From Roseateles koreensis (GTDB lineage: Bacteria; Pseudomonadota; Gammaproteobacteria; Burkholderiales; Burkholderiaceae_C): a stretch of DNA of 64,000 nt. The stretch lies in the NCBI RefSeq assembly GCF_028595305.1, contig NZ_JAQQXS010000003.1, positions 186,001 through 250,000 of the forward strand. The letters run 5' to 3'. Each line of letters opens with the position of its first letter. Positions within the stretch are counted from its first letter, which is position 1. Shown here piece after piece: positions 1 through 64,000 of this stretch. The notes beneath the pieces are model-generated. The model saw only the letters and a list, made by a program, of their open reading frames with translations. It did no database searches and had not been told where the DNA came from. Made by a program: the position numbers and the translations under genes.

Positions 1-488
1 CCACCGGTGAAGTGATGGGTGCCGCCCGCACCTTCGGTGAAGCCATGTTGAAGAGCCAGTTGGGGGCCGGTTCACGCCTGCCCCGCCAGGGCAATGTCTT
101 GATCACCGTGAAAAATGCCGACAAGACGCGTGCCGTGGCTGTGGCCAAGGACCTGCATGCGCTGGGCTTTGGCGTGGTGGCCACCAAGGGAACCGCTGGC
201 GCCATTGCCGAGGCGGGCATTCCGGTTCGTGTGGTCAACAAGGTCAAGGACGGCCGACCGCACATTGTCGACATGATCAAGGGCGGTGAAATCCAGCTGG
301 TGTTCACGACTGTGGACGAAACCCGCGCCGCGATTGCCGACAGCCGCCACATCCGCCAAGCCGCTCTGGCTGCCCGTGTCACTTACTACACGACCATGGC
401 AGGCTGCGAGGCCGCGGTTGAAGGCATGAAACACCAAGACGGTCTGCTGGTGCAATCCCTGCAAGAGTTGCACGCCGAACTGGTCTAA
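1..488 (+). CDS. carB: Carbamoyl-phosphate synthase large subunit, C-terminal part (5' end outside window)
   Basis: This is the 3' end of carB. The reading frame is open from base 3 and encodes the TGEVMG motif at once, then the C-terminal methylglyoxal-synthase-like allosteric domain that binds regulators such as UMP or ornithine in this family. The enzyme makes carbamoyl phosphate from glutamine, bicarbonate and ATP for arginine and pyrimidine synthesis in the cytoplasm. The gene ends in TAA and is followed by a strong hairpin terminator before greA. The order carB-greA is common in Burkholderiales. Only about 162 of roughly 1080 residues are visible, so the ATP-grasp domains lie upstream of the window. 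Confidence 0.95.
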
Positions 489-509
489 ACTCCGCATCAA
501 CGAACTCCG

Positions 510-552
510 CCGCCGCAGCCTCATGAGAGGCCGCTGCGGCGGATTCATTTTG
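510..552 (+). terminator. Intrinsic terminator after carB
   Basis: A perfect 10-bp GC-rich stem (510-519 pairing with 533-542) encloses a 13-base loop and is followed by the T-rich stretch ATTCATTTTG. It lies between carB and the greA ribosome binding site, so greA probably depends partly on read-through or on its own promoter. Confidence 0.75.
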
Positions 553-570
553 TCTCTCAAGGTTTACAAC

Positions 571-1047
571 ATGGCCACGATTCCCCTGACTACACGCGGC
601 GCTGAAAAGCTCAAAGAAGAATTGCATCGGCTCAAGAGCGTTGAGCGGCACGCGGTGATCAACGCGATCGCTGAGGCACGCGCGCAAGGTGATTTGTCCG
701 AAAACGCCGAGTACGAAGCCGCCAAAGACAAGCAAGGTTTCATTGAGGGCCGGATCCTGGAAATTGAAGGCAAGCTGGCGGCCGCGCAGATCATCGATCC
801 GGCTTCAGTGGATGCCGGTGGCCGCATCGTCTTCGGCACGACGGTCGATCTGGAAGAAGAAGCCAGTGGTGCAGAAGTCACCTATCAAATCGTTGGTGAC
901 GACGAGGCCGATCTGAAAGTGGGCAAAATTTCCATCAGCTCGCCCATCGCTCGCGCATTGATTGGCAAAGAAGCCGGCGATGTGGCTGAAGTGATGGCGC
1001 CAGGCGGTGTGAAGCGCTACGAAGTGGTGGAAGTTCGCTACGTCTGA
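571..1047 (+). CDS. greA: Transcription elongation factor GreA
   Basis: The product is 158 residues, the exact usual length of GreA. It rescues backtracked RNA polymerase by stimulating cleavage of the transcript 3' end. The N-terminal coiled coil (about residues 1-75) carries the acidic tip segment [15 protein letters not shown], which is the GreA signature. The C-terminal FKBP-like domain (about 80-158) ends in [11 protein letters not shown]. The ATG at 571 is chosen over the upstream in-frame start at 523 because it gives the standard N-terminus [17 protein letters not shown] and has AAGG (559-562) upstream. The next gene begins 10 bases after its stop, so the two are probably co-transcribed. 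Confidence 0.97.
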
Positions 1048-1057
1048 GCCCGCGCTG

Positions 1058-1480
1058 ATGTTGAGTCGTTCGCGCGCCTTGCTCGCGGCCCTCTGGGCTG
1101 GCATGTTGTTGGCTGTGGCTTTTGTGGCCGCACCCAGCGCCTTTGCCGCTTTGGATCGAGCCCAAGCCGGATTGGTGGTGGCTCAATTGTTCGAGAAAGA
1201 AGCTGCGATCAGCCTCGGTGCTGCCTTGCTGCTGATGTTGATGGATCGCCGCTTGGTGCATGGCATCGGCAGCAACGCTTTGTCTGCGGGCTTTCTCTTG
1301 CCGGCTGGCGCCATGTTCTGCACCGTGGCGGGTTACTACGCTTTGCAGCCCATGATGGCGGCCGCCAAGTCGGGGCAGGGCCCTTGGCCTTTTATGGCCC
1401 TGCATGCGATTTCCTTGGGGTTTTTTGGGCTCAAGGGGCTGTTGGTCCTGCTGCTTGCCTGGCGCAGCGGCAAGCACTGA
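1058..1480 (+). CDS. DUF4149 family membrane protein
   Basis: A 140-residue hydrophobic protein with about four membrane helices (roughly residues 5-27, 45-62, 74-98 and 116-136) and a short basic end (WRSGKH). It matches the DUF4149 (TMEM205-like) family, which is regularly found next to greA in betaproteobacteria. No catalytic motif is visible and no function is known. It starts 10 bases after greA, in what looks like a two-gene unit. A minus-strand gene converges on it, with a hairpin in between. Confidence 0.85.
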   Translation: MLSRSRALLAALWAGMLLAVAFVAAPSAFAALDRAQAGLVVAQLFEKEAAISLGAALLLMLMDRRLVHGIGSNALSAGFLLPAGAMFCTVAGYYALQPMMAAAKSGQGPWPFMALHAISLGFFGLKGLLVLLLAWRSGKH

Positions 1481-1504
1481 ACGGCCCGAGTCGTGATGTG
1501 GATA

Positions 1505-1530
1505 TGAAAAAGCCGCTCAATGAGCGGCTG
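1505..1530 (-). terminator. Intrinsic terminator after yhbY
   Basis: The inverted repeat AGCCGCT-loop-AGCGGCT (within 1511-1529) is followed on the minus strand by TTTTTCATATC. It terminates yhbY. On the plus strand the tail is only GGGTTTC, so termination of the greA unit is weaker. Confidence 0.7.
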
Positions 1531-1575
1531 GGTTTCAAGTCACGCAGATGCGTATAGAAAAAGTTGGGATAAGCT

Positions 1576-2046
1576 TTAATCCTGAACCAATTTCTTGACG
1601 CTGGTAATGCGGCGTTTGGCGCGCTTGATTTCACCGCCTTGGGCCACACGTTCGTTGCCCAGCACACGCAGCTTCTTGACTTGCGGGCGATGGTTGCCGC
1701 TCTTGGAGAACTTGACGATCTTCACCACGCGAGGCGCACCCTTGCTGTCGCGCTCTTCCGATTCTTTCTCGGGAATGGGGCGCCAGATCACCAGCAGTTT
1801 GCCGATGTGCTGAATGGGGGCGGCATCCAGTTCGCCACACAGCGAGGCAAAAATGCCTTCGCGGTTGGCGCGGTCGTCAGAGAACACGCGCACTTTGATC
1901 AGGCCATGGGCCTTCAGTGCAGCGTCGACTTCTTTGACGACGTTGGGGGTCATTCCATCCGCGCCAATCAACACGACGGGGTCGAGGTGATGGGCTTCGG
2001 AGCGTTTTTCCTTGCGCTGGGCAGGGTTGAGTTGAATCGCAGGCAT
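1576..2046 (-). CDS. yhbY: YhbY/CRM-domain RNA-binding protein with basic C-terminal extension
   Basis: The product is 156 residues. Residues 1-95 form a CRS1-YhbY (CRM) RNA-binding domain ([20 protein letters not shown], then a helix ending near [11 protein letters not shown]), the family associated with 50S ribosome assembly. E. coli YhbY is about 97 residues; here a lysine/arginine-rich extension of about 60 residues follows, probably disordered and RNA-binding. The ATG at 2046 is chosen because it gives the family N-terminus; the frame stays open upstream but encodes an unrelated hydrophobic stretch. It is divergent from rlmE, another 50S maturation gene, with 31 bases between the starts. 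Confidence 0.92.
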
Positions 2047-2077
2047 ACGCGTATTATCCGTGCAACATGAGTCAAAC

Positions 2078-2764
2078 ATGAAGATCAAAACAAAAAGCAA
2101 GAAACTAAACAAGACGTGGTTGCACGATCACATCAATGATCCTTACGTCAAGATGGCCCAAAGAGATGGCTATCGGGCTCGCGCAGCCTATAAATTGAAG
2201 GAAATTGACGAAGAATTGAAGTTGGTGCGGCCCGGCCAGGTGGTGGTCGACCTGGGCGCCTCGCCGGGGGCGTGGAGCCAATATCTTCGGCGTTGCTTTG
2301 CCCCCAAGGAGGCTGGCACGGGTGGCGCGGCGGTCGGCCAACTCAATGGCACCATCATCAGCCTTGATTTGTTGCCCTGCGAGCCTATTGAGGGCGTGCA
2401 ATTCCTTCAAGGCGACTTCCAGGATGAGGCTGTTTTGAAGGCGCTGGAAGACGCGCTGGGCGGGCGCGCCGTTGATTTGGTGGTGTCCGACATGGCGCCC
2501 AATCTCTCCGGCATTGAAAGCTCGGATGCTGCTCGGATTGCGGGTTTGGTCGAACTGGCGATCGACTTCGCGCAGCATCACCTGAAGCCAGAGGGCGCCT
2601 TGGTGACCAAGGTGTTTCATGGCAGCGGCTACACGCAGTTGGTGGAATTGTTCAAGGCCACTTTCAAGAAGGTCAAGCCGATCAAACCCAAAGCCTCGCG
2701 CGACCGGTCCTCGGAAACTTTTTTGATCGGCATCGGCCTGAAGTCGCCGACGCGTGGGCGGTAA
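2078..2764 (+). CDS. rlmE: 23S rRNA (uridine-2'-O-)-methyltransferase RlmE (FtsJ/RrmJ)
   Basis: The product is 228 residues. It 2'-O-methylates U2552 of 23S rRNA in the ribosomal A loop, late in 50S assembly, using S-adenosylmethionine. The Rossmann SAM motif [13 protein letters not shown] is at 56-68. The K-D-K-E catalytic tetrad is present as K39, D138 (SDMAPN), K178 (VTKVFHG) and E213 (SSETF). The ATG at 2078 (MKIKTKSKK) fits the family; an in-frame GTG at 2060 would add six residues and is less likely. It is divergent from yhbY and upstream of ftsH, the same rlmE-ftsH order seen in many proteobacteria. Confidence 0.96.
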
Positions 2765-2948
2765 ACCGCTACGGCCCGGCAAAAGTCGGCTGTTTCTAGG
2801 GGTTTGCCCACAAGGTAAAAGCAGCTTCAGCCCTTGACTGCAATAGAATCAACCCCATATGCCGTGCATAGAGCAGCAAAGCGTGTAGGTGTGACAGCTT
2901 GCGCGCGTGCAAAACTGCAAACGGGCCGAATTGAATGAAGGAGTCGCG

Positions 2949-4853
2949 GTGAACAATCAGTGGTTCTCGAAGGTGGCTGTATGGATAGTGATCGCCTTGG
3001 TGCTGTTCACTGTCTTCAAACAGTTCGATCGAGGTGCAAGCCAAGGCAATCAGCTTGGATATTCGGAATTTCTTGACGAAGTTCAGGCGCACCGCATCAA
3101 GTCCGTCACTCTGCAAGAGGGTGGCGCGGGTACCGACATCTTGGCTGAAACCAACGATGGCAAGAAGTTGCGCGTGACTGCCACCTACCTTGACCGCGGT
3201 CTGGTGGGTGACCTGCGCAACGCGGGTGTCAAATTTGATGTGAAGCCGCGTGAAGAGCCCTCGTTCCTGATCAATATGCTGATCAGCTGGGGTCCCATGC
3301 TGCTCCTGATCGGCGTGTGGGTCTACTTCATGCGTCAGATGCAGGGCGGTGGAAAAGGGGGGGCGTTCAGCTTTGGCAAGTCCAAAGCACGTATGCTGGA
3401 CGAGGCCAACAACACCACGACCTTTGCCGATGTGGCTGGTTGTGACGAGGCCAAGGAAGAAGTCAAGGAATTGGTCGACTTCCTGAAAGACCCGCAAAAA
3501 TTCCAGAAGCTGGGTGGCCGTATTCCGCGCGGGGTGTTACTGGTTGGCCCTCCGGGTACCGGCAAGACCTTGCTTGCCAAGGCCATCGCCGGCGAAGCCA
3601 AGGTGCCGTTTTTCTCGATCTCGGGTTCTGATTTCGTTGAAATGTTTGTTGGCGTGGGCGCAGCCCGTGTCCGTGACATGTTCGAGCAAGCCAAGAAGAG
3701 TGCGCCCTGCATCATCTTCGTGGACGAAATCGACGCGGTCGGTCGCCATCGCGGTGCTGGCCTGGGCGGCGGTAACGACGAGCGTGAGCAGACCCTCAAC
3801 CAGATGCTGGTGGAGATGGATGGCTTCGAAACCAATCTGGGCGTGATCGTCATGGCGGCGACCAACCGCCCCGACATCCTGGATCCGGCGCTGCTACGCC
3901 CCGGTCGTTTCGACCGTCAGGTTTATGTGACCCTGCCTGATGTGCGTGGCCGTGAGCAAATCCTCAATGTGCACATGCGCAAGGTGCCTGTGGGGCAGGA
4001 CATTCGCGCTGACATCCTGGCACGTGGGACGCCCGGCTTCTCGGGCGCTGACTTGGCCAATCTGGTCAATGAAGCCGCGCTGTTTGCTGCTCGCCGCAGT
4101 GGTCGTGTGGTCGAGATGAATGACTTTGAAAAGGCCAAAGACAAGATCATGATGGGCCCTGAGCGGAAGTCCATGATCATGCCCGAGGAAGAGCGCAAGA
4201 ACACGGCCTATCACGAGGCGGGTCATGCCTTGGTTGCGCGCTTGATGCCCAAGACCGATCCGGTGCACAAGGTCACGGTGATCCCGCGTGGCCGTGCGTT
4301 GGGCGTGACCATGCAATTGCCCGAGGGTGATCGTTACAGCCTCGATAAAGAGCGCATGCTGTCGACCATCTCGGTGTTGTTTGGTGGCCGCATCGCTGAA
4401 GAAGTGTTCATGAACCAGATGACCACGGGTGCCTCCAATGACTTCGAACGCGCCACCTCGATCGCTCGCGACATGGTGACCCGTTACGGCATGACCGATG
4501 AGTTGGGCCCGATGGTGTATTCGGAAAACGAGGGCGAGGTGTTCCTGGGCCGCTCGGTGACCAAAACCACCAGCATGTCTGAAGAAACCATGCGCAAGGT
4601 CGACTTGGTTATCCGCCGCATCATTGACGAGCAATACGGCATTGCTCGCAAACTGATCGAAGACAATCAAGACAAGATGCATGCGATGGCCAAGGCCTTG
4701 CTCGAGTTTGAGACCATTGATGCGGATCAAATCGAAGACATCATGTCGGGCAAGCCGCCCCGCTTGCCCAAGGATTGGACCCTTCCAGCCGGTGGCAAGT
4801 CGGACGGCACGCCGCCTCCGGTGAAGCCGGACGGCGCACCCGCCGCGGCCTGA
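2949..4853 (+). CDS. ftsH: ATP-dependent zinc metalloprotease FtsH
   Basis: The product is 634 residues. FtsH is a membrane-anchored AAA+ protease that degrades unassembled membrane proteins and regulators such as LpxC. There are two N-terminal membrane helices (about 8-24 and 107-126). The Walker A GPPGTGKT is at 200-207, Walker [11 protein letters not shown] near 254-263, the SRH region around [20 protein letters not shown], and the zinc motif HEAGH at 422-426. The GTG start at 2949 is chosen because AAGGAG lies 6 bases upstream and it gives the family N-terminus [11 protein letters not shown]; an upstream in-frame start at 2907 lacks a site. The C-terminus is rich in proline and glycine, as usual in Burkholderiales. 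Confidence 0.97.
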
Positions 4854-4873
4854 TCTTCCGCCTCGGATTCAAG

Positions 4874-4906
4874 GGCCAGTCTGCACAGACTGGCCTTTTC
4901 TTTTTT
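4874..4906 (+). terminator. Intrinsic terminator after ftsH
   Basis: A perfect 10-bp stem (GGCCAGTCTG at 4874-4883 with CAGACTGGCC at 4886-4895) is followed by TTTTCTTTTTT. The tight hairpin and long T run make this a textbook factor-independent terminator, placed just before folP. Confidence 0.88.
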
Positions 4907-4919
4907 ACGGCACGTTTTC

Positions 4920-5786
4920 ATGGCCTGGCAAACGACACGCTTTCAAATCAACCTCGACCGTCCGCGCGTCATGGGCATCGTGAATGTGACACCCGATTCG
5001 TTCTCCGACGGTGGGCATTACGCGAATACCGGTTCAGCCATTGCACACTGCGAGCGCCTAGTCGCTGAGGGGGCTGACATTCTGGACATTGGCGGGGAGT
5101 CGAGCCGGCCGGGTGCGAGCACCTTAACCGCTGACGAGGAGTGGTCCCGCTTGGCGCCGGTGCTGCAAGCGGCGTTGACGATGGCGGTGCCGGTTTCTGT
5201 CGATACGTGCAAGCCCGAGGTGATGCGCCGGGCTTTGGATATTGGCGTCGACATCATCAATGACATCCATGCCTTTCGTTCAGCCGAGTCAATGGCTGTC
5301 ATCACTGCAACAGCCACCGGTGCGGGTTTGTGTGCCATGCACATGCGCGGAGACGCCGCCACCATGCACCAACTCACCGGCTACGTCGACGTGGTCGCTG
5401 AGGTGTCGAGTTTCTTGGCTGAGCGTGCCTTGGCCTTGCGCGTGGCGGGCATTGCCGCAGAGCGCATCGTGCTGGATCCGGGCTACGGTTTTGCAAAGAC
5501 GACAGCGCAGAATTTCGAGTTGCTAAATCGGCAAAGCGAGTTGCTGCATTTGGGCTATCCCTTGCTTGTGGGATGGTCGCGCAAGCGCTCGCTGGGTGAT
5601 GTAGTCGGGCGCCCCGTTGATCAGCGCTTGTCCGCAAGTTTGGCGGCCGGGTTGTTAGCCTTGGTGCGGGGTGCAGCCGTTTTGCGGGTTCATGATGTGG
5701 CCGCCACCGTGGACGCGGTCAAGGTGTTTCAGGCGACAACGAAGCCGTGGGATGGGTCAGAGCCTGGTGCGCAAGGCGTGTCATGA
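4920..5786 (+). CDS. folP: Dihydropteroate synthase
   Basis: The product is 288 residues. It condenses p-aminobenzoate with dihydropterin pyrophosphate in folate synthesis and is the sulfonamide target. Family motifs are clear: VMGIVNVTPDSFSDGG near residues 17-32, DIGGESSRPGAS near 57-68, and GWSRKRSLG near the C-terminus for pterin and phosphate binding. The TIM-barrel length is normal. The start lies 14 bases after the ftsH terminator run, with no strong Shine-Dalgarno site, so a promoter inside the ftsH 3' region is possible. The ftsH-folP-glmM order is conserved across proteobacteria. Confidence 0.96.
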   Translation: MAWQTTRFQINLDRPRVMGIVNVTPDSFSDGGHYANTGSAIAHCERLVAEGADILDIGGESSRPGASTLTADEEWSRLAPVLQAALTMAVPVSVDTCKPEVMRRALDIGVDIINDIHAFRSAESMAVITATATGAGLCAMHMRGDAATMHQLTGYVDVVAEVSSFLAERALALRVAGIAAERIVLDPGYGFAKTTAQNFELLNRQSELLHLGYPLLVGWSRKRSLGDVVGRPVDQRLSASLAAGLLALVRGAAVLRVHDVAATVDAVKVFQATTKPWDGSEPGAQGVS

Positions 5787-5836
5787 ACTTGGCCGACAAT
5801 GTTCGCTAGCAGTCAATCTTCAGGAGTATGTGTTCT

Positions 5837-7168
5837 ATGAGCCGTAAGTTTTTTGGCACTGACGGGATTCGCGGTACGGTGGGCCAATCGCCTATCACGC
5901 CGGATTTCATGCTTCGACTCGGGCACGCGGTGGGCCAGGTGTTGCGCAAAAAGGGCGGCCGCCCGAGCGTGCTGATTGGCAAGGACACGCGGATTTCTGG
6001 CTACATGATCGAATCCGCGCTGGAGGCTGGCTTTGCCTCGGCGGGTGTTGATGTCTTGCTGACCGGCCCGTTGCCAACGCCGGGCGTTGCCTATCTCACC
6101 CGGGCATTGCGCCAAGACCTTGGGGTGGTGATCAGTGCCTCGCACAACCCGTTTGCCGACAATGGCATCAAGTTCTTTTCAGCACGCGGCGAGAAGTTGC
6201 CCGACGCTTGGGAGCTGGCGGTTGAGGCTGCCTTGGAGGACGCACCTTCATGGATCGATTCGGCCAATCTGGGCCGAGCGCGCCGCATTGCCGATGCGCG
6301 TGGGCGTTACATCGAGTTCTGCAAAAACAGCTTCGGCTCTGATCTGACTCTCAAAGGTTTGAAGATCGTGGTGGACGCGGCCAATGGCGCGGCCTATCAC
6401 GTGGCGCCTGATGTGTTTCATGAACTGGGTGCTGAAGTTATTTCCATAGGCTGTAGCCCGGACGGCTTCAATATCAATGCCGGTTTCGGCGCGACATCAC
6501 CGGCCGCTCTGGTTGCGGCGGTCAGGGAGCATGGCGCCCATTACGGTGTGGCCTTGGATGGCGACGCCGACCGCCTGCAGTTGGTGGATGCACAGGGCCG
6601 CCTCTACAACGGTGACGAGTTGCTTTACGTGATGGTGGCCGACCGCCTGGGTCAGGGTTTGCGGGTGCCAGGGGCCGTGGGCACCTTGATGACCAATATG
6701 GCAGTGGAGTTGGCGCTCAAGGCCTTGGACGTCGAGTTCGTGCGCGCCAAGGTGGGTGACCGCTATGTGCTGGAGGAGTTGAACGCCCGGGGCTGGGAGT
6801 TGGGCGGGGAAGGCTCAGGCCATTTGCTGGCACTCGATAAGCACACCACCGGCGACGGCATCGTCAGCGCCTTGCTGATTCTGCAATCCATCAGCCGCAC
6901 CGGTCGGTCCTTGGCGGAGCAATTAGAGCCCGTTCAGTTATTTCCGCAAACCATGATCAATGTGCGTTTGCAGGCGGGGCAAGATTGGAAGAGCAACCCG
7001 CGCTTGGCTCAAGAACAAGCTGAAGTGACGGCCGAACTGACGGGACGGGGCCGCGTGTTGATCCGCGCTTCCGGAACGGAGCCGCTATTGCGCGTGATGG
7101 TGGAGGCCAGCGACGCCGCCGTGGCCAAGCAATGTGCCGAGCGTTTGGTCCGGGCGGTGAATGCCTGA
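5837..7168 (+). CDS. glmM: Phosphoglucosamine mutase
   Basis: The product is 443 residues. It converts glucosamine-6-phosphate to glucosamine-1-phosphate for peptidoglycan and LPS. The N-terminus [12 protein letters not shown] is diagnostic. The phosphorylated serine is S102 in ISASHNP, and the metal loop DGDADR follows in the third domain. [12 protein letters not shown] near the C-terminus binds the sugar phosphate. The ATG at 5837 is chosen over 5828 because AGGAG (5822-5826) is 10 bases from the former but only one base from the latter. It is followed by a strong bidirectional terminator. Confidence 0.97.
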
Positions 7169-7194
7169 TTGTTGTAAGCGCTGGATCTGAAAAA

Positions 7195-7228
7195 TAAAAG
7201 CCACTGGAATGCTCGCCAGTGGCTTTTT
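7195..7228. terminator. Bidirectional terminator between glmM and the fasciclin gene
   Basis: The stem AGCCACTGG/CCAGTGGCT (about 7199-7224) is flanked by AAAATAAAA on the left and TTTTTTT on the right, so each strand reads hairpin plus T run. It serves glmM (plus) and the converging fasciclin gene (minus). Confidence 0.85.
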
Positions 7229-7284
7229 TTGTACAGATGCCCGCCTGCCTGCTTGCGTCAGACGCCAGACATCTGTGCAGTGCT

Positions 7285-7788
7285 TTACTTCTTGGCCGGC
7301 ATCAAAACGCGGTCGATCACATGGGCCACACCGTTGGTGGCGACCAGGTCGGTCTGCTGCACCACAGCGTCTTCAACCGTGAGGAAGGTGCCCGCGCGGG
7401 CCGTGGCAATGGTGGCGCCGTTCAGGGTCTTGACGGTTCCGTTCTGGAAATCCGACCCGAGCATCTTGCCCTGGAAGATATGGTAGTTCAGCACCGCCTT
7501 CAATTGGGCGGGGTTCTGGCTCAAGGCGTCTAGCGCTTGGGCCGGTACCGCTTTAAATGCATCGTCTGACGGAGCCAGAACGGTCAGCGGGCCAGCACCA
7601 TTGAGGCTGTCTCGCAGGCCGGCTTGTTCGATCAGACGATTGAAGGTGCTGAGTTGACTTTGACGGGCCAGGGTCTCAGCCAGCGTGGTGGGGGCTGGGG
7701 GTACGGGAGTGGTGGCGCAGGCGCTCAGGCCTGCAATCAAAAGAATGGAGCTGTACAAGGCCAAGTTGCGGCGCACGGCGTTCATCAT
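7285..7788 (-). CDS. Fasciclin (FAS1) domain lipoprotein
   Basis: The product is 167 residues. It has a signal peptide with a lipobox ending GLSAC (cysteine near residue 24), then a proline/threonine-rich spacer, then one FAS1 domain (about residues 40-165) with the typical H1 segment LTVLAPSDDAFKAVP and the H2-like end VAHVIDRVLMP. FAS1 proteins are secreted or surface proteins linked to adhesion, but no specific role can be assigned. The ATG at 7788, with AGGGGA upstream, is preferred to the TTG at 7794. It is divergent from pstS; whether it shares phosphate control is open, since the Pho box is oriented toward pstS. Confidence 0.88.
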   Translation of the reverse strand: MMNAVRRNLALYSSILLIAGLSACATTPVPPAPTTLAETLARQSQLSTFNRLIEQAGLRDSLNGAGPLTVLAPSDDAFKAVPAQALDALSQNPAQLKAVLNYHIFQGKMLGSDFQNGTVKTLNGATIATARAGTFLTVEDAVVQQTDLVATNGVAHVIDRVLMPAKK

Positions 7789-7914
7789 CGTCAAATCCCC
7801 TTGAAAATTTTGGATGGCGAGAGCTTATGCAGACAATGTGACGCTTCAATGAATGAATTGTGTCCATCCTTTTGACTGTAATATTTGACCCTCCGGCGTT
7901 TGTCATGTCGGAAT

Positions 7915-7960
7915 GTGTCACGGTAGCGTCATATTTGGGTCATAGGATGCGTCCTAACGT
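7915..7960 (+). promoter_or_regulatory. Pho box (three units) and -10 element of the pst operon
   Basis: Three 7-bp direct repeats, GTGTCAC (7915-7921), GCGTCAT (7926-7932) and GGGTCAT (7937-7943), are spaced exactly 11 bp apart. This is the arrangement of PhoB-binding half-sites in place of a -35 element. A fair -10 candidate, TAACGT (7955-7960), lies 11 bases further on. A further TTGTCAT (7900-7906) lies upstream but out of phase. The site is about 25-70 bases before the pstS start, which fits PhoB activation under phosphate starvation. Confidence 0.75.
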
Positions 7961-7985
7961 TAACCCTCATCGTGATAGGTCGCTC

Positions 7986-9026
7986 ATGAAAATTGCTCAC
8001 GTTCGTACAGGTCTTGTCTTCGCGGCAGCCTTGGCTGTTGTGTCGGTGGTTCAGGCGCAAGATGTGACTGGTGCCGGTGCATCGTTTCCTGCGCCTGTGT
8101 ATGCCAAGTGGGCAGATGCCTACAACAAGGCCAGCGGCGCTCGAATCAATTACCAGTCTGTTGGCTCGGGCGCAGGGATCAAGCAAATCAAAGCCAAGAC
8201 GGTCGATTTCGGTGCCTCCGACGCGCCGTTGAAGGACGATGAGTTGGCCAAAGACGGCCTGATCCAGTTCCCGACCGTGATCGGTGGCGTGGTGCCCGTT
8301 GTCAATATCAAGGGCATCAATGCCGGCCAGTTGCGTGTGACCGGCCAAGTGTTGGGCGACATCTACCTGGGCAAAATCGCCAAGTGGAATGATGCCGCGC
8401 TGACGGCCTTGAATCCAGGTTTGCCTTTGCCGGATGCAGCCATCGCCGTGGTTCGCCGCGCTGACGGTTCGGGCACCAGCTTCTTGTTCACCAACTATCT
8501 CTCCAAGGTGAATGCAGACTGGAAGGCCAAGGTGGGTGAGGGCACGGCAGTGAACTGGCCCACGGGTGCGGGTGGCAAGGGCAATGAGGGCGTATCGTCC
8601 TATGTTCAGCGCCTGCCGAACTCCATCGGCTATGTTGAATACGCTTACGCCAAGCAGAACAAAATGTCGTTTGTGCTGATGCGCAACCAGGCTGGCGCAT
8701 TCGTGGCCCCCAATGACGATGCATTCAAGGCCGCTGCAGCAGGTGCCGAGTGGGCCAAGAGCTTCTACCAAGTGTTGACCGAGCAGCCCGGCAAGGACAG
8801 TTGGCCCATCACCGGCGCGACCTTCATCTTGATGCACAAGCAACAAGACAAGCCCGCTGCTGCAGTGAGCACGCTGAAGTTCTTCGATTGGGCGTACACC
8901 AACGGCGACAAAATTGCTGACGAGCTTGACTACGTGGCCTTGCCCGCCGCTGTCAAAGAGTTGATTCACAAGCAGTGGGCCGCCAATCTGAAGGACGCTT
9001 CGGGCAAAGCGATTTCCTACAAGTAA
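7986..9026 (+). CDS. pstS: Phosphate ABC transporter substrate-binding protein PstS
   Basis: The product is 346 residues. It is the periplasmic phosphate-binding protein of the high-affinity Pst transporter. A signal peptide (residues 1-24, cleavage after VQA) precedes the mature DVTGAGASFPAPVYAKW, the PstS signature. The phosphate-binding segments SVGSGAGIKQ, FGASDAPL and RRADGSGTSFLF are intact. The ATG at 7986 is chosen because it starts right at a signal peptide; the frame is open back to 7860 but that part overlaps the Pho box. It is first of the pst-pho gene set and separated from pstC by 132 bases, so it is often expressed in excess. Confidence 0.97.
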   Translation: MKIAHVRTGLVFAAALAVVSVVQAQDVTGAGASFPAPVYAKWADAYNKASGARINYQSVGSGAGIKQIKAKTVDFGASDAPLKDDELAKDGLIQFPTVIGGVVPVVNIKGINAGQLRVTGQVLGDIYLGKIAKWNDAALTALNPGLPLPDAAIAVVRRADGSGTSFLFTNYLSKVNADWKAKVGEGTAVNWPTGAGGKGNEGVSSYVQRLPNSIGYVEYAYAKQNKMSFVLMRNQAGAFVAPNDDAFKAAAAGAEWAKSFYQVLTEQPGKDSWPITGATFILMHKQQDKPAAAVSTLKFFDWAYTNGDKIADELDYVALPAAVKELIHKQWAANLKDASGKAISYK

Positions 9027-9158
9027 TCGTGGACTGGGGCGAGAGCATTGGTGTTCTTGCTCAACCGGAATTCGGGTCGGCCGTGTGAGTGGCTGCCCGG
9101 ATTTCGCCGCGTCATCGGTCTGTAATTCCATTTTCAACGCATCGCCTGCGGAGGCCCT

Positions 9159-10181
9159 GTGGCCGCAATACTTCCTGCCAACAAATTTGAATCGGGCTCA
9201 GAGTCTGCGAAGACCCAGCCTCAGAGCAATCCGCCGTCACGCCGCAAGGTGGCCCCTTGGGCTGACACGGTGTTTGCCTTCCTGGCCCACGGGGCTGCGT
9301 GGCTGACTCTTGCGCTGTTGGTTGGCATCCTGATTTCTCTTTTGATCGGCGCCATGCCGGCGATCCGTGAGTTCGGGTTGAGCTTTCTGTGGACCAGCGA
9401 ATGGGACCCCGTCAAGGAGAAGTTCGGTGGCTTGGTGATGATCTATGGCACCTTGATGACCTCGCTGATCGCCCTGGTCATTGCGGTCCCGGTCAGCTTT
9501 GGCATCGCCCTGTTTTTGACGGAGTTGTCGCCCACCTGGCTGAAGCGTCCTTTGGGTGTCGCGGTTGAATTGTTGGCGGCCGTGCCCTCCATCGTCTACG
9601 GTATGTGGGGGCTGTTGGTGTTTGGCCCCATTTTGGCCACCTATGTGCAACAACCTTTGCAGAGCTTGCTGACTGGCGTGCCGGTGTTGGGTTCGTTGGT
9701 GTCCGGGCCGCCTGTTGGTATCGGTATTTTGTCGGCCGGCATCATTTTGGCCATCATGATCATTCCCTTCATCGCTGCCGTGATGCGCGATGTGTTTGAA
9801 GTCACGCCGGCCATGCTCAAAGAGTCGGCTTACGGCCTGGGTTCCACCACCTGGGAGGTGATGTGGCGTGTTGTCCTGCCGTACACCAAGACAGGTGTGA
9901 TGGGCGGCATCATGCTTGGCTTGGGCCGTGCGCTGGGTGAAACCATGGCGGTGACCTTCGTCATCGGCAACATGAATCAGCTGAACTCGCTCTCGGTCTT
10001 CGAAGCGGCCAACAGCATCACGTCGGCGCTGGCTAATGAATTTGCCGAAGCCGGAGAGGGCCTTCACCAGGCCTCGTTGATCTATCTGGGCCTGGTGCTG
10101 TTCTTCATCACCTTTGTGGTGTTGGCCTGCTCCAAGGTTCTGTTGTCTCGTTTGAAGAAGAATGAAGGAACGCGCGCATGA
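9159..10181 (+). CDS. pstC: Phosphate ABC transporter permease PstC
   Basis: The product is 340 residues. It is one of the two inner-membrane channel subunits for phosphate import. A hydrophilic N-terminus of about 35 residues leads to about six membrane helices. The permease signature for ATPase contact (EAA loop) is near [19 protein letters not shown]. The start is GTG at 9159 with GGAGG at 9150-9154. Its stop overlaps the pstA start by 4 bases (ATGA), so translation is coupled. Confidence 0.96.
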
Positions 10182-11062
10182 GCACCGCCGCCAACTCGAC
10201 ACCCGCCGGCATGAATGCCGGTCGGCAGGCCATGCACCGCAAACGCAAGCGTGTGAATGCGATTGCCTTGACGCTGGCGATGGCGTCCATGGCGTTCGGC
10301 CTGTTCTGGCTGCTGTGGATTTTGTTTGAAACCGTCCGCCAAGGGATGGGCGGTTTGAATCTCGCAACCTTCACTGAAATGACTCCGCCTCCGATGGCGG
10401 AAACTGGCGGTCTGGCCAATGCCATCTTTGGTTCTGTCGCGATGGTGGGTTTGGCGACCCTGATTGGCACGCCCATTGGTATCCTCGCCGGCATCTATCT
10501 GGCTGAGTATGGCCAAAAGACTTGGTTGGGTAGCGCGGTGCGCTTCATCAACGACATCTTGTTGTCCGCGCCGTCCATCGTGGTGGGCCTGTTTATCTAT
10601 GGCTTGGTCGTGGCCCGCATGCATTCCTTTTCAGGCATCGCTGGCGTGATGGCTTTGGCCCTGATCGTGATGCCGGTGGTGATTCGCCAAACCGAGAACA
10701 TGCTCAGCCTGATTCCCAATGCGCTTCGCGAAGCGGCCTATGCCCTGGGCACGCCCAAGTGGAAGGTGATCACCTCGGTCACCCTGAAGGCTGCAAGAAC
10801 CGGTGTGTTGACCGGCATTTTGTTGGCGCTTGCGCGCATTTCCGGTGAAACCGCACCGCTGCTGTTTACGGCGCTGTCCAATCAGTTCTGGACATCCGAC
10901 ATGAGCCAGCCGATGGCCAGCCTGCCGGTGACGATTTTCAAGTTCGCGATGAGCCCTTACGAGAACTGGCAGAAGCTGGCTTGGGCTGGCGTCTTCATCA
11001 TCACCATTGGCGTGCTGCTGCTGAACATCCTGGCGCGCGTATTTTTCAAGAACAAGCACTGA
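10178..11062 (+). CDS. pstA: Phosphate ABC transporter permease PstA
   Basis: The product is 294 residues. It is the second channel subunit of the Pst importer. About six membrane helices follow a basic N-terminus ([12 protein letters not shown]). The EAA-type loop is [20 protein letters not shown], typical of PstA, followed by [20 protein letters not shown]. It overlaps pstC by 4 bases and is followed 18 bases later by pstB. Confidence 0.96.
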
Positions 11063-11080
11063 GCGGAATAGAACACCATC

Positions 11081-11866
11081 ATGGATGCCAAAGTTGACAT
11101 GCCCGTCACCGAGCGGGCCAAGCTCTCGGTTCGCAATCTGAATTTCTATTACGGCAATTTTCTTGCGCTGAAGAATATCAATCTGGACATTCCGGAAAAG
11201 AAGGTCACGGCTTTCATCGGTCCGTCAGGTTGCGGCAAATCGACCCTGCTGCGCACGCTAAACCGCATGTTCGAGCTGTACCCCGAGCAGCGCGCCGAAG
11301 GCCAGATCCTGCTGGACGGCAATGACATCTTGACCAGCAAGGAAGATGTCTCGCTGATTCGCGCCAAGATCGGCATGGTCTTTCAAAAGCCTACGCCGTT
11401 CCCCATGTCGATCTACGACAACATCGCGTTTGGCGTGCGCTTGTTCGAGACGCTGCCCCGCGTCGAAATGGATGAGCGTGTGGAATGGGCGTTGAAGAAG
11501 TCGGCGCTCTGGAATGAAGTGAAAGACAAGCTGAACCAAAGCGGCTCGGGCCTGTCGGGCGGCCAGCAACAACGTTTGTGCATTGCCCGCGGCATCGCCA
11601 TCAAGCCTGAAATTTTGCTGTTGGACGAGCCTTGCTCGGCCCTGGACCCCATCTCCACCGGCAAGATCGAGGAGTTGATCCATGAGCTCAAGAGCGATTA
11701 CACGGTGGCCATCGTGACGCACAACATGCAGCAGGCCGCCCGCTGCTCGGATTACACGGCCTATATGTATCTGGGCGACTTGATCGAATTCGGCCCCACG
11801 GCGGAATTGTTCATGAAGCCCAAGCGCAAGGACACAGAAGACTACATCACCGGTCGTTTCGGCTGA
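11081..11866 (+). CDS. pstB: Phosphate ABC transporter ATP-binding protein PstB
   Basis: The product is 261 residues. It is the ATPase that powers phosphate import. Walker A GPSGCGKS is at 47-54, the signature LSGGQQQR at 158-165, and Walker B LLLDEP at 179-184, followed by the switch histidine in [12 protein letters not shown]. Together with PhoU it also signals external phosphate to PhoR. The sequence is full length with no irregularity. Confidence 0.97.
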
Positions 11867-11972
11867 TCGTCATCTGCGCATGACATTGAGGCGGCTTTGT
11901 CGGATGCCGCCAACCTTTGACAGGGACTGAGGCCGGACCCAAACCGCCTCGCCATTGATTCAGGATTTCGCC

Positions 11973-12680
11973 ATGAGTGACAAACATCTCTCCACGCAAT
12001 TTGACGCTGAACTGAGCGGTATTTCGACCCGCGTTTTGGAAATGGGTGGGCTGGTGGAGTCGCAGGTCGCCCAGGCTGTGCTGGCCCTGACTTCCTTCAG
12101 TAGCGATATCGCCAACAGCGTGCTCAAGCAAGAAGAGCAGGTCAACGCGATGGAAGTCGAAATTGACCGTGATCTCTCCAGCATCATCGCGCGCCGCCAA
12201 CCTACCGCGCGGGATCTGCGCTTGTTGATCGCCATCTCCAAGACCATTGCCAATCTCGAACGGGTGGGCGATGAAGCCGCACGCGTTGCCCGCACGGTGC
12301 AGCGCCTGGTCAATTCAGGAGTTTCCAGCCGCCTGCGTTTGCCCATGTCAGACCTGGCGTTTGAGGCGGAATTGGCGACGGCCCTGTTGCGCAAGGCCTT
12401 GGACGCCTTTGCTCGCCTGGACGTGGAGCGCGCAGTGGAAGTGCTCAAGCAAGACGACCAGATCGACAAGGAGTTTGATGGGCTCCTGCGTAAGTTGATC
12501 ACCTACATGATGGAAGACCCGCGCACTATTTCTTCGGCCATCGACATGGTGTTCGTCGCCAAGGCCATCGAGCGTGTGGGTGATCACGCCAAAAACTTGG
12601 CCGAGGTCATCATCTATGTGGTGAAGGGGACCGACGTTCGTCACAACACGCCGGAAGCCGTTGAAACCATGGTTCGTTGA
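11973..12680 (+). CDS. phoU: Phosphate signalling protein PhoU
   Basis: The product is 235 residues. PhoU links the Pst transporter to the PhoR kinase and keeps the Pho regulon off when phosphate is plentiful. It consists of two PhoU repeats of three helices each (about residues 15-105 and 120-215), each with a metal-binding E/D-rich segment; RVGDEAARVARTV and RVGDHAKNLAEVIIYVVKG are the hallmark stretches. The ATG at 11973 with CAGGA upstream is preferred over the in-frame TTG at 11955. It lies 106 bases after pstB and 51 bases before phoB. Confidence 0.96.
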   Translation: MSDKHLSTQFDAELSGISTRVLEMGGLVESQVAQAVLALTSFSSDIANSVLKQEEQVNAMEVEIDRDLSSIIARRQPTARDLRLLIAISKTIANLERVGDEAARVARTVQRLVNSGVSSRLRLPMSDLAFEAELATALLRKALDAFARLDVERAVEVLKQDDQIDKEFDGLLRKLITYMMEDPRTISSAIDMVFVAKAIERVGDHAKNLAEVIIYVVKGTDVRHNTPEAVETMVR

Positions 12681-12701
12681 ACCGGCTTCAACGCGCAAAA
12701 C

Positions 12702-12729
12702 GGAACAGGGAACAGGGAAAAGGGAATAA
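12702..12729 (+). repeat. 7-bp purine-rich tandem repeat serving as the phoB ribosome binding region
   Basis: Four head-to-tail units, GGAACAG, GGAACAG, GGAAAAG and GGAATAA, end two bases before the phoB ATG at 12732. Units 2 and 3 create overlapping AGGGAA Shine-Dalgarno cores at different distances from the start codon, so the repeat number could tune phoB translation. Confidence 0.6.
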
Positions 12730-12731
12730 CA

Positions 12732-13433
12732 ATGAGCAGAATTCTTGTGGTGGAAGATGAGTCCGCCATTGCTGAACTGATCTCGATCAATCTGCGGCAT
12801 GCGGGCTTTGATGTCACCTTGGCTTCAAGCGCCGATCAAGCGCAGTACGAGGTGGACCGCGTTTTGCCCGACCTGGTGGTGCTGGATTGGATGCTGCCGG
12901 GCCAATCCGGTTTGGCGCTGGCTCGCCAATGGCGCGGCGCGTTGCGCACCAAGGAGTTGCCCATCATCATGCTGACGGCGCGGGCTGAAGAAACCGACAA
13001 GGTCTCCGGCTTGGATGCAGGCGCTGATGACTATCTGACCAAGCCGTTCTCGACCAATGAACTGTTGGCCCGTATTCGCGCCGTGCTGCGACGCAAAGCG
13101 CCCGAGGCGCTGGATTCGCAAGTTGAAATCGGCGGTCTGAATCTGGACCCAGGCACGCGCCGCGTCAGCCGCGAAGGGGCTGAAGTCAAGCTCGGCCCAA
13201 CCGAGTTCCGCCTGCTGCATTTCCTCATGACCCATCCGGAGCGGGTGCATAGCCGTTCGCAGTTGCTGGACCGTGTCTGGGGCGATCACGTGTTCATTGA
13301 AGAGCGAACCGTTGACGTGCACGTCAAGCGCCTGCGGGAGGCGCTGGAGCGCGTTAATTGCGCACGCATGATTGAAACCGTGCGGGGTGCAGGTTATCGC
13401 CTGACCCAGCAGGTCAACATGCTGCAGGCCTGA
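12732..13433 (+). CDS. phoB: Phosphate regulon response regulator PhoB
   Basis: The product is 233 residues. Residues 1-120 form a receiver domain with acidic pocket E8/D9 and phosphoacceptor D52 (VVLDWMLPG), and the conserved lysine in the YLTKPFS segment. The C-terminal winged-helix DNA-binding domain (about 130-228) has the OmpR/PhoB form, with the recognition helix around RTVDVHVKRLREAL. It activates pst and other Pho genes, probably through the Pho box at 7915-7943. phoR follows 71 bases downstream. Confidence 0.97.
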   Translation: MSRILVVEDESAIAELISINLRHAGFDVTLASSADQAQYEVDRVLPDLVVLDWMLPGQSGLALARQWRGALRTKELPIIMLTARAEETDKVSGLDAGADDYLTKPFSTNELLARIRAVLRRKAPEALDSQVEIGGLNLDPGTRRVSREGAEVKLGPTEFRLLHFLMTHPERVHSRSQLLDRVWGDHVFIEERTVDVHVKRLREALERVNCARMIETVRGAGYRLTQQVNMLQA

Positions 13434-13504
13434 GTCATCCCGCCGGGTGATTCGTCTGCATCGACATCCGCAAACATCCACCGAACTATCAACCGGGAAG
13501 CGCC

Positions 13505-14887
13505 GTGAGTTGGCTGTTGCCTCGTTTCGTCTTGGCCGCCCTGGCTGTCAGCCTGGGTGCCTTGGTTGGCCTTTGGGCCGGCAAGTTGTTTGATTGGCCG
13601 CTGATTGCTGAGACGCTAGGCGCCGCTGCCGCCGTAGGGGCGCTGGTGTTGATTGATGCGCTGCGCAGTCATCGGCTGCTGCGCTGGCTGCGCGGCGCGC
13701 AGACGGACAGCGCCCCGCGCGACACTGGCCTTTGGGGTGAACTGGGTTACCGCATGGAGCGTGCGGTGCGTGATCGCGAGAAAATGCTCGCCCGCGAGCG
13801 GCTGCAACTGGAGCAATTCCTCTCGGCCATTGAAGCATCGCCCAACGGCGTGCTGATGTTGGACGCGCAGGATCACATTCTGTGGTGCAACCGAGTCGGT
13901 GCAGATCATTTCTCGCTCGACGCGCAGCGAGACCTCCGCCAGCGCATCACCAATCTGGTTCGCATGCCGGCTTTCGTGACCTTCCTGCAAGCGGGCCAGT
14001 TCGAGCAATCCATGCAGTTGAGCAATGTGCGTGGCCAAGGCACACTGTCAGTGCTGATTCGCCGTTACGGTGAGGGCATGAAGCTGGTGCTGTCGCAGGA
14101 CATCACCGAGCGGGAGCGTGCCGATGCGATGCGGCGCGACTTCGTGGCCAATGTGTCGCATGAGATTCGCACGCCACTGACCGTGCTGTCGGGCTTCATC
14201 GAAACCATGAACTCCTTGCCGCTGACCGAGGTTGAGCGTCGACGTGTTTTGACCCTGATGGGGCAGCAAACGCAGCGCATGCAGGGTTTGGTCAGTGACT
14301 TGCTGACACTGGCGCAATTGGAGGGAAGCCCGCGCCCCGCGCCCGATCGCTGGGTTTCACTCGATACGATCTTGGCCCGTATTAACTCAGACGCACTGGC
14401 TTTGTCCGCGGGCAGGCATGCCATTGTGGTGGCGCAAGACACGGGTGCCGAGTTGGCTGGCATCGAGTCAGAGTTGTTGAGCGCAGCCGCCAATCTGGTC
14501 ACCAACGCCGTGCGTTACACCCCGTCAAGTGGTCAGATTGAGGTGACCTGGCGTCGGCTCGCTGACGGTGCAGGTGAGTTGATCGTGGCGGACACGGGAC
14601 CAGGAATTTCACGCGATCATTTACCGCGTCTGACCGAACGTTTCTACCGGGTCGATGGCAGTCGCTCCCGGGAGACTGGTGGCACCGGTCTGGGCTTGTC
14701 CATCGTCAAGCATGTCGTTCAGCGGCACGGTGGCGAGCTGCAAATCGACAGCGAGGTAGGCAAGGGCTCGAGATTCAAGCTGCACTTTCCGCCCACACGC
14801 GTGCGCTCCTGCCATGAAACGGCGCTGGGTGTCGAAGCTGCAGTTTGGCTGGAAGAACCCCAGTCTGTGAGCATCGACCGGGCCTGA
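13505..14887 (+). CDS. phoR: Phosphate regulon sensor histidine kinase PhoR
   Basis: The product is 460 residues. There are two N-terminal membrane helices (about 7-25 and 36-52) with almost no periplasmic loop, as expected for a PhoR that senses through PstB/PhoU. A PAS domain (about 100-195) is followed by the dimerisation/phosphoacceptor domain with H219 in NVSHEIRTPL. The ATPase domain carries the N box (NLVTNAVRYTP) and G boxes (DTGPGIS, GTGLGLSIVKH). The start is GTG at 13505 with GGGAAG upstream. It is the last gene of the phosphate module; a minus-strand gene converges on it. Confidence 0.96.
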   Translation: MSWLLPRFVLAALAVSLGALVGLWAGKLFDWPLIAETLGAAAAVGALVLIDALRSHRLLRWLRGAQTDSAPRDTGLWGELGYRMERAVRDREKMLARERLQLEQFLSAIEASPNGVLMLDAQDHILWCNRVGADHFSLDAQRDLRQRITNLVRMPAFVTFLQAGQFEQSMQLSNVRGQGTLSVLIRRYGEGMKLVLSQDITERERADAMRRDFVANVSHEIRTPLTVLSGFIETMNSLPLTEVERRRVLTLMGQQTQRMQGLVSDLLTLAQLEGSPRPAPDRWVSLDTILARINSDALALSAGRHAIVVAQDTGAELAGIESELLSAAANLVTNAVRYTPSSGQIEVTWRRLADGAGELIVADTGPGISRDHLPRLTERFYRVDGSRSRETGGTGLGLSIVKHVVQRHGGELQIDSEVGKGSRFKLHFPPTRVRSCHETALGVEAAVWLEEPQSVSIDRA

Positions 14888-14918
14888 TCGTTTGATGAAT
14901 TGCCGCCACACTGCTGCA

Positions 14919-14945
14919 AGGCGGTGAGGCTTCCGCCCGGTTCTT
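14919..14945. terminator. Weak hairpin between phoR and the converging membrane gene
   Basis: The inverted repeat GGCGG (14920-14924) / CCGCC (14933-14937) is followed on the plus strand by CGGTTCTTAT and on the minus strand by TTGCAG. The stem is short and the T run poor, so only weak termination is likely. Confidence 0.3.
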
Positions 14946-14951
14946 ATGGAT

Positions 14952-16601
14952 TCAGGGACGGGCCTTTTTCAGAATCCTGAAATTGTCTTCACGGTCTGAG
15001 GGGCGGCGCTCCGTGGCCACTGAAACCCAGCCGTCCGGAATGGCCTGCGTGGTTCTCAGCAAGGCATAGTCGCAGTCGCTCGCTGCAATGGGCCTTTGTG
15101 CATCCACCGGCCAATGGCCCCGGAATTCAAGTGCAGCCAGTGTTGCCAGCGACTCTTCAGGCGCGGCGATGCAGTTGACGGCCTGCGGTATATGGGCACT
15201 GAATCGCTGAACCAAGGGCCGGTCGCTGCGCGTGTAGTCGGCAAAGGGCAGCAAGATGCTCATGGCGAGCAACCAGCACAAGGCAACGCCGCCTGCGGGC
15301 AGCACCAAGCTCTTCCACAGCGCATGGCGATGCCGCGCTGTGCGCCATCGCACCAGGGCGATCCAGGCCGCCGTGGCGGCCAAGGCAGCCGCCAACGCCA
15401 GGGCATTGAATTCGGGCTGAAACCCTTCAGCCAAGCGGCGCAGATTGATCAGCGGCGTCTTGGGCCAACGCCATTGCATGGAGGCGTAATACACCCAAAA
15501 GAACAAGGCGCCCGCACTGAAGAAGAACACCGAAAACCAGTCCATCGCTGCCGCAAAACCCCGCTTGAGCGTGGGTAGTGCGAAGGCCGCCAGCACCGCA
15601 AATGCCGGCAAGCCCAGCAGCAATGCGCGGTCGGAGTTGTCCATCAACACGCAGGTCAACAAGGCCAGCAGCGCCAGGCTCAACGGGGCAAAAATATGGC
15701 GGTGGCGCCAATGGGCGCGCCAGCGCCACAGCGTCCACAAGGTCAGCGGCCATGCCGGCCAGCAAAACCATGCCACCAGGTTCAGGAAGTCCAAGGCCGT
15801 ATTGGCCTCAACAATGACGTTGACGCGCCATGCCCAGGCATTGAATTCCCAAGCGCTGAGGGCCGCCAACATACCGGACACCAGAATCCACAGCGCCAAT
15901 TCGCGAACCTGCTCGTAACTCGAATTTCGGCACTGCAGCGCACCAACGGCTGCGTAGGCCAGGGCCACGGCGGGTGCACCGCTCGCAGCCAGCACGGGCA
16001 AAGACAACATCACGGCCCATCGGGCTTTGACATGCCGGAACGGCGCGCAAGCCAAACCGTACAGAAACAAGGAGCTGGCCAACAGTTGCAGCAGTTCAGG
16101 CGTGGTTTCGTGGCCGAGTTGCAACAAGCCCAAGGAGGCGATCAGCGCGAGCAATCCGCCATCGGCCAATGCACGTGCGTAGTCCACGCCCTGGGCTTCA
16201 CCGCCAAAGGCAAAAGCAACGGGTTGCGCCGCCTCGGTGCGTGCGAGGTGAAAGCAGCTGTACCAAGTGAGGATCAGCACCAGCACCAGGATCAGGGCAT
16301 AGGGCAGGCGCGCCGCCAGTGCGGGCTCCACCCAGGGAAGTGCTTTGATGGCCAGCGCCCCCACCCAGTAGGGCAGCGGGCCGCCCTCGGCGTGAAGGCC
16401 GGCAATATTGGGAGCCCACCAAGGCGCGTGCCCTTGCGCAATGCTGGCCATGAAGCCAAAGGAGCTGAGATCGGCATTGCGCCAGGGTTCCCGCCCAAAC
16501 AGGCCAGGCAATACATAGGCCGCGCAGAGCAAGATCAAGGCAAGCCTGGGCATGCGCTGGGCGCCGCGTTCAGCAACGATGGCAGGGGTCGGTAGATTCA
16601 C
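14952..16601 (-). CDS. Glycosyltransferase family 39-like integral membrane protein
   Basis: A 549-residue polytopic membrane protein with about 11-12 predicted helices and a short soluble C-terminal domain (from about residue 470). The N-terminal loop GREPWRNADL followed by APNIAGLHAEGGPLPYWVGA resembles the first periplasmic loop of ArnT/PMT-type (GT39) enzymes, which transfer sugars from polyprenyl phosphates; the acidic D/E of that loop is present. The substrate is unknown. The start is GTG at 16601; an internal ATG at 16553 (MPRLALILL) is an alternative. Neither has a good Shine-Dalgarno site. It stands alone, converging on phoR. Confidence 0.65.
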   Translation of the reverse strand: MNLPTPAIVAERGAQRMPRLALILLCAAYVLPGLFGREPWRNADLSSFGFMASIAQGHAPWWAPNIAGLHAEGGPLPYWVGALAIKALPWVEPALAARLPYALILVLVLILTWYSCFHLARTEAAQPVAFAFGGEAQGVDYARALADGGLLALIASLGLLQLGHETTPELLQLLASSLFLYGLACAPFRHVKARWAVMLSLPVLAASGAPAVALAYAAVGALQCRNSSYEQVRELALWILVSGMLAALSAWEFNAWAWRVNVIVEANTALDFLNLVAWFCWPAWPLTLWTLWRWRAHWRHRHIFAPLSLALLALLTCVLMDNSDRALLLGLPAFAVLAAFALPTLKRGFAAAMDWFSVFFFSAGALFFWVYYASMQWRWPKTPLINLRRLAEGFQPEFNALALAAALAATAAWIALVRWRTARHRHALWKSLVLPAGGVALCWLLAMSILLPFADYTRSDRPLVQRFSAHIPQAVNCIAAPEESLATLAALEFRGHWPVDAQRPIAASDCDYALLRTTQAIPDGWVSVATERRPSDREDNFRILKKARP

Positions 16602-16710
16602 TCGGAAATTGTTGTTATGGACGTCAGGAGACTCGGCATCATGCCGTAGATTTTCAAGGTCATGTGCGCTGAGGTTGTCTCAACCGGGCTTGCTGTGGCT
16701 AAGCGTGGAC

Positions 16711-16740
16711 GAAAAAAAGGCAGCCTGAGCTGCCCTTTTT
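16711..16740. terminator. Terminator after rpmE2, potentially bidirectional
   Basis: The stem GGCAGC (16719-16724) / GCTGCC (16729-16734) with a four-base loop is flanked by seven A on the left and five T on the right. On the minus strand this gives a hairpin plus a seven-T run, ending rpmE2 35 bases after its stop. Confidence 0.8.
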
Positions 16741-16775
16741 GAGATTCGACGGTCCGCAAGGAGCCGATGAATGAA

Positions 16776-17033
16776 TTACTTCTTGGCGAAGCCTGCAAAC
16801 TTGTTGCGGAACTTCTCGACGCGGCCACCCAGATTGTCGATGCTCTTTTGCTGGCCGGTGTAGAAGGGGTGGGACTCGCTGGTGGTTTCCAGCTTGACCA
16901 ACGGCAGTTCGCGGCCGTCTTCCATCTTCACAGTTTCTTTGCTGCCCATGGTCGAGCGGGTAACAAACTTGAAACCGTTGGATTGGTCCACGAAGCAAAC
17001 TTCGCGGTAGTTGGGGTGAATGCCGTCTTTCAT
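16776..17033 (-). CDS. rpmE2: 50S ribosomal protein L31, type B
   Basis: The product is 85 residues. The N-terminus [16 protein letters not shown], the stretch [10 protein letters not shown] and the length identify the type B (zinc-independent) L31. There is only one cysteine, so the CxxC zinc knuckle of type A L31 is absent. The ATG at 17033 is chosen over an upstream in-frame start at 17063, which would add ten unrelated residues. Type B L31 replaces the zinc form when zinc is scarce in many bacteria; in Burkholderiales it may be the only L31. No Zur site was recognised by eye in the 140 bases before it. Confidence 0.95.
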
Positions 17034-17146
17034 GGGATGTCTCTCAGCAGTGCCGGTAGCCACGCCACACCATGTGACGCACTTGCTGGCGGAGGAAAAC
17101 GCGGATTATAGCAAAAATTTCAGGCAGGGCGAAAGCCCCGCCGCGT

Positions 17147-17164
17147 GGCCCGCCGTGGCGGGCC
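17147..17164. terminator. Hairpin downstream of rho
   Basis: A perfect inverted repeat, GGCCCGCC (17147-17154) and GGCGGGCC (17157-17164), lies 10 bases after the rho stop. There is no T run on the minus strand, so it may stabilise the mRNA end or act with Rho rather than as an intrinsic terminator. Confidence 0.35.
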
Positions 17165-17174
17165 TTTGCCACCA

Positions 17175-18440
17175 TCAACCACCTCGACGCATCATGTCGA
17201 AGAAGTCAAGGTTGTTCTTGGTGGACTTCATTTTGTCGAGCACGAACTCCATCGCTTCGATCTCGTCCATGTTGTAGAGCAGCTTGCGCAGGATCCAACT
17301 CTTTTGCAGGATCTCGGGCTTGAGCAGCAACTCTTCACGGCGCGTGCCTGACTTGTTGATCAGGATCGACGGGTAAACGCGCTTCTCGGCCATGCGGCGA
17401 TCCAGGTGGATTTCGCAGTTGCCGGTGCCCTTGAACTCTTCGTAGATCACCTCGTCCATGCGGCTGCCGGTGTCGATCAGCGCCGTGCCGATGATGGTCA
17501 GCGAGCCGCCTTCCTCGACCTTGCGGGCCGCGCCAAAGAAGCGCTTGGGGCGCTGCAGGGCGTTGGCGTCCACGCCGCCGGTCAATACCTTGCCCGATGA
17601 GGGCAGGACGTTGTTGTAGGCGCGGGCCAAGCGGGTGATGGAGTCCAGCAGGATGATCACATCCTTCTTGAGCTCGACCAGGCGCTTGGCGCGCTCGATC
17701 ACCATCTCGGCCACTTGTACGTGGCGGGCGGCCGGCTCGTCGAAGGTGGAACTGATCACTTCGCCGCGGACGGTGCGGATCATCTCGGTCACTTCTTCGG
17801 GACGTTCATCCACCAGCAGCACGATCAGGTGCGACTCGGGATGATTGGCCACCAGCGCGTGCGCGATGCTCTTCATCATCTCGGTCTTGCCGGTCTTGGG
17901 TTGCGCGACGATCAGGGCGCGCTGGCCTTTGCCGATGGGGGCGATCAGGTCGATGATCCGGCCGGTGATGTTTTCTTCGCCCTTGAAGTTGTCGCGCTCA
18001 AGCTTGAACGGCTCCCTGGGAAACAGGGGCGTCAAGTTCTCGAACATGATTTTGTGCTTGCTCTCCTCGGGCGTCAGTTCGTTGACGCGATCGACTTTGA
18101 CCAGCGCAAAGTAGCGCTCGCCATCCTTGGGAACGCGCACTTCACCTTCGATCATGTCGCCGGTGTGGAGGTTGAAGCGGCGGATCTGGCTAGGGCTCAG
18201 GTAAATGTCGTCGGTCGACGCCATATAGCTGTCGTCGATGGAGCGCAAGAAGCCAAAGCCGTCAGGCAAGACTTCAAGCACGCCGTCGCCGAACACCTGC
18301 TCGCCAGCTTTGGCGCGCTTCTTCATGATGGCAAACATCAACTCTTGCTTGCGCATGCGAGCGACGTTGTCGATCTCAAGCGCCTCGCCCATCTTGATGA
18401 GCTCAGAGACGTGGAGCGCTTTCAGTTCGGAAAGATGCAT
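17175..18440 (-). CDS. rho: Transcription termination factor Rho
   Basis: The product is 421 residues, the usual length. The N-terminal helical domain and cold-shock-like primary RNA-binding fold (about 50-125, with DGFGFLRS) lead to the RecA-like ATPase. Walker A PKTGKT is at 181-186, and the Q-loop/R-loop region includes RLARAYN and [20 protein letters not shown]. The ATG at 18440 ([14 protein letters not shown]) is the family start. A 271-base gap separates it from trxA upstream; a long leader is in keeping with the known autoregulation of rho. I saw no other feature in that gap. Confidence 0.97.
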
Positions 18441-18711
18441 GGGTGAACACCCGTTAGGGGTCAAAAATTCTGCCAAGAATCAGTGACAGATACTTCGGCA
18501 ACCCGCGCAGCTTTTTGCGATCTGACCGAAGTCGAGATCATCAAAAAGGCACAAAGAAAATGCGGGAGCTTGGTTGCCGAGTCCACGCGCCAGCGTCATT
18601 CAAAGCCGACGGGCTGGGCGTGTTGGCAAATTGCGAATGCTGCGAGCCTCCTGGGCGTCGGGGCCAATCTGGCTTTTCAAACCAGGAACCCGCAGCGGCA
18701 ATTTCGGATGA

Positions 18712-19041
18712 TTATAGATTAGCGTCCAGGAAGGCCGTCAACTGGGTCTTGCTCAAGGCGCCAACCTTGGTGGCGGCCAGTTGGCCGTCCTTGAACAACA
18801 TCAGCGTCGGGATGCCGCGAATGCCGAACTTAGCGGGCACTTCACGGTTTTCGTCCACATTCATCTTGGTGACTTGCAGGCGATCGCCGTAGTCCTTGGA
18901 GACTTCGTCCAGGATCGGGGCGATCATCTTGCAGGGGCCGCACCACTCGGCCCAGTAGTCCACCAGAACGGGCTTGCCAGCCTTGATGACGTCGGTGTCG
19001 AAAGATGCGTCGGAAATATGTTTGATCAGTTCACTGCTCAT
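18712..19041 (-). CDS. trxA: Thioredoxin 1
   Basis: The product is 109 residues. It is the cytoplasmic disulfide reductant for ribonucleotide reductase, methionine sulfoxide reductase and others. The active site WCGPC is at 33-37, with the conserved cis-proline in [11 protein letters not shown]. The ATG at 19041 ([10 protein letters not shown]) is the family start; the frame is open further up but the sequence there is not thioredoxin. It lies immediately upstream of rho in the same direction, the usual proteobacterial trxA-rho arrangement. Confidence 0.96.
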
Positions 19042-19328
19042 TGCTTGTCCTTGGGCGGGCCGACTGCTGCCGTGGCGTTGTCGCGCTATTGGGTAAGGCG
19101 GGCACCGCAAAACGTTTTTGGGTGCTGGATGATTTTGACACAAAGGGCAAGCCCGGTCCGGCGGGGTGTGCATTTGATCGGTGCTAATGCGTTGTGCAGT
19201 GCCCGGTGAGTCGTGTGGGATCCGGGTGTGGTCCGCCGGCTTGGGGTCTGTGCCGTGATGGCTTTTTGAATAAATTTTTAATTTGTTTCAGATGGGTTGA
19301 AAATTCAGGCTAGAATAATGGTCTTAGT

Positions 19329-19405
19329 CGGGGCGTAGCGCAGCCTGGTAGCGCATCTGCTTTGGGAGCAGAGGGTCGCGAGTTCGAATCCCGCCGCCCC
19401 GACCA
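19329..19405 (+). tRNA. tRNA-Pro (anticodon TGG)
   Basis: A 77-base cloverleaf with encoded CCA. The acceptor stem CGGGGCG (19329-19335) pairs with CGCCCCG (19395-19401). The anticodon stem TCTGC/GCAGA holds the loop TTTGGGA, giving anticodon TGG. The T arm contains GTTCGAATC. An AT-rich upstream region has a -10-like TAGAAT at 19311-19316, but no convincing -35 at standard spacing. A terminator follows at 19421. Confidence 0.97.
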
Positions 19406-19420
19406 AGAACTGAATGATCA

Positions 19421-19456
19421 ACCCGTTGCAGGCCATCGCTTGCAACGGGTTTTTTC
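19421..19456 (+). terminator. Intrinsic terminator after tRNA-Pro
   Basis: A perfect 10-bp stem, ACCCGTTGCA (19421-19430) with TGCAACGGGT (19441-19450), and a 10-base loop are followed by a run of six T. It ends the single-tRNA transcript before the OPT transporter gene. Confidence 0.85.
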
Positions 19457-19632
19457 ATATCTGAAGCGAAGAAATTGATCGAGTGAGCGGTGTGGGTTTT
19501 CTCGCCTATCGCATCAACCCTTGGATATCGATACTGTGCCGCTGTGGGTTTACCGACCCAAGACGCACGACGGCTCCCAACGAGCCTCTCAAGGATAGGC
19601 CACCACAATGGCCCTCAACCTAGAACAATGAC

Positions 19633-21624
19633 ATGGCAATTCAACAGCTGACTGAAGAGCAGATTCGCGATTGGACGCGGGCGCAAAAAGACGAATGGTG
19701 GTTTCGCAATATCTACCGCGGTGACATGCCTCAACTGACCTTGCGGTCGGCTTTCACGGGTTTTCTGCTTGGTGCGGTGTTGGCGGCCACGTCTTTGTAC
19801 ATCGGCGGCAAAACGGGCATCGGCATCGGCGTTGGCCTGACTTCGGTGATCCTGTCATTTGCCCTGTTTCGGGCATTGAGCAGCAGTGGCCTGACCCGCG
19901 ACTACACCATTCTTGAGAACAACTGCACGCAGTCCATCGCCACGGCGGCGGGCTATGCGGTGGCGCCGCTCTATTCGAGCTTGGCGGCCTATATGTTGAT
20001 CACCGATCGCATCATTCCCTGGTGGCAGATGATGATCTGGATCATTGTTGTCGCCATTCTGGGTGTGCTGGTGGCCTTCCCGATGAAGCGCCGTTTCATC
20101 AATGAAGAGCAACTGCCGTTTCCCGAGGGGCGCGCCAGCGGTGTGGTGCTGGACTCTTTGTACAACGGCGATGCGGGCGAGGGCGTGTTCAAGGCGCGCT
20201 TACTGGGTTGGGTAGCCGGTGCCACGGCCTTGTACCAGGCGTCGGTGAGCGATGGCTGGATGAAGGTGCTGCAGTTCAAGCTGTTGCGCATGGACCAGTG
20301 GGCCGGTATGAAAGAGCCTTGGACGCTGCATGAGCGTTTGGACACCTACTATTACCAGGCTGCCGTGAAGGCAGATTTATGGATTCCCAAAATCCTCGGC
20401 ACCGACATCCGTGCCCTGGGCTTGCGCTTCACGCTCGACGCGGCCATGGTGGGCGTGGGCGGTTTGATGGGTATGGCGGTGGCGACCAGTGTGTTGCTGG
20501 GCGGTTTCATCAACTTCGTGATTCTTGCGCCGCTGATGATTCAAGCCGGCGACATCGTTCAACGTGTAACAGCCAACGGCACCACTGTGCCGATTTCGCG
20601 CGCTGAAATTGTCAATCAATGGTCCATGTGGTGGGGCGTGACCATGATGGTGGTTGGCGCGTTGGTGGGGCTGCTGTCCAAGCCTGAGTTGTTCACCAGC
20701 GCGTTCAAGAACCTGGGCAAGTCAAAGACGCCTATTGCCGCTTCGGGGGCGGACTTGCTGGCGGACATTGAGGTGCCGCTGTGGGTGTCTTATGTCGGCG
20801 TACCGATTTTCAGTGGGCTGGGTGCCTGGGCAACGCATGCCTTCTTCGGCGTACCTTGGCTGCTGGCCCTGGTGTCGCTGCCCTTGATTTTTGTGCTGAC
20901 CGTGATCTGCACCAATGCCATGGCGCTCACCTCTTGGACACCTACGGGTGCTCTGGCCAAGATCACGCAATTCACCATGGGGGCGATCGACCGCAGCAAT
21001 CCAGCCAGCAACCTGTTGCCCGCTGGCATGACCTCCGAGGTGGCCTCTAATGCGGCCAATTTGTTGTCTGACATCAAGCCTGGCTATATGTTGGGAGGCA
21101 AGCCGCGTCATCAGGCTATGGGTCATGTGATCGGCATCCTCGCGGGCGTGCTGGCTTGCGTGCCTTTGTACTTCTTGCTGTTCTTGCCGGCAGATGCCCA
21201 GGGCTTGCGTTCAACCTCGACCTTGGTCTCCGAGCAGTTTGCCATGCCTGCCGCGTTGCAATGGAAGGGCGTGGCTGAAATCATTGCCAAGGGCTTGAAG
21301 GGCCTGCCGCCCTCCGCCTTGGTGGCGATGCTGGTGGCCGGGGTGAGTGCCGCAGCGATCGAGATTGCCCGCATCGTTTTCAAGGGCCGCTTCCCCTTGT
21401 CGGCGGTGTCCATTGGCTTGGGCGTGGTGCTGCCGCCGGAGTCAGTTTTTGCGATGTGGCTGGGCGCTGCTTTGTTCTGGTGGATGGGCTTGCGCAACAA
21501 GACGTCAGGCACCTCGGGGCATCGGTTTTGGGTGGAGGGCTGCGAGCCCATTTGCGCCGGCCTGATCTCGGGTGCCGCACTGATGGGTATCGGCAACGCC
21601 ATCATCAACGTGATGCTGGGCTGA
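19633..21624 (+). CDS. Oligopeptide transporter, OPT superfamily
   Basis: A 663-residue integral membrane protein with about 15-16 membrane helices, in the OPT/YSL family of proton-coupled transporters for small peptides or metal chelates. Family-typical stretches are LENNCTQSIATAAGYA (about 96-111), PFPEGRASGVVL near residue 165, and a C-terminal PPESVFAMWLGAALFWW. The substrate cannot be deduced. It lies between two tRNA genes and appears to be its own transcription unit. A GC-rich inverted repeat (21627-21643) follows its stop without a T run. Confidence 0.9.
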   Translation: MAIQQLTEEQIRDWTRAQKDEWWFRNIYRGDMPQLTLRSAFTGFLLGAVLAATSLYIGGKTGIGIGVGLTSVILSFALFRALSSSGLTRDYTILENNCTQSIATAAGYAVAPLYSSLAAYMLITDRIIPWWQMMIWIIVVAILGVLVAFPMKRRFINEEQLPFPEGRASGVVLDSLYNGDAGEGVFKARLLGWVAGATALYQASVSDGWMKVLQFKLLRMDQWAGMKEPWTLHERLDTYYYQAAVKADLWIPKILGTDIRALGLRFTLDAAMVGVGGLMGMAVATSVLLGGFINFVILAPLMIQAGDIVQRVTANGTTVPISRAEIVNQWSMWWGVTMMVVGALVGLLSKPELFTSAFKNLGKSKTPIAASGADLLADIEVPLWVSYVGVPIFSGLGAWATHAFFGVPWLLALVSLPLIFVLTVICTNAMALTSWTPTGALAKITQFTMGAIDRSNPASNLLPAGMTSEVASNAANLLSDIKPGYMLGGKPRHQAMGHVIGILAGVLACVPLYFLLFLPADAQGLRSTSTLVSEQFAMPAALQWKGVAEIIAKGLKGLPPSALVAMLVAGVSAAAIEIARIVFKGRFPLSAVSIGLGVVLPPESVFAMWLGAALFWWMGLRNKTSGTSGHRFWVEGCEPICAGLISGAALMGIGNAIINVMLG

Positions 21625-21747
21625 TCGCCGCCGGGCCGGCGGCCCTTGGTCGCTGAGCCGCTTTGCCGTCGCTTCACATGGCGGCGGGCCCCACTGGCAG
21701 GGCCATGGCACAATCACGACCCCGTGAGAACCTTGCTTCTCCGGTGA

Positions 21748-21824
21748 CCGACCATAGCTCAACTGGATAGAGCACCCGCCTTCTAAGCGGGCGGTTGCAA
21801 GTTCGATTCTTGCTGGTCGGGCCA
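21748..21824 (+). tRNA. tRNA-Arg (anticodon TCT)
   Basis: A 77-base cloverleaf with encoded CCA. The acceptor stem CCGACCA (21748-21754) pairs with TGGTCGG. The anticodon stem CCCGC/GCGGG encloses CTTCTAA, so the anticodon is TCT, reading AGA/AGG, which are rare codons in this GC-rich DNA. The T loop TTCGATT is intact. Confidence 0.96.
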
Positions 21825-21896
21825 GATTTCTACCCTTTGCTCCCACCCCGCGCGATTGGCTCGCCCGGCTTTTGAGCTTCCCTGTGAAGGGCAATA

Positions 21897-22598
21897 TCAG
21901 GTGGGCTTGTGCTGCTTGATTTGGGTGTCGCCGAACAAGATTTCGTGCGCCAGGTCATCCTGCAGCGGTTTTCGTTGGTCGGCGAGCACCCGCAGGCCGC
22001 GTTGCACGGCGTGCCGTCCGGCTATTTCGTCAAACCATCCTTTCAGGTGGATGTAGTCATTCAAGGTCACGCCCTGATTTTTCCAGGAGCGCAGCCAGGG
22101 AAAAATGGCGATGTCGGCAATGCTGTAGTCCGGCCCTCCGATGTATTTGCTGACGGCCAGGCGTTTGTTCATCACGCTGTAAAGCCGTTGTGCTTCACTG
22201 GTGTAGCGCTGGATGGCGTAGTCGACTTTTTCTCGGGCGTAGAGACGAAAATGATGCGCTTGGCCGAGCATGGGGCCCACACCGCCCACTTGAAACATCA
22301 GCCATTGCAGTACTTCATATTTTCCACAGGTGTCTTGGGGCAGAAAACGGCCGGTTTTTCCCGCCAGGTAAAGCAGAATGGCGCCTGACTCGAAAAGATG
22401 GATCGGCTGGCCGTCCGGACCATCGCTGTCCACCAAGGCTGGAATCTTGTTGTTGGGGCTGAGCGCCAGAAATTTGGGTTCAAATTGGGCGCCAGCGCCG
22501 ATGTCCACGGGGATCACCTTATAGGGCAGACCGCATTCTTCCAACATGATGTGAACTTTGTGACCATTGGGCGTCGCCCATGAGTAAAGATCAAGCAT
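21897..22598 (-). CDS. yfcG: YfcG-type glutathione S-transferase (disulfide-bond reductase)
   Basis: The product is 233 residues. It has a thioredoxin-like GST N-domain (about 1-90) with SWATPNGHKVHIMLEE, where TPNG is the glutathione-handling motif of the Nu-class enzymes YfcG and YghU, then SPNNKIPALVD and FESGAILLYLA. The helical C-domain contains VGGVGPMLGQAHHF and YSIADIAIFPW. E. coli YfcG reduces disulfides with two bound glutathiones and no active cysteine, and the same residues are visible here. The ATG at 22598 with AGGTGG upstream is preferred to the GTG at 22607. Confidence 0.9.
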   Translation of the reverse strand: MLDLYSWATPNGHKVHIMLEECGLPYKVIPVDIGAGAQFEPKFLALSPNNKIPALVDSDGPDGQPIHLFESGAILLYLAGKTGRFLPQDTCGKYEVLQWLMFQVGGVGPMLGQAHHFRLYAREKVDYAIQRYTSEAQRLYSVMNKRLAVSKYIGGPDYSIADIAIFPWLRSWKNQGVTLNDYIHLKGWFDEIAGRHAVQRGLRVLADQRKPLQDDLAHEILFGDTQIKQHKPT

Positions 22599-22697
22599 TG
22601 TTGCCACCTGTCATTTGTTGAAATCTGCTTCTCGGCCGGCGCGGCGTCCTCAACGTGGTGACGCGGCGCCGGCGTACCTGACCCATTGTGCTAGTTC

Positions 22698-23441
22698 ATG
22701 TTTTTAAAGCAAGTTAAACACTGGTTGATTGCCCGAGCAAACGCAGCGCGTTGGCGGCCCATCCACGATTGGGCAGAAAGCCGGGGCGGGCAATTCCGTT
22801 TGGCGCGTGACGGGCAAGGCTTTTTGATTGATCAGTCCAAGGCCACGCCGGGTAGCCTGCGCATTGAATGGGGGGCTTCTCAGCGAGCCTATATCGAGGG
22901 GACAGAACTCCGCATGCGGTGCGCGTTAGGGCTGCACAGTGACCTGCAGATGATGGTGCTGTGCAAGCAATTGATGGAGGTGCTTGAGCGCACCGTGTTC
23001 GAGGCCTACACCGACACCCTCAAAACGCGTGTCGATACCGATACGCCCGAAGAAATGCGCTGGCTGGTGATGTTTCCCAAAGTAAGCAGCATCGAATCCA
23101 AGCTGGTGCGGCAGCGCTTTGGTGCCTTGGGTGTCAACAAGGAGTTGACCACTGAATGGCTGGAGGGCGAGTTGGGTCCGTTGTTGGCCCAGTCCAGTCA
23201 AGATCTGCTACCCGACGGTCACCCCTTCGTTCTCATGACCATGCGTGGCAATGTTTATCTGCGCACGGCCATGGCAGAGCCTTCGCTGGCCAAGATACAG
23301 GCCCTGGTCCGTCTGCTTGAGGCGGCTTGCCGTGAGGCTTCGCGCATCAATAGCAAACTGTCTGATCGCGGGCCCTGGCCCACCACCACCTCGGTGGCCT
23401 GGCACAGTTCCAGCCCCGAAGAGAACTCGCCGCGCCACTGA
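22698..23441 (+). CDS. Hypothetical protein, 247 residues
   Basis: I do not recognise a family. The predicted protein is soluble, with no signal peptide or membrane helix, starting MFLKQVKHWLIARANAARW. The body mixes alpha and beta segments and includes FVLMTMRGNVYLRTAMAEP near residue 180; the last 20 residues are rich in serine and proline. Codon use and GC content look native. It is divergent from yfcG and converges on the phosphotransferase-like gene, 29 bases from it. It is likely a real gene given its length and divergent placement, but the role is unknown. Confidence 0.65.
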   Translation: MFLKQVKHWLIARANAARWRPIHDWAESRGGQFRLARDGQGFLIDQSKATPGSLRIEWGASQRAYIEGTELRMRCALGLHSDLQMMVLCKQLMEVLERTVFEAYTDTLKTRVDTDTPEEMRWLVMFPKVSSIESKLVRQRFGALGVNKELTTEWLEGELGPLLAQSSQDLLPDGHPFVLMTMRGNVYLRTAMAEPSLAKIQALVRLLEAACREASRINSKLSDRGPWPTTTSVAWHSSSPEENSPRH

Positions 23442-23470
23442 AGGACGCGCACGGCGAGTCGGCTGATCGT

Positions 23471-24550
23471 CTATCGGCTTGCCTGCGCAAACTTCCAACC
23501 CAACTCCGCCATCGGGCGCGCACCGGCGCCGGCTTCACGCGCCTGTTGGCTGGCGGCCGTGCCCGCCTCCACGCGCTTGGCAATGCCTTGCAAAATTGCG
23601 GCGATGCGGAACAGGTTGTAGGCCAGATAAAAATTCCAGTCGCGCATCACCAGATCGACATCCGTGCGGCCCGTGCGTTCGCAGTAACGTTGAACGTAAG
23701 CGCGCTCATCCGGAATCCCCAGCGCCGCCAGATCCCTGCCACCCAGGCCCCGCGCCGCACCCGAGGGCTGGATGTGCCAAGACATGCAGTGGTAGCTGAA
23801 GTCGGCAAGGGGGTGCCCCAGCGTGGACAACTCCCAATCCAGCACTGCCTGCACCCGCGGCTCTTCGGGGTGGAACATCAAGTTGTCGAGGCGAAAATCT
23901 CCGTGCACGATGGCCACTTCGCGCTCGTCGCGGGCTGAGTCAGGAATGTGGGCTGGCAGCCATTCAATCAATGCATCCATGGCTGGAATCGGCGCGGTCA
24001 CCGAGGCCAGGTACTGCTTGCTCCAGCGCCCGATCTGCCGCTCGAAATAGTTGCCGGGTTTGCCGTATTGGCTCAGCCCGCAAGCGGCGAAATTGACCGT
24101 GTGCAGCGCCGCGATCACGCGATTCATTTCGTCGTAAATGGCGGCCCGTTGATCGGGCGTCATACTGGGCAATGCTGGGTCCCACAACACGCGTCCAGGC
24201 ATGAACTCCATGATGTAGAAGGCCCGGCCCACGATGGACTCGTCCTCACACAGTGCGAGCATGCGAGGTACCGGCACGTCGCTGTCCGCCAAGGCGCGCA
24301 TGACCGTGAATTCACGCTCAATGGCATGCGCTGAAGGCAGCAGTTTGGCCACCGGCGCAGGTTTGCTGCGCATCACATAGCTGCAGCCCGGCGTGATCAA
24401 TTTGTAGGTGGGATTGGATTGCCCGCCCTTGAACTGCTCGATGCTCAAGGGCCCGGAAAATCCTGCCACATGGGCTTGAAGCCAGGCACCCAATGCCATC
24501 AGATCGAGGGCTTGGGTTGGGGCACGTGTTCCGATGAAGGCGTCGTCCAT
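23471..24550 (-). CDS. Aminoglycoside-phosphotransferase-fold (ACAD10/11-like) protein
   Basis: The product is 359 residues of the APH/choline-kinase fold. The nucleotide loop FKGGQSNPTYKL is near residue 38, the catalytic loop VHGDFRLDNLMFHP near 213, and the metal-binding VLDWELSTLGHPLADFSY follows. This is the subfamily related to the N-terminal domain of ACAD10/11, often linked with acyl-CoA or hydroxy-acid metabolism, not antibiotic resistance. The ATG at 24550 (MDDAFIGTR) is preferred to the open frame up to 24631, which would overlap the next gene. The exact substrate is not known. Confidence 0.85.
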   Translation of the reverse strand: MDDAFIGTRAPTQALDLMALGAWLQAHVAGFSGPLSIEQFKGGQSNPTYKLITPGCSYVMRSKPAPVAKLLPSAHAIEREFTVMRALADSDVPVPRMLALCEDESIVGRAFYIMEFMPGRVLWDPALPSMTPDQRAAIYDEMNRVIAALHTVNFAACGLSQYGKPGNYFERQIGRWSKQYLASVTAPIPAMDALIEWLPAHIPDSARDEREVAIVHGDFRLDNLMFHPEEPRVQAVLDWELSTLGHPLADFSYHCMSWHIQPSGAARGLGGRDLAALGIPDERAYVQRYCERTGRTDVDLVMRDWNFYLAYNLFRIAAILQGIAKRVEAGTAASQQAREAGAGARPMAELGWKFAQASR

Positions 24551-24617
24551 GAATCGCTTTACGTTGTAGTTGAATTGATCGGCAACCCAACAACAGCGAA
24601 AGGCTTGAAGTTGGACC

Positions 24618-25322
24618 TCAGCGGCCGGCAATGGCCAGCAGCGCGTCTTTGCTCAGTACCACCAGTCGCGTCGGCTCCACGCGCACGGCGCCTTGCCGCT
24701 CGAAGCCCTTGAGCTCCTGGTTGACGCGTTGGCGGGAGGCGCCCAGCAGTTGCGCCAGATCTTCTTGTGCCAACTGCAGGCCGATGCGGATTTCTTCCCC
24801 CTGAGGCACGCCGTAGGAGCGAGCCAGCAGCAAAATCTGTTTTGCCAGCCGAGAGGCCAGCGGGCGGGTGTTGAGGTCTTCGACGGTGTCGAACATCAAG
24901 CGAAGCCGCCGGCAGTTCAGCCGCAGCAGCGCGTCGTACAGTTCGGTGTGCTGCTGCAGCAACTCCCGAAAATCGGGGCGCCGCACAATCAGCAAAGTCG
25001 TGTCGCCATGGGTGCTGGCGTCGTGCGTGCGCGGCAAGCCGTCGAACAATGAAATGTCGCCGAACCACGTGCCCGGTTCGACATAGGTGAGGGACACCTG
25101 CTTGCCCGCCAGCGATACCGAGCTCACCCTCACGGCACCCTTGGCCACGCCCAGCCATTCTTCGGCAGATTCGCCCCGGCAGCCCAGCAAAGTGCCATCG
25201 GGCACTCTGCGAACGGAGGCACGGGAAAGGATGTCGTTGCGAAGCGCCGGTGATAGCTTGGAAAACCACGAACCCGTTTCGATATTGCTGCGTTCAGGAA
25301 TTGTAAGAACCGTGGTATTCAT
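24618..25322 (-). CDS. Crp/Fnr family transcriptional regulator
   Basis: The product is 234 residues. The N-terminal cyclic-nucleotide-binding fold (about 20-140) contains EPGTWFGDISLFDGLPRTH, which resembles the phosphate-binding cassette, though the canonical RxS pair for cAMP is not evident, so the ligand is uncertain. The C-terminal Crp-type helix-turn-helix (about 175-225) includes LAQEDLAQLLGASRQRVNQE. It lacks the cysteine set of Fnr. It is divergent from fimV, so it could regulate itself, fimV, or the gene behind it, which starts 67 bases downstream. Confidence 0.88.
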   Translation of the reverse strand: MNTTVLTIPERSNIETGSWFSKLSPALRNDILSRASVRRVPDGTLLGCRGESAEEWLGVAKGAVRVSSVSLAGKQVSLTYVEPGTWFGDISLFDGLPRTHDASTHGDTTLLIVRRPDFRELLQQHTELYDALLRLNCRRLRLMFDTVEDLNTRPLASRLAKQILLLARSYGVPQGEEIRIGLQLAQEDLAQLLGASRQRVNQELKGFERQGAVRVEPTRLVVLSKDALLAIAGR

Positions 25323-25584
25323 GCTGAGTCGCTGATGTGACAGCGGGGCGCTGCCGTGATTTGTCTATTGTCCATGAGCTTGGCGACCGCTGTGCTCGCA
25401 CAGCAGTCTTGGCGTTGGCGTTGGCGCCAGCATAGGCGGGAGTTCATTTCGAAGGGCATCGCGCCGGGACCGGTGTGTCGTTTGAGCACAAATGAAGGGT
25501 AACTCTGCGCCATTTGATCGTCCGTCGAGGCTGGTCGTTCGGATTGGCCATGCTAGAGTGCAAAAAACAAATTCTTACACTGGC

Positions 25585-27723
25585 GTGGACCGGAAACTCG
25601 AAGTGCCTCCTCAACCTTTGCGCGCCCTCGCGTCAGCCTTGTCTGCGCTGGTTTGGCTGTCAACCCTTGGGGTTGGCACCGCAAATGCCCTGGGTGTTGA
25701 TCGCCCCTCCGCGCAATCAGCACTGGGTCAGCCGCTCAGCTTGACCTTTCCTGTGCGCCTGAACGCGGGTGAAAGCCTGAGCGCGGAGTGCGTGCAGGTT
25801 GAGATTTATGCCGGTGAGACGCGCCTGTTGCCGACGCAGTTGCGGGTGCAGTTGCTTGGAGATAGCGAGAGTACGGTGCGGGGCCTGCGAGTGTCGAGCA
25901 CGCAACCTTTGGACGAGCCTATCGTCAACGTGCGCCTCAGCCTCGTGTGCCCCTCCCGATTGACGCGCCAGTACAGCGTGTTGATTGACCCGCCAGACCG
26001 CGCAGGCAACGCCGAGTTGGTCACTGATGATGCGCCGAGTCCGCGCAAATTGTCCCCCGCCATGCAGTCGGCCTTGAGCAATCAGGCGCCTGTTCCTGTA
26101 GCCACGCCTCCGGCGCAGGATCCACGCTCCACCGTGAGCGGTGAGGCGTCTTCAGCATCGCCAACGCCAGCGCCAACGCCAACGCCAACGGTCGCTTCAG
26201 CGAAGGCCCGTCCTCGGCACTCGCAACGAACGACCGAGCTCGCCAAAACCGACAAGTCCGGTTTGTCGGCCAAGTCAGGCGCGCATGAAAAAGCCAAGCT
26301 ACGCTTGGAGCCGCTTGAACCGGCGGCCCCCGCGTTGATGGCGGCAGCAACAGCGTCCGCAGCAGCATTGGCGGCTTCTCAGCCCAGCCCAGCGGCGTCC
26401 GACGGCGCCAATGCTGCCGCGCTGGATCGGCTGCAAAAAGTGGAAGAAGATTTGGCACGCATGCGGCTGGATAAGTTGGAGGCCGAGGCCCGTTTGCAGG
26501 TGCTGCGTGCTCAGCTTGAGGCCGCGCAGCGCGAAGGTTCTCAAGGTACCTGGATGGCGGGGCTTGGCTTGGCCGTGCTCGCCTTGAGTGCTGCTGTTTT
26601 CCATCTCTGGCGCAGCCGCCGTGACGAGCGAGCCATGCGTGACAAGGTGTGGTGGCAGGCGTCGGCTGATGCATCCGTCGCATCAGCGGGTAGCGCAGCC
26701 GCAGTGCAGTCTGTGAGTTCACGCTCGCCTGCGGTGAGCACGGGCTTGCCCACAAAGGCGGCAACTGCGCCTGCCGCCTCTCCTGCAGATTCTTCTGTTG
26801 GCTCCCCCGTTGACCCGTCTGCTGCGTCCGTCGCGGCACGGCCGCTGACGGCAACCGGCGATGACTCGACGCTGGTGCTGCCGTATCGCATGGAGTTCGA
26901 CACCTTGCCCATTCCCGCGCCAAGCGTTGCGGCGAGGCCTTCACAGATTGAGGATTCCAGTTCGGCTGATTCGACCGTTGAGCCTGTAAGTGTTCAGTTA
27001 CTTGCTGATGCTGATGCTGATGCTGAGGTGGCCGCGGCAGCGCCGTCTCCAAACACGTTGCAGCGCACGGATGCTGGGTTGCCCAGCGGGCGTAATCAGC
27101 CGCTCAGCGTTGAGTTGCTGATTGATCTCGAGCAGCAAGTCGACTTCTTCATGGTGCTCGGGCAAATGGAGTCGGCAGCGGATTTGCTGCATGAGCAGAT
27201 TCGCAACGGCAGCGGCAATGCCTTGCCCTATTTGAAGTTGCTGGAAATCTATCAGCAGCAGGGTAACGCGCAAGGGTTCTCCGACATTGCCTCAACTTTC
27301 TCCGTGCGATTCGGCGCCAAGGCTCCGGTCTGGGGTGAGGACATGAACAAGGGCCGGCGCCTTGAGGACTATCCGGACGCCATGCAACTCTTGCAAGTTC
27401 AGTGGGCGGACGCCAATGCCAGCATGGTTACGCTCCAGCAGCTATTGGCTTCAGGTGATGTCGGGGCGGGCGGTTTTGATTTGCCGGCCTACCGCGAATT
27501 GCTGATGCTTTACAGCGTGGCGCGTGATTTGTCCGAGCATGAGGTGCGCAGCGAGGATGTGGATCTGTTCCTGCCGCTTGGCGGGCAAGACAGCCGCAGC
27601 GGCAGTGCTGCTGCGGCGTTGATGGCCACCATGGTCTGGCAGGCACAGCCCAATCCCAACCCCAAGCTCGCAGCGCATGGCGTGGACATCTTGTTGGATG
27701 AACCTTTACCGCCAAAGCACTGA
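25585..27723 (+). CDS. fimV: FimV-like polar/pilus assembly protein
   Basis: About 712 residues from GTG 25585. A signal peptide (LRALASALSALVWLSTLGVG) leads to the FimV-type beginning ALGVDRPSAQSALGQPLSLT and a beta-rich periplasmic domain to about residue 150. A long Ala/Pro/Ser linker with hexanucleotide repeats follows, then a coiled coil (RLQKVEEDLARMRLDKLEAE), one membrane helix (MAGLGLAVLALSAAVFHLW), an acidic cytoplasmic linker, and the C-terminal helical FimV domain (LEQQVDFFMVLGQMESAADLL). No LysM domain is obvious. FimV organises type IV pili and polar complexes. The start is uncertain: ATG 25492 and GTG 25603 (GGAAA upstream) are also in frame. Confidence 0.82.
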   Translation: MDRKLEVPPQPLRALASALSALVWLSTLGVGTANALGVDRPSAQSALGQPLSLTFPVRLNAGESLSAECVQVEIYAGETRLLPTQLRVQLLGDSESTVRGLRVSSTQPLDEPIVNVRLSLVCPSRLTRQYSVLIDPPDRAGNAELVTDDAPSPRKLSPAMQSALSNQAPVPVATPPAQDPRSTVSGEASSASPTPAPTPTPTVASAKARPRHSQRTTELAKTDKSGLSAKSGAHEKAKLRLEPLEPAAPALMAAATASAAALAASQPSPAASDGANAAALDRLQKVEEDLARMRLDKLEAEARLQVLRAQLEAAQREGSQGTWMAGLGLAVLALSAAVFHLWRSRRDERAMRDKVWWQASADASVASAGSAAAVQSVSSRSPAVSTGLPTKAATAPAASPADSSVGSPVDPSAASVAARPLTATGDDSTLVLPYRMEFDTLPIPAPSVAARPSQIEDSSSADSTVEPVSVQLLADADADAEVAAAAPSPNTLQRTDAGLPSGRNQPLSVELLIDLEQQVDFFMVLGQMESAADLLHEQIRNGSGNALPYLKLLEIYQQQGNAQGFSDIASTFSVRFGAKAPVWGEDMNKGRRLEDYPDAMQLLQVQWADANASMVTLQQLLASGDVGAGGFDLPAYRELLMLYSVARDLSEHEVRSEDVDLFLPLGGQDSRSGSAAAALMATMVWQAQPNPNPKLAAHGVDILLDEPLPPKH
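26161..26190 (+). repeat. Hexanucleotide repeat in fimV (Pro-Thr/Ala)
   Basis: Five units of CCAACG (one is CCAGCG) encode PTPAPTPTPT. A second hexanucleotide array, (GCTGAT)3-GCTGAG at 27004-27027, encodes Asp-Ala repeats in the cytoplasmic part. Unit changes keep the frame, so they alter linker length only. Confidence 0.75.
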
Positions 27724-27746
27724 TTCAGGAATTCAGTAATTCAGGG
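27723..27746. repeat. 8-bp tandem repeat between convergent genes
   Basis: Three units, ATTCAGGA, ATTCAGTA and ATTCAGGG, start at the last base of the fimV stop codon and lie in the 39-base gap between fimV and the converging aminotransferase gene. No terminator hairpin is evident in this gap. Confidence 0.45.
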
Positions 27747-27762
27747 AAGCCCTGCCGTGTGA

Positions 27763-28953
27763 TCAAAGATCGCGCAAGGACTGCAGTGCGCGGGTCAGCG
27801 TGGCGTCTTGCTTGGCAAAACAAAAACGCACAATATTTTGCGTGGCCAGCATCCCCTGCGCTGGTGAGCTGAACGCGGAGAGCGGAATGGCGGCCACGCC
27901 TATCTCCGTGGTCAGCCACTCGCAAAATGCCTGGTCGCCCTGGCGCCCGGCCTGGGCAAATGCTTCAACCTCGCTAATGTCCACGCACTGGAAATAGCTG
28001 CCTTCGCACGGCAGCATTCGGAGCCGCGTGCCCGCCAGGCCAGCGCGAAACAGGTCGCGCTTACGCTGGTAGAACGCCGGCAGATCCAGATAGGGCTGCG
28101 GCGACTGCATGTAGCGGGCGATGCCGTGCTGCATGGGCGTGTTGACGGTGAATACATTGAACTGATGCACCTTGCGAAATTCGCGGGTCAGCGGTGCCGG
28201 GGCGGCCACATAACCGACCTTCCAACCGGTAACGTGATAGGTCTTGCCGAAGCTTGAGACGATGACGCTGCGCGCGGCCAACTCCGGGAAGCGGGCAACG
28301 CTCTGGTGCGCTGCCCTGTCAAACACCATGTGCTCGTACACCTCGTCGCTGATCACCCACACGGCGGTGTCACGCAGCAAGGCGGTCAGGCACTGCATTT
28401 CTGATTCGCTCCAGACCGTGCCGCTCGGGTTGTGCGGCGTGTTGATCACGATGGCGCGCGTACGCGGGCCGATGGCCGCTTGGATGCGGTTGAAGTCGGG
28501 TCGAAACGTTTGGGTGTCCAGGGGCACGCGTTTGACTACACCGCCGGCAAGCTCAATATTGGGCGCATAGCTGTCGTAGCAGGGCTCTAGGATGATGACC
28601 TCATCACCTGGGTGCACAAGGGCCAGGATGGCCGTGAAAATGGCCTGCGTGGCGCCTGCGGTGACGGTGATTTCGCTGTCGGCGTTGTAGCTGTGCCCGT
28701 ACAGCGCGGCCAGTTTGGCCGCAATGGCTTCACGCAAGACCGGCACGCCGGTCATCTGGGGATATTGGTTATGCCCAGCCAGCATTGCGGTGTGGACGGC
28801 CTCGATCAGTGCGGGGTCGCAGTCGAAGTCCGGAAACCCCTGACCCAGATTCACCGCGCCGTGCTGCTGCGCCAGGGCCGACATGGTGCTGAAGATGGTG
28901 GTGCCGACCTGGGGCAAGCGGCTGGTGAGCGCGGGAGGCTTGAAATTTGTCAC
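27763..28953 (-). CDS. PLP-dependent aminotransferase (methionine aminotransferase YbdL-like)
   Basis: The product is 396 residues, fold-type I aminotransferase class I/II. The N-terminus SRLPQVGTTIFSTMSALAQQ and NLGQGFPDFDC match the YbdL/kynurenine aminotransferase subfamily. The PLP lysine is in SSFGKTYHVTGWKVGY, with ISDEVYEH and NTPHNPSG contributing cofactor contacts. E. coli YbdL prefers methionine, histidine and phenylalanine. The start is GTG at 28953 with a weak upstream site. It lies 13 bases from the cysB stop, in the same direction, so cbiX-cysB-aminotransferase may form one unit with a sulfur theme. Confidence 0.88.
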   Translation of the reverse strand: MTNFKPPALTSRLPQVGTTIFSTMSALAQQHGAVNLGQGFPDFDCDPALIEAVHTAMLAGHNQYPQMTGVPVLREAIAAKLAALYGHSYNADSEITVTAGATQAIFTAILALVHPGDEVIILEPCYDSYAPNIELAGGVVKRVPLDTQTFRPDFNRIQAAIGPRTRAIVINTPHNPSGTVWSESEMQCLTALLRDTAVWVISDEVYEHMVFDRAAHQSVARFPELAARSVIVSSFGKTYHVTGWKVGYVAAPAPLTREFRKVHQFNVFTVNTPMQHGIARYMQSPQPYLDLPAFYQRKRDLFRAGLAGTRLRMLPCEGSYFQCVDISEVEAFAQAGRQGDQAFCEWLTTEIGVAAIPLSAFSSPAQGMLATQNIVRFCFAKQDATLTRALQSLRDL

Positions 28954-28966
28954 GGCAGAAAGCGCG

Positions 28967-29911
28967 TTAGAGGCTGTAGTCGGTGGTGTCGCCGGTCATG
29001 GCGCGCTCAAGGAGATGGCGGTTCAGCCGGTCGGACAGCAACTCGGCAAAGGTGTAGACATAATTGCGCAGATAAGCACCACGCTTGAACGCGATGCGCG
29101 TGACGTTCTGGCCGAAGAGGTGCCCCAAGGGGCGCGACACCAGATCGCCGCCTGCCGGGTCTTCACGCACCGCCATTTCGGCGACGATCCCTAAGCCCAT
29201 GCCCAGCCGGACATAGGTTTTGATCACGTCCGAGTCGATCGCTTCGAGCACGATATTGGGCTGCAGATGGCGGGCCGCGAAAGCTCGGTCGATGCGCGTG
29301 CGTCCCGTAAAGGTCGGGTGGTAGGTGACGATGGGCTCAGCCGCCAATTGTTCCAAGCTGACGCGCTCGACACTCGCCAGAGGGTGATCGCTCGGCACCA
29401 CCAGCACATGCTGCCATTCATAGCAGGGCAGGGTGACCAACTCGTCAATCTGGGCCAGGGACTCGGTGGCCAGACCGACATCGGCACTGTCATCCAGCAA
29501 CCAGCGCACAACCTGTTCGGGGTTGCCTTGATGCAGGCTCACGCGTACCTGGGGTAATTGGCGACGCAGTTGGGCCACCGGGCCGGGGAGCACATAACGT
29601 GCTTGTGTGTGGGTGGTGGCGATGGACAGCGTGCCGTTGTCTTGCTTGGAATACTCTTCACCGATGCGCTTGAGATTGCTCACCTCGCGCATGATGATTT
29701 CAATGGAGGCCAAGACCTGCTGGCCCGGCTCGGTGATGCGGCGAAGGCGTTTGCCGTGGCGGGTGAAGATGTCCACGCCCAGCTCTTCTTCAAGCTCCAG
29801 AATCGCCTTGGAGACCCCGGGCTGCGAGGTGAACAAGGCTTTGGCGGTCTCGGTGAGATTGAGGTTGCGCCGGGCGGCCTCCTGTACGAAGCGGAACTGA
29901 TGCAGGTTCAT
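28967..29911 (-). CDS. cysB: CysB-family LysR-type transcriptional regulator
   Basis: The product is 314 residues. The winged helix-turn-helix (about 1-60) begins MNLHQFRFVQEAARRNLNLTETA, and TSQPGVSKAILELEEELGV is the CysB/Cbl signature. The effector-binding domain (about 90-300) contains the TTHTQARYVLP segment characteristic of CysB-type sulfate and N-acetylserine sensors. It is expected to activate cysteine biosynthesis and sulfate uptake. Its ATG overlaps the TGA of the upstream chelatase gene by 4 bases (ATGA). It could be Cbl rather than CysB. Confidence 0.92.
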   Translation of the reverse strand: MNLHQFRFVQEAARRNLNLTETAKALFTSQPGVSKAILELEEELGVDIFTRHGKRLRRITEPGQQVLASIEIIMREVSNLKRIGEEYSKQDNGTLSIATTHTQARYVLPGPVAQLRRQLPQVRVSLHQGNPEQVVRWLLDDSADVGLATESLAQIDELVTLPCYEWQHVLVVPSDHPLASVERVSLEQLAAEPIVTYHPTFTGRTRIDRAFAARHLQPNIVLEAIDSDVIKTYVRLGMGLGIVAEMAVREDPAGGDLVSRPLGHLFGQNVTRIAFKRGAYLRNYVYTFAELLSDRLNRHLLERAMTGDTTDYSL

Positions 29912-30378
29912 GTGCTTACCTCACCTGGATCGCGGGGCAGATTGTCTTGCTGGCGCTCGACTGGTGTTGCCGGTGCGGGCGGCGCGCTGCTGTCCAGCCA
30001 GTCGAGGCTGGCCGCCGTCATGGCCTGCAGAACGCGGTCTTGGTCGCCCAGCGAGGGATGCAGCAGCCATTCAACCTGGGCACCGAAATGATGCTGAAGG
30101 CGTTCGATCAAAGGCGGAATGTCGCGCCGCACGTGACCACCCGTTCCCAGAAACATCGGCACGATGTGAACCCGGGTGCAGCCCTGAGCGGCCAGATCGT
30201 GGGCGGCGTCTTCCAGCGTCGGGCTCATGAATTCGAGATAAGCCAGGCGCATGGGCAGATCGGGGCGGCTGGCCGAAATCCGGGCCGCCACCTCATGAAA
30301 GGGGCGCGCCCACAGCGGGTCGCGGGCACCATGGGCAAAAAGAAGAAGTCCGTCCATGGGCGAGGTAGGTGTTGGCAT
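29908..30378 (-). CDS. cbiX: CbiX/SirB-like sirohydrochlorin chelatase
   Basis: The product is 156 residues, the single-domain CbiX(S)-type chelatase size. The conserved beginning LLLFAHGARDPLWARPF carries the metal-binding histidine, and VHIVPMFLGTGGHVRRDIPP carries the second histidine. The enzyme inserts Fe or Co into sirohydrochlorin; next to cysB, iron insertion for siroheme of sulfite reductase is the natural reading. The ATG at 30378 (MPTPTSPMDG) or 30357 (MDGLL) are possible starts; the long open frame upstream overlaps lptG and is not coding. It is translationally coupled to cysB. Confidence 0.88.
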   Translation of the reverse strand: MPTPTSPMDGLLLFAHGARDPLWARPFHEVAARISASRPDLPMRLAYLEFMSPTLEDAAHDLAAQGCTRVHIVPMFLGTGGHVRRDIPPLIERLQHHFGAQVEWLLHPSLGDQDRVLQAMTAASLDWLDSSAPPAPATPVERQQDNLPRDPGEVST

Positions 30379-30404
30379 CAATGAGGGAAGAGAAAATGGG
30401 TTTG

Positions 30405-31559
30405 TCAGCGGTAACGCACAAGCCAACCAAACGCCGCCAGGGAAAGACCCAGATAGGCCAGGCTTGGCGATGCGGCCACGATCCAGGGCGTCCAGTTGTT
30501 CAAGATGCCCATATGGCCCGCCACATTGTTCAGGAGCACAAAACTGATCCCCAGCATGATGCCGCCAAACACCTTCAAGCTGATCCCCCCGGAGCGGCCG
30601 TGCAAATAGGCGAAGGGCAGGGCCAAGGCCACCATCACAAAGCAGGCAAAGGGGTAGAACGCCTTGCGCCAGAAAGCAATGTTCTGGGCCTGCGCCGACT
30701 GCTCCTGTGCCGATAAATGCTCGGTATAACGGTACAACTCGATGGTAGACATCGCCACCGTGGGCAACAAGGCTGCGGCCACCACACCGGCGTGCAGGCT
30801 GCTGCTCCAGACCAGGCTGTTCAAGCGGGTTTGAAAGACGACCGGCGCGTCGGTGTGCTGCTCGGCCGTGGGCCCCCCGACCGCACCGGCGCTGTTTTCG
30901 GCGGCGTTCAACCAGTCGGTACGTTGCACGTCCGAGAGCAACCATTGGCCTCGCCCGTCCACCGTGGCGCTGGTGGCTTCAGTGCGAGACAGCAGGCCGC
31001 CTTGCGCATTGAATTCAAAAATCCGCACTTGCTGCAATTGCCCAGAGGCCGAGGCTTGCCCCACATGGATGGCGTAGCTGCGATCATGGCCATCGACCGT
31101 TTTGCGCTCTTTCAGCCAAGCGCCGCGGCTGCTGTCTGCCAGATGGCCCGACAGGCGCGCACGCATGGTGTCGGCCTGTTTGTCGAAATAGGGCGCCATA
31201 TAGTCGCCAACCAAAAACGTCAGCGCCGCGAAGCCGAGCGCCAAGGTGGCCAGCAAGGCCAGCGCGCGCCGCGGCCCCAGGCCGCCGGTGCGCAGAATGG
31301 TGAACTCACTGGATTGCGCCATGCGCGCCAGCGAAAAAATGCTGCCGATCAATACCGCAATGGGCATCAACTCATAAAGGTGGCCCGGCAAGACCATCAG
31401 CGACAAGAGGGCCGCACGGGCGGCACCGGCGCCGATGCGGGTCATGCGCTCCAACTCGTCGACGAAATCGATGAAGTAAAAGAGCGAAAGAAAGGCCGCC
31501 GACACGAAGAGGACAGACCCCATGATGTCGCGGTAGAGGAGGCGTCTGACGGTTCTCAA
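30405..31559 (-). CDS. lptG: LPS export ABC transporter permease LptG
   Basis: The product is 384 residues. With LptF it forms the inner-membrane permease that extracts LPS and feeds it to LptC-A-D. The YjgP/YjgQ layout is clear: about three N-terminal helices, a periplasmic beta-jellyroll (about 130-270), and three C-terminal helices. The TTG at 31559 is chosen because it starts RTVRRLLYRDI as in homologues, has GGAG 7 bases upstream, and overlaps the lptF stop as TTGA. A GTG at 31598 is in frame but has no site. Confidence 0.93.
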   Translation of the reverse strand: MRTVRRLLYRDIMGSVLFVSAAFLSLFYFIDFVDELERMTRIGAGAARAALLSLMVLPGHLYELMPIAVLIGSIFSLARMAQSSEFTILRTGGLGPRRALALLATLALGFAALTFLVGDYMAPYFDKQADTMRARLSGHLADSSRGAWLKERKTVDGHDRSYAIHVGQASASGQLQQVRIFEFNAQGGLLSRTEATSATVDGRGQWLLSDVQRTDWLNAAENSAGAVGGPTAEQHTDAPVVFQTRLNSLVWSSSLHAGVVAAALLPTVAMSTIELYRYTEHLSAQEQSAQAQNIAFWRKAFYPFACFVMVALALPFAYLHGRSGGISLKVFGGIMLGISFVLLNNVAGHMGILNNWTPWIVAASPSLAYLGLSLAAFGWLVRYR

Positions 31560-32659
31560 AGGGCTTGCTCCGACTTTTTGCGGAATTTGGGCAGACACAG
31601 GCGGTTGCCTTGGTCACGCAACCACATCAGCGCCAGCGCCAGCGCCAGGGCGCTCCCGTGTACGGTCAACAAGGCTTGCGGCGCCGACATGCGTGAGCTG
31701 GCCACCCAGGCCTGGCTCAAATTGATCACATTGAAATAGACCACGGCGGCCAGCATGGCGAACAGCAGGTTCCAGTTATTGGCCCGGCGCGGATTGCTGG
31801 CGGACAGGCCGATCCCCAGCATCACCATATTGAAGCTGGCCAAAATCATGCCGAAGCGCCAAGTCAATTCCGCATTGTTTTTGGGGTTGGGGTTGCGAAA
31901 CAGATCAGGGGTGTAGAGCGCATTGGGTGGCAATTGATCGGCATTGCGCAGGGTTTGGCTGTCCGCCAGCACCTTGTATTCAGAAAATTGCGCCAAGCTC
32001 TTTTCGCCGGTTGCGCTGTTGCTCTCGTTGCGCTGGCCGTGGTCCAGCACCAGAAAGCGGTCGTCGCCTTCCAGTTCGATCTGGCCTTTGGCCGAGGTGG
32101 TCACGGCCTCGCTGTCACCCCGTTGGGTGAGGATAAAGACATTGCGGCCGGTGCGCCCATCTGCGCTGTCGCGGTCGATGAAGAAGGTGCTGTTGCCGTC
32201 GCGCGAGGTCTGGAACTGGCCCGGCGTCACGCGTGACAGGTCACTGCGCTTTTGAAAGCGCTCCAGCAGCAAGGTACTGTTTTGATTGCCCCAGGGCCAT
32301 AGCAGCAGGTCCAGCACCACGACGAGCGCAATCACCGGGGCGGCCATTCGCAACACCGGGCGCACGAAGCGCGCCAGCCCGATGCCGCTGGCGAACCAGA
32401 TGGTCATCTCCGTCTCCCGGTACATGCGCCCCAGCGACGCCACGACGGCGATGAACATGGACAGCGACAACATGGTCGGCAGATGCACCAGAGACGCGTA
32501 GGCCATCAGCAGCATGACATCTTGAGGCGCGACATTGCCTCCAGCTGCCCGACCCAGGGTCTGGATCAGCATGATGGTCAGGACGATGGTGAGGATGACC
32601 ACAAGGGTCACGCCGAAGCTGCGAGCCAACTCTCGGCGTACGGTGGAATCGAATAACAT
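31556..32659 (-). CDS. lptF: LPS export ABC transporter permease LptF
   Basis: The product is 367 residues. It starts MLFDSTVRRELARSFGVTLVV, a typical LptF N-terminus, with three helices, a periplasmic jellyroll domain (about 130-250) and a second helix set; RETEMTIWFASGIG is the conserved cytoplasmic loop that contacts LptB. Translation is coupled to lptG by a 4-base overlap. Its start is only 28 bases from the divergent pepA start, so the two promoters must overlap. The lptFG/pepA divergence is also seen in E. coli. Confidence 0.93.
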   Translation of the reverse strand: MLFDSTVRRELARSFGVTLVVILTIVLTIMLIQTLGRAAGGNVAPQDVMLLMAYASLVHLPTMLSLSMFIAVVASLGRMYRETEMTIWFASGIGLARFVRPVLRMAAPVIALVVVLDLLLWPWGNQNSTLLLERFQKRSDLSRVTPGQFQTSRDGNSTFFIDRDSADGRTGRNVFILTQRGDSEAVTTSAKGQIELEGDDRFLVLDHGQRNESNSATGEKSLAQFSEYKVLADSQTLRNADQLPPNALYTPDLFRNPNPKNNAELTWRFGMILASFNMVMLGIGLSASNPRRANNWNLLFAMLAAVVYFNVINLSQAWVASSRMSAPQALLTVHGSALALALALMWLRDQGNRLCLPKFRKKSEQAL

Positions 32660-32687
32660 TCGGTCACTTTATCTATTCGGCGACATT

Positions 32688-34157
32688 ATGGACTTTCGTA
32701 CACAAACTGCGTCCCTCGACGCACTGGCCGGCGTCAATGCCGATGCCTTGATCGTGGTGCTGGGCGGTGAAGGGCTGACGGCCAATCTCGACGCCACCGT
32801 GAGCGCCCTGGTCAAAGATGCGGTCAAGCTCGGGGACTTCGAGTTCAAGGCGGGCAAGACTCTGCTGCTGCAGCGCCCCGCCGATGTCAAGGCCACCCGC
32901 CTGGTGCTGGCGGCGGCGGGCAAGGCCAGTTTGAAGAGTGCGCGCACCGCGCTGCAAGCTGCACTGGCTCAGTTGAAGGGCCGCGGCGTCGCGCATGCTG
33001 CAGTGGCTTTCGCAGGTTTTGAAGGGGCTGAAGACACCGTGGAGAGCCTGGCCGAGCAAGTCGTGCTGGGCGCGGAAGATTCGGTGTACGTTTACCGCCA
33101 CACCAAGCCCAGCGCGCCGGCTGCCGCCAAGCTGAGCAGGCTGACCTTGCTGTGCGACAAAGACGACGCGGCTGACATCAAAGCGGGTTTGGCCCGTGGC
33201 AAGGCGATTGGCGCCGGTATCGAGCTGGCGCGCGAATGTGCCAACCGTCCGGGCAATTACGCCACGCCCACCTATCTGGGCGAGCAGGCTTTGGCGCTGA
33301 GCAAGAGCCATGGCATCAAGGTGGAAGTGCTGGACAAGAAGGCGGTCGAGAAGCTGGGCATGGGCTCCTTCCTCTCCGTGGCACAAGGCTCTGACGAGCC
33401 ACTGCGTTTCATCGTGGCCCGCTACGAGGGCGCAGCCAAATCGGTGGCGCCGGTGGTGCTGGTGGGCAAGGGCATTACCTTTGATTCCGGCGGCATCTCC
33501 TTGAAGCCAGGTGCCGGCATGGACGAGATGAAGTTCGACATGGGGGGCGCGGCCAGCGTGCTGGGTACCTTGCGCGCGGTGGCTGAACTCAAGCCCAAGC
33601 TCAATCTGGTGGTGCTGATCGCGGCTTGCGAGAACATGCCCAGCGCACGCGCACTCAAGCCGGGCGATGTGGTGACGTCGATGTCGGGCCAGACCATCGA
33701 GATTCTCAACACCGACGCTGAAGGCCGCCTCATCTTGTGCGATGCCCTGACTTATGCCGAGCGCTTCAAGCCCGCGGTGGTGGTGGACGTGGCCACGCTG
33801 ACCGGCGCTTGCGTGATCGCCCTGGGCGGTGTGCGCAGCGGCATGTACGCCAGCGACGACGCGTTGGCGGCGGCCCTGAGTGCCGCCGGTGAAGCCGCGC
33901 TGGACCCCTGCTGGCGCATGCCCCTGGACGAAGAGTACGACGAAGGCTTGAAGAGCAACTTTGCCGACGTGGCCAATGTGGGTGGCCGTGAAGGCGGCTC
34001 CATCACCGCGGCGAAGTTCTTGCAGCGCTTTGCCGGCAGCTACCGCTGGGGCCATCTGGACATCGCCGGTACTGCCTGGAAGGGCGGCGCAGCCAAGGGC
34101 GGCACGGGCCGTCCGGTGGGCTTGCTGACCCATTTCGTGCTGTCGCAAGCGCGTTGA
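32688..34157 (+). CDS. pepA: Leucyl aminopeptidase PepA
   Basis: The product is 489 residues of the M17 family, a hexameric two-metal aminopeptidase; E. coli PepA also binds DNA. Metal and catalytic motifs are intact: GKGITFDSGGISLKP (lysine and aspartate ligands), DMGGAASVLG, and the signature NTDAEGRLILCDAL. The ATG at 32688 (MDFRTQTASLDAL) is chosen; the frame is open to 32535 but would run into lptF and lacks homology. holC follows 16 bases later in the conserved pepA-holC pair. Confidence 0.95.
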   Translation: MDFRTQTASLDALAGVNADALIVVLGGEGLTANLDATVSALVKDAVKLGDFEFKAGKTLLLQRPADVKATRLVLAAAGKASLKSARTALQAALAQLKGRGVAHAAVAFAGFEGAEDTVESLAEQVVLGAEDSVYVYRHTKPSAPAAAKLSRLTLLCDKDDAADIKAGLARGKAIGAGIELARECANRPGNYATPTYLGEQALALSKSHGIKVEVLDKKAVEKLGMGSFLSVAQGSDEPLRFIVARYEGAAKSVAPVVLVGKGITFDSGGISLKPGAGMDEMKFDMGGAASVLGTLRAVAELKPKLNLVVLIAACENMPSARALKPGDVVTSMSGQTIEILNTDAEGRLILCDALTYAERFKPAVVVDVATLTGACVIALGGVRSGMYASDDALAAALSAAGEAALDPCWRMPLDEEYDEGLKSNFADVANVGGREGGSITAAKFLQRFAGSYRWGHLDIAGTAWKGGAAKGGTGRPVGLLTHFVLSQAR

Positions 34158-34173
34158 TTTTCGAAGTTAGCCG

Positions 34174-34605
34174 ATGACAGTCGCGACCCAGGTCAGTTTT
34201 TATACGGGCATGCCCGAGCGCTTGCTGTACCTGTGTCGCCTGCTGCGCAAGGCGCAACGGGCGGGCTCGCGTGTGGGGGTTTGCGGACCGGAGTCCCTGC
34301 TGCTGCGTCTTGACGCAAAGTTATGGGATTTCGAGCCGGCCGAGTTTGTTCCGCACGGTCGCCTGGGTGCTGAGGGCGTGGTGGCTGAACGCACACCCAT
34401 CTTGTTGACCGAGCATGCCCAATCCCTGCCGCACCGTGAATTGCTGCTGAACATCGGCCCGGATGTGCCCGAGGGCTTCGATCAATTCGAGCGTGTGCTG
34501 GAGGTGGTGTCGCAAGACCCCGCCCAAGTGCAGGCCGGGCGCCGACGTTTCAAGCAATACGAGGCCTTGGGTTTTGCGGTAACGCACCACAAGGTGGCTG
34601 CATGA
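34174..34605 (+). CDS. holC: DNA polymerase III subunit chi
   Basis: The product is 143 residues. HolC bridges the clamp loader to single-strand-binding protein. The N-terminus TQVSFYTGMPERLLYLCRLLRKA and the C-terminal RRRFKQYEALGFAVTHHK match the family. It sits directly after pepA, as in many proteobacteria (pepA-holC-valS), but valS is not next here; instead a small unknown gene overlaps its stop by 4 bases. Confidence 0.92.
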   Translation: MTVATQVSFYTGMPERLLYLCRLLRKAQRAGSRVGVCGPESLLLRLDAKLWDFEPAEFVPHGRLGAEGVVAERTPILLTEHAQSLPHRELLLNIGPDVPEGFDQFERVLEVVSQDPAQVQAGRRRFKQYEALGFAVTHHKVAA

Positions 34606-35213
34606 GCGCGTCGATGCCTCGCATGGTGCCCACCCTGACAGAAGTGGTGGAGCCCGGGGAGTTGGGCGTTCGGCCCTCGATGGCTGCGGATTCGCCGGTG
34701 GAATCATCGGTGGATTTGCTGCTGGACCTTCCGGTCGATATAACACCTGACGATGTGCCGGACTTGTCCGACCCCATCACCTTCGAGGCTGCTTTGCCGG
34801 CCTTGCCGGCACCGTCAATCGCGTCAACAACGCCGCTGACGGCTGAAGATCTGGACGAGCCGCCTCGCCCCTTGTTTCCTCCGGCATTGGCTCGGACCGC
34901 CGCCACCGGGCTGCCGCTGTCGCCGCCGTCAAACCCGGCGCCGCAGCCCCGTGAACCCGACTTGATTTTGGGATTGAGGTCGCCCCCGCCCCGACCCGTT
35001 GTGCAGCAGCCCATGGCAGCGCAGCAAGCCGTCGCCGACGCCGTTGTAGTCGCGGTTGCCGCAGCCTTAGACAAGGTGCTGCCCGAGGTGCTGGAGAGTG
35101 CCTTGGCGGCCTTGCGCGTTCAGCTCAAGGCCCGTCTCGAAGCCGAGGTGCTGGCGAGCTTGAATCAAACCCTGCAAGATGGCGGCAACACTGACGCGCA
35201 GTCCAGCAGTTAG
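34602..35213 (+). CDS. Hypothetical proline-rich protein coupled to holC
   Basis: A 203-residue protein of unknown function. Residues 1-140 are low complexity, rich in Pro, Ala, Asp and Ser, and probably disordered. The C-terminal part (about 145-195) is predicted amphipathic helix (DKVLPEVLESALAALRVQLK). No signal peptide or membrane helix. It overlaps holC by ATGA, so it is almost surely translated with it; an equivalent small gene follows holC in other Burkholderiales as far as I recall, but I cannot name a family. Confidence 0.65.
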   Translation: MSASMPRMVPTLTEVVEPGELGVRPSMAADSPVESSVDLLLDLPVDITPDDVPDLSDPITFEAALPALPAPSIASTTPLTAEDLDEPPRPLFPPALARTAATGLPLSPPSNPAPQPREPDLILGLRSPPPRPVVQQPMAAQQAVADAVVVAVAAALDKVLPEVLESALAALRVQLKARLEAEVLASLNQTLQDGGNTDAQSSS

Positions 35214-35366
35214 CCTTATCGGCGGCTCGGCCCTTGACCTCATCGTTGGCCCAGCCGGAACACCGCTGTCTGACACGCCAGCAGAAGAGTCGTCCTGCTG
35301 ACTTGCTGCCCTTGTTTTATGCAGGTTGCGGCGCGTTGCGCCTGCATTCTCAATCCGCTGTTGCTC

Positions 35367-35382
35367 TACGCCATTTGGCGTA
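35367..35382. promoter_or_regulatory. Perfect palindrome upstream of the LivK-type gene (candidate operator)
   Basis: TACGCC-ATTT-GGCGTA is a perfect 16-base inverted repeat, 120 bases before the start of the binding-protein gene, inside a 289-base gap with no coding sequence. A second short hairpin, GGCGC-GTT-GCGCC, lies just upstream within a TGCAGG/CCTGCA repeat (35320-35346). No regulator can be named from sequence alone. Confidence 0.4.
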
Positions 35383-35502
35383 TGTTGCAAGCGCGTTTTC
35401 CTGACTAACCCCCTATCTGCATGGGGCCAATTTGCGGTATGTTCGAGGGGTTGAACACTCAACAAAAACACAGCTCTCCTTCTTCCAACTCGGAGGTAAT
35501 TC

Positions 35503-36645
35503 ATGCAAATTAAATTGAACGTTGTAGTTGGCGCTATCGCGCTGCTGTCGGGCGCTGCGGCGATGTCGCAAGAAGTCGTGGTCAAAATCGGTCACGTCGG
35601 CCCCACCAGCGGCGCCATCGCCCACCTGGGCAAAGACAACGAGTTGGGCGCCCGTATGGCCATCAACGAACTGAACGCCAAAGGCGTGATGATCGGTGGC
35701 AAGAAGGCGAAGTTTGAACTGCTGGCTGAAGACGACGCTGGCGATCCGAAGCAAGGCACCGCTGCCGCGCAAAAGTTGGTCGACTCCAAGGTCAACGGTG
35801 TGATCGGCCACCTGAACTCCGGCACCACCATCCCCGCTTCGAAGATTTATTTCGACGCTGGTATTCCTCAAATCTCGCCGTCGGCGACCAACCCCAAGTT
35901 CACCCGCAACGGCTACAAGACCGCGTTCCGCGTGGTGGCTGACGACGTGCATCTGGGTGGCACCCTGGGCAAGTATGCGGTGACGCAGGTGAAGGGCAAG
36001 TCCATCGCCGTCATCGACGATCGCACCGCTTACGGCCAAGGCGTGGCTGATGAGTTTGAAAAGGGCGTCAAGGCGGCCGGCGGCAAGGTCGTGGGTCGTG
36101 AATTCACCAACGACAAAGCCACGGACTTCTCCGCCATCCTGACCAGCTTGAAGGGTAAAAAGCCCGACGTGATCTTCTTTGGCGGCATGGACGCCGTGGC
36201 CGGCCCGATGCTGCGCCAAATGAAGCAACTCGGCATCGTGGCCAAGTTCATGGGCGGCGATGGCATCTGCACCGCTGCACTGCCTGAGTTGGCTGCAGGC
36301 ACCATGGCCGATGACCAAGTCATCTGCGCCGAAGCCGGTGGCGTCGAAGGCGCGGGCAAGAAGGACATGGAAGCCTTCAAGGCCAAGTTCAAGGAGCAGT
36401 ACAAGCTTGAAGTGCAGGTCTATGCACCCTATGTGTATGACGCTGTCAACGTGATGGCTGCCGCCATGGTCAAGGCCGGTTCCGCTGAGCCAGCCAAGTA
36501 CCTGCCGGTGCTGGCCAAGACCGAAGGCTTCAAGGGCGTCACAGGCGTGATCAGCTTCGACAACAAGGGCGACATCAAGAATGGCGCGCTGACCATGTAC
36601 ACCTACAAGGGTGGTGCTCGCTCCGAAATGGCCGTGGTTCGGTGA
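35503..36645 (+). CDS. Branched-chain amino acid ABC transporter substrate-binding protein (LivK/LivJ type)
   Basis: The product is 380 residues. It has a signal peptide with probable cleavage near AAAMSQ, then EVVVKIGHVGPTSGAIAHLGKDNE, the start of a type I periplasmic binding fold of the Leu/Ile/Val family. SGTTIPASKIYFDAGIPQIS and the following AYGQG segment line the ligand cleft. GGAGGT lies 8 bases before the ATG. The permease and ATPase genes (livHMGF) are not adjacent; a strong terminator follows at once, so it is a solo gene with a long leader. Confidence 0.93.
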   Translation: MQIKLNVVVGAIALLSGAAAMSQEVVVKIGHVGPTSGAIAHLGKDNELGARMAINELNAKGVMIGGKKAKFELLAEDDAGDPKQGTAAAQKLVDSKVNGVIGHLNSGTTIPASKIYFDAGIPQISPSATNPKFTRNGYKTAFRVVADDVHLGGTLGKYAVTQVKGKSIAVIDDRTAYGQGVADEFEKGVKAAGGKVVGREFTNDKATDFSAILTSLKGKKPDVIFFGGMDAVAGPMLRQMKQLGIVAKFMGGDGICTAALPELAAGTMADDQVICAEAGGVEGAGKKDMEAFKAKFKEQYKLEVQVYAPYVYDAVNVMAAAMVKAGSAEPAKYLPVLAKTEGFKGVTGVISFDNKGDIKNGALTMYTYKGGARSEMAVVR

Positions 36646-36674
36646 GTCACCGCAAGGGCTTTTTCAGCCTCGAA

Positions 36675-36699
36675 AGCCCGCTTCGGCGGGCTTTTTTTA
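36675..36699 (+). terminator. Intrinsic terminator after the LivK-type gene
   Basis: AGCCCGC-TTCG-GCGGGCT (36675-36692) is a stable tetraloop hairpin with a run of seven T ending at 36698. It lies 29 bases after the stop codon and also separates the unit from the converging waaA. Confidence 0.9.
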
Positions 36700-36737
36700 T
36701 TCGGCGTGCCAGGCTTTGTTGACCCGTCGAGAACGGC

Positions 36738-38087
36738 TCAACGCCGCTGACCCTCGACGCCCAAGATGACCGCAGCCATGCGATCGGCCGCACCGCGATG
36801 CTGGGTCGCAAATTGCAAGGCGGTGGCCGCCATGGCTTGGCGGGCGGGGGTGTCCCGGCACAACTGCAGTGCTGTGTCGAGGCCGGCGGGCAGATCGGCC
36901 ACGCGGTGGGCCGCGCCGGCTTCTTCGGCCAGTGCCGAGGCTTCGGTGAAATTGAAGGTATGGGGCCCCATCACCACCGGGCAGCCGCAAGCGGCGGCTT
37001 CAATCAGGTTTTGGCCGCCCAGGGGTGCAAAGCTGCCCCCCAGCAGGGCGACGTCGGCCAAGCCGTAGTACAGGGCCATTTCGCGCATCGAGTCGCCCAG
37101 CCAGACTTGTGCTTCGAGGTCATCATCGCTGGGCTGATCGTCGGGGCGAGTTGCCCAGGCACTTCGCCGGGCGAGGCGCAGCCCGGCATTGGCGACCAGG
37201 GCCGCCACTTCGTCAAAACGCTGCGGGTGGCGCGGTACCAGCAGCAGCAGGGGTAAGGGCTGAGGCTGGGGCGGCATCTGGGCGTGCGACGTGGCCGTCG
37301 TCTGTGCCTTCCAGGCTTGGAGCAGGGCAGCCTCTTCGCCATCGCGACTCACAGCCAGCATCAACACGGGCTTGCGCAAGCTTTGCTTCCAGGCGCGACC
37401 TCGGGCCAGCAGGGCAGGGTCAACTGCCATGTCGAATTTGAGATTACCCATGACCTGCACGGCCGGGGCGCCGGCCTGCTGCAGTCGCTGGGCATCGGCC
37501 TCAGTCTGCGCCAGCGCAAGGCGAAGCGACTGGGCGGCAGGCCGAAGCAAGGCGCCGAAGCGCAGGCCTCGCCGCAGGCTGCGTGCGGACAAGCGAGCAT
37601 TGGCCAACACCATCGGGATGTTGAGCGCCGCGCAGGCGGCTTGCAGGCTCGGCCACACTTCGGTTTCCATCAGCACACCCAGGCGTGGCTGCCAGTGGCG
37701 GAGAAAGCCCTGCACGGCACCCGGTGTGTCGTAGGGCAACCAAGCCTGCGCGTCGCCGGCCTTCAGCAGGGCGGCGCCGGCCTCGCGCCCGGTGGCGGTG
37801 CTGTGGGTCAGCAGTACGCGCAACTGTGGCTCGCGGGCGCGCAAGGCGTCCAGCAAGGCGGCGGCGGCCCGTGTCTCACCCAGCGATACCGCGTGGATCC
37901 ACAGCCAGCCACGGGCCGGTGCGGGCGTGTCATAACGCCCCAAACGCTCGGCGAGATGCTGGCGATACAGAGGCTCCGCACCACCGCGCCGCCACAAACG
38001 CAGCAGGTAGGCGGGCGTCAATAGGCGCAGCGCCGTTGAATAGGCCCAGAGGCTGAGCCCTTCGGCCAAGCTGCGCCGTGGCTTCAA
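36738..38087 (-). CDS. waaA: 3-deoxy-D-manno-octulosonic acid transferase WaaA (KdtA)
   Basis: The product is 449 residues of the GT30 family. It transfers Kdo from CMP-Kdo to the lipid A precursor. The N-terminal anchor helix is followed by WIHAVSLGETRAAAALLDAL with the catalytic glutamate, METEVWPSL, LLVPRHPQRFDEV, and the C-domain sugar-nucleotide loop LGGSFAPLGGQNLIEAAACG. An insertion of about 20 residues rich in Gln/Pro is seen near residue 270. The start is TTG at 38087, overlapping the algC TGA by 4 bases. A central enzyme of LPS core assembly. Confidence 0.93.
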   Translation of the reverse strand: MKPRRSLAEGLSLWAYSTALRLLTPAYLLRLWRRGGAEPLYRQHLAERLGRYDTPAPARGWLWIHAVSLGETRAAAALLDALRAREPQLRVLLTHSTATGREAGAALLKAGDAQAWLPYDTPGAVQGFLRHWQPRLGVLMETEVWPSLQAACAALNIPMVLANARLSARSLRRGLRFGALLRPAAQSLRLALAQTEADAQRLQQAGAPAVQVMGNLKFDMAVDPALLARGRAWKQSLRKPVLMLAVSRDGEEAALLQAWKAQTTATSHAQMPPQPQPLPLLLLVPRHPQRFDEVAALVANAGLRLARRSAWATRPDDQPSDDDLEAQVWLGDSMREMALYYGLADVALLGGSFAPLGGQNLIEAAACGCPVVMGPHTFNFTEASALAEEAGAAHRVADLPAGLDTALQLCRDTPARQAMAATALQFATQHRGAADRMAAVILGVEGQRR

Positions 38088-39472
38088 TGGCCTGCCGCGA
38101 AGGTGGCGTCGGGCTTGACGCGCTTCAATTGCGCCAGCACATCGTGCTGGATGCGCTCAAGCGCTTCCGGCGTGTGCCCTTCAAACCGTAAAACCAGCAC
38201 CGGCGTGGTGTTGGAGGCGCGCACCAAGCCGAAGCCGTCGGCGTATTCCACGCGCAGGCCGTCAATGGTTACCACCTCAAGCGAGCCCGGGAACTGCGCT
38301 TGCTCCAGCATTTGCGCCACCACCGAGTGTTGCTCGCCTTCTGCGCAAGGCACGTTGATCTCGGGGGTGTTGAAACTGGTGGGCAGGGCATTCAGCACGG
38401 CACTGGGGTCGGGGTGGCGGCTGAGAATTTCCAGCAGGCGTGCGGCCGAGTACATGGCATCGTCAAAGCCGTACCAGCGTTCTTTGAAGAAGATGTGGCC
38501 CGACAGCTCGCCAGCCAGCGGGGCGCCGGTTTCGCGCAGCTTGGCCTTGGCAAAGGAGTGGCCGGTTTTCCACATCAGCGGTTTGCCACCGTGCTGCACG
38601 ATCCACGGGGCCAGACGTTGGGTGCACTTCACGTCGAAGATGATTTCCGCACCCGGCTTGCGCTTGAGGATGTCGGCGGCGAATAGCATGATCTGGCGGT
38701 CAGGCATGATCATCTCGCCGTCTTTGGTGACCACGCCCAGGCGGTCGCCATCGCCGTCGAAAGCCAGGCCCAGTTCGGCGTCGCAGGCGTGGACGATGCG
38801 CTTCAGGTCTTCCAGGTTTTCGGGGCGTGAAGGATCGGGGTGATGATTGGGGAAGTCGCCATCCACCTTGGAGTAGATGTCGATCACCTCACAGCCCAGG
38901 GCGCGCAAAATCGCGGGCGCGGTGGCGCCGGGAATGCCGTTGCCGCTGTCCACCACGATCTTCATGCGGCGCTTGAGTTTGCAGTCTTTGACGATGCGGT
39001 GCATGTACTCGGGCACCACATCCATCTTGGCGCTGCGGCCGGCGCCGGTGATGTAGTCCTCGGCCTCGATGCGACGGCGCAAGTCTTGAATCTGTTCGCC
39101 GAACACCGCAGCACCCTTGAGCACCATCTTGAAGCCGTTGTAGTCCTTGGGGTTGTGGCTACCGGTCACCATGATGCCGCTGCGGCAGCCGTGCTTGGCG
39201 CGCGTGGCGGCGACGTAGTACAGCATGGGGGTGGTGACGGTGCCGAGGTCGACGACATCCAGGCCGGTTGATTGCAAGCCGCGGATCAGGGCGGCGCTCA
39301 GGCTGGGGCCGGAGAGTCGGCCATCGCGGCCCACGGCCACGGCCTTCTCGCCGAGCTTGCGGGCCTCGGTGCCAAAGGCACGCCCCAGATGTTCGGCCAC
39401 GTCTTCGGTCAAGGCTGCGCCGACGACGCCGCGAATGTCATAGGCCTTGAAGGCGGAGGCTTGAACTTGCAT
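38084..39472 (-). CDS. algC: Phosphomannomutase/phosphoglucomutase (AlgC/ManB type)
   Basis: The product is 462 residues of the alpha-D-phosphohexomutase family. It interconverts mannose or glucose 6- and 1-phosphates for LPS, exopolysaccharide and nucleotide sugars. The phosphoserine is S105 in VTGSHNP, the metal loop DGDGDR is in AFDGDGDRLGVV, the sugar loop GELSGH is present, and RASNTTPVLVLRFEG binds phosphate near the C-terminus. It precedes waaA with a TTGA overlap, making a two-gene surface-sugar unit. Confidence 0.93.
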   Translation of the reverse strand: MQVQASAFKAYDIRGVVGAALTEDVAEHLGRAFGTEARKLGEKAVAVGRDGRLSGPSLSAALIRGLQSTGLDVVDLGTVTTPMLYYVAATRAKHGCRSGIMVTGSHNPKDYNGFKMVLKGAAVFGEQIQDLRRRIEAEDYITGAGRSAKMDVVPEYMHRIVKDCKLKRRMKIVVDSGNGIPGATAPAILRALGCEVIDIYSKVDGDFPNHHPDPSRPENLEDLKRIVHACDAELGLAFDGDGDRLGVVTKDGEMIMPDRQIMLFAADILKRKPGAEIIFDVKCTQRLAPWIVQHGGKPLMWKTGHSFAKAKLRETGAPLAGELSGHIFFKERWYGFDDAMYSAARLLEILSRHPDPSAVLNALPTSFNTPEINVPCAEGEQHSVVAQMLEQAQFPGSLEVVTIDGLRVEYADGFGLVRASNTTPVLVLRFEGHTPEALERIQHDVLAQLKRVKPDATFAAGH

Positions 39473-39702
39473 GGGTTCTCCAGAAATGGGTTTCGCTGAA
39501 ATTCGATGAGCGTGCGCTCAAGTACGGCGCAGAATGGGCCGGATTGTATGCAGCCCTTTTGACATCGGATGCTGACGCCGGGTTTCATCGGTGCTTCATT
39601 TTGATTTCATCGTGGCATTCATGCCAGATCAGCGCCTCCGCGCCACCTGTTTGGCGGCGCGCCTGGCGCTCGCCGAGCCCGGGCGGCCTATCATCGGCGC
39701 CC

Positions 39703-40683
39703 ATGCCACAAGCTATCGCCCCCGCATTCAACACGCCGTTACGGCTCGCCTACCAGCCGCCGTATCACATCGAGGCCTTGCTGAAATTCTTGTCAGACCG
39801 TGCGATTGCGGGCGTGGAGCAGGTGGACCCGGTCGGCGCCCGCATTTTGCGCAGCGTGCAGGGGCGAGATGCGGTGGGTCAGTCCTATCATGGCTGGATT
39901 CAGCTCAGCTTCAAGCCGGCTGAGCATGCCGTGGAATTTCAATGTTCGGAGGGCTTGTTCATGCACCGCGCGCTGCTGGTGCCCGCCGTGCGGCGCTGGC
40001 TGGACCTGGACGCGCAGCCGCAAGCCATCATGGCAAATTTGGGGCCTTTGGCGAAGATCGCCCCAGGCCTGCGCCTGGCGGGGTGCATGGATCGATTCGA
40101 ATTGGCCGTGCGCGCGGTGCTCGGGCAGCAGGTGACGGTGCTTGCCGCGCGGACGCTGGGGCACCGGTTCGTGCAGGCCTTCGGGCAGCCTCTGGATGAG
40201 GCGCTGCCGCCGGCGTGGGCGAGCGTGGCGCCCTTGCGGCTGTTTCCCGAGCCCACGGCCATTGCGGTCCTGGATCCCTCTTGCATTGCGGCGCTGGGCA
40301 TCATTCGCCAGCGTGCGGATTGTCTGGTGAGTTTGGCGCAACGCTGGCCACAGCTGCGTTACTCCCAGACTGAGCTTTGTAGCGCCGCTGAGCCCGACGC
40401 GCAAACCCTCTCACTGGCGTTGCAAGAACTGCAAACCGTCAAGGGCATCGGGCCCTGGACCGCGCACTACATGCTGATGCGAGGGTGGTCCTGGCCCGAT
40501 GCATTTCCACCCAAGGACGTGGTCTTGCTGCGCCAATTGAGCGTTGCTCAGGCAGGGCCTCTCAGCGCCAAAGACTATCTGCAGGCAGCGCAAGCCTACC
40601 GGCCCTACCGGAGTTATGCCGTGCTGAGCTTGTGGCGGGCTGCTGCGCTGGGTATCGAGGCGCTGGCAGGTCACGACGATTGA
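39703..40683 (+). CDS. alkA: DNA-3-methyladenine glycosylase II (AlkA-like)
   Basis: The product is 326 residues from ATG 39703. It removes alkylated bases from DNA. The helix-hairpin-helix is LQTVKGIGPWTAHYMLMRGW and the catalytic aspartate is in DAFPPKDVVLL, matching the AlkA position. The N-terminal beta domain (about 10-110) is typical of AlkA. The frame is open back to 39544, but the protein before MPQAIAPAF does not look like AlkA; whether a fragment of an Ada domain once lay there cannot be seen. It is divergent from algC across a 230-base gap in which I see no clear motif. Confidence 0.9.
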   Translation: MPQAIAPAFNTPLRLAYQPPYHIEALLKFLSDRAIAGVEQVDPVGARILRSVQGRDAVGQSYHGWIQLSFKPAEHAVEFQCSEGLFMHRALLVPAVRRWLDLDAQPQAIMANLGPLAKIAPGLRLAGCMDRFELAVRAVLGQQVTVLAARTLGHRFVQAFGQPLDEALPPAWASVAPLRLFPEPTAIAVLDPSCIAALGIIRQRADCLVSLAQRWPQLRYSQTELCSAAEPDAQTLSLALQELQTVKGIGPWTAHYMLMRGWSWPDAFPPKDVVLLRQLSVAQAGPLSAKDYLQAAQAYRPYRSYAVLSLWRAAALGIEALAGHDD

Positions 40684-40802
40684 CGTGTGAACTAACCGTT
40701 ACTTTGCATGGCTTGGCCGCCTGCTCTTTGCACAAGAAGCGGGTCGACTGGCCGCCCCCTTCAGGCACAGTATGCTGACGCCCTGTGTTTTGAATGCTGT
40801 TC

Positions 40803-41675
40803 ATGAAACCTGCAGACCTGATTGAGTTGATTGTTCTGGCCGCCATCTGGGGCGCGTCATTTTTGTTCATGCGGCTGGGAGTCCACGACTTCGGGCCGGT
40901 GGCCATGGCGGCCGTGCGCATGGGCATCGCGAGCGCCGCCCTGCTGCCGTTGCTGGCGCTGCGCCAGGGCATGGGTGAATTGCGCCAGGCCTGGTTGCCG
41001 CTGATGGTGATTGGCCTGTTGAACAGCGCCATTCCTTTTGCCTTGTTCAGCTACGCGGCTTTGGCCATCACTGCGGGGCTGTCCAGCATTCTCAACGCCA
41101 CTACGCCCTTGTGGGGGGCGCTCATCGCCTGGGCCTGGCTGCGGCAGGGCCTGTCGGGCCTGCGTGCCTTGGGCCTGTTGTTGGGTTTTGCCGGCGTACT
41201 GTTTCTGGCCTGGGACAAAGCTTCGTTCAAGCCCGGCGGCAGTGGTTGGGCGTTGGCGGCGTGCCTGGCCGCGACCTTCTGCTATGGGCTGGCGGCCAAC
41301 TTCAGCAAAAAGTACACGGTGCACATCAAACCGCTGACCGTGGCCACCGGCAGCCAAGTGTTCGGAGCTTTGATCTTGGCCGGCCCAGCCGTCTATCTTT
41401 GGCCGGCCACGCTGCCGAGCCTGCAGGCCTGGGTGGGCGTGACCGCGCTGGGCGTGCTGTGCTCGGCCCTGGCGTACCTGTTGTACTTTCGCCTGATGAG
41501 CCGCATCGGGCCCACCAATACCATTGCGGTGACCTTCCTGATTCCGGTCTTTGCGGTGCTGTGGGCCTATTTGTTCCTGGGTGAGTTGTTCACCCTGCAG
41601 ATGGCTCTGGGCTGCGCAGTCGTGTTGTTGGGCACCGCCTTGGCGTTGGGCCTGATCAGGCGCCCGGCCGCCTGA
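40803..41675 (+). CDS. DMT/EamA family transporter
   Basis: A 290-residue inner-membrane protein with ten predicted helices in two EamA repeats (about 5-135 and 150-285). GASFLFMRLGV in helix 1 and FLIPVFAVLWAYLFLGE in the second repeat are hallmarks of RhaT/EamA-like drug/metabolite exporters. The substrate is unknown. The ATG at 40803 (MKPADLIELIVLA) fits homologues better than the ATG at 40794. It converges on mshL with a 25-base gap. Confidence 0.88.
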   Translation: MKPADLIELIVLAAIWGASFLFMRLGVHDFGPVAMAAVRMGIASAALLPLLALRQGMGELRQAWLPLMVIGLLNSAIPFALFSYAALAITAGLSSILNATTPLWGALIAWAWLRQGLSGLRALGLLLGFAGVLFLAWDKASFKPGGSGWALAACLAATFCYGLAANFSKKYTVHIKPLTVATGSQVFGALILAGPAVYLWPATLPSLQAWVGVTALGVLCSALAYLLYFRLMSRIGPTNTIAVTFLIPVFAVLWAYLFLGELFTLQMALGCAVVLLGTALALGLIRRPAA

Positions 41676-41700
41676 CGGCTTTCATACCGCCAACGTGTAC

Positions 41701-43605
41701 TCAATGCCGGGCGGCCGGTACCGTGGCTTCGGCGTTGCTGTTGCTGTTGCTATTACCGTTGAGCGTGATGACCCGGCGGGCCTTGTCGTCCATGTCTTCC
41801 AGGGCCTGTGAGGCGGCACGGTTGTGCTGCTCCCAGTCTTGCGCAGTTTGGATGATGCTGGGCTTGATCAGCACGATCAGTTCACGCTTGCGACCGCTGT
41901 TGGCACGGTTGCCGAACAGGGTGGACGTGACAGGGTTGCTGTCAGAGCCCGGCAGGCCCGAGCCCTTGCGGGACGACTCAGACTGCATCAAGCCGCCAAT
42001 GGCGACGATGAAGCCGTCTGGAATGCGCACCACGGTGTCCGTTTCATTCATGCTGTTGGAGGCCAGCGGCAGGCGGAAGCTGCCCAAGGTACCCAGGTCA
42101 ATTTGCTTGACCTTTTCCGTCACCGAGGTCACCGCTGGGTGGATGTGCAGCGTGACCATGTTCTCCTCGTCGATCTGCGGGGTGACGTCGAGCGAGATGC
42201 CGGAGAAGAAGGGCGTTAGCGTCAGTGTCGGAATGACGTTATTGGTGGTGCTGCTGCTGGTGCTGGAACTGGCGGTGTTGGTGCCGCTGGTGATGCCGGT
42301 GATGTAGTAATCGTCGGAGCCAACCTTCAGCACCGCCTTTTGATTGTTGAGCGTTGCGACGCGCGGGCTGGACAGGATTTGCGTGTCGCCATGGCTTTCA
42401 AGAAAGCTGATCAAGCCCTGAAAGCCGCCTTTGGACAAGGCCAGGCCGAACGCACCATTGCCGGCCGAAGTCATGGGAATCAAGTCGGGCCATGCCGGGC
42501 TCTGGGTGGCGGTGGAGAGCACGGGCAGGCCGTTGGTGTTGCTGACCAGTGGATTGATGAGGGTGCTGACCCCTGTGGGGGTTGATGGGTTCACGCTGGT
42601 TTGGCCGATGGCGCCGTTCTTGCCCAGCACCGACCAGTCCACACCGCTTTGGTAGCCTTCGCGCAATTCGACCTCGACGATCTTGGCTTCCAGCATCACC
42701 TGCCGCTCGACCGACAATTTGGTGCTGCGCAAAAAGGCTTCGATATTGCGCATTTCGTCCGGCATGGCACGCACGGCGATGGTGCCTGCCTGCGGGCTGG
42801 CAATCACGTTGCGGCCGCCTTCGGTGCCCACCAGGGCACGCAGTGCCGCAGTGGTGTCGGCCCAGAAGTCGTTGCGGGTGCTGGTCGAGATTTGCGCGCT
42901 GTCGTGCTGCTGAGATTGACCGCTATTGCTGCCATTTCCGGTATTGCTGCCGTTGCTGACATTGCCGGTCGTGGGCGTGCTGCTGCCGGTGGAACTCTGG
43001 CCGGCGCCAGAGCTGACCCGCAATTCGCTGCGGCCAACTCGTTGATGCTGGAGGTAATTGACAGTAAAAACGCGGGTCTGCATCGAGGGCGGGAACACGG
43101 TGATGCGACGACCGTCGATCTTGTAGTCGTAACCGTAAACGTCGCGCAGCGACTCCAGGGCCTCATGCAGGGTGATGCCTTTAAGCGTGACCGACAAGGT
43201 GCCCGTGATCGCGGGGTGCACCATCATGCTGTAGCGGGTTTCGGTGACCAGCGACAAAAACACATCGCGCACCGGCGCGCCGTTGACGATCAGGTCAAAG
43301 CGCGGTTCAGGCGCGGGGGCGGGGGGGCGCGCTGCGGGTGTTTCAGCCGCAGGCGATGAAGCTGGGGCGTTGGCTGAGGCACCCGTGGGGGCGTTGGCGG
43401 GCGTGCTTGTCGGGCGCTCGGCGGCACGCTGGTTGGCGGCCGCAGCGCCGTCCAATTCTTTGCGCAGCTCCGCCCGAGGTTGGGCGAGTTGCAGCGGTTT
43501 GTCCGCGCAGGCGGCGAGCAGGGCGACCAGGGCCCAAGGCAGGAGGCGGGCGGTCGGGGCAAGAGTTTGCATGGCTGAACGGAAAGAGTGACGCCTGGAT
43601 TTCAT
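41701..43605 (-). CDS. mshL: MSHA-type pilus secretin MshL (lipoprotein)
   Basis: The product is 634 residues. It forms the outer-membrane pore for the pilus. The signal peptide ends in the lipobox LLAAC (C33), so it is a lipoprotein. A proline/alanine-rich linker (about 40-105) is followed by secretin N-type domains (about 105-285, including MVHPAITGTLSVTLKGITLH) and the C-terminal secretin barrel domain (about 290-600; VALGG-type core VAIGGLM, and RELIVLIKPSII). Two low-complexity Ser/Asn/Gly/Thr inserts are present near 200-240 and 450. The last residues include NSNSNSN from a hexanucleotide repeat. It is the last gene of the minus-strand pilus locus and overlaps mshK by 4 bases. Confidence 0.92.
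   Translation of the reverse strand: MKSRRHSFRSAMQTLAPTARLLPWALVALLAACADKPLQLAQPRAELRKELDGAAAANQRAAERPTSTPANAPTGASANAPASSPAAETPAARPPAPAPEPRFDLIVNGAPVRDVFLSLVTETRYSMMVHPAITGTLSVTLKGITLHEALESLRDVYGYDYKIDGRRITVFPPSMQTRVFTVNYLQHQRVGRSELRVSSGAGQSSTGSSTPTTGNVSNGSNTGNGSNSGQSQQHDSAQISTSTRNDFWADTTAALRALVGTEGGRNVIASPQAGTIAVRAMPDEMRNIEAFLRSTKLSVERQVMLEAKIVEVELREGYQSGVDWSVLGKNGAIGQTSVNPSTPTGVSTLINPLVSNTNGLPVLSTATQSPAWPDLIPMTSAGNGAFGLALSKGGFQGLISFLESHGDTQILSSPRVATLNNQKAVLKVGSDDYYITGITSGTNTASSSTSSSTTNNVIPTLTLTPFFSGISLDVTPQIDEENMVTLHIHPAVTSVTEKVKQIDLGTLGSFRLPLASNSMNETDTVVRIPDGFIVAIGGLMQSESSRKGSGLPGSDSNPVTSTLFGNRANSGRKRELIVLIKPSIIQTAQDWEQHNRAASQALEDMDDKARRVITLNGNSNSNSNAEATVPAARH
41734..41751 (-). repeat. Hexanucleotide repeat in the mshL 3' end
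   Basis: Three perfect copies of GTTGCT (AGCAAC on the coding strand) encode Ser-Asn repeats in the secretin C-terminal tail. Copy-number changes would keep the frame. Confidence 0.6.
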
Positions 43606-44129
43606 GGGGCCTCCTGGCGGGGGACGCCGGCTTTTGTTGTTGTGTTCGACGTGTATTTGTGCGGCGGCTTGGTGCGTGGCACCGATAGATCGGCCGCAGC
43701 CCGCTTTTCGATGCCGGGATAGAGGCTTTCACGCCGGGTACCGCTGCTGTCTTTCAGCCACACGGCGGATTCTTCGATGCGCACGATGGTGGCATCGCCC
43801 AGCTTGGCACCCACCGGCCACAGCCGACCATTGGCCACGACGTAGGCCCGTCCGTCTTTGACGACAATTTGCTGCAGCCGCAGGGCCGGGTCGGTGACAG
43901 AGCCGTCAGCTGCGGCGTTGGCGGGCGTTTTCACGGCTGCCGGCCAAGCGCTCGGGTCGCGCAGGGCCTCAGGGCTTCGTGCGCTTGCAGCAGCGTCGGG
44001 CATGCCAGCCACCGTTTGCGCCAAGGCCAGTTGCGGCAGCATTGAGAGTGTTAGCGCCAGCGTTAGCGTTCGTGCCAGCGAGGGCCCGGCAGGCACTGCG
44101 TTGATCCAGTTCACGGCGGGCCTTTTCAT
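43602..44129 (-). CDS. mshK: MSHA biogenesis protein MshK (PilP-like)
   Basis: The product is 175 residues. A signal peptide (LARTLTLALTLSMLPQLALA) leads to a periplasmic protein whose C-terminal part (about 75-150) has the PilP/GspC-like beta strand pattern RAYVVANGRLWPVGAKLGDAT followed by ESAVWLKDSSG. By position between MshJ and the secretin it should link the inner-membrane platform to MshL. It overlaps both neighbours by 4 bases. The family is poorly conserved, so the name rests mainly on gene order. Confidence 0.78.
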   Translation of the reverse strand: MKRPAVNWINAVPAGPSLARTLTLALTLSMLPQLALAQTVAGMPDAAASARSPEALRDPSAWPAAVKTPANAAADGSVTDPALRLQQIVVKDGRAYVVANGRLWPVGAKLGDATIVRIEESAVWLKDSSGTRRESLYPGIEKRAAADLSVPRTKPPHKYTSNTTTKAGVPRQEAP

Positions 44130-44911
44130 CGATGCGCCTTGGGCAAAAAGACTTGCACCTGAAGCAGCACCGGCTTGCCGTCACCTTGTGACCAGACGCG
44201 CAATTCACCCCAGTGCAGATGGGGCAAGGCTTGTTCCAGGTGGCGCAGGTAGCGCAGTTGGTCGAGATAGTCGCCGGCAATTTGCATTTCAAGCCCTTGC
44301 CACTCCAGCGCAAGCCCGCCGGCGGCTACGGGTGCCCCGGATGCAGGTGTTGACGGGCCGGGCGGCGCAGCGGGTGCCGCTGTTGCTGCGATTTGCGGGG
44401 TGGTGTTGTGAGCTTCCGTGCGAACGAATTGCGCGGGCCCCATGCCTTCGGGCAAGCTGAGCAGCTTGATCAGGCTGAGCCGCTCGTGTTGTTTGAGAAG
44501 GGTGGGCAAAAGATCCGACAGCGGCGTTTGAGACTGGCCCTGGCTCATGTTTTTGAACCCGGCATCCACGGCCATGCGGAGCTGCCCTTGTTGCTGCAAG
44601 GCCTGGGCCAGCCGAGCCTTGAGTCGGGCGCTTTCATCGCCGGTACCCGGGGCACCGGGTTGGGAGAGTAGTTCGGCGCTGGCAGTGAACTGGGCGCGCA
44701 GTACTTTCAGATCTTCGTTCTGTTTGAGTTGGGCCTTGGCCTGCGTTTGCGCTTCCAGTTTCACGGGAGTGATCACCAGGCTGTCTGCGGCGGCGATCAG
44801 CAGGGCGGCTAGGCACAGAAACATGAAAACGCGTTCACGCAGGCTCAGCGCATCAATCCGCCGGGCTGTGGCCTGCCAACGTTGGCGCGTGTTCGGGCGT
44901 GCGGGTTTCAT
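44126..44911 (-). CDS. mshJ: MSHA biogenesis protein MshJ (PilO/GspM-like)
   Basis: The product is 261 residues. A short cytoplasmic start (RIDALSLRERVFMFL) and one membrane helix (about 29-46) are followed by a coiled coil (about 50-120) and a PilO-like periplasmic ferredoxin-fold domain from about residue 195 (LEWQGLEMQIAGDYLDQLRY). An Ala/Pro-rich linker (about 170-190) separates them. It should pair with MshI2 in the inner-membrane alignment complex. It overlaps mshI2 and mshK by 4 bases each. Confidence 0.85.
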   Translation of the reverse strand: MKPARPNTRQRWQATARRIDALSLRERVFMFLCLAALLIAAADSLVITPVKLEAQTQAKAQLKQNEDLKVLRAQFTASAELLSQPGAPGTGDESARLKARLAQALQQQGQLRMAVDAGFKNMSQGQSQTPLSDLLPTLLKQHERLSLIKLLSLPEGMGPAQFVRTEAHNTTPQIAATAAPAAPPGPSTPASGAPVAAGGLALEWQGLEMQIAGDYLDQLRYLRHLEQALPHLHWGELRVWSQGDGKPVLLQVQVFLPKAHR

Positions 44912-45732
44912 GGCGCACCTCTGGTAGCGGGTGACTTGGCGTTAGGGGTGTTGCCAAGTGCGGCGTTAGGCGCAGGCATCGCCGGCCCCACTGACGCGGG
45001 CAAGCCGCCCAGGAGCGGCATGTTCAAGCCCAGCGCGGCTGAGTTGGCGCCGGGTGGCAATTCACTCACCACTCGAAATGACCATACGCTCAAGCCGGGG
45101 CGCGGCTTGGGCGTGCTGGTGACTCGCCATGAACTCGGCGTCGCGCCATTGGGATCGTTTGTTTGTTCGCTGGGCGGCGGGCCGTCCTCACTCCATTTTT
45201 CAATCTTCACCGTGGCCAGTTGCAGGCCCGCCAGCAGGGGCTTGCCCGCCAGGCGCTCCAACCAAGTGCGCAACTCGCTCGGGTCCAGCGTGGCACCCGT
45301 CAAGGACAAGTGGCCCGGGGCCCAGCGCAGGGAGCCCAGCCAAACTTGACCGGGCACGGTTTGCGCCAAGGCCGTGAGCAGATCAGAGTGGCGCCAACCC
45401 TCCGGTGCCAGACCGCCGCGCAGAATTGTCAACGTCAACAGCAAGTCTTGGTTAGTGCTATCGAGTTGGCTCAATTGCTGAGCCATCTGCTTGGGGTCCA
45501 GTGGCGCGGGGAGGGTGGTTAGGGCCTGGGTGAGCGTTTGCAATTCAGTGGCGCCGCGCGCTTGCGCCTGTGCGAAATCGTTGCGGGCTTGACGCCCTTG
45601 CCATGTCATCCAGAGGCACAAGCCCCCCACGGCGAGCAGCAACAAGCCCAGGGCTTGCAGCATGGCCACAGTCGAAAAATAGCGCTTGGGCGCCAGCAGG
45701 ATGGGGGTGAGTAGATTGATTTGCTGAGCCAT
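44908..45732 (-). CDS. mshI2: MSHA biogenesis protein MshI2 (PilN-like)
   Basis: The product is 274 residues. It begins MAQQINLLTPILLAPKRYFS, a PilN-like start (the INL motif binds the PilM-like partner), then one membrane helix (about 22-44), a coiled coil, and a periplasmic domain (about 115-200) with LSLTGATLDPSELRTWLERL typical of PilN/GspL. The C-terminal 50 residues are rich in Pro and Gly. It lies 21 bases after mshI and overlaps mshJ. Confidence 0.87.
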   Translation of the reverse strand: MAQQINLLTPILLAPKRYFSTVAMLQALGLLLLAVGGLCLWMTWQGRQARNDFAQAQARGATELQTLTQALTTLPAPLDPKQMAQQLSQLDSTNQDLLLTLTILRGGLAPEGWRHSDLLTALAQTVPGQVWLGSLRWAPGHLSLTGATLDPSELRTWLERLAGKPLLAGLQLATVKIEKWSEDGPPPSEQTNDPNGATPSSWRVTSTPKPRPGLSVWSFRVVSELPPGANSAALGLNMPLLGGLPASVGPAMPAPNAALGNTPNAKSPATRGAP

Positions 45733-45753
45733 GGTGTGCGGTGTGCTTGGCGC

Positions 45754-46809
45754 TCAGAGCTCGCGTGATTCTTGGCGCAAAGCGGCGCCCAGCAAGGGAA
45801 TGCAGGCTGACAGGCGGGCGCTTTGCTGATCGGTGTTTGCTGTGATTGCAGGGTTTGCGGCAGCTGAGTCGAGGCCGCTGAATAGCGCGCCCAGGTTCAC
45901 GGCCTGGGTGCGCAAGCCCAGTTCGCGCTGCAGAAGCGCGGCCACTTCATCCCCATTTTTAGCGGCCAGCAGGTACAAGCGGGCCAGCGGCAAATCAGGC
46001 CAGGAGCGCTCCCACAGGTCAATGGAGCGTTGCAATTCAATGATCAGCACCGACTCTTCAGCATCGTCGTGGCGTGGATTGAAATCAGCGCCCGGGGTGT
46101 ACTCGAAGCCCAGCGGTTCGTCGACCTGTGGTTTGGTCGCCAGCGTGCCGGTGGCGCGGGCGTCTAGGCGGGGGTCGGCATCGAGCCGGCGGGTATAAAA
46201 CAGTTCACCGCCAGCGCTGATCGTTAGCAGGCATTGCCCGTCTTGCAGCAGCAGCGCTGCGGTGGCCCGGGCCTCCAGTTGTTCGGATTGGGCTTGGCGG
46301 GTTTGCAGGTTGCGCAAGGCACATTCCCAGGTGTCCACCACGCTCACAGGCATCTGCAGCGCCTGGCAGGTGGCGCTGAGTTCGGTGATGGCGCTGGTGC
46401 GCGCGGCGATGACAAACAACTGACGCTGCGTGCGGGGGGCGTCGCCGCCCACGTGCATGACGTCGAGGGTCAGGTCGTCCACGTGGATGTCCACCATCTC
46501 CTTGATTTGCCAACGTGCCGCTGCTTTCAGTTCTTCATTGGGCACGTTGGGTGTGTCCACTTTGAGCGTCTGGTATTGACCCGGCTCGGCCAGGGCCAAG
46601 ACCTCCCCGGCGTTGAGGCCCAGCGAGCGGATGGCCTTGTGGAAGGTCTCGGTGTCGTCTCCGTCAGCACGTACTGTGCCCCATTGCAGGATGCGCAGCG
46701 GCTCGCCCTGGGCCAGCTGGGGGTCGCACAAAACATAGGCGAACTGGCCGTCACCGTACCGGATGCACAAGCGCAGTTTGTTGTTTTGCTTCCCCCAGGG
46801 CCATTTCAT
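45754..46809 (-). CDS. mshI: MSHA biogenesis protein MshI (PilM-like)
   Basis: The product is 351 residues of the actin-like PilM/GspL cytoplasmic family. It begins MKWPWGKQNNKLRLCIRYGD, with a typical beta strand in place of the phosphate loop. EELKAAARWQIKEMVDIHVD is the conserved region in PilM/MshI proteins, and the rest follows the two-lobed ATPase-fold pattern. It should recruit the ATPases to the MshI2-MshJ platform. It starts 13 bases after mshQ, in the same unit. Confidence 0.87.
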   Translation of the reverse strand: MKWPWGKQNNKLRLCIRYGDGQFAYVLCDPQLAQGEPLRILQWGTVRADGDDTETFHKAIRSLGLNAGEVLALAEPGQYQTLKVDTPNVPNEELKAAARWQIKEMVDIHVDDLTLDVMHVGGDAPRTQRQLFVIAARTSAITELSATCQALQMPVSVVDTWECALRNLQTRQAQSEQLEARATAALLLQDGQCLLTISAGGELFYTRRLDADPRLDARATGTLATKPQVDEPLGFEYTPGADFNPRHDDAEESVLIIELQRSIDLWERSWPDLPLARLYLLAAKNGDEVAALLQRELGLRTQAVNLGALFSGLDSAAANPAITANTDQQSARLSACIPLLGAALRQESREL

Positions 46810-46822
46810 TGCATTCTCTCGA

Positions 46823-49800
46823 TCAATAATTTTCTCGTTGATAGACCACGCTGTCCGTCCCCCGATATAAGCCGAACGTGGCTCGGGCTGACGGATCTTT
46901 GTTGTAGCTGACTGCCCCCGCGCCGCACCAAGGCCCTTGCAAATAGCTCAGGCCAGCCGCCAGCGTTGCTGCCACCCCGGGTGTCCAGGCTTGCAGGCAG
47001 CTCTGATCGGTTACGGTGCTCAGGCTCAAGGACACATCGAGGCTGCCAGTGCGTCCGCCACCGGGTTTGGTCAAGGTCAATGCGCTGCTTCCGTTGGTCA
47101 AGGTGTAGCTGCTGGCTTTCAAGAGACCGTCGCTGGAGTTCAGTGTTTTCCGGTAGTTTCCGAAATTTACCGACTTGGCATCGACGGAAGTGCAACTGTC
47201 CAGGGTGTTAGTTATGAAGTTTGCGCCATCCCAGTACTGTGCCAGCAAGGGCAGGCTCAAGTCGCGATTTTGCGAGCCAATGGCGTTTTGGAGCCGCAAT
47301 TGTCCGAAGCGCAGTTGTATCGACGAGACGGGCTTCAAGGCGGTGTGGTCGTTGCCATTGGCCGGGCTGTCGGTGTCGAGGTCATAACTGTTCATGACCA
47401 CGCCATCCGAGTCAGCCGGTGCGATTCCGAAATTGCTGCCTGCAAAGGGGCCGTCGGGCGTTGCCAAACGTGAGACGGCCATGCTCAGTTGCACATCGGT
47501 GGATTGCCCGAGCCCCCAGGTTCCGCTGCTGGTGGCCGTCAGGCGCGCGCCGGTCTTGAACGGCGTGCTGCCCTGAATGCCCGCGGGATTGAGGTTGGTG
47601 AGCGCCAGCTTGGCAAAGCTGCCGGTGTAATTCTGCGTGGTGGCGCCCTGAGCGTTTTGCGCCGTGAGTGTGAAGCCAATCTTGAAGGCTTCACCCAGAT
47701 AGGTGAAGGTGGATGCCGGGCTGCAGGCGGCGTTGAGGCGATTCGTTAACACCGGACTGCTGACCGCGAACCCGGCGGGCACGAAACGGCCCAGGCGGTT
47801 GTTCTGCACGCTGCCGGTGAATACGGTGGCATTCAGAGTGAGGCCAGTTGTACCCAAAAAACTGTTGACCACGCCGTTGGTGTTGAGTAAAAAGCTGCCG
47901 ACCTCGCTGTACTTGAGATCGCTGACCGTGACTGTGCCGCCGCTGAAGCCCGTGATGGCCGGGTTACTGCCGCCGGTGTTGCTGAGGGTACCCAGCACGC
48001 CACCCGTGGGCGTCTGGCTACCGCTGCTGGGGCTCAGCGTCACGGCGCTGCTGAACCCGGGCGTTAGCCCGCCCGCGCTTACCTGGCTGAGTGTGGCGCT
48101 GGCGTCGACCGTACCGGTGTTGCTACTGTCGGCGCTGGCGCTCCAGCGATAGGCCCCCAAGGTGGCGCTGAAGGTGGCGCCGGCCGCTCCCCACTTGGTA
48201 TCGGTGGCGGCGCTGCCGGCGGGGTTGCTGACGCCAGCGAGCGTCAGTCCACTGACCGTGATGGCAAAAGGCCTGACGGTGAGATCCCCCAGGCTGCCGT
48301 TGATGCTGGTGGCAGCAAAGAGGGTGGAGTCGTCAAGCAGATTGAGGGTGTATTTGCCGATGTCGGTCGTGGCCAACGTCAGGGTGGCTACGCCGGCCGT
48401 GAAGCTGAGGCCATTCAGGTTGTTGCTGCCCGGCGTGGCGGCGGGCACGGTGAGGGCGGGGCTGACGATGGAGGGGGCCGTCCAGCTGCTGCCGTTGTCG
48501 GTGCGCCAAAGCTTGAGATTGCGGCTGCCGGTGTAGTCGGTTGCGATGCTGCAGACGCCGGTGGTGGCGTCCTTCTTCCAGAGCGCGACCTGCAGGTCGT
48601 GGTTGCGGCCGGCCACGACGATATTGGTGCCGGCGATCTTGTTGTTCAGGTCTTCGGACCAGACAAACGCGTTGTCTCTGAACTGGATGCTGGCCGACGT
48701 GCCCGTGGCGCTGGTCACGTTACTGTCTTGAACTGTGATCACCACGTTCTGGGCCAGGCTTTGGCTCAGTTTGAGATTGACCACGCCGGCATCGCCCGCC
48801 GCAAAGGTGTAGCTGGCTTGGCCGCTGTTGGCCGCGCCCGGCGTGAACGTGCCGGAGGGCGCTGGGCCGCTACTGACAGAAAAATCACCGCGTCCGGTGC
48901 TGCTGGTCAAGGTGATGGTGCCGGTGTAGCTGGTGATGGTGCTGCCGCTGCCATCTTTGGCCGTAACGGTGAATGCCTGCGGGCTGCAGGTTGACGCGCC
49001 GGTGGCCGCATTGACAACAAAGCTCGCCACCACAGGGGTGCAACTGCTGGCATTGCGACTGGTGCCATCGTAGTTTTTACCGGCCTTTTGGTTGGTGTAG
49101 ATGGTGCTGATGTTGGATGACGAAATGGCGCTGTTGAACACCATGAATTCGTCCATCTGGGCATTGAGCCCTTCGTGGGTGCCGACGTCCACGTCCCATG
49201 AAGCGCCGATCAGGCCTAGATTGCCTCGCGCCTGAAGGTTGACAGTTTCTTTGTAGCTGCCATCGATATAAAGCGCCGTCTGCCCGCCGGTGCCTACCAG
49301 ACCGACGTGGTGCCAGCCTGCTGCCAAGCTACTGAATTTGAAGGTGCCATTGACGATGTTGCCGGGCGTGTAGACGCCCCATTGCAAGCCATTCAGATCA
49401 TCGGTGTACAGCAAGTCACTGCCGCCGCTGATGGAGGCCAGGATGTGATAACGACTGCCGCCCGTCGAGAACGGGGTTTTCACCCAGGTGCTGACGCTCC
49501 AGTCGGTCGGAATCGGAATGTTGGTGTCGGGCGTGATGTAGCGCGAGCCCGTGCTGCCTGTCAGATTGGCATAACGATTGAGCACGACCGGCGCGTTGCC
49601 ACCCGTGGTAGCACCCAACACGGCGGTGGCGGGGTAGCCGCCTCGGTTGTCCACCACTTCACCTGAGTTACCGTTGTAGCTGCATTCGTCGAAATGGTAG
49701 TCGGCGATGGGCGTGGGCATGCAGGCGGGCGGCATGGGGTAGCTGGTGTTGTTGGTGACACAGCTGTTGCTGCAACTGCCACCACAACACACGCTGTGGA

Positions 49801-50851
49801 TGCTGGCCAGATATTCCAATGTGATGTTGGCCGAGGAGCTTGACCGCACGCAAGCTTGGGCAATGGCCGATTGATTGAACAAGATCGTGCCGCTGGTGGT
49901 GGTGACGTCGCCAACCACCTTGGCCGAAAAGCCGAAGCTCACCGAGCCTGTGCCGCCATTGATCTTGCCCGATACCACCGCATTTTGCGCCAGGACTATC
50001 GAGCCGGTCGTGTTCAAACTACCGCCGACCTGCCCCTGGTAATCAAGGCTGATCATGGCGCCTGATGTGCTGGTGACATCGCCACCTACCACGGTGGCTT
50101 GCCCTAAGGTGACTTGCCCTTTGGCACTTACATAACCCGTTACTTGACCTTGATACGCGAGTGCCACCGTACCGCCGGTGCTGCTCACATTGCCGGTAAC
50201 AACCGAAGCCTGGCCCACGCTGATGTTGCCTGCCGTGGCGATAGTGCCTTTTACTTGCGAGTTTAAATCCGTGCTCACCGCGCCGCTGGCGCTGGTGATG
50301 CCGCCGTTGATCACGCAGTTCTGGCCCACGGTGACAGCGTTCGCACCGCTGTTGCTGATCGCCCCGCCCACGGACACACAGTCGCCCAGATTGATGCTTC
50401 CGGCGGAGGTGAGCGTGCCGCCGAGCACCAGGCCCACATTGGTTGCATTGACCGAGCCCGCCGTCACATTGCCCATGATGACGGTTTGATAGCCCGTGGT
50501 GAGCGTGCCCGCCACCTGAAGATTGAGATCGCTGGCAGCGCCCCCGGCGTTGATGGTGGCGCTGGTGTCGATGCTCAGTGTGCCGGTGAACTTGAGCGTG
50601 GCAGGTTTGGGCGTCCCGATGCTGACGGTGTCGGTATAACCCAGGGTCAATGAGCCGCAGGTGTAGGTCGATCCCGCTGCGGTGCACCCTGCGGGCAGAT
50701 TGCCCGGAAAGGCGTAGGCGGTGGCCCGAGCGGGCTGGCTGAAGCCGATGCCGGCCAAGCAGAGCAGGGCTAGCGCGATGAGGTGGCACGCACTTCGCCA
50801 GCAGCGCGCAAGCCAGTCCAGCAGTCGAGGTCGTGGATTATTTATGGGCAT
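46823..50851 (-). CDS. mshQ: MshQ-like giant pilus-associated surface protein
   Basis: The product is 1342 residues. Signal peptide (about 1-44, ending ARA). Residues 95-345 are a repetitive Gly/Thr/Val-rich stretch with a near-regular alternation such as GQATVVGGDVTSTSG and GQASVVTGNVSSTGG, predicted beta-solenoid (bactofilin-like). A cysteine cluster (355-390; CCGGSC, CVTN, CMPTP, DEC) follows, then a LamG/concanavalin-type domain (about 385-590; WSVSTWVKTP, GWHHVGLVG, MDEFMVFN), an Ig-like segment (605-715), and a DUF6701-type C-terminal half (720-1342). It sits after the minor pilins, the MshQ position. It probably serves as pilus-tip or surface adhesin; the exact role is inferred. Confidence 0.82.
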   Translation of the reverse strand: MPINNPRPRLLDWLARCWRSACHLIALALLCLAGIGFSQPARATAYAFPGNLPAGCTAAGSTYTCGSLTLGYTDTVSIGTPKPATLKFTGTLSIDTSATINAGGAASDLNLQVAGTLTTGYQTVIMGNVTAGSVNATNVGLVLGGTLTSAGSINLGDCVSVGGAISNSGANAVTVGQNCVINGGITSASGAVSTDLNSQVKGTIATAGNISVGQASVVTGNVSSTGGTVALAYQGQVTGYVSAKGQVTLGQATVVGGDVTSTSGAMISLDYQGQVGGSLNTTGSIVLAQNAVVSGKINGGTGSVSFGFSAKVVGDVTTTSGTILFNQSAIAQACVRSSSSANITLEYLASIHSVCCGGSCSNSCVTNNTSYPMPPACMPTPIADYHFDECSYNGNSGEVVDNRGGYPATAVLGATTGGNAPVVLNRYANLTGSTGSRYITPDTNIPIPTDWSVSTWVKTPFSTGGSRYHILASISGGSDLLYTDDLNGLQWGVYTPGNIVNGTFKFSSLAAGWHHVGLVGTGGQTALYIDGSYKETVNLQARGNLGLIGASWDVDVGTHEGLNAQMDEFMVFNSAISSSNISTIYTNQKAGKNYDGTSRNASSCTPVVASFVVNAATGASTCSPQAFTVTAKDGSGSTITSYTGTITLTSSTGRGDFSVSSGPAPSGTFTPGAANSGQASYTFAAGDAGVVNLKLSQSLAQNVVITVQDSNVTSATGTSASIQFRDNAFVWSEDLNNKIAGTNIVVAGRNHDLQVALWKKDATTGVCSIATDYTGSRNLKLWRTDNGSSWTAPSIVSPALTVPAATPGSNNLNGLSFTAGVATLTLATTDIGKYTLNLLDDSTLFAATSINGSLGDLTVRPFAITVSGLTLAGVSNPAGSAATDTKWGAAGATFSATLGAYRWSASADSSNTGTVDASATLSQVSAGGLTPGFSSAVTLSPSSGSQTPTGGVLGTLSNTGGSNPAITGFSGGTVTVSDLKYSEVGSFLLNTNGVVNSFLGTTGLTLNATVFTGSVQNNRLGRFVPAGFAVSSPVLTNRLNAACSPASTFTYLGEAFKIGFTLTAQNAQGATTQNYTGSFAKLALTNLNPAGIQGSTPFKTGARLTATSSGTWGLGQSTDVQLSMAVSRLATPDGPFAGSNFGIAPADSDGVVMNSYDLDTDSPANGNDHTALKPVSSIQLRFGQLRLQNAIGSQNRDLSLPLLAQYWDGANFITNTLDSCTSVDAKSVNFGNYRKTLNSSDGLLKASSYTLTNGSSALTLTKPGGGRTGSLDVSLSLSTVTDQSCLQAWTPGVAATLAAGLSYLQGPWCGAGAVSYNKDPSARATFGLYRGTDSVVYQRENY

Positions 50852-50858
50852 GGCGGCA

Positions 50859-51347
50859 TCACCTCACCAGGCGGCGCGTGAGCTGCCGTTCAACATAGCT
50901 GGGGTTCAAGTTCGCGGTGGTCGGGCAGGCGCCGGCGGTTGGTGCGTTGCAGGCCGTGGCCGTTACTTGGTAGAAGTTGAAGATGGTGCCGCCGTCGCTC
51001 CCGCTGCTGAGGCTGCAATTCACTGTGACGACGAAGTCGCTCAGATTGCCTGTCAGCGCGATGTTGGTGTTGGCGAAGCATGCTGGTGCGCTGGCGCCGC
51101 GCAGGATTTGCAAATTGGCCCATTCCAGCCCGGCGTTGGCGCTTTGCATGGCTTTTGACGCCGCGAGTTCGCTGCTGAAGCCCAGTTGCTGGCGCATGCT
51201 GAAGCGGGCCATCGCCGCGCCCAGGGCCACCAACACCACCAAAATGAACAGCATGGAGATCATGGTGAAGCCCAGCTGCCGTCGGCTTTCGAAGTCAGGG
51301 CATGTTGTCGACATGGATGGCATGGTAAAGCGAGACGGTTTCAGCAT
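50859..51347 (-). CDS. mshP: MSHA minor pilin MshP
   Basis: The product is 162 residues from ATG 51347; ATGs at 51323 and 51314 are also possible, the last giving a 15-residue leader. The prepilin site RRQLG/FTMISMLF is followed by a hydrophobic helix of about 20 residues. Position 5 after cleavage is serine, not the usual glutamate. Several cysteines follow (ACF, VNC, TAC, GAC), likely in disulfides. The start overlaps mshO by 20-53 bases. Confidence 0.82.
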   Translation of the reverse strand: MLKPSRFTMPSMSTTCPDFESRRQLGFTMISMLFILVVLVALGAAMARFSMRQQLGFSSELAASKAMQSANAGLEWANLQILRGASAPACFANTNIALTGNLSDFVVTVNCSLSSGSDGGTIFNFYQVTATACNAPTAGACPTTANLNPSYVERQLTRRLVR

Positions 51348-52158
51348 TCAAGCGGGAGTCGCCGTTCAGGGTCATGCGCAGCGTAAAGAGGGCTGCACGT
51401 GAGGCCACCGCTGCTGGCGCGTAGCTGAACTGGCAAGACCTGACCCCAGTAGCCAAGACGCTGACCGTGCCGCCACTGGGTGGATTGGGTTGCGTGGCTT
51501 GAAAACCATAGCCTTGGTAGCGGCTGAGCGTTTGCACACTGGGACTGGTGTCGCAGCGGTACGTGACCGGCGTGCTGACCGCGTAGACCCGGTAGGGCGG
51601 GGATTGCAGCGCAACCGGTAACGGGGCGAGCGAACTGATGGTGATATTGGTGGCCAGGCCCGCGCCATTCGTCGCCATGCGGCGGTTGGAGGTGGCTTGG
51701 GTGCCGGCGCCGCTGTTGTCGGCGTAGGCGTTGGCATCGGGTACATCCGGGCCCAGGTTGTAGAACACCAGTTGCTGGTTGCTGCCCAGCGTCAAGCCCG
51801 GCCCGACCAGGTTGAAGCTGGTGTCCAGCACGCCAAACAGCAGCGGGTCTGCACCTTGCGTGGCGTAGCGGGCTGCGCCGGTGGTGGGAATCAACTCCAG
51901 GCTGAGCCCGTCAGCGCTGACGCGACCGCTGTTGGGGAGTGACAGCGCCAGATCACGGCCGATGCGCCGCAGGGCGGTGTCAGCTTGATCCACCATCTGG
52001 TTGCGTGCCGCGCTGGCCAGATAGGCTTGAACAGGCGCCACGATGAAGACGCTGACAATCGCCGCCAAAATGCTGGTCAAGACAATCACGATCACCATCT
52101 CGATGAGGGTGAAGCCGTATTGCCGCCGCTGCTGCAGCGCTTTCCTAGAGCGCGGCAT
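51295..52158 (-). CDS. mshO: MSHA minor pilin MshO
   Basis: The product is 287 residues, the usual large MshO type. The leader MPRSRKALQQRRQYG is followed by the cleavage site and FTLIEMVIVIVLTSILAAI with Glu5 present. The large C-terminal domain contains RYATQGADPLLFGV, and a cysteine pair (RCD ... SCQ). It overlaps mshD by 14 bases and mshP on the other side. Confidence 0.88.
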   Translation of the reverse strand: MPRSRKALQQRRQYGFTLIEMVIVIVLTSILAAIVSVFIVAPVQAYLASAARNQMVDQADTALRRIGRDLALSLPNSGRVSADGLSLELIPTTGAARYATQGADPLLFGVLDTSFNLVGPGLTLGSNQQLVFYNLGPDVPDANAYADNSGAGTQATSNRRMATNGAGLATNITISSLAPLPVALQSPPYRVYAVSTPVTYRCDTSPSVQTLSRYQGYGFQATQPNPPSGGTVSVLATGVRSCQFSYAPAAVASRAALFTLRMTLNGDSRLNAETVSLYHAIHVDNMP

Positions 52159-52726
52159 TGGGGGAGTGGCGGGTGCGATACCCGCTGAGTACGACCTGGG
52201 TGCCGCCAGGGCCTGTTACGGTCACCGTGATGAGCAAGGCGTCACCACTGGCCTGGGTGATGGTGCCCAACGCAGCATTGGCCACCGTCACACTGGCGGC
52301 GTAGTTGGTCAGCCCGGGGACGGCGCTCCCGCTGATATCGAGAATGCCGCTATTCATGGCAAAGCCGTGATAGTCGTTGACGTTGTCGAATTGCGGTGTG
52401 GCGTAGCGGGTTTCACCCGACTCGGGACCGATGCTCTCCGCCAAGCTGGCGCAGCCTGTTGGGCCGATGGCACTGCTGGTGGCGGTTTCGAGTTGGGCGT
52501 CGTCGGGATCGCAAAAGGTGAAGGGCATCAACTGCACTTCTTCCATCAGAGACTCAGCAACGGCCAGGGCTTGGCGTTGGCTTTGGGGATCGGCGCTGGT
52601 GCTGCCGGCTTGTAGAAATATTTTGAGCACGCCCGCCAAGGCCGCACCAACCACCACGATGAACATGATCAACTCAATCAGCGACAGGCCGCGTTGGCCT
52701 GCAGTTGGGCGGGGTGAATGCTTCAT
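52145..52726 (-). CDS. mshD: MSHA minor pilin MshD
   Basis: The product is 193 residues. The leader MKHSPRPTAGQRG precedes LSLIELIMFIVVVGAALAG, with Glu5 present and Leu in place of Phe1. The body includes RQALAVAESLMEEVQLMPF, typical of PilV/MshD-like minor pilins, and FCD/GCAS cysteines. The ATG at 52726 overlaps the mshC stop by 4 bases; a longer frame upstream is only the antisense-like overlap with mshC. Confidence 0.88.
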   Translation of the reverse strand: MKHSPRPTAGQRGLSLIELIMFIVVVGAALAGVLKIFLQAGSTSADPQSQRQALAVAESLMEEVQLMPFTFCDPDDAQLETATSSAIGPTGCASLAESIGPESGETRYATPQFDNVNDYHGFAMNSGILDISGSAVPGLTNYAASVTVANAALGTITQASGDALLITVTVTGPGGTQVVLSGYRTRHSPNAAL

Positions 52727-53205
52727 GGCCCTCTGCGGAACAGGCCGCTGTCGGTCTCCGCCACATAGGCCTGGGTGTAGCTGCCATAGCTGACGGTCAC
52801 CGGCATGGCGGTCCCGGTGGAAGTTAGGCTGGTGCCGCTGTTGTTGGCGTTGAACACTACGGTGCGAGGGCCCGCCTCGGCGATGCAAGGGCTGGCGGTG
52901 ACGGGGCAGGCCATGCTGTCAATCGCCGCGCCGGAGGCATAGGCGAAGCTCACACCCGTGGTGCTGAGCGTGGCGATGATGGGGCGGCGTTGCACCAGTG
53001 ACAGGCGCAACATGGCCTGCATCTGGCTTTGCAGATCGTCACCGAAAGCGACCAGCCGCCACATCGTGGTGTCGATCAACTTGGGCAAGGCAAATATGGC
53101 CAGCGTCCCGATCAGGACGATGACCATCACCAATTCGATGAGCGTGAAGCCCGCTGAACGCCTCACAGCGCCAAAGCGACTGGCATGCCGAGAAGGGGCT
53201 CGCAT
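52723..53205 (-). CDS. mshC: MSHA minor pilin MshC
   Basis: The product is 160 residues. An unusually long leader (19 residues, RRSAG end) precedes FTLIELVMVIVLIGTLAIFA with Glu5. A pseudopilin-like body follows with a cysteine pair (MACPVTASPCI). It starts 13 bases after mshA and overlaps mshD by 4 bases, so the pilins are translated together. Confidence 0.88.
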   Translation of the reverse strand: MRAPSRHASRFGAVRRSAGFTLIELVMVIVLIGTLAIFALPKLIDTTMWRLVAFGDDLQSQMQAMLRLSLVQRRPIIATLSTTGVSFAYASGAAIDSMACPVTASPCIAEAGPRTVVFNANNSGTSLTSTGTAMPVTVSYGSYTQAYVAETDSGLFRRGP

Positions 53206-53218
53206 GCCGGCTGGGGGC

Positions 53219-53605
53219 TCAGTTGATGCCGATGGCGGTATAGGTGGACGTGATGGTCGAATCCACCGAATCCTGCACCGTGCAACTGGACACCGAAGTG
53301 TCAGCCGAGACCGCTGAGGCTGCGATGGCGGGTGTGATCACCACGGTAGCGGGCATGCCGCCTTGCAACGCATTGGCCACCGTGCCGCAGGTGGTGATGG
53401 CCACACCTTTGGTCGAGTTTGCCTTGCGCGCCGCATAGTTGACGGCAGAAGCACTGCTCAGCGCACCTGCCACGCCAGCGACGGCAGCTTTTTGAGCATC
53501 GCTCTTGATGTCAATGAATTTGGGCAAAGCCACTGCGGCCAGAACGCCCAGAATCACGATCACCATGACCAATTCAATCAAGGTAAAGCCGGCTTGTTTT
53601 TTCAT
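53219..53605 (-). CDS. mshA: MSHA major pilin MshA
   Basis: The product is 128 residues with a six-residue leader, MKKQAG, then FTLIELVMVIVILGVLAAVA. Mature length is about 122. The globular part has two cysteines (TTCGT and SSCTV), as expected for the C-terminal disulfide loop of MSHA pilins. AAGGAAG precedes the ATG at a good distance. A 196-base gap upstream contains a promoter candidate, fitting the need for high pilin expression. No separate MshB copy was found. Confidence 0.9.
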   Translation of the reverse strand: MKKQAGFTLIELVMVIVILGVLAAVALPKFIDIKSDAQKAAVAGVAGALSSASAVNYAARKANSTKGVAITTCGTVANALQGGMPATVVITPAIAASAVSADTSVSSCTVQDSVDSTITSTYTAIGIN

Positions 53606-53668
53606 GATCTTCCTTCGGAGGATTGATGGAGCGAATGGGGGTGAATGCTGTACAGCAGCACAAACGAC

Positions 53669-53699
53669 TTTATATCGGGCGGGAGAACCCTAACTTCAA
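53669..53699 (-). promoter_or_regulatory. Candidate sigma-70 promoter of mshA
   Basis: On the minus strand TTGAAG (53699-53694) is followed after 17-19 bases by GATATA/TATAAA (53676-53669), about 64 bases before the mshA start. The 196-base gap between mshG and mshA is the only long gap inside the pilus locus, which supports an internal promoter. Confidence 0.45.
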
Positions 53700-53801
53700 A
53701 AATCGATGTACTTCGCCCCGCTAATTTGCATCGTTATGATGAAATTACCACGAATTCCCGTCGGGTTAGGCTTGCTGTTTCGGATGGACCTGCGAGCGGC
53801 C

Positions 53802-55037
53802 TCAGCCGCCTCGGCCCATCGCCGCCTGGCCGAGATTCCACAGCGGCAGAAACACACCCAGCGCGAGGATCAGCACCATGACGCCGATCACCAGCAGCAA
53901 AATCGGCTCGATGGAGGCGGACAAACCTTTGATGCTGTAGTCGGTCTCGCGTTCATACATCTGGGCGATTTCCAGCATCAGGGCGTCAAGCTCGCCGGTT
54001 TCTTCACCCACCGCAATCATTTGCAGCACGATGGGCGTGAACACGCCCGCCGCTGCGGCGCAGCGTGAAATGCTTTCGCCGCGTTCCACGCCGTCCCGCA
54101 TTTGTTCGATGCGTCCACCGATGTAGGCGTTCTCAACGGTTTGGGCCACCACCGTCATCGCCTGACTGATGGGCACGCCCGAGCTGTAGGCCAGCGAGAA
54201 GCTGCGGGCAAAGCGGGCCAGCGTGGCCTTCAAGATGATCTCTCCGGCGATGGGCAGGCGCAGTTTTCGGCGGTCCCAGCGATAGCGCCCTTTGGGCGTT
54301 TCCAGCCAAGCGCGTACCAGCATGACAATGGCGGCTGAACCCGCCACGACCATTGGCCACCAGCGCAGGGTCCAGGCCGAAAAACCGAGCAAGATGCGCG
54401 TCATCAAGGGCAACTCAGCCTTGAAGCCAGCGAACACGGTGGCAAAGGTCGGCAGCACGAAAATATTGATGACCACCAGGGCAATGGCCATGGCGGCAAT
54501 CACCATCGTCGGGTAACGCAAGGCTTGTTTGATGCGGGCGCGGATGTCCAGCTCGAATTCCAGATGCTGCGAGAGGCGCAGCAGCACCTCGGTGAGCTTG
54601 CCCGTCATCTCGCCCACCCGCACCATGGCGATGTAGAAGGGGCTGAAGACCGTATCGTGCCGGCCCATGGCGGTCGACAGGTCGCGGCCCTGATCGAGGC
54701 TGGCCCGCAGGTCTTGCAGGAGGGCGATCATGGCCACATGCGCCGTGGAGGCTTCCAGCCCCGCCAGCGCTCGCAAGATGGGGACGCCAGATCGTTGCAG
54801 GGTGTAGAGCTGGCGGGTCATCAACAAGCAGTCTTCGGTGCTGACAGGCCGGGCGCGCAGCGTTTGAAAAATAGTTTGCTTGGGGGCCGACACGCTGCCC
54901 CCGTTGACGGTGATGCTGACGGGAATGACGCCGCCCGCCATCAGCTGCGCCGCTACGGCGTCAACGTCGGCGGCGTCCAGCACACCGTCCAATAATTCAC
55001 CGCGGCTGTTGCGGCCTTGCCAGGCAAAGGCTTGCAT
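53802..55037 (-). CDS. mshG: MSHA pilus platform protein MshG (GspF/PilC-like)
   Basis: The product is 411 residues of the GspF family, the inner-membrane rotor at the centre of the assembly machine. It begins MQAFAWQGRNSRGELLDGVL and has two cytoplasmic GspF domains (about 70-195 and 275-395) with three membrane helices (near 175-195, 220-245 and 385-405). SYSSGVPISQAM and GEETGELDALM are the family-conserved stretches. It starts two bases after mshE and is followed by the promoter region of mshA. Confidence 0.92.
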   Translation of the reverse strand: MQAFAWQGRNSRGELLDGVLDAADVDAVAAQLMAGGVIPVSITVNGGSVSAPKQTIFQTLRARPVSTEDCLLMTRQLYTLQRSGVPILRALAGLEASTAHVAMIALLQDLRASLDQGRDLSTAMGRHDTVFSPFYIAMVRVGEMTGKLTEVLLRLSQHLEFELDIRARIKQALRYPTMVIAAMAIALVVINIFVLPTFATVFAGFKAELPLMTRILLGFSAWTLRWWPMVVAGSAAIVMLVRAWLETPKGRYRWDRRKLRLPIAGEIILKATLARFARSFSLAYSSGVPISQAMTVVAQTVENAYIGGRIEQMRDGVERGESISRCAAAAGVFTPIVLQMIAVGEETGELDALMLEIAQMYERETDYSIKGLSASIEPILLLVIGVMVLILALGVFLPLWNLGQAAMGRGG

Positions 55038-55039
55038 GT

Positions 55040-56782
55040 TCAGTCGTCCGAATCGAAGCCAATGCGCATGGCTTCCGCCAGCGAGGTCTTGCCGGCGATG
55101 ACCAGGGCCAGGCTGCGGTCGGCCAAGGTCTTGCCTTTCAAGAATCGCCGTGCCGCCAGCATGAAGCCGGCCGCGTCACTGCGCTGGATGGCCACGGACA
55201 TGTCGGCATTCATTTCCAGCATTTCATAAATGCCACGCCGCCCGATGTAGCCGGAGCCGTTGCAGTGCGTGCAGCCCACGCCTTTCTTGGTTTGAATGTT
55301 CGCGGCGGCGGCTTCGCCGGCCACCGCGGCGAGCCAGGCAGCTTCTTGTGGGTTCGGGCTGTGCGGCTCGGCACAGTTCTCGCACACCGCGCGCAGCAGG
55401 CGCTGGGCAATCACGGCTTGCAAGGAGGTGGCCACCATGAACGGGGGGGCGCCCATGTCCAGCAAGCGGAAGGGCGTGCCCACGGTGTCGCGGGTGTGCA
55501 GGGTGGACAGCACCATGTGGCCGGTGATGGCGGCCCGCAAGCCGATTTCAACCGTTTGTGGATCGCGCATCTCGCCCACCAGGATCACGTCGGGGTCTTG
55601 GCGCAGGGTGGCGCGCAGCACGCGGGCAAAGTCCAGCTCGATCTTCTCATTCACCTGCACCTGGGTCAGGCCGGGCAGGCGATATTCAACCGGGTCTTCC
55701 ACCGTGATGATCTTGTTTTGCTCGGCGTCGACCTCGCTCAGTGCCGCGTACAGCGTGGTGGTCTTGCCAGAGCCGGTGGGGCCGGTAACCAGGATCATGC
55801 CGGCCTGCTGGCTGAGAATTTCGCGGAAACGGGCCAGCATGTCGGCGGGCATGTCAATTTGGCCCAGCCGACGAATGGCGGAGCCCTGGCCCAGCAAGCG
55901 CATCACCACCGATTCACCATACTGGCCGGGCAGGGTGGACAAGCGCACATCGATGGTCTTGTCGCGCAAGCGCAGGGTGAAGCGGCCATCTTGCGGCAGG
56001 CGCTTTTCAGAAATGTCGAGGCCGGCCATCAGCTTGAGCCGCTGCGACAAGGCCGCCGCAATGCGCTTGTCGGCCTGTGTCTGGGTTTGCAGCACACCGT
56101 CGATGCGGGTGCGGATCAGTAGCTCGCCCTCTTGGGGTTCGATGTGCACGTCTGAAGCGCCAGCCTGGCTGGCATCCTCAAACACGCTTTGCAGCAGCCG
56201 CACCACCGGCGCGCCTTCCTGACCCACGCTGGCTTGCAGGGCGCCGAAGTCAACCGCGTCGCCGATGTCTTTTTCAAGCGCCTTGGCCAGGCCGCTGATT
56301 TCTTCGCTGCGGCGGTAGTGACGGTCAAACGCAGCGGGCAGCTGGCTCTCCGCCACCACGGCCATACTGATGCGGCGCTTGAGCACGCGGCTCAGCTCGT
56401 CGTATGCAAACAGGTCCAGTGGGTCGGCCATGGCGACCAGCAGGGCCTCGCCCCGGTCTTCCAGCACGATGGCCCTAAATCGCCGCGCCGGTGTTTCCGA
56501 CAGCAGGCGTACCAGCTCGGTCTTGAGTGGAAACGTCTTCAGATTGACGAAGGGGATACGCAGCTGGCGGGCCAGTACATGCGCCAGGGCTTCTTCGGTG
56601 ATCAGCCCGGCGTCAATCAGCAGCCGGCCCAGCTTTTTGCCGGTGGCGCGCTGCAGTTCAAGGGCTTGCTGAAGTTGTTGCTCCGAGATCAGTTGTTGCT
56701 GCACCAGCACGTCGCCCAGACGCATTTTCTGGGGCGGGTTCGAGGCATTGTCTGAACTGGCGTTGCGCGTGTCTGTCGTCAT
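55040..56782 (-). CDS. mshE: Pilus extension ATPase MshE with c-di-GMP-binding N-domain
   Basis: The product is 580 residues of the GspE/PilB AAA+ family that drives pilus assembly. Two adjoining 24-residue MshEN motifs occupy residues 21-44 (RLGDVLV...LELQ) and 50-73 (KLGRLLI...LARQ), separated by five residues, just as in the c-di-GMP-binding domain of Vibrio MshE. Walker A GPTGSGKT is at 334-341, the Asp box and Walker B (RQDPDVILVGEMRD) near 394-407, and the zinc tetracysteine at C467, C470, C504 and C507. Seven bases separate it from the second ATPase gene upstream. Confidence 0.93.
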   Translation of the reverse strand: MTTDTRNASSDNASNPPQKMRLGDVLVQQQLISEQQLQQALELQRATGKKLGRLLIDAGLITEEALAHVLARQLRIPFVNLKTFPLKTELVRLLSETPARRFRAIVLEDRGEALLVAMADPLDLFAYDELSRVLKRRISMAVVAESQLPAAFDRHYRRSEEISGLAKALEKDIGDAVDFGALQASVGQEGAPVVRLLQSVFEDASQAGASDVHIEPQEGELLIRTRIDGVLQTQTQADKRIAAALSQRLKLMAGLDISEKRLPQDGRFTLRLRDKTIDVRLSTLPGQYGESVVMRLLGQGSAIRRLGQIDMPADMLARFREILSQQAGMILVTGPTGSGKTTTLYAALSEVDAEQNKIITVEDPVEYRLPGLTQVQVNEKIELDFARVLRATLRQDPDVILVGEMRDPQTVEIGLRAAITGHMVLSTLHTRDTVGTPFRLLDMGAPPFMVATSLQAVIAQRLLRAVCENCAEPHSPNPQEAAWLAAVAGEAAAANIQTKKGVGCTHCNGSGYIGRRGIYEMLEMNADMSVAIQRSDAAGFMLAARRFLKGKTLADRSLALVIAGKTSLAEAMRIGFDSDD

Positions 56783-56789
56783 GGCGGTG

Positions 56790-59330
56790 TCAGGTGTTGC
56801 TGGTGGCGCGCACTTCGGCCATGAGGGTGATGCCTTGCAGCACTTTCAGAATGCCGTCTTGCCGCAGCGAAAGCATGCCCTCAGCCAAGGCCGTGTGCTG
56901 CAACTCCTCGGCCCGGGCGCCGGTTTGGACCTGATAGCGCAGCGTCTTGGACACCACCAGTAATTCGTGCAGCCCCGCCCGCCCCTTGTAGCCACTGTTG
57001 TCACAGGTGGCGCAGCCGGCGCTTTGGTACTTCAGCAGTTGTCCGCCATGCCCGTAGGTTTTGACCCAGCTGTCGAGCACCGTTTGGCGCGGGGGGCGGA
57101 TGGCGGCGGGGTAGACATGCAAGTAGTCGTCCAGCCATTCACTCAGATCGGCTTCGTTGAGTGGCGTCGAAGTGCGGCAGGCCGGGCAAAGGCGTCGCAC
57201 CAGGCGCTGCGCCAGCACGGCCAGCAAGGAGTCGGCGAAATTGAAGGGGTCCATGCCCATGTCCAGCAGGCGGGTGATGGTTTCGGGAGCGCTGTTGGTA
57301 TGCAACGTGGACAGCACCATGTGGCCGGTCAGCGAGGCCTCGACAGCAATGGCTGCCGTTTCTTCGTCCCGAATTTCGCCGACCATGATGACGTCCGGGT
57401 CGGCCCGCAGAAAGGCGCGCAGCGCCTTGGCAAAGGTCCAGTCGATCTTGGGGTTGACCTGCACCTGGCGCAGGCCGGTCTGCGTGATCTCAACCGGGTC
57501 TTCTGCAGTCCAGATTTTGCGATCCGGTGTATTGATATGGCCCAGCGCCGAATGCAGGGTGGTTGTTTTCCCGGAACCCGTGGGGCCCACGCACAGTACC
57601 ATGCCGTAGGGGCGGCTGACGGCCTTCTTCAGTTCGTCCAGGTTGCGGCTGGTGAGGCCGAGCTTGTTCAGCTCAATCGGTTTGGAGGAGGCCAATAGCC
57701 GCATCACCACATCTTCCAGGCCGTTGTTGGTCGGGATGGTCGCTACCCGCAACTCCAGCCTGTGCTGCGGGGAGAAACGGGCGAAATTGATCTTGCCGTC
57801 CTGCGGCTTGCGGCGCTCCGAAATGTCCAGCTCGCACATGATCTTGATGCGGGCGATCATGGCGTTGCGATAGGTGTTGGGCAACTCCAGATAGGGCTTG
57901 AGCACGCCGTCTTTGCGGAAGCGGATCTTGAGCTTCTCGCGTCCGGGGTAGGTTTCGATGTGGATGTCGGAGACGCCTTGCGTGCTGGCTTCGATGATCA
58001 TGGTGTTGATCAGGCGCACCAGCGAGTTGTCGCTTTGCTCGATCTGAAATTCATCGTCACGGCCCCCGCGGTCGCCGACTTCACGCTCCAGCGTTTCGAT
58101 CAGCTGGTCGGCTTTATCGAGCGAAAAATCAAGGCCTGACATGCCCGGAATGGTTTCGCCGCGCAGGCCGGTGTCGTTGCCGCTGCGCTCATAGGCATAG
58201 GCGATCGCACTGTGCACCGTGCCGAGCTTGGTCAAAGTCGGGATGACCTTCAGCTGGGTGATGAATTCGACCTCGTCCAGGGCATCGCGCCGCGTGGGGT
58301 CTTCCATGGCCACAATCAGTCGGCCATCTCGCATGAGCAAGGGCAACACCTCCAGCCGCTTAGCGGCGGTGAAGGGCAGTTTTTTGAGGGACTCAACCTC
58401 GATGGCGAAGTTGTCGACATCCACCACCGGATAACCCATCTTGCGGGCCAAGGCGGACTGCAAGGCCTGGCGAGAAACAATCCCCTTGCGCACCAGCAGT
58501 TCGCCCAGGGGTACCGAGCGGTCATCGCGTTGCAGGTTCAGTGCGTGGTCGAGTTGCTCCTGGGTGATCAATTCCAGGGCCAGCAAGGCTTCGCCGATAC
58601 GCACCATGGGCATGCTGGCCTGCTGGGCGATGGCTTGCATCAGTTGGTCAGCCTGAACGATGCGCGCGGCCACCAAGATATCGCCCACCCGGCGGGCGCG
58701 CATTCCCTGCTGCTCGTTGACGGCCGCGTTGATTTGAGCGGCGGTGGCCAGGTTCGCTTTCAGCAGCACGTCGCCGATGCGCTCGCCCACTTCCGCCTGG
58801 CTGATCATTTCGCGCGGAATGAACAGCCGCAACACTGAATCGTCGGTGTCGCTGAGCGGCTGAAACAAGAACAAGCCAAGCTCGTTTTGGTGATGGCCAA
58901 TGGTGCGCCCCTTCATTTCTCCGCCGTCCGCCAATTTGAGACGATAGGGGCTGCGGGGGCGTTGGTCCAGCATCAGGCCGGCATCCGTGGCGCTTTCATC
59001 GCGCGCGGGAACATGGACGGGGCGCAACAGGCGCAGCACCCGGAATTGTGCGAACTTCAAGGGCACGGCATGACGGGCAGGCGGCACCAGAATCTGTGCC
59101 ACCCGTTCTTGGGGGGACAACAGGATCAGATGCCCCGGACTGCGGCTGCCGTTGACGCCCAGCACTTCACAAGGCTCTGGGCTCGATTGCGTCAGCGCAG
59201 AGGGGTAGGCCGGGAAGGGCGGCATCGGCCAACTGAAGTCTTGTTGTTTGTCAGCGAACTCGCTTGTCTCGGTCGCACTCATGTCGGCTTTGCCGTGAGG
59301 CCAGTTCAGCGGGGCAGACAAATCAGGCAT
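56790..59330 (-). CDS. Large GspE/PilB-type ATPase with four tandem MshEN-like repeats
   Basis: The product is 846 residues. Residues 1-180 are an N-terminal extension without a clear family; it includes RSPYRLKLADGGEMKGRTIG. Four 24-residue repeats of MshEN type start at R184, R214, R244 and P274, an exact 30-residue period; each has the R/PxGxxL start, and repeats 1-3 end in Gln, repeat 4 in Lys. A second N1 domain (about 300-380) leads to the ATPase: Walker A GPTGSGKT 582-589, Walker B region RADPDVIMVGEIRD near 642-655, and zinc cysteines C715, C718, C773, C776. GGAGA precedes the ATG. It is the first gene of the pilus locus, a paralogue of the neighbouring mshE. Confidence 0.9.
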   Translation of the reverse strand: MPDLSAPLNWPHGKADMSATETSEFADKQQDFSWPMPPFPAYPSALTQSSPEPCEVLGVNGSRSPGHLILLSPQERVAQILVPPARHAVPLKFAQFRVLRLLRPVHVPARDESATDAGLMLDQRPRSPYRLKLADGGEMKGRTIGHHQNELGLFLFQPLSDTDDSVLRLFIPREMISQAEVGERIGDVLLKANLATAAQINAAVNEQQGMRARRVGDILVAARIVQADQLMQAIAQQASMPMVRIGEALLALELITQEQLDHALNLQRDDRSVPLGELLVRKGIVSRQALQSALARKMGYPVVDVDNFAIEVESLKKLPFTAAKRLEVLPLLMRDGRLIVAMEDPTRRDALDEVEFITQLKVIPTLTKLGTVHSAIAYAYERSGNDTGLRGETIPGMSGLDFSLDKADQLIETLEREVGDRGGRDDEFQIEQSDNSLVRLINTMIIEASTQGVSDIHIETYPGREKLKIRFRKDGVLKPYLELPNTYRNAMIARIKIMCELDISERRKPQDGKINFARFSPQHRLELRVATIPTNNGLEDVVMRLLASSKPIELNKLGLTSRNLDELKKAVSRPYGMVLCVGPTGSGKTTTLHSALGHINTPDRKIWTAEDPVEITQTGLRQVQVNPKIDWTFAKALRAFLRADPDVIMVGEIRDEETAAIAVEASLTGHMVLSTLHTNSAPETITRLLDMGMDPFNFADSLLAVLAQRLVRRLCPACRTSTPLNEADLSEWLDDYLHVYPAAIRPPRQTVLDSWVKTYGHGGQLLKYQSAGCATCDNSGYKGRAGLHELLVVSKTLRYQVQTGARAEELQHTALAEGMLSLRQDGILKVLQGITLMAEVRATSNT

Positions 59331-59372
59331 TCAAATCTCCGAGGACTGACGAACGAACAGGCTCAATGGCAT

Positions 59373-59400
59373 AAAAAAAGGCGCAAGACGGGCACTCGCT
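59373..59400 (-). terminator. Terminator between the anti-sigma gene and the pilus locus
   Basis: On the minus strand GCGAG-TGCCCGT-CTTGC (59399-59383, one G-T pair) is followed by GCC and a run of seven T (59379-59373). It lies about 70 bases after the anti-sigma stop and separates the stress sigma unit from the downstream pilus genes. Confidence 0.45.
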
Positions 59401-59468
59401 CTGCTAACTGCCACATGCTACGCGGAGTTGCGGGTGGGCTAATTTAGGAAATACAGGGTGAGGCCGGG

Positions 59469-59663
59469 TCAGTCCTCGTGCTGTTCCGCACTGTAATTGC
59501 GCCATTGGGTACTGGCGCGGCGCATCAGCTGAAGTTGGCGCAAAAATCGTGGGCAGGCTTGGCAAATCATCATGTGCAGTCGCACGCTTACGCGTTCGGC
59601 TGGGCCCAGTTTGCGGTCTTCGGCTTGCAAAACAAGGGCCGTGATTTCTCGGCAATTGCGCAT
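59469..59663 (-). CDS. Zinc-finger anti-sigma factor of the bufferin cassette
   Basis: The product is 64 residues. The sequence RLHMMICQACPRFLRQL contains the ZAS-type motif H-x3-C-x2-C, with an upstream NCREITALVLQAEDRKL typical of small anti-sigma factors found beside DUF2282 genes. It lacks a membrane helix, so it acts in the cytoplasm, holding the ECF sigma factor inactive until a signal (probably metal or thiol stress) is sensed through the zinc site. The ATG at 59663 starts 5 bases after the sigma stop; the open frame extends to 59768 but overlaps the sigma gene. Confidence 0.85.
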   Translation of the reverse strand: MRNCREITALVLQAEDRKLGPAERVSVRLHMMICQACPRFLRQLQLMRRASTQWRNYSAEQHED

Positions 59664-59668
59664 GACTT

Positions 59669-60244
59669 TCAAAATTTTTCTCCGGCATCCGCCGGCGCCG
59701 TGGCGCCAAACCAGTTCAATTGAAGGCATTCCCGCAGGCGCAGTCGGGCGCGATGCAACATGACCCACAGATTGGTCGTGCTGATGCTCAAGGCCTTACA
59801 GATTTCTTCTGACTCCAGCTCCAGCCACTCTCGCATCATGAACAAGCGGCCCTGTTGGCCGGGGAGATGTTCGACGCAGGCTTCCAGCACGCGCATGAAG
59901 TCCAGTTGACGCAAGCAGTGCTCGGGATCGCCCCAATCCTGCGGCATGTCGCGCCAATGGCCGTCGGGCAGAAACAAGTCGTCGTCCAGGTCCCGTTCGT
60001 CGTCACGGGTGGTGGACATCTCTTTGCTGTTGCGGCGAATCTGATCGACCAACTTGTGCTTCAAGACGCCAATCAACCACGTTTTGAGCTGGGACATGCC
60101 GCCGAAATTCTGCGGTTTTTCAAGGGCGGCCAACAGCGTTTCCGACACCGCATCCTCCGCCCAGGCGCTGTTGCGCAACTGCAGCTGGGCGTACTTGAGC
60201 AGTTGAGGCCGCAGGGCTTGGAGTTGATCGGCGATGTCAGACAT
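59669..60244 (-). CDS. ECF-type RNA polymerase sigma factor
   Basis: The product is 191 residues. Region 2 (about 10-75) contains RNSAWAEDAVSETLLAALEK and TWLIGVLKHKLVDQIRRNSKE; region 4 (about 125-180) contains LELESEEICKALSISTTNLW and the helix VMLHRARLRLRECL. The linker is acidic (RDDERDLDDDLFLPDG). The group matches sigma factors paired with small zinc anti-sigmas and linked to DUF2282/DUF692 operons (RpoQ-like in Cupriavidus gig genes). It is divergent from bufA, 140 bases apart, and likely drives that operon. Confidence 0.92.
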   Translation of the reverse strand: MSDIADQLQALRPQLLKYAQLQLRNSAWAEDAVSETLLAALEKPQNFGGMSQLKTWLIGVLKHKLVDQIRRNSKEMSTTRDDERDLDDDLFLPDGHWRDMPQDWGDPEHCLRQLDFMRVLEACVEHLPGQQGRLFMMREWLELESEEICKALSISTTNLWVMLHRARLRLRECLQLNWFGATAPADAGEKF

Positions 60245-60274
60245 GCATAACTTTCAAAAGGCACTGGCCGCAGT

Positions 60275-60302
60275 GTAAGGAATGTAGGCGTCCAGCCGAC
60301 GC
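60275..60302 (+). promoter_or_regulatory. Candidate ECF-sigma promoter of the bufferin operon
   Basis: GTAAGG (60275-60280) followed after 16 bases by CGACGC (60297-60302) has the GTAAxx-N16-CG form used by ECF sigma factors of this kind. It lies about 83 bases before the bufA start, in the only long gap between the divergent sigma gene and the operon. Confidence 0.4.
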
Positions 60303-60384
60303 AGTACATGTCGGTGGCTTGCGCTTGCGGTTTGAGCCCCACGCTGAATTGAACTTCACTTTGTTTTTGTATGGAGCACGCCTC

Positions 60385-60669
60385 ATGAAAACGTCTTATC
60401 TTGTTTCTTCCGCATTGGCTGGCGCCCTGGCCTTGGGTTGTGTGGCACAGGCCGCTGCTGCCGACGAAAAAACCGCTCGGGAAAAATGTTACGGCATCAC
60501 CCAGGCGGGCCAAAACGACTGCGCCAATCTGAGTGGCAGCCACTCCTGTGCCGGCCAGGCCACCGCGGCCCAGTCGCCTGACGAATGGAAGTACGTGCCC
60601 AAAGGCGCTTGCAAGGGCTTGAATGGCTTGAGCCCTGCCGAAGCCAAAGCTCGACTGGGCAAAAAGTAA
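60385..60669 (+). CDS. bufA: DUF2282 bufferin-type RiPP precursor (BufA1-like)
   Basis: The product is 94 residues. A Sec signal peptide (about 1-25; [16 protein letters not shown]) precedes a mature peptide with four cysteines at C35 (EKCYG), C46 (QNDC), C55 (SHSCAG) and C76 (KGAC), the DUF2282 pattern. In bufferins the central cysteines are converted to thiooxazole groups by a DUF692 enzyme and the peptide binds copper in the periplasm. GGAG lies 8 bases before the ATG at 60385; the open frame to 60319 is promoter DNA. It heads the bufA-B-C-D operon. Confidence 0.92.
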
Positions 60670-60700
60670 GCGCATCCGTCAAGGTGCAGGGAGTAGAGCT

Positions 60701-61564
60701 ATGGTCGAACGGGTCGAAAGTGTCGAACTTATCGGCATTGGATGGCGGCAGTCGCACTACCTGCCTTTGCTGGAGACGCTGCCACCGCTGGGCTTTTTGG
60801 AAGTGCACTCGGAGAATTTCTTTGCCGAAGGCGGCGCCTCGCTTGCGCTGCTGACTGAGGCGCGTGCCCATTACCCGATCAGCCTGCACGGCGTAGGCTT
60901 GTCGCTGGGGTCGGCGGCGGGTGTGGATGCCTGGCACCTCGAACGTTTGGCGGCGCTGGTTGCCCACGTCGATCCGGTTCGGGTGTCAGACCATGCGTGC
61001 TTTGCGCGGGTTGCCGTGGCGGGATCTCATGCGCATGCCGGCGATCTGTTGCCGATTGCGTTTGATGATCTCAGCCTGAATCTCATGGTGCACCATGTGC
61101 AGCAGGTGCAGGAGCGTTTGCACCGCCCCTTGTTGGTGGAGAACATCAGCGCCTATTTGGGCTGGGCCGGCGACACCTTGGCGGAGCCCGAATTCTTCAA
61201 CCAACTGACTCAGCGCAGCGGTTGCCGCGTGCTGTTGGATGTCAATAACCTGGTGGTTAATGCGCGTAACACAGGCGTTAGCGCGGCAGAAGCGGTGGAC
61301 GTTGCCTGTGCGTGGATTGATGCGCTGAACCCGCGGTGCGTGGCTGAAATCCACCTTGCTGGCCATACCGCGCTGCCCGACATCGTCATCGACGACCACG
61401 GCAGCCGCGTGTCTGCGGCGGTGTGGCAGGTTTACGCCCATGCATTGCGGCATTGCGGCCCGCAGCCCAGTTTGATCGAATGGGACACCGATCTGCCGGT
61501 GTTGGACGTCTTGCTTGACGAAGCCGACGAGGCGCGTCATCGGCTCGCAGGTGCCTTGCAATGA
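60701..61564 (+). CDS. bufB: DUF692 multinuclear non-heme iron oxidase (MNIO, BufB)
   Basis: The product is 287 residues, a TIM-barrel enzyme of the MNIO family that modifies cysteines of RiPP precursors using iron and oxygen. Candidate iron ligands lie in the conserved places: H36 (EVHSENFF), H63 ([10 protein letters not shown]), H98 (VSDHA), E147 (LLVENIS), D180/N182 (LLDVNNL), H218 and H222 (EIHLAGH), D232/H233 (IDDHGSRV) and E260 (EWDTDLP). It lies 31 bases after bufA and overlaps bufC by ATGA, so enzyme and partner are made together. Confidence 0.92.
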
Positions 61565-62334
61565 AAGCAAAGGCGCAAATGCAGACGCAGGTACAGACCC
61601 AGAACCGGGTACAGGCTCAGCAAACATTGCTGTGCGCGATCCAAGGCAAGTTGGGGGCTGACAGCCCGCCCGCATCGACCCTGCTGAGGGCCTTGCCGGG
61701 CGTGCGCCTGGCGCGAGGCTTGGCGGCGTACCGGGGCCATGCGCAAGCCTTGGCGGAGCGGGTTCTGGCGGGGGCCTATCCCCGTGTGAAATTTCAACTA
61801 GGCCTCGACTCCTTCACGGCGATGGCCTGGGCGTTCTGGCGCGCGCGTCCGCCTGGCTGCGGCGACCTTGGCCGCTGGGGCGAGGCGTTGCCTGAATTTT
61901 TGGCCGCGCAGAAGGGCATGGATCTTTGGCTGTGCGATGTGGCGCGCATGGAGTGGGCTGTGCATCTGGCGCAGCGTGCGGCAGACAGTGTCTTGAACGC
62001 GGTTTCACTGGATTTGTTGCACGGCCATGACCCCGAGGCGCTGCGTTTGACGCTTCGCCCGGGTCTCGCGTTGTTGCGGGTAGCCCCCATGGCTGCAGCG
62101 TGTTTGGCGTGCCCTGCGCCAAGTGGCCGGGTGCTGGTTTGGCGCTGCGCCTGGCAGGCGCGCTGCGCAGAACTGGATGCCGGGAGTTTCAGCTTCATGG
62201 CTGCAATTCAGGCGGGGCAGAGCCTTCATCACGCCTTGTTGATGGCGTTGGAAGATGCGCCCGACTTCGATTTTTCGCAATACCTGCAGCGTGCGCTGCA
62301 GGACGGCTGGCTGCAATCGGTTGACATCATTTGA
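61561..62334 (+). CDS. bufC: DUF2063 bufferin partner protein (BufC)
   Basis: The product is 257 residues. After a Gln-rich start (about 1-20), a helical DUF2063 N-domain (about 20-110; [20 protein letters not shown] and [19 protein letters not shown]) is followed by a C-domain with the RRE-like role seen in HvfC/BufC proteins, which bind the precursor leader and present it to the DUF692 enzyme. The conserved RGLAAYRGH segment supports the call. It overlaps bufB by 4 bases. The name DUF2063 'DNA-binding' in databases is historical. Confidence 0.88.
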
Positions 62335-62383
62335 GTGCTGTGACCGGGCAGCCTCCGCAACATTCATTTTTGATGGAGTGATC

Positions 62384-62875
62384 ATGAAAAATATTCTTTG
62401 CGCCATCGGGCGCTTCTTTGTGGACCCTGGTTTGCATCACCCGGCCGATTCCCGCCTGGCTGCGTGGATTCGGGCGGTGTTGGGCCAGGCGCAATCGCTG
62501 GCCTTGTTGCTGGCACGCTGGTACGTGGCCCGTGTCTTCTTTCTCTCCGGTTTGACGAAAATCCATGATTGGCAAAGTACCTTGGCGCTGTTCGCTGATG
62601 AGTACCAAGTGCCCTTGTTGCCGCCGGAACTGGCCGCTTATCTAGGCACCGGCGGCGAACTGGGATTGCCGGTGCTCCTGTGCCTGGGGGCTGGGGGGCG
62701 TTTTGCCGCACTGGGTTTGAGTGTGGTCAATCTTGTGGCGGTGCTGAGTCTCAGTGATATCGCGCCGGCTGCCTTGGCGGGGCACCAGTTGTGGGGTGTG
62801 TTGTTGCTGTCGGTGGCGCTGTGGGGGGCGGGGCGCTGGTCGGTGGATGCGTGGCTGCAGCGAGTGAAAACTTGA
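62384..62875 (+). CDS. bufD: DoxX family membrane protein (BufD)
   Basis: The product is 163 residues with about four membrane helices (near 37-57, 87-104, 108-125 and 131-149). ARWYVARVFFLSGLTKIHDW and the following FADEYQVPLLPPELAAYLGTGGE are DoxX hallmarks. In bufferin and gig operons a DoxX protein is the fourth gene; a redox or quinone-linked role is suspected but unproven. GGAG at 62375-62378 precedes the ATG at 62384. It starts 49 bases after bufC. Confidence 0.9.
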   Translation: MKNILCAIGRFFVDPGLHHPADSRLAAWIRAVLGQAQSLALLLARWYVARVFFLSGLTKIHDWQSTLALFADEYQVPLLPPELAAYLGTGGELGLPVLLCLGAGGRFAALGLSVVNLVAVLSLSDIAPAALAGHQLWGVLLLSVALWGAGRWSVDAWLQRVKT

Positions 62876-62893
62876 TGGCCTACAGTTGCGTCC

Positions 62894-63970
62894 ATGCCAA
62901 ATTTTGATGAACACCCGCACCCACGTTGGCCCGCCTTGCGGGGTAGTTTGTTCGCGTTGCTGGCGGCGCTGCTGTTTGGGGTGAGCACGCCCCTGGTTCA
63001 GCGCTGGGGACAGGGCGTGGGGCCCTTGGGGACGGCGGCCTTGTTGTATGCCGGAGCCAGTGGCGTGGGGCTGTTGCTGCGGCGGCCACTTGCCGCTGAA
63101 GCCCGGGTGCAGCAGGGCGACTGGGGTCGCCTGCTGCTGATGGCGGGTTTTGGGGCGGGCTTGGCGCCGGTGGCCTTGGTGTGGGGCTTGCAGCACACCA
63201 GTGGCACCAGCGCCTCCTTGATGCTGACCCTGGAAGCGGTGTTCACCGCCGTGCTGGCGCGCTTGTTCTGCCACGAGGCCCTGGAGAAGCGGGTGGTCTT
63301 GGCGCTGGGTTTGCTGACGCTGGGAGGGATGGTGCTGGCCTGGGACAGCGTGGCGACGGGCTCTGCGCAGGCTTGGGGTTTGCTGGCGGTTTTGGTCGCC
63401 ACGGCGGCTTGGGGCTTGGACAACACCCTGTCAGGCGCCTTGGCCGGGCGCGATCCTGGCCATGTCGTCATGCTCAAGGGGGGCTTGGGCGCGGCGGTGA
63501 CGGGTAGCTTGGCCTTGCTGTTCAACGAGTCGCTGCCGACTTTGGGGGGCGCTGCGGGCTTGCTGTTGATTGGGGCCACGGCGTATGGCTTGAGCTTGCG
63601 CTTTTACCTGCTGGCCCAACGCGCTATTGGTGCTGCACGCACGGGCTCGGTGTTCGCTTTTGCCCCCTTCGTTGGCGCAGCGCTGGCCTATGCCATGGGG
63701 GAGCGTTCGGGGGCGGCCTATTTGGTGGGGGCGGCCGCGCTGATGGGGCCTGGCGTGTTGCTGCATCTGGCAGAGTCGCATGACCATGCGCATCTTCACG
63801 CGGCGCTGGCCCATGAGCACGCCCATCGCCACGACGACGGGCACCACGATGACCACGAACATGGTCATGCGCGCCCGGTGCAGGGTGAGCACAGCCATTG
63901 GCATCTACATGCGCCCAAGCAGCATCGGCATGCCCATGTGCCCGACGCGCACCATGTGCACCCGCATTGA
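62894..63970 (+). CDS. EamA/DMT transporter with histidine-rich C-terminal tail
   Basis: The product is 358 residues. Ten predicted membrane helices in two EamA repeats (about 14-150 and 160-290) include LLFGVSTPLVQRW in helix 1 and LVWGLQHTSGTSASLMLTLE. The last 64 residues hold 24 histidines in runs such as HEHAHRHDDGHHDDHEHGH, likely a cytoplasmic metal-binding tail. It starts 18 bases after bufD, in the same direction, and is probably co-transcribed with the bufferin operon. Similar His-tailed EamA proteins exist in other proteobacteria; the transported substrate is not known. Confidence 0.88.
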   Translation: MPNFDEHPHPRWPALRGSLFALLAALLFGVSTPLVQRWGQGVGPLGTAALLYAGASGVGLLLRRPLAAEARVQQGDWGRLLLMAGFGAGLAPVALVWGLQHTSGTSASLMLTLEAVFTAVLARLFCHEALEKRVVLALGLLTLGGMVLAWDSVATGSAQAWGLLAVLVATAAWGLDNTLSGALAGRDPGHVVMLKGGLGAAVTGSLALLFNESLPTLGGAAGLLLIGATAYGLSLRFYLLAQRAIGAARTGSVFAFAPFVGAALAYAMGERSGAAYLVGAAALMGPGVLLHLAESHDHAHLHAALAHEHAHRHDDGHHDDHEHGHARPVQGEHSHWHLHAPKQHRHAHVPDAHHVHPH

Positions 63971-64000
63971 GCCGACAGAAATCTCGTGTTTACTCGCGCG

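Follow-up and report, generated by a model that had tools for sequence, protein, structure and literature searches.

The window, that is, the whole 64,000-nucleotide stretch of Roseateles koreensis DNA analyzed here, contains a six-gene cassette in which a peptide operon, bufA-bufB-bufC-doxX, on the forward strand is divergent from the genes of an ECF sigma factor and a zinc anti-sigma factor (ZAS) on the reverse strand (Table 1). The first-pass annotation had read this as a complete RiPP cassette of the bufferin/GIG type, equipped with an ECF sigma and a zinc anti-sigma of its own; all six genes were confirmed at these positions, and Pfam and NCBIfam matches bear out both regulators. According to their own profiles, bufA is present in all 80 related loci, bufC in 79, doxX in 66, the anti-sigma gene in 57 and the sigma gene in 55; these loci were retained from 561 matched places, and some of them end at a contig edge. 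Conservation of the cassette across related loci is above chance. Judged by its gene layout, which is shared with gigPABT-rpoQ-rsqA of Cupriavidus metallidurans, the cassette is a Buf1/gig bufferin cluster and is therefore counted among an already known type. An EamA transporter, considered as a fifth operon gene, was discarded because a search of the 80 relatives gave no match at E 1e-10.

Table 1. Genes and candidate promoter signals of the cassette, with positions in the window.
Feature	Position	Strand	Description
Anti-sigma (ZAS) gene	59469..59663	-	64 aa, predicted soluble, C4-x25-H30-x3-C34-x2-C37, no transmembrane helix
ECF sigma gene	59669..60244	-	TIGR02943/PRK12520 family, 191 aa
Intragenic promoter-like site	59772..59800	-	TGTAAGGC-N14-CGACCAA; sigma codons C149-K150 to T156-T157-N158, toward the anti-sigma gene
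Candidate bufABC-doxX promoter signal	60274..60300	+	TGTAAGGA-N15-CGAC, 84 nt 5' of the bufA ATG
bufA	60385..60669	+	Buf1 (DUF2282) bufferin precursor, 94 aa, signal peptide, mature Cys35/46/55/76
bufB	60701..61564	+	MNIO (DUF692/PF05114) enzyme, 287 aa
bufC	61561..62334	+	DUF2063 partner protein (PME1), ATGA overlap with bufB
doxX	62384..62875	+	Membrane protein of the cassette

Peptide operon and predicted soluble zinc switch

The bufA product matches DUF2282 with 80.3 bits (cut-off 22.4), and the signal peptide and four mature cysteines claimed for it were found, together with an additional Cys19 within the signal peptide, whose Sec type was judged only by eye and hydropathy. Counting the window, 76 of 81 loci keep its NDC..SCAG segment. 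DUF2282, signal peptide and four conserved cysteines are the features of a Buf1 precursor (Antoine 2025).

The adjacent bufB encodes an MNIO that matches PF05114 with 293.9 bits (cut-off 25). Residues H63, H98, H112, E147, D180, N183, H218, D231, H233, E260 and D262 are invariant in 20 sequences, and the structure model (pLDDT 86.5) shows 3bww, TglHI and MbnABC (MbnB) as top fold matches. These His/Asp/Glu/Asn columns, which would include the putative iron-binding residues, and the fold agree with a complete ligand set, as had been read for the candidate iron ligands. The protein scores 299.5 bits against the curated cut-off of 310 of the equivalog NF050167 (MNIO_BufB) and was therefore classed as the MNIO belonging to a Buf1 cluster and not as a BufB equivalog. 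The bufC product, which overlaps bufB exactly as first described, matches DUF2063 (45.3 bits, cut-off 27.2), the domain of Buf1 partner proteins. The last gene matches PF07681 (62.4 bits, cut-off 23.6) and falls below the curated cut-off of NF050144, HvfX (58.5 against 80 bits), and it was therefore filed as doxX. By family, the BufA cysteines would carry thiooxazoles and bind copper.

The sigma factor contains Sigma70_r2 (43.1 bits) and Sigma70_r4_2 (42.8 bits) domains and exceeds the cut-offs of PRK12520 (294.3 against 255 bits) and TIGR02943 (230.2 against 162.2 bits). The ATG of the anti-sigma gene lies 5 nt past the sigma stop codon. Scanned as an upstream-extended 86-aa frame, the anti-sigma has zf-HC2 as its sole Pfam match (24.3 bits, cut-off 22.2) and matches the NCBIfam antisigmaE model (71.7, cut-off 50). 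Its highest 19-residue Kyte-Doolittle mean is 0.57, and the complete zinc-ligand spacing was found in 57 of the 58 loci having the gene, window included. A C-x25-H-x3-C-x2-C pattern, no transmembrane segment and a position beside an ECF sigma gene correspond to a ZAS of the RsrA/MseR type; with 64 residues and no membrane helix, the protein differs from polytopic membrane anti-sigmas of the NrsF type. The dedicated sigma and zinc anti-sigma of the first-pass annotation thus stand, with the correction that this switch differs from those described so far for such clusters, the ZAS here being small and soluble. By analogy with MseR mutants, the predicted ZAS would bind zinc and inhibit the sigma factor. 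Being soluble and MseR-like, it probably senses its signal in the cytosol.

Relation to known clusters and candidate inducers

The gig cluster of C. metallidurans also encodes a 94-aa precursor with four cysteines past the leader (PMC10304878, PMC11022561), followed by DUF692-like GigA, DUF2063 GigB and DoxX-like GigT, with divergent ECF sigma and anti-sigma genes. The identification of GigA as the DUF692 protein is read from operon order, since these papers call it a metal-binding protein. The gig genes form an operon by RT-PCR and are induced by Cu and Au, and control by RpoQ was not demonstrated. In contrast to the soluble ZAS of the window, RsqA is described as membrane-bound (PMC10304878); furthermore, the sigma gene of the window holds a promoter-like site.

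The bufferin-1 cluster of Caulobacter likewise combines a Buf1 precursor, MNIO, DUF2063 and DoxX under an ECF sigma, SigF, with its own promoter motif (PMC12452194, PMC3511200). This motif, GTAACC-N16-CGAA, is unlike that found here; it also occurs 5' of sigF, which is not strongly autoregulated under metal stress. NrsF, aligned with an orthologue from C. metallidurans, has six predicted membrane segments and two cysteines that probably face the periplasm (PMC3511200), whereas the anti-sigma of the window is soluble.

Small soluble ZAS proteins are known from RpoE/MseR of Neisseria meningitidis and RpoE2/HrsE of Haemophilus influenzae, whose ECF sigmas also act over a doxX/DUF692/DUF2063 cluster (PMC2893595, PMC3240639, PMC7907618). 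C4, H30, C34 and C37 of MseR have the ligand numbering of the anti-sigma described here, and the neisserial promoters share the -35 GTMAG and the 12-13 nt spacer, but their -10 is CGTCTAA and the genes form one operon. In both systems the substrates belong to the EGKCG type (PMC12668002, for oxazolin and gonophorin), and the portions of PMC2893595, PMC3240639 and PMC7907618 available mention no intragenic promoter.

These relatives offer two candidate inducers. Copper or gold is suggested by family, because the gig genes respond to both metals (PMC10304878), albeit beside another anti-sigma. Independently of how the promoter-like site is interpreted, the inducer could instead be hypochlorite or thiol oxidation, as for RpoE2-HrsE, with the bufferin as part of an oxidative response and copper not the direct inducer. 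The stimuli of HrsE-RpoE2, whose targets include the doxX-DUF692-DUF2063 cluster, are HOCl and H2O2 and not copper (PMC7907618), and RshA and RsrA respond to thiol oxidation (PMC3489674); for MseR, none of the oxidants tried was a stimulus (PMC2893595, PMC3240639, PMC7907618). We regard oxidation as a real possibility, although we lean away from it.

Candidate promoter signals upstream of bufA and within the sigma gene

Two promoter signals, both absent from the first-pass annotation, were observed. The signal upstream of bufA was found in 45 of 51 intergenic regions with a relaxed pattern and in 37 with a strict one, and this conservation suggests that bufABC-doxX is transcribed from TGTAAGGA-N15-CGAC. 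The 51 regions derive from 56 sigma loci, minus four with a sigma-bufA distance above 800 nt and one with no usable start or profile match. Its -35 core and spacer fit those of the described neisserial sigmaE consensus (GTMAGBWTT, 12-13 nt, CGTCTAAH), and its -10 is CGAC. Autoregulation of the sigma gene from its own upstream region was rejected, as none of the 51 regions has a bufA-type motif facing sigma and a looser pattern gave 5 of 120 in a wider set. Elsewhere in the genome, the search for further motif-controlled genes gave a single match for each pattern and thus did not outperform the backward control (two each).

The second signal, TGTAAGGC-N14-CGACCAA, is a near copy of the bufA signal within the codons of sigma region 4.2; in the window its -35 ends in GGC, not GGA, and its matrix rank is second, not first. 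With a matrix built from the 45 bufA signals only, the site takes one of the top two ranks in 67 of the 108 sigma genes at loci L097-L204; among the 62 genes of this set that carry the motif, this holds for 60.

The layout of exceptional loci suggests that the site drives the anti-sigma gene. L037 and L100 have the two widest sigma-ZAS gaps, and in both the intragenic site is damaged or lost and the motif lies inside the gap; L004 and L005 have a lone ZAS gene with its own motif; in L162 sigma, ZAS, precursor and MNIO genes follow one another on the same strand, and the site stands at the head of this run. A site of this kind could also bind sigma-RNA polymerase as a decoy, or make it pause, and fail to act as a productive anti-sigma promoter; in enterobacteria, sigma sites inside genes often show no transcriptional activity (PMC10771440). 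We consider this unlikely, given the motif directly 5' of the ZAS gene in the first four loci, the run in L162 and a productive precedent. In Corynebacterium glutamicum, the ZAS gene rshA is transcribed on its own from a SigH-dependent promoter that lies inside sigH, as shown by Northern, reporter and primer extension analysis (PMC3489674). There sigH is driven by housekeeping promoters, and the proposed role of the intragenic promoter is fast shutdown. That system differs in phylum, sigma group, motif (GGAATA/GTT type) and regulon (disulphide and heat stress, no bufferin), and the part of the paper available makes no statement on silent-site conservation.

Codon usage was analyzed in 166 sigma genes: 177 matches gave 176 rows (one had no letter in the column), 169 after removal of identical genes and, for the tree, 166 after removal of those with neither TGT nor TGC. 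The -10 half is missing in 43 of them. The Cys codon of the site is TGT in 116 of the 123 genes having the -10 half and in 9 of the 43 lacking it, while the other two conserved Cys columns show TGT in 18/122 and 29/123 of the former genes. Conversely, the -10 half is present in 116 of 125 TGT genes and 7 of 41 TGC genes (Fisher 2.8e-20, kinship ignored). CGTC replaces CGAC as -10 in 9 of the 125 TGT genes, for example as CGTCTAA in L123, L127 and L162. Lys follows the site Cys in 108 of the 123 genes with the -10 half and in 5 of the 43 without, and its codon is AAG in 108/108. Columns 149 and 156 rank first and second among 191 for synonymous bias. At Cys-Lys pairs elsewhere in the cassette genes TGT is used in 17/121, against 50/54 at the site. 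It is thus very unlikely that this is a plain gig/bufferin cluster in which TGT-AAG...CGAC reflects protein coding and codon habit: the protein motif C-K-x-L-x-I-x-P-T-N permits the pattern and AAG and xCG are common in these genes (pool values of 0.74 for AAG and 0.41 for CCG), but TGT accounts for about 22% of the pooled Cys codons, and the codon scan, the within-gene Cys controls and the Cys-Lys pair control all contradict such an origin.

Other comparisons were weaker or contrary. The site was found in none of 12 far relatives, and in most genes without it no replacement promoter was seen. At class level TGT occurs in 20/27 at the site and in 11/28 and 10/28 at the other Cys columns. A phylogeny-corrected pair test of the coupling between halves was underpowered and not significant (9 pairs, median p 0.5; 2.2 same, 0.3 opposite and 6.5 without difference). 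Co-variation of the -10 between site and target promoters was followed in eight genomes, six with an MNIO gene: L207 speaks against it, in L208 and L210 the sole match is the intragenic site itself, and the others have no clear target. G227, in which a signal upstream near an MNIO gene has CGAC and the intragenic -10 is CGTC, counts against co-variation. Among eight sigma genes with no ZAS behind, seven have TGC (L111-L116 and a second frame of L064) and one has TGT with CGAC (L080); this control is weak because the same genomes hold three sigmas linked to a ZAS (L107-L109) that also lack the site.

Proposed circuit and its distribution

We consider it quite likely that the window holds a Buf1 operon under a dedicated ECF sigma and soluble ZAS, with an intragenic sigma-dependent promoter that brakes the system through the anti-sigma. 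By analogy with MseR and RsrA, a cytosolic stress, either a soft metal such as Cu(I) or Au(I) or thiol oxidation, would attack the C4/H30/C34/C37 zinc site and free the sigma factor. The conserved signal suggests that sigma-RNA polymerase would then read the bufA promoter and produce the operon transcript. By family, BufC would assist BufB in oxidizing the central cysteines of BufA to thiooxazoles, and the modified peptide would pass through Sec into the periplasm and chelate copper. The same sigma factor would read the second promoter copy inside its own gene, yielding anti-sigma without additional sigma as a built-in brake. The position of the site and the sigH-rshA analogy point to this feedback role.

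Since sigH-rshA had been described (PMC3489674), the idea of a wholly new device was dropped. The principle is experimentally known there, and the putative promoter would therefore extend an established device to a second phylum. For this sigma family, the literature searched, available in part, gave no report of an intragenic anti-sigma promoter. The cassette itself is one more bufferin cluster, and its regulation is the more informative part: the Buf1 clusters described so far go with NrsF, while those of this clade are placed under a soluble, MseR-like zinc switch.

It is also likely that, in a large ECF sigma branch of the class to which the window belongs, the codons of region 4.2, the -35-reading part of the sigma factor, double as a sigma-dependent promoter of the anti-sigma and, in some genomes, of the peptide operon behind it. 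This feedback inside the protein code would constrain the protein, as the Lys after the site Cys illustrates, and it would be ancient, under selection at silent sites and tied to bufferins. If so, a single short stretch of DNA both encodes the recognition helix and acts as a promoter, in some 25 family codes and 50 genus codes (loci from L086 on). The sigma factor would be kept from running away, as it could not fire without making its own inhibitor, and a device known from one actinobacterial sigma would be ancient and bufferin-linked here. Finally, the matches listed in the plasmid search all have less than 60% identity.

Composition of the cassette and its relatives

A complete bufferin/GIG-type cassette with its own ECF sigma factor and zinc anti-sigma factor (ZAS) had been proposed in the first-pass annotation at 59469-62875, and its positions for all six genes, including the ATGA overlap of bufB and bufC, are correct. 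The sigma and anti-sigma assignments also hold: both proteins exceed their Pfam cut-offs and reach narrower NCBI models. The NCBI cut-offs were not reached by BufB (299.5 vs 310 for the narrower model) nor by the doxX product (58.5 vs 80 for HvfX).

Features of the bufferin cassette and its two promoter-like signals
Feature	Positions	Strand	Remarks
ECF sigma gene	60244-59669	-	Pfam Sigma70_r2/r4_2 above cut-offs
Anti-sigma gene, 64 aa	59663-59469	-	Pfam zf-HC2 above cut-off; start 5 nt past sigma stop
bufA	60385-60669	+	Pfam DUF2282 above cut-off
bufB	60701-61564	+	Pfam MbnB_TglH_ChrH above cut-off
bufC	61561-62334	+	Pfam DUF2063 above cut-off; ATGA overlap with bufB
doxX	62384-62875	+	Pfam DoxX above cut-off
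bufA promoter signal	60274-60300	+	84 nt ahead of bufA ATG
Intragenic promoter-like site, TGTAAGGC-N14-CGACCAA	59800-59772	-	109 nt ahead of anti-sigma ATG

BufA shows a signal-peptide-like N-terminus and, as had been claimed, four mature cysteines (Cys 35, 46, 55 and 76), with Cys46 and Cys55 as putative modification targets. The predicted fold of BufB is that of the MNIO (DUF692) enzymes (pLDDT 86.5), with 3bww, TglHI and MbnABC as closest fold matches; several His, Asp, Glu and Asn residues are invariant in an alignment of 20 sequences and are candidate iron ligands. Immediately past doxX, an EamA-type transporter gene (62894-63970, plus strand) encodes an extremely His-rich tail, with 22 His among the last 60 residues of the frame; no relatives of it were found at E 1e-10 across the 80 related loci.

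The genome (4.37 Mb, 35 contigs) shows only one match to DUF2282 and, at E 1e-5, only one to the cassette sigma. A second MNIO locus (L001, G000:C31:54668-55459 plus upstream) contains the MNIO gene followed by a DUF2063-like gene, and an upstream ORF (1083-1358), Cys-rich and with a CK motif, that looks like a Buf2 precursor; no sigma gene was found within the 3.8 kb examined.

Scanning species genomes at the protein level yielded 561 related places. The 80 best were retained; their BufB identities are 56-72%, and most are titled as Burkholderiales genera. Among these best 80 of 561, profiles grown from the window proteins recovered bufA in 80, bufC in 79, doxX in 66, the anti-sigma gene in 57 and the sigma gene in 55, so this gene arrangement recurs as a fixed unit within the group. 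In one relative (L013), bufA encodes SHSFAG in place of the SHSCAG found elsewhere, losing one of the four Cys, with the MNIO gene still adjacent.

The soluble anti-sigma factor

A 2025 landscape paper (PMC12452194) describes DUF2282, MNIO, DUF2063, DoxX, a sigma factor and NrsF as bufferin cluster parts and counts gig operons as bufferin clusters, and gigPABT-rpoQ-rsqA of Cupriavidus metallidurans shares this gene arrangement; the cassette thus belongs to a known type, from which it departs in the anti-sigma factor. By hydropathy the window protein is soluble, with a maximum mean of 0.57 over 19 residues, whereas Caulobacter NrsF is reported to have six predicted membrane segments (PMC3511200) and RsqA, encoded beside gig in C. 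metallidurans, is described as membrane-bound (PMC10304878). It contains Cys4, His30, Cys34 and Cys37, and the C-x25-H-x3-C-x2-C spacing is conserved in 57 of 58 loci. According to PMC2893595, Neisseria meningitidis MseR, which matches RsrA, has the same Cys/His numbering. Small soluble ZAS over MNIO clusters are described in Neisseria (PMC2893595) and Haemophilus (PMC7907618), and the MNIO-cluster precursors of these genera are reported as EGKCG type (PMC12668002). The terms zinc, zf-HC2, RsrA and ChrR are absent from the main text of PMC12452194, and no published report pairing a Buf1 (DUF2282) precursor with a soluble ZAS was found in the open-licence literature. Next to the anti-sigma gene, two genes resembling type II/IV secretion ATPases lie in tandem (55040-59330, minus strand); the larger, the only one scanned, matches T2SSE and MshEN.

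Signals ahead of bufA and within the sigma gene

Sigma-bufA intergenic regions were delimitable in 51 of 56 sigma loci. The motif TGTAAGNN-N14/15-[CA]GAC points at bufA in 45 of these 51, in 37 of the 45 as the strict TGTAAGGA...CGAC, and neither form points at sigma in any of the 51. The signal fits the -35 (GTMAGBWTT) and the 12-13 nt spacer from there of the described neisserial sigmaE consensus, whereas the -10 is CGTCTAAH in that consensus and mostly CGAC here. Genome-wide searches with each of two patterns gave single matches, not above the backward control.

The regular expression for the bufA signal also matches the sigma coding strand in many relatives, at the region 4.2 codons of E-I-C-K-x-L-x-I-x-P-T-N. 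Because protein coding alone could permit this motif, its silent letters were tested. In a codon scan of 58 distinct sigma genes (191 columns, mean G 12.4, s.d. 10.1), column 149 (Cys; TGT in 50/58) ranks first with G 54.7, followed by column 156 with G 50.8, a Pro/Ser/Ala/Thr position whose codon is xCG in almost every gene; the motif had already been seen by the regular expression. Among sigma genes with the -10 half, the site Cys is TGT in 116/123, against 18/122 and 29/123 at the two other Cys conserved in these genes, and the site Lys is AAG in 108/108 with zero changes on the tree, against 18 and 15 changes at two other conserved Lys columns; in genes without the -10, TGT is found in 9/43. 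A codon-pair habit was ruled out as the cause, since Cys-Lys pairs use TGT in 50/54 cases at the site and 17/121 at other cassette-gene pairs. A weight matrix trained solely on the 45 intergenic bufA signals, ranking all positions on both strands over 1.5 kb each side, placed the site first or second in 67 of 108 sigma genes of loci L097-L204 (with a few places duplicated), and in 60 of the 62 that bear the motif; the window site ranks second.

Distribution, losses and proposed working of the intragenic site

Across 169 distinct sigma genes, a -10 core (CGAC, CGTC or AGAC) is present in 116/125 TGT genes and 7/41 TGC genes (Fisher 2.8e-20, kinship not corrected). Treekit independent pairs lean toward coupling (2.2 same, 0.3 opposite, 6.5 without difference), with only 9 pairs, too few. 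Among loci numbered L086 and higher, the site-bearing genes represent roughly 25 family and 50 genus codes. In a class-level draw both halves are found in 15 of the 28 best-scoring genes fetched, with a weaker TGT contrast (20/27 at the site, 11/28 and 10/28 at other Cys), and among far relatives the site is found in 0/12.

Eight sigma genes have no recognised ZAS behind: seven show TGC and one (L080) retains the site. Losses of the site are informative. The two loci with the widest sigma-ZAS gaps (L037 and L100) have TGC, with the -10 still present in L037, and a motif copy inside the gap, a position occupied in 0/119 loci having both site and ZAS. In two Paucibacter genomes (L004 and L005) the sigma-ZAS pair is located elsewhere and has lost both halves, and at the bufferin locus a ZAS gene stands alone and has a motif copy of its own, placed back to back with the bufA motif. 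This lone gene lies at about 4200-4500 in L004 and 4220-4500 in L005, giving two ZAS genes per genome. For most of the other sigma genes that lack the site, the pattern used found no substitute. In L162 (1986-4015), sigma, ZAS, an EGKCG-type precursor and MNIO are on the same strand, with ZAS and precursor overlapping; its intragenic -10 is CGTCTAA, and this site could drive the peptide genes too. Against co-variation, genome G227 has an intragenic -10 of CGTC, yet CGAC in the signal some 550 nt before its MNIO match. A further ECF paralogue (L111-L116) has no ZAS gene behind and shows a loose GTAAG...CGAC upstream, on the opposite strand, in 5/6.

Gene content, both signals, their direction and their conservation are observed; the working proposed from them is conditional. 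Stress would release sigma from the ZAS, and free sigma would switch on bufABC-doxX; BufBC may modify the central Cys of BufA, the ones reported as modified in bufferin (PMC12452194), and BufA would then be exported and bind copper. Simultaneously, sigma would switch on its own inhibitor from within the sigma gene. As no such signal stands ahead of sigma, this would be a brake without a positive loop, whereas the entire operon is described as autoregulated in Neisseria (PMC2893595). The gig genes of C. metallidurans, beside a different anti-sigma, are reported to be induced by Cu and Au (PMC10304878), and the stress linked to Haemophilus RpoE2, under a ZAS, is HOCl (PMC7907618).

In Corynebacterium glutamicum, PMC3489674 describes a SigH-dependent promoter inside the sigH coding region that transcribes the ZAS gene rshA alone, with Northern blotting, reporter assays and primer extension as evidence; the whole sigH-rshA is transcribed from promoters upstream of sigH, and fast shutdown is the role proposed by its authors. 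The existence of this device makes the intragenic-promoter reading more likely and less new. Its phylum, sigma group and motif all differ from those here, and the window and its relatives add the bufferin setting, the position in region 4.2 and silent-site conservation across many families.
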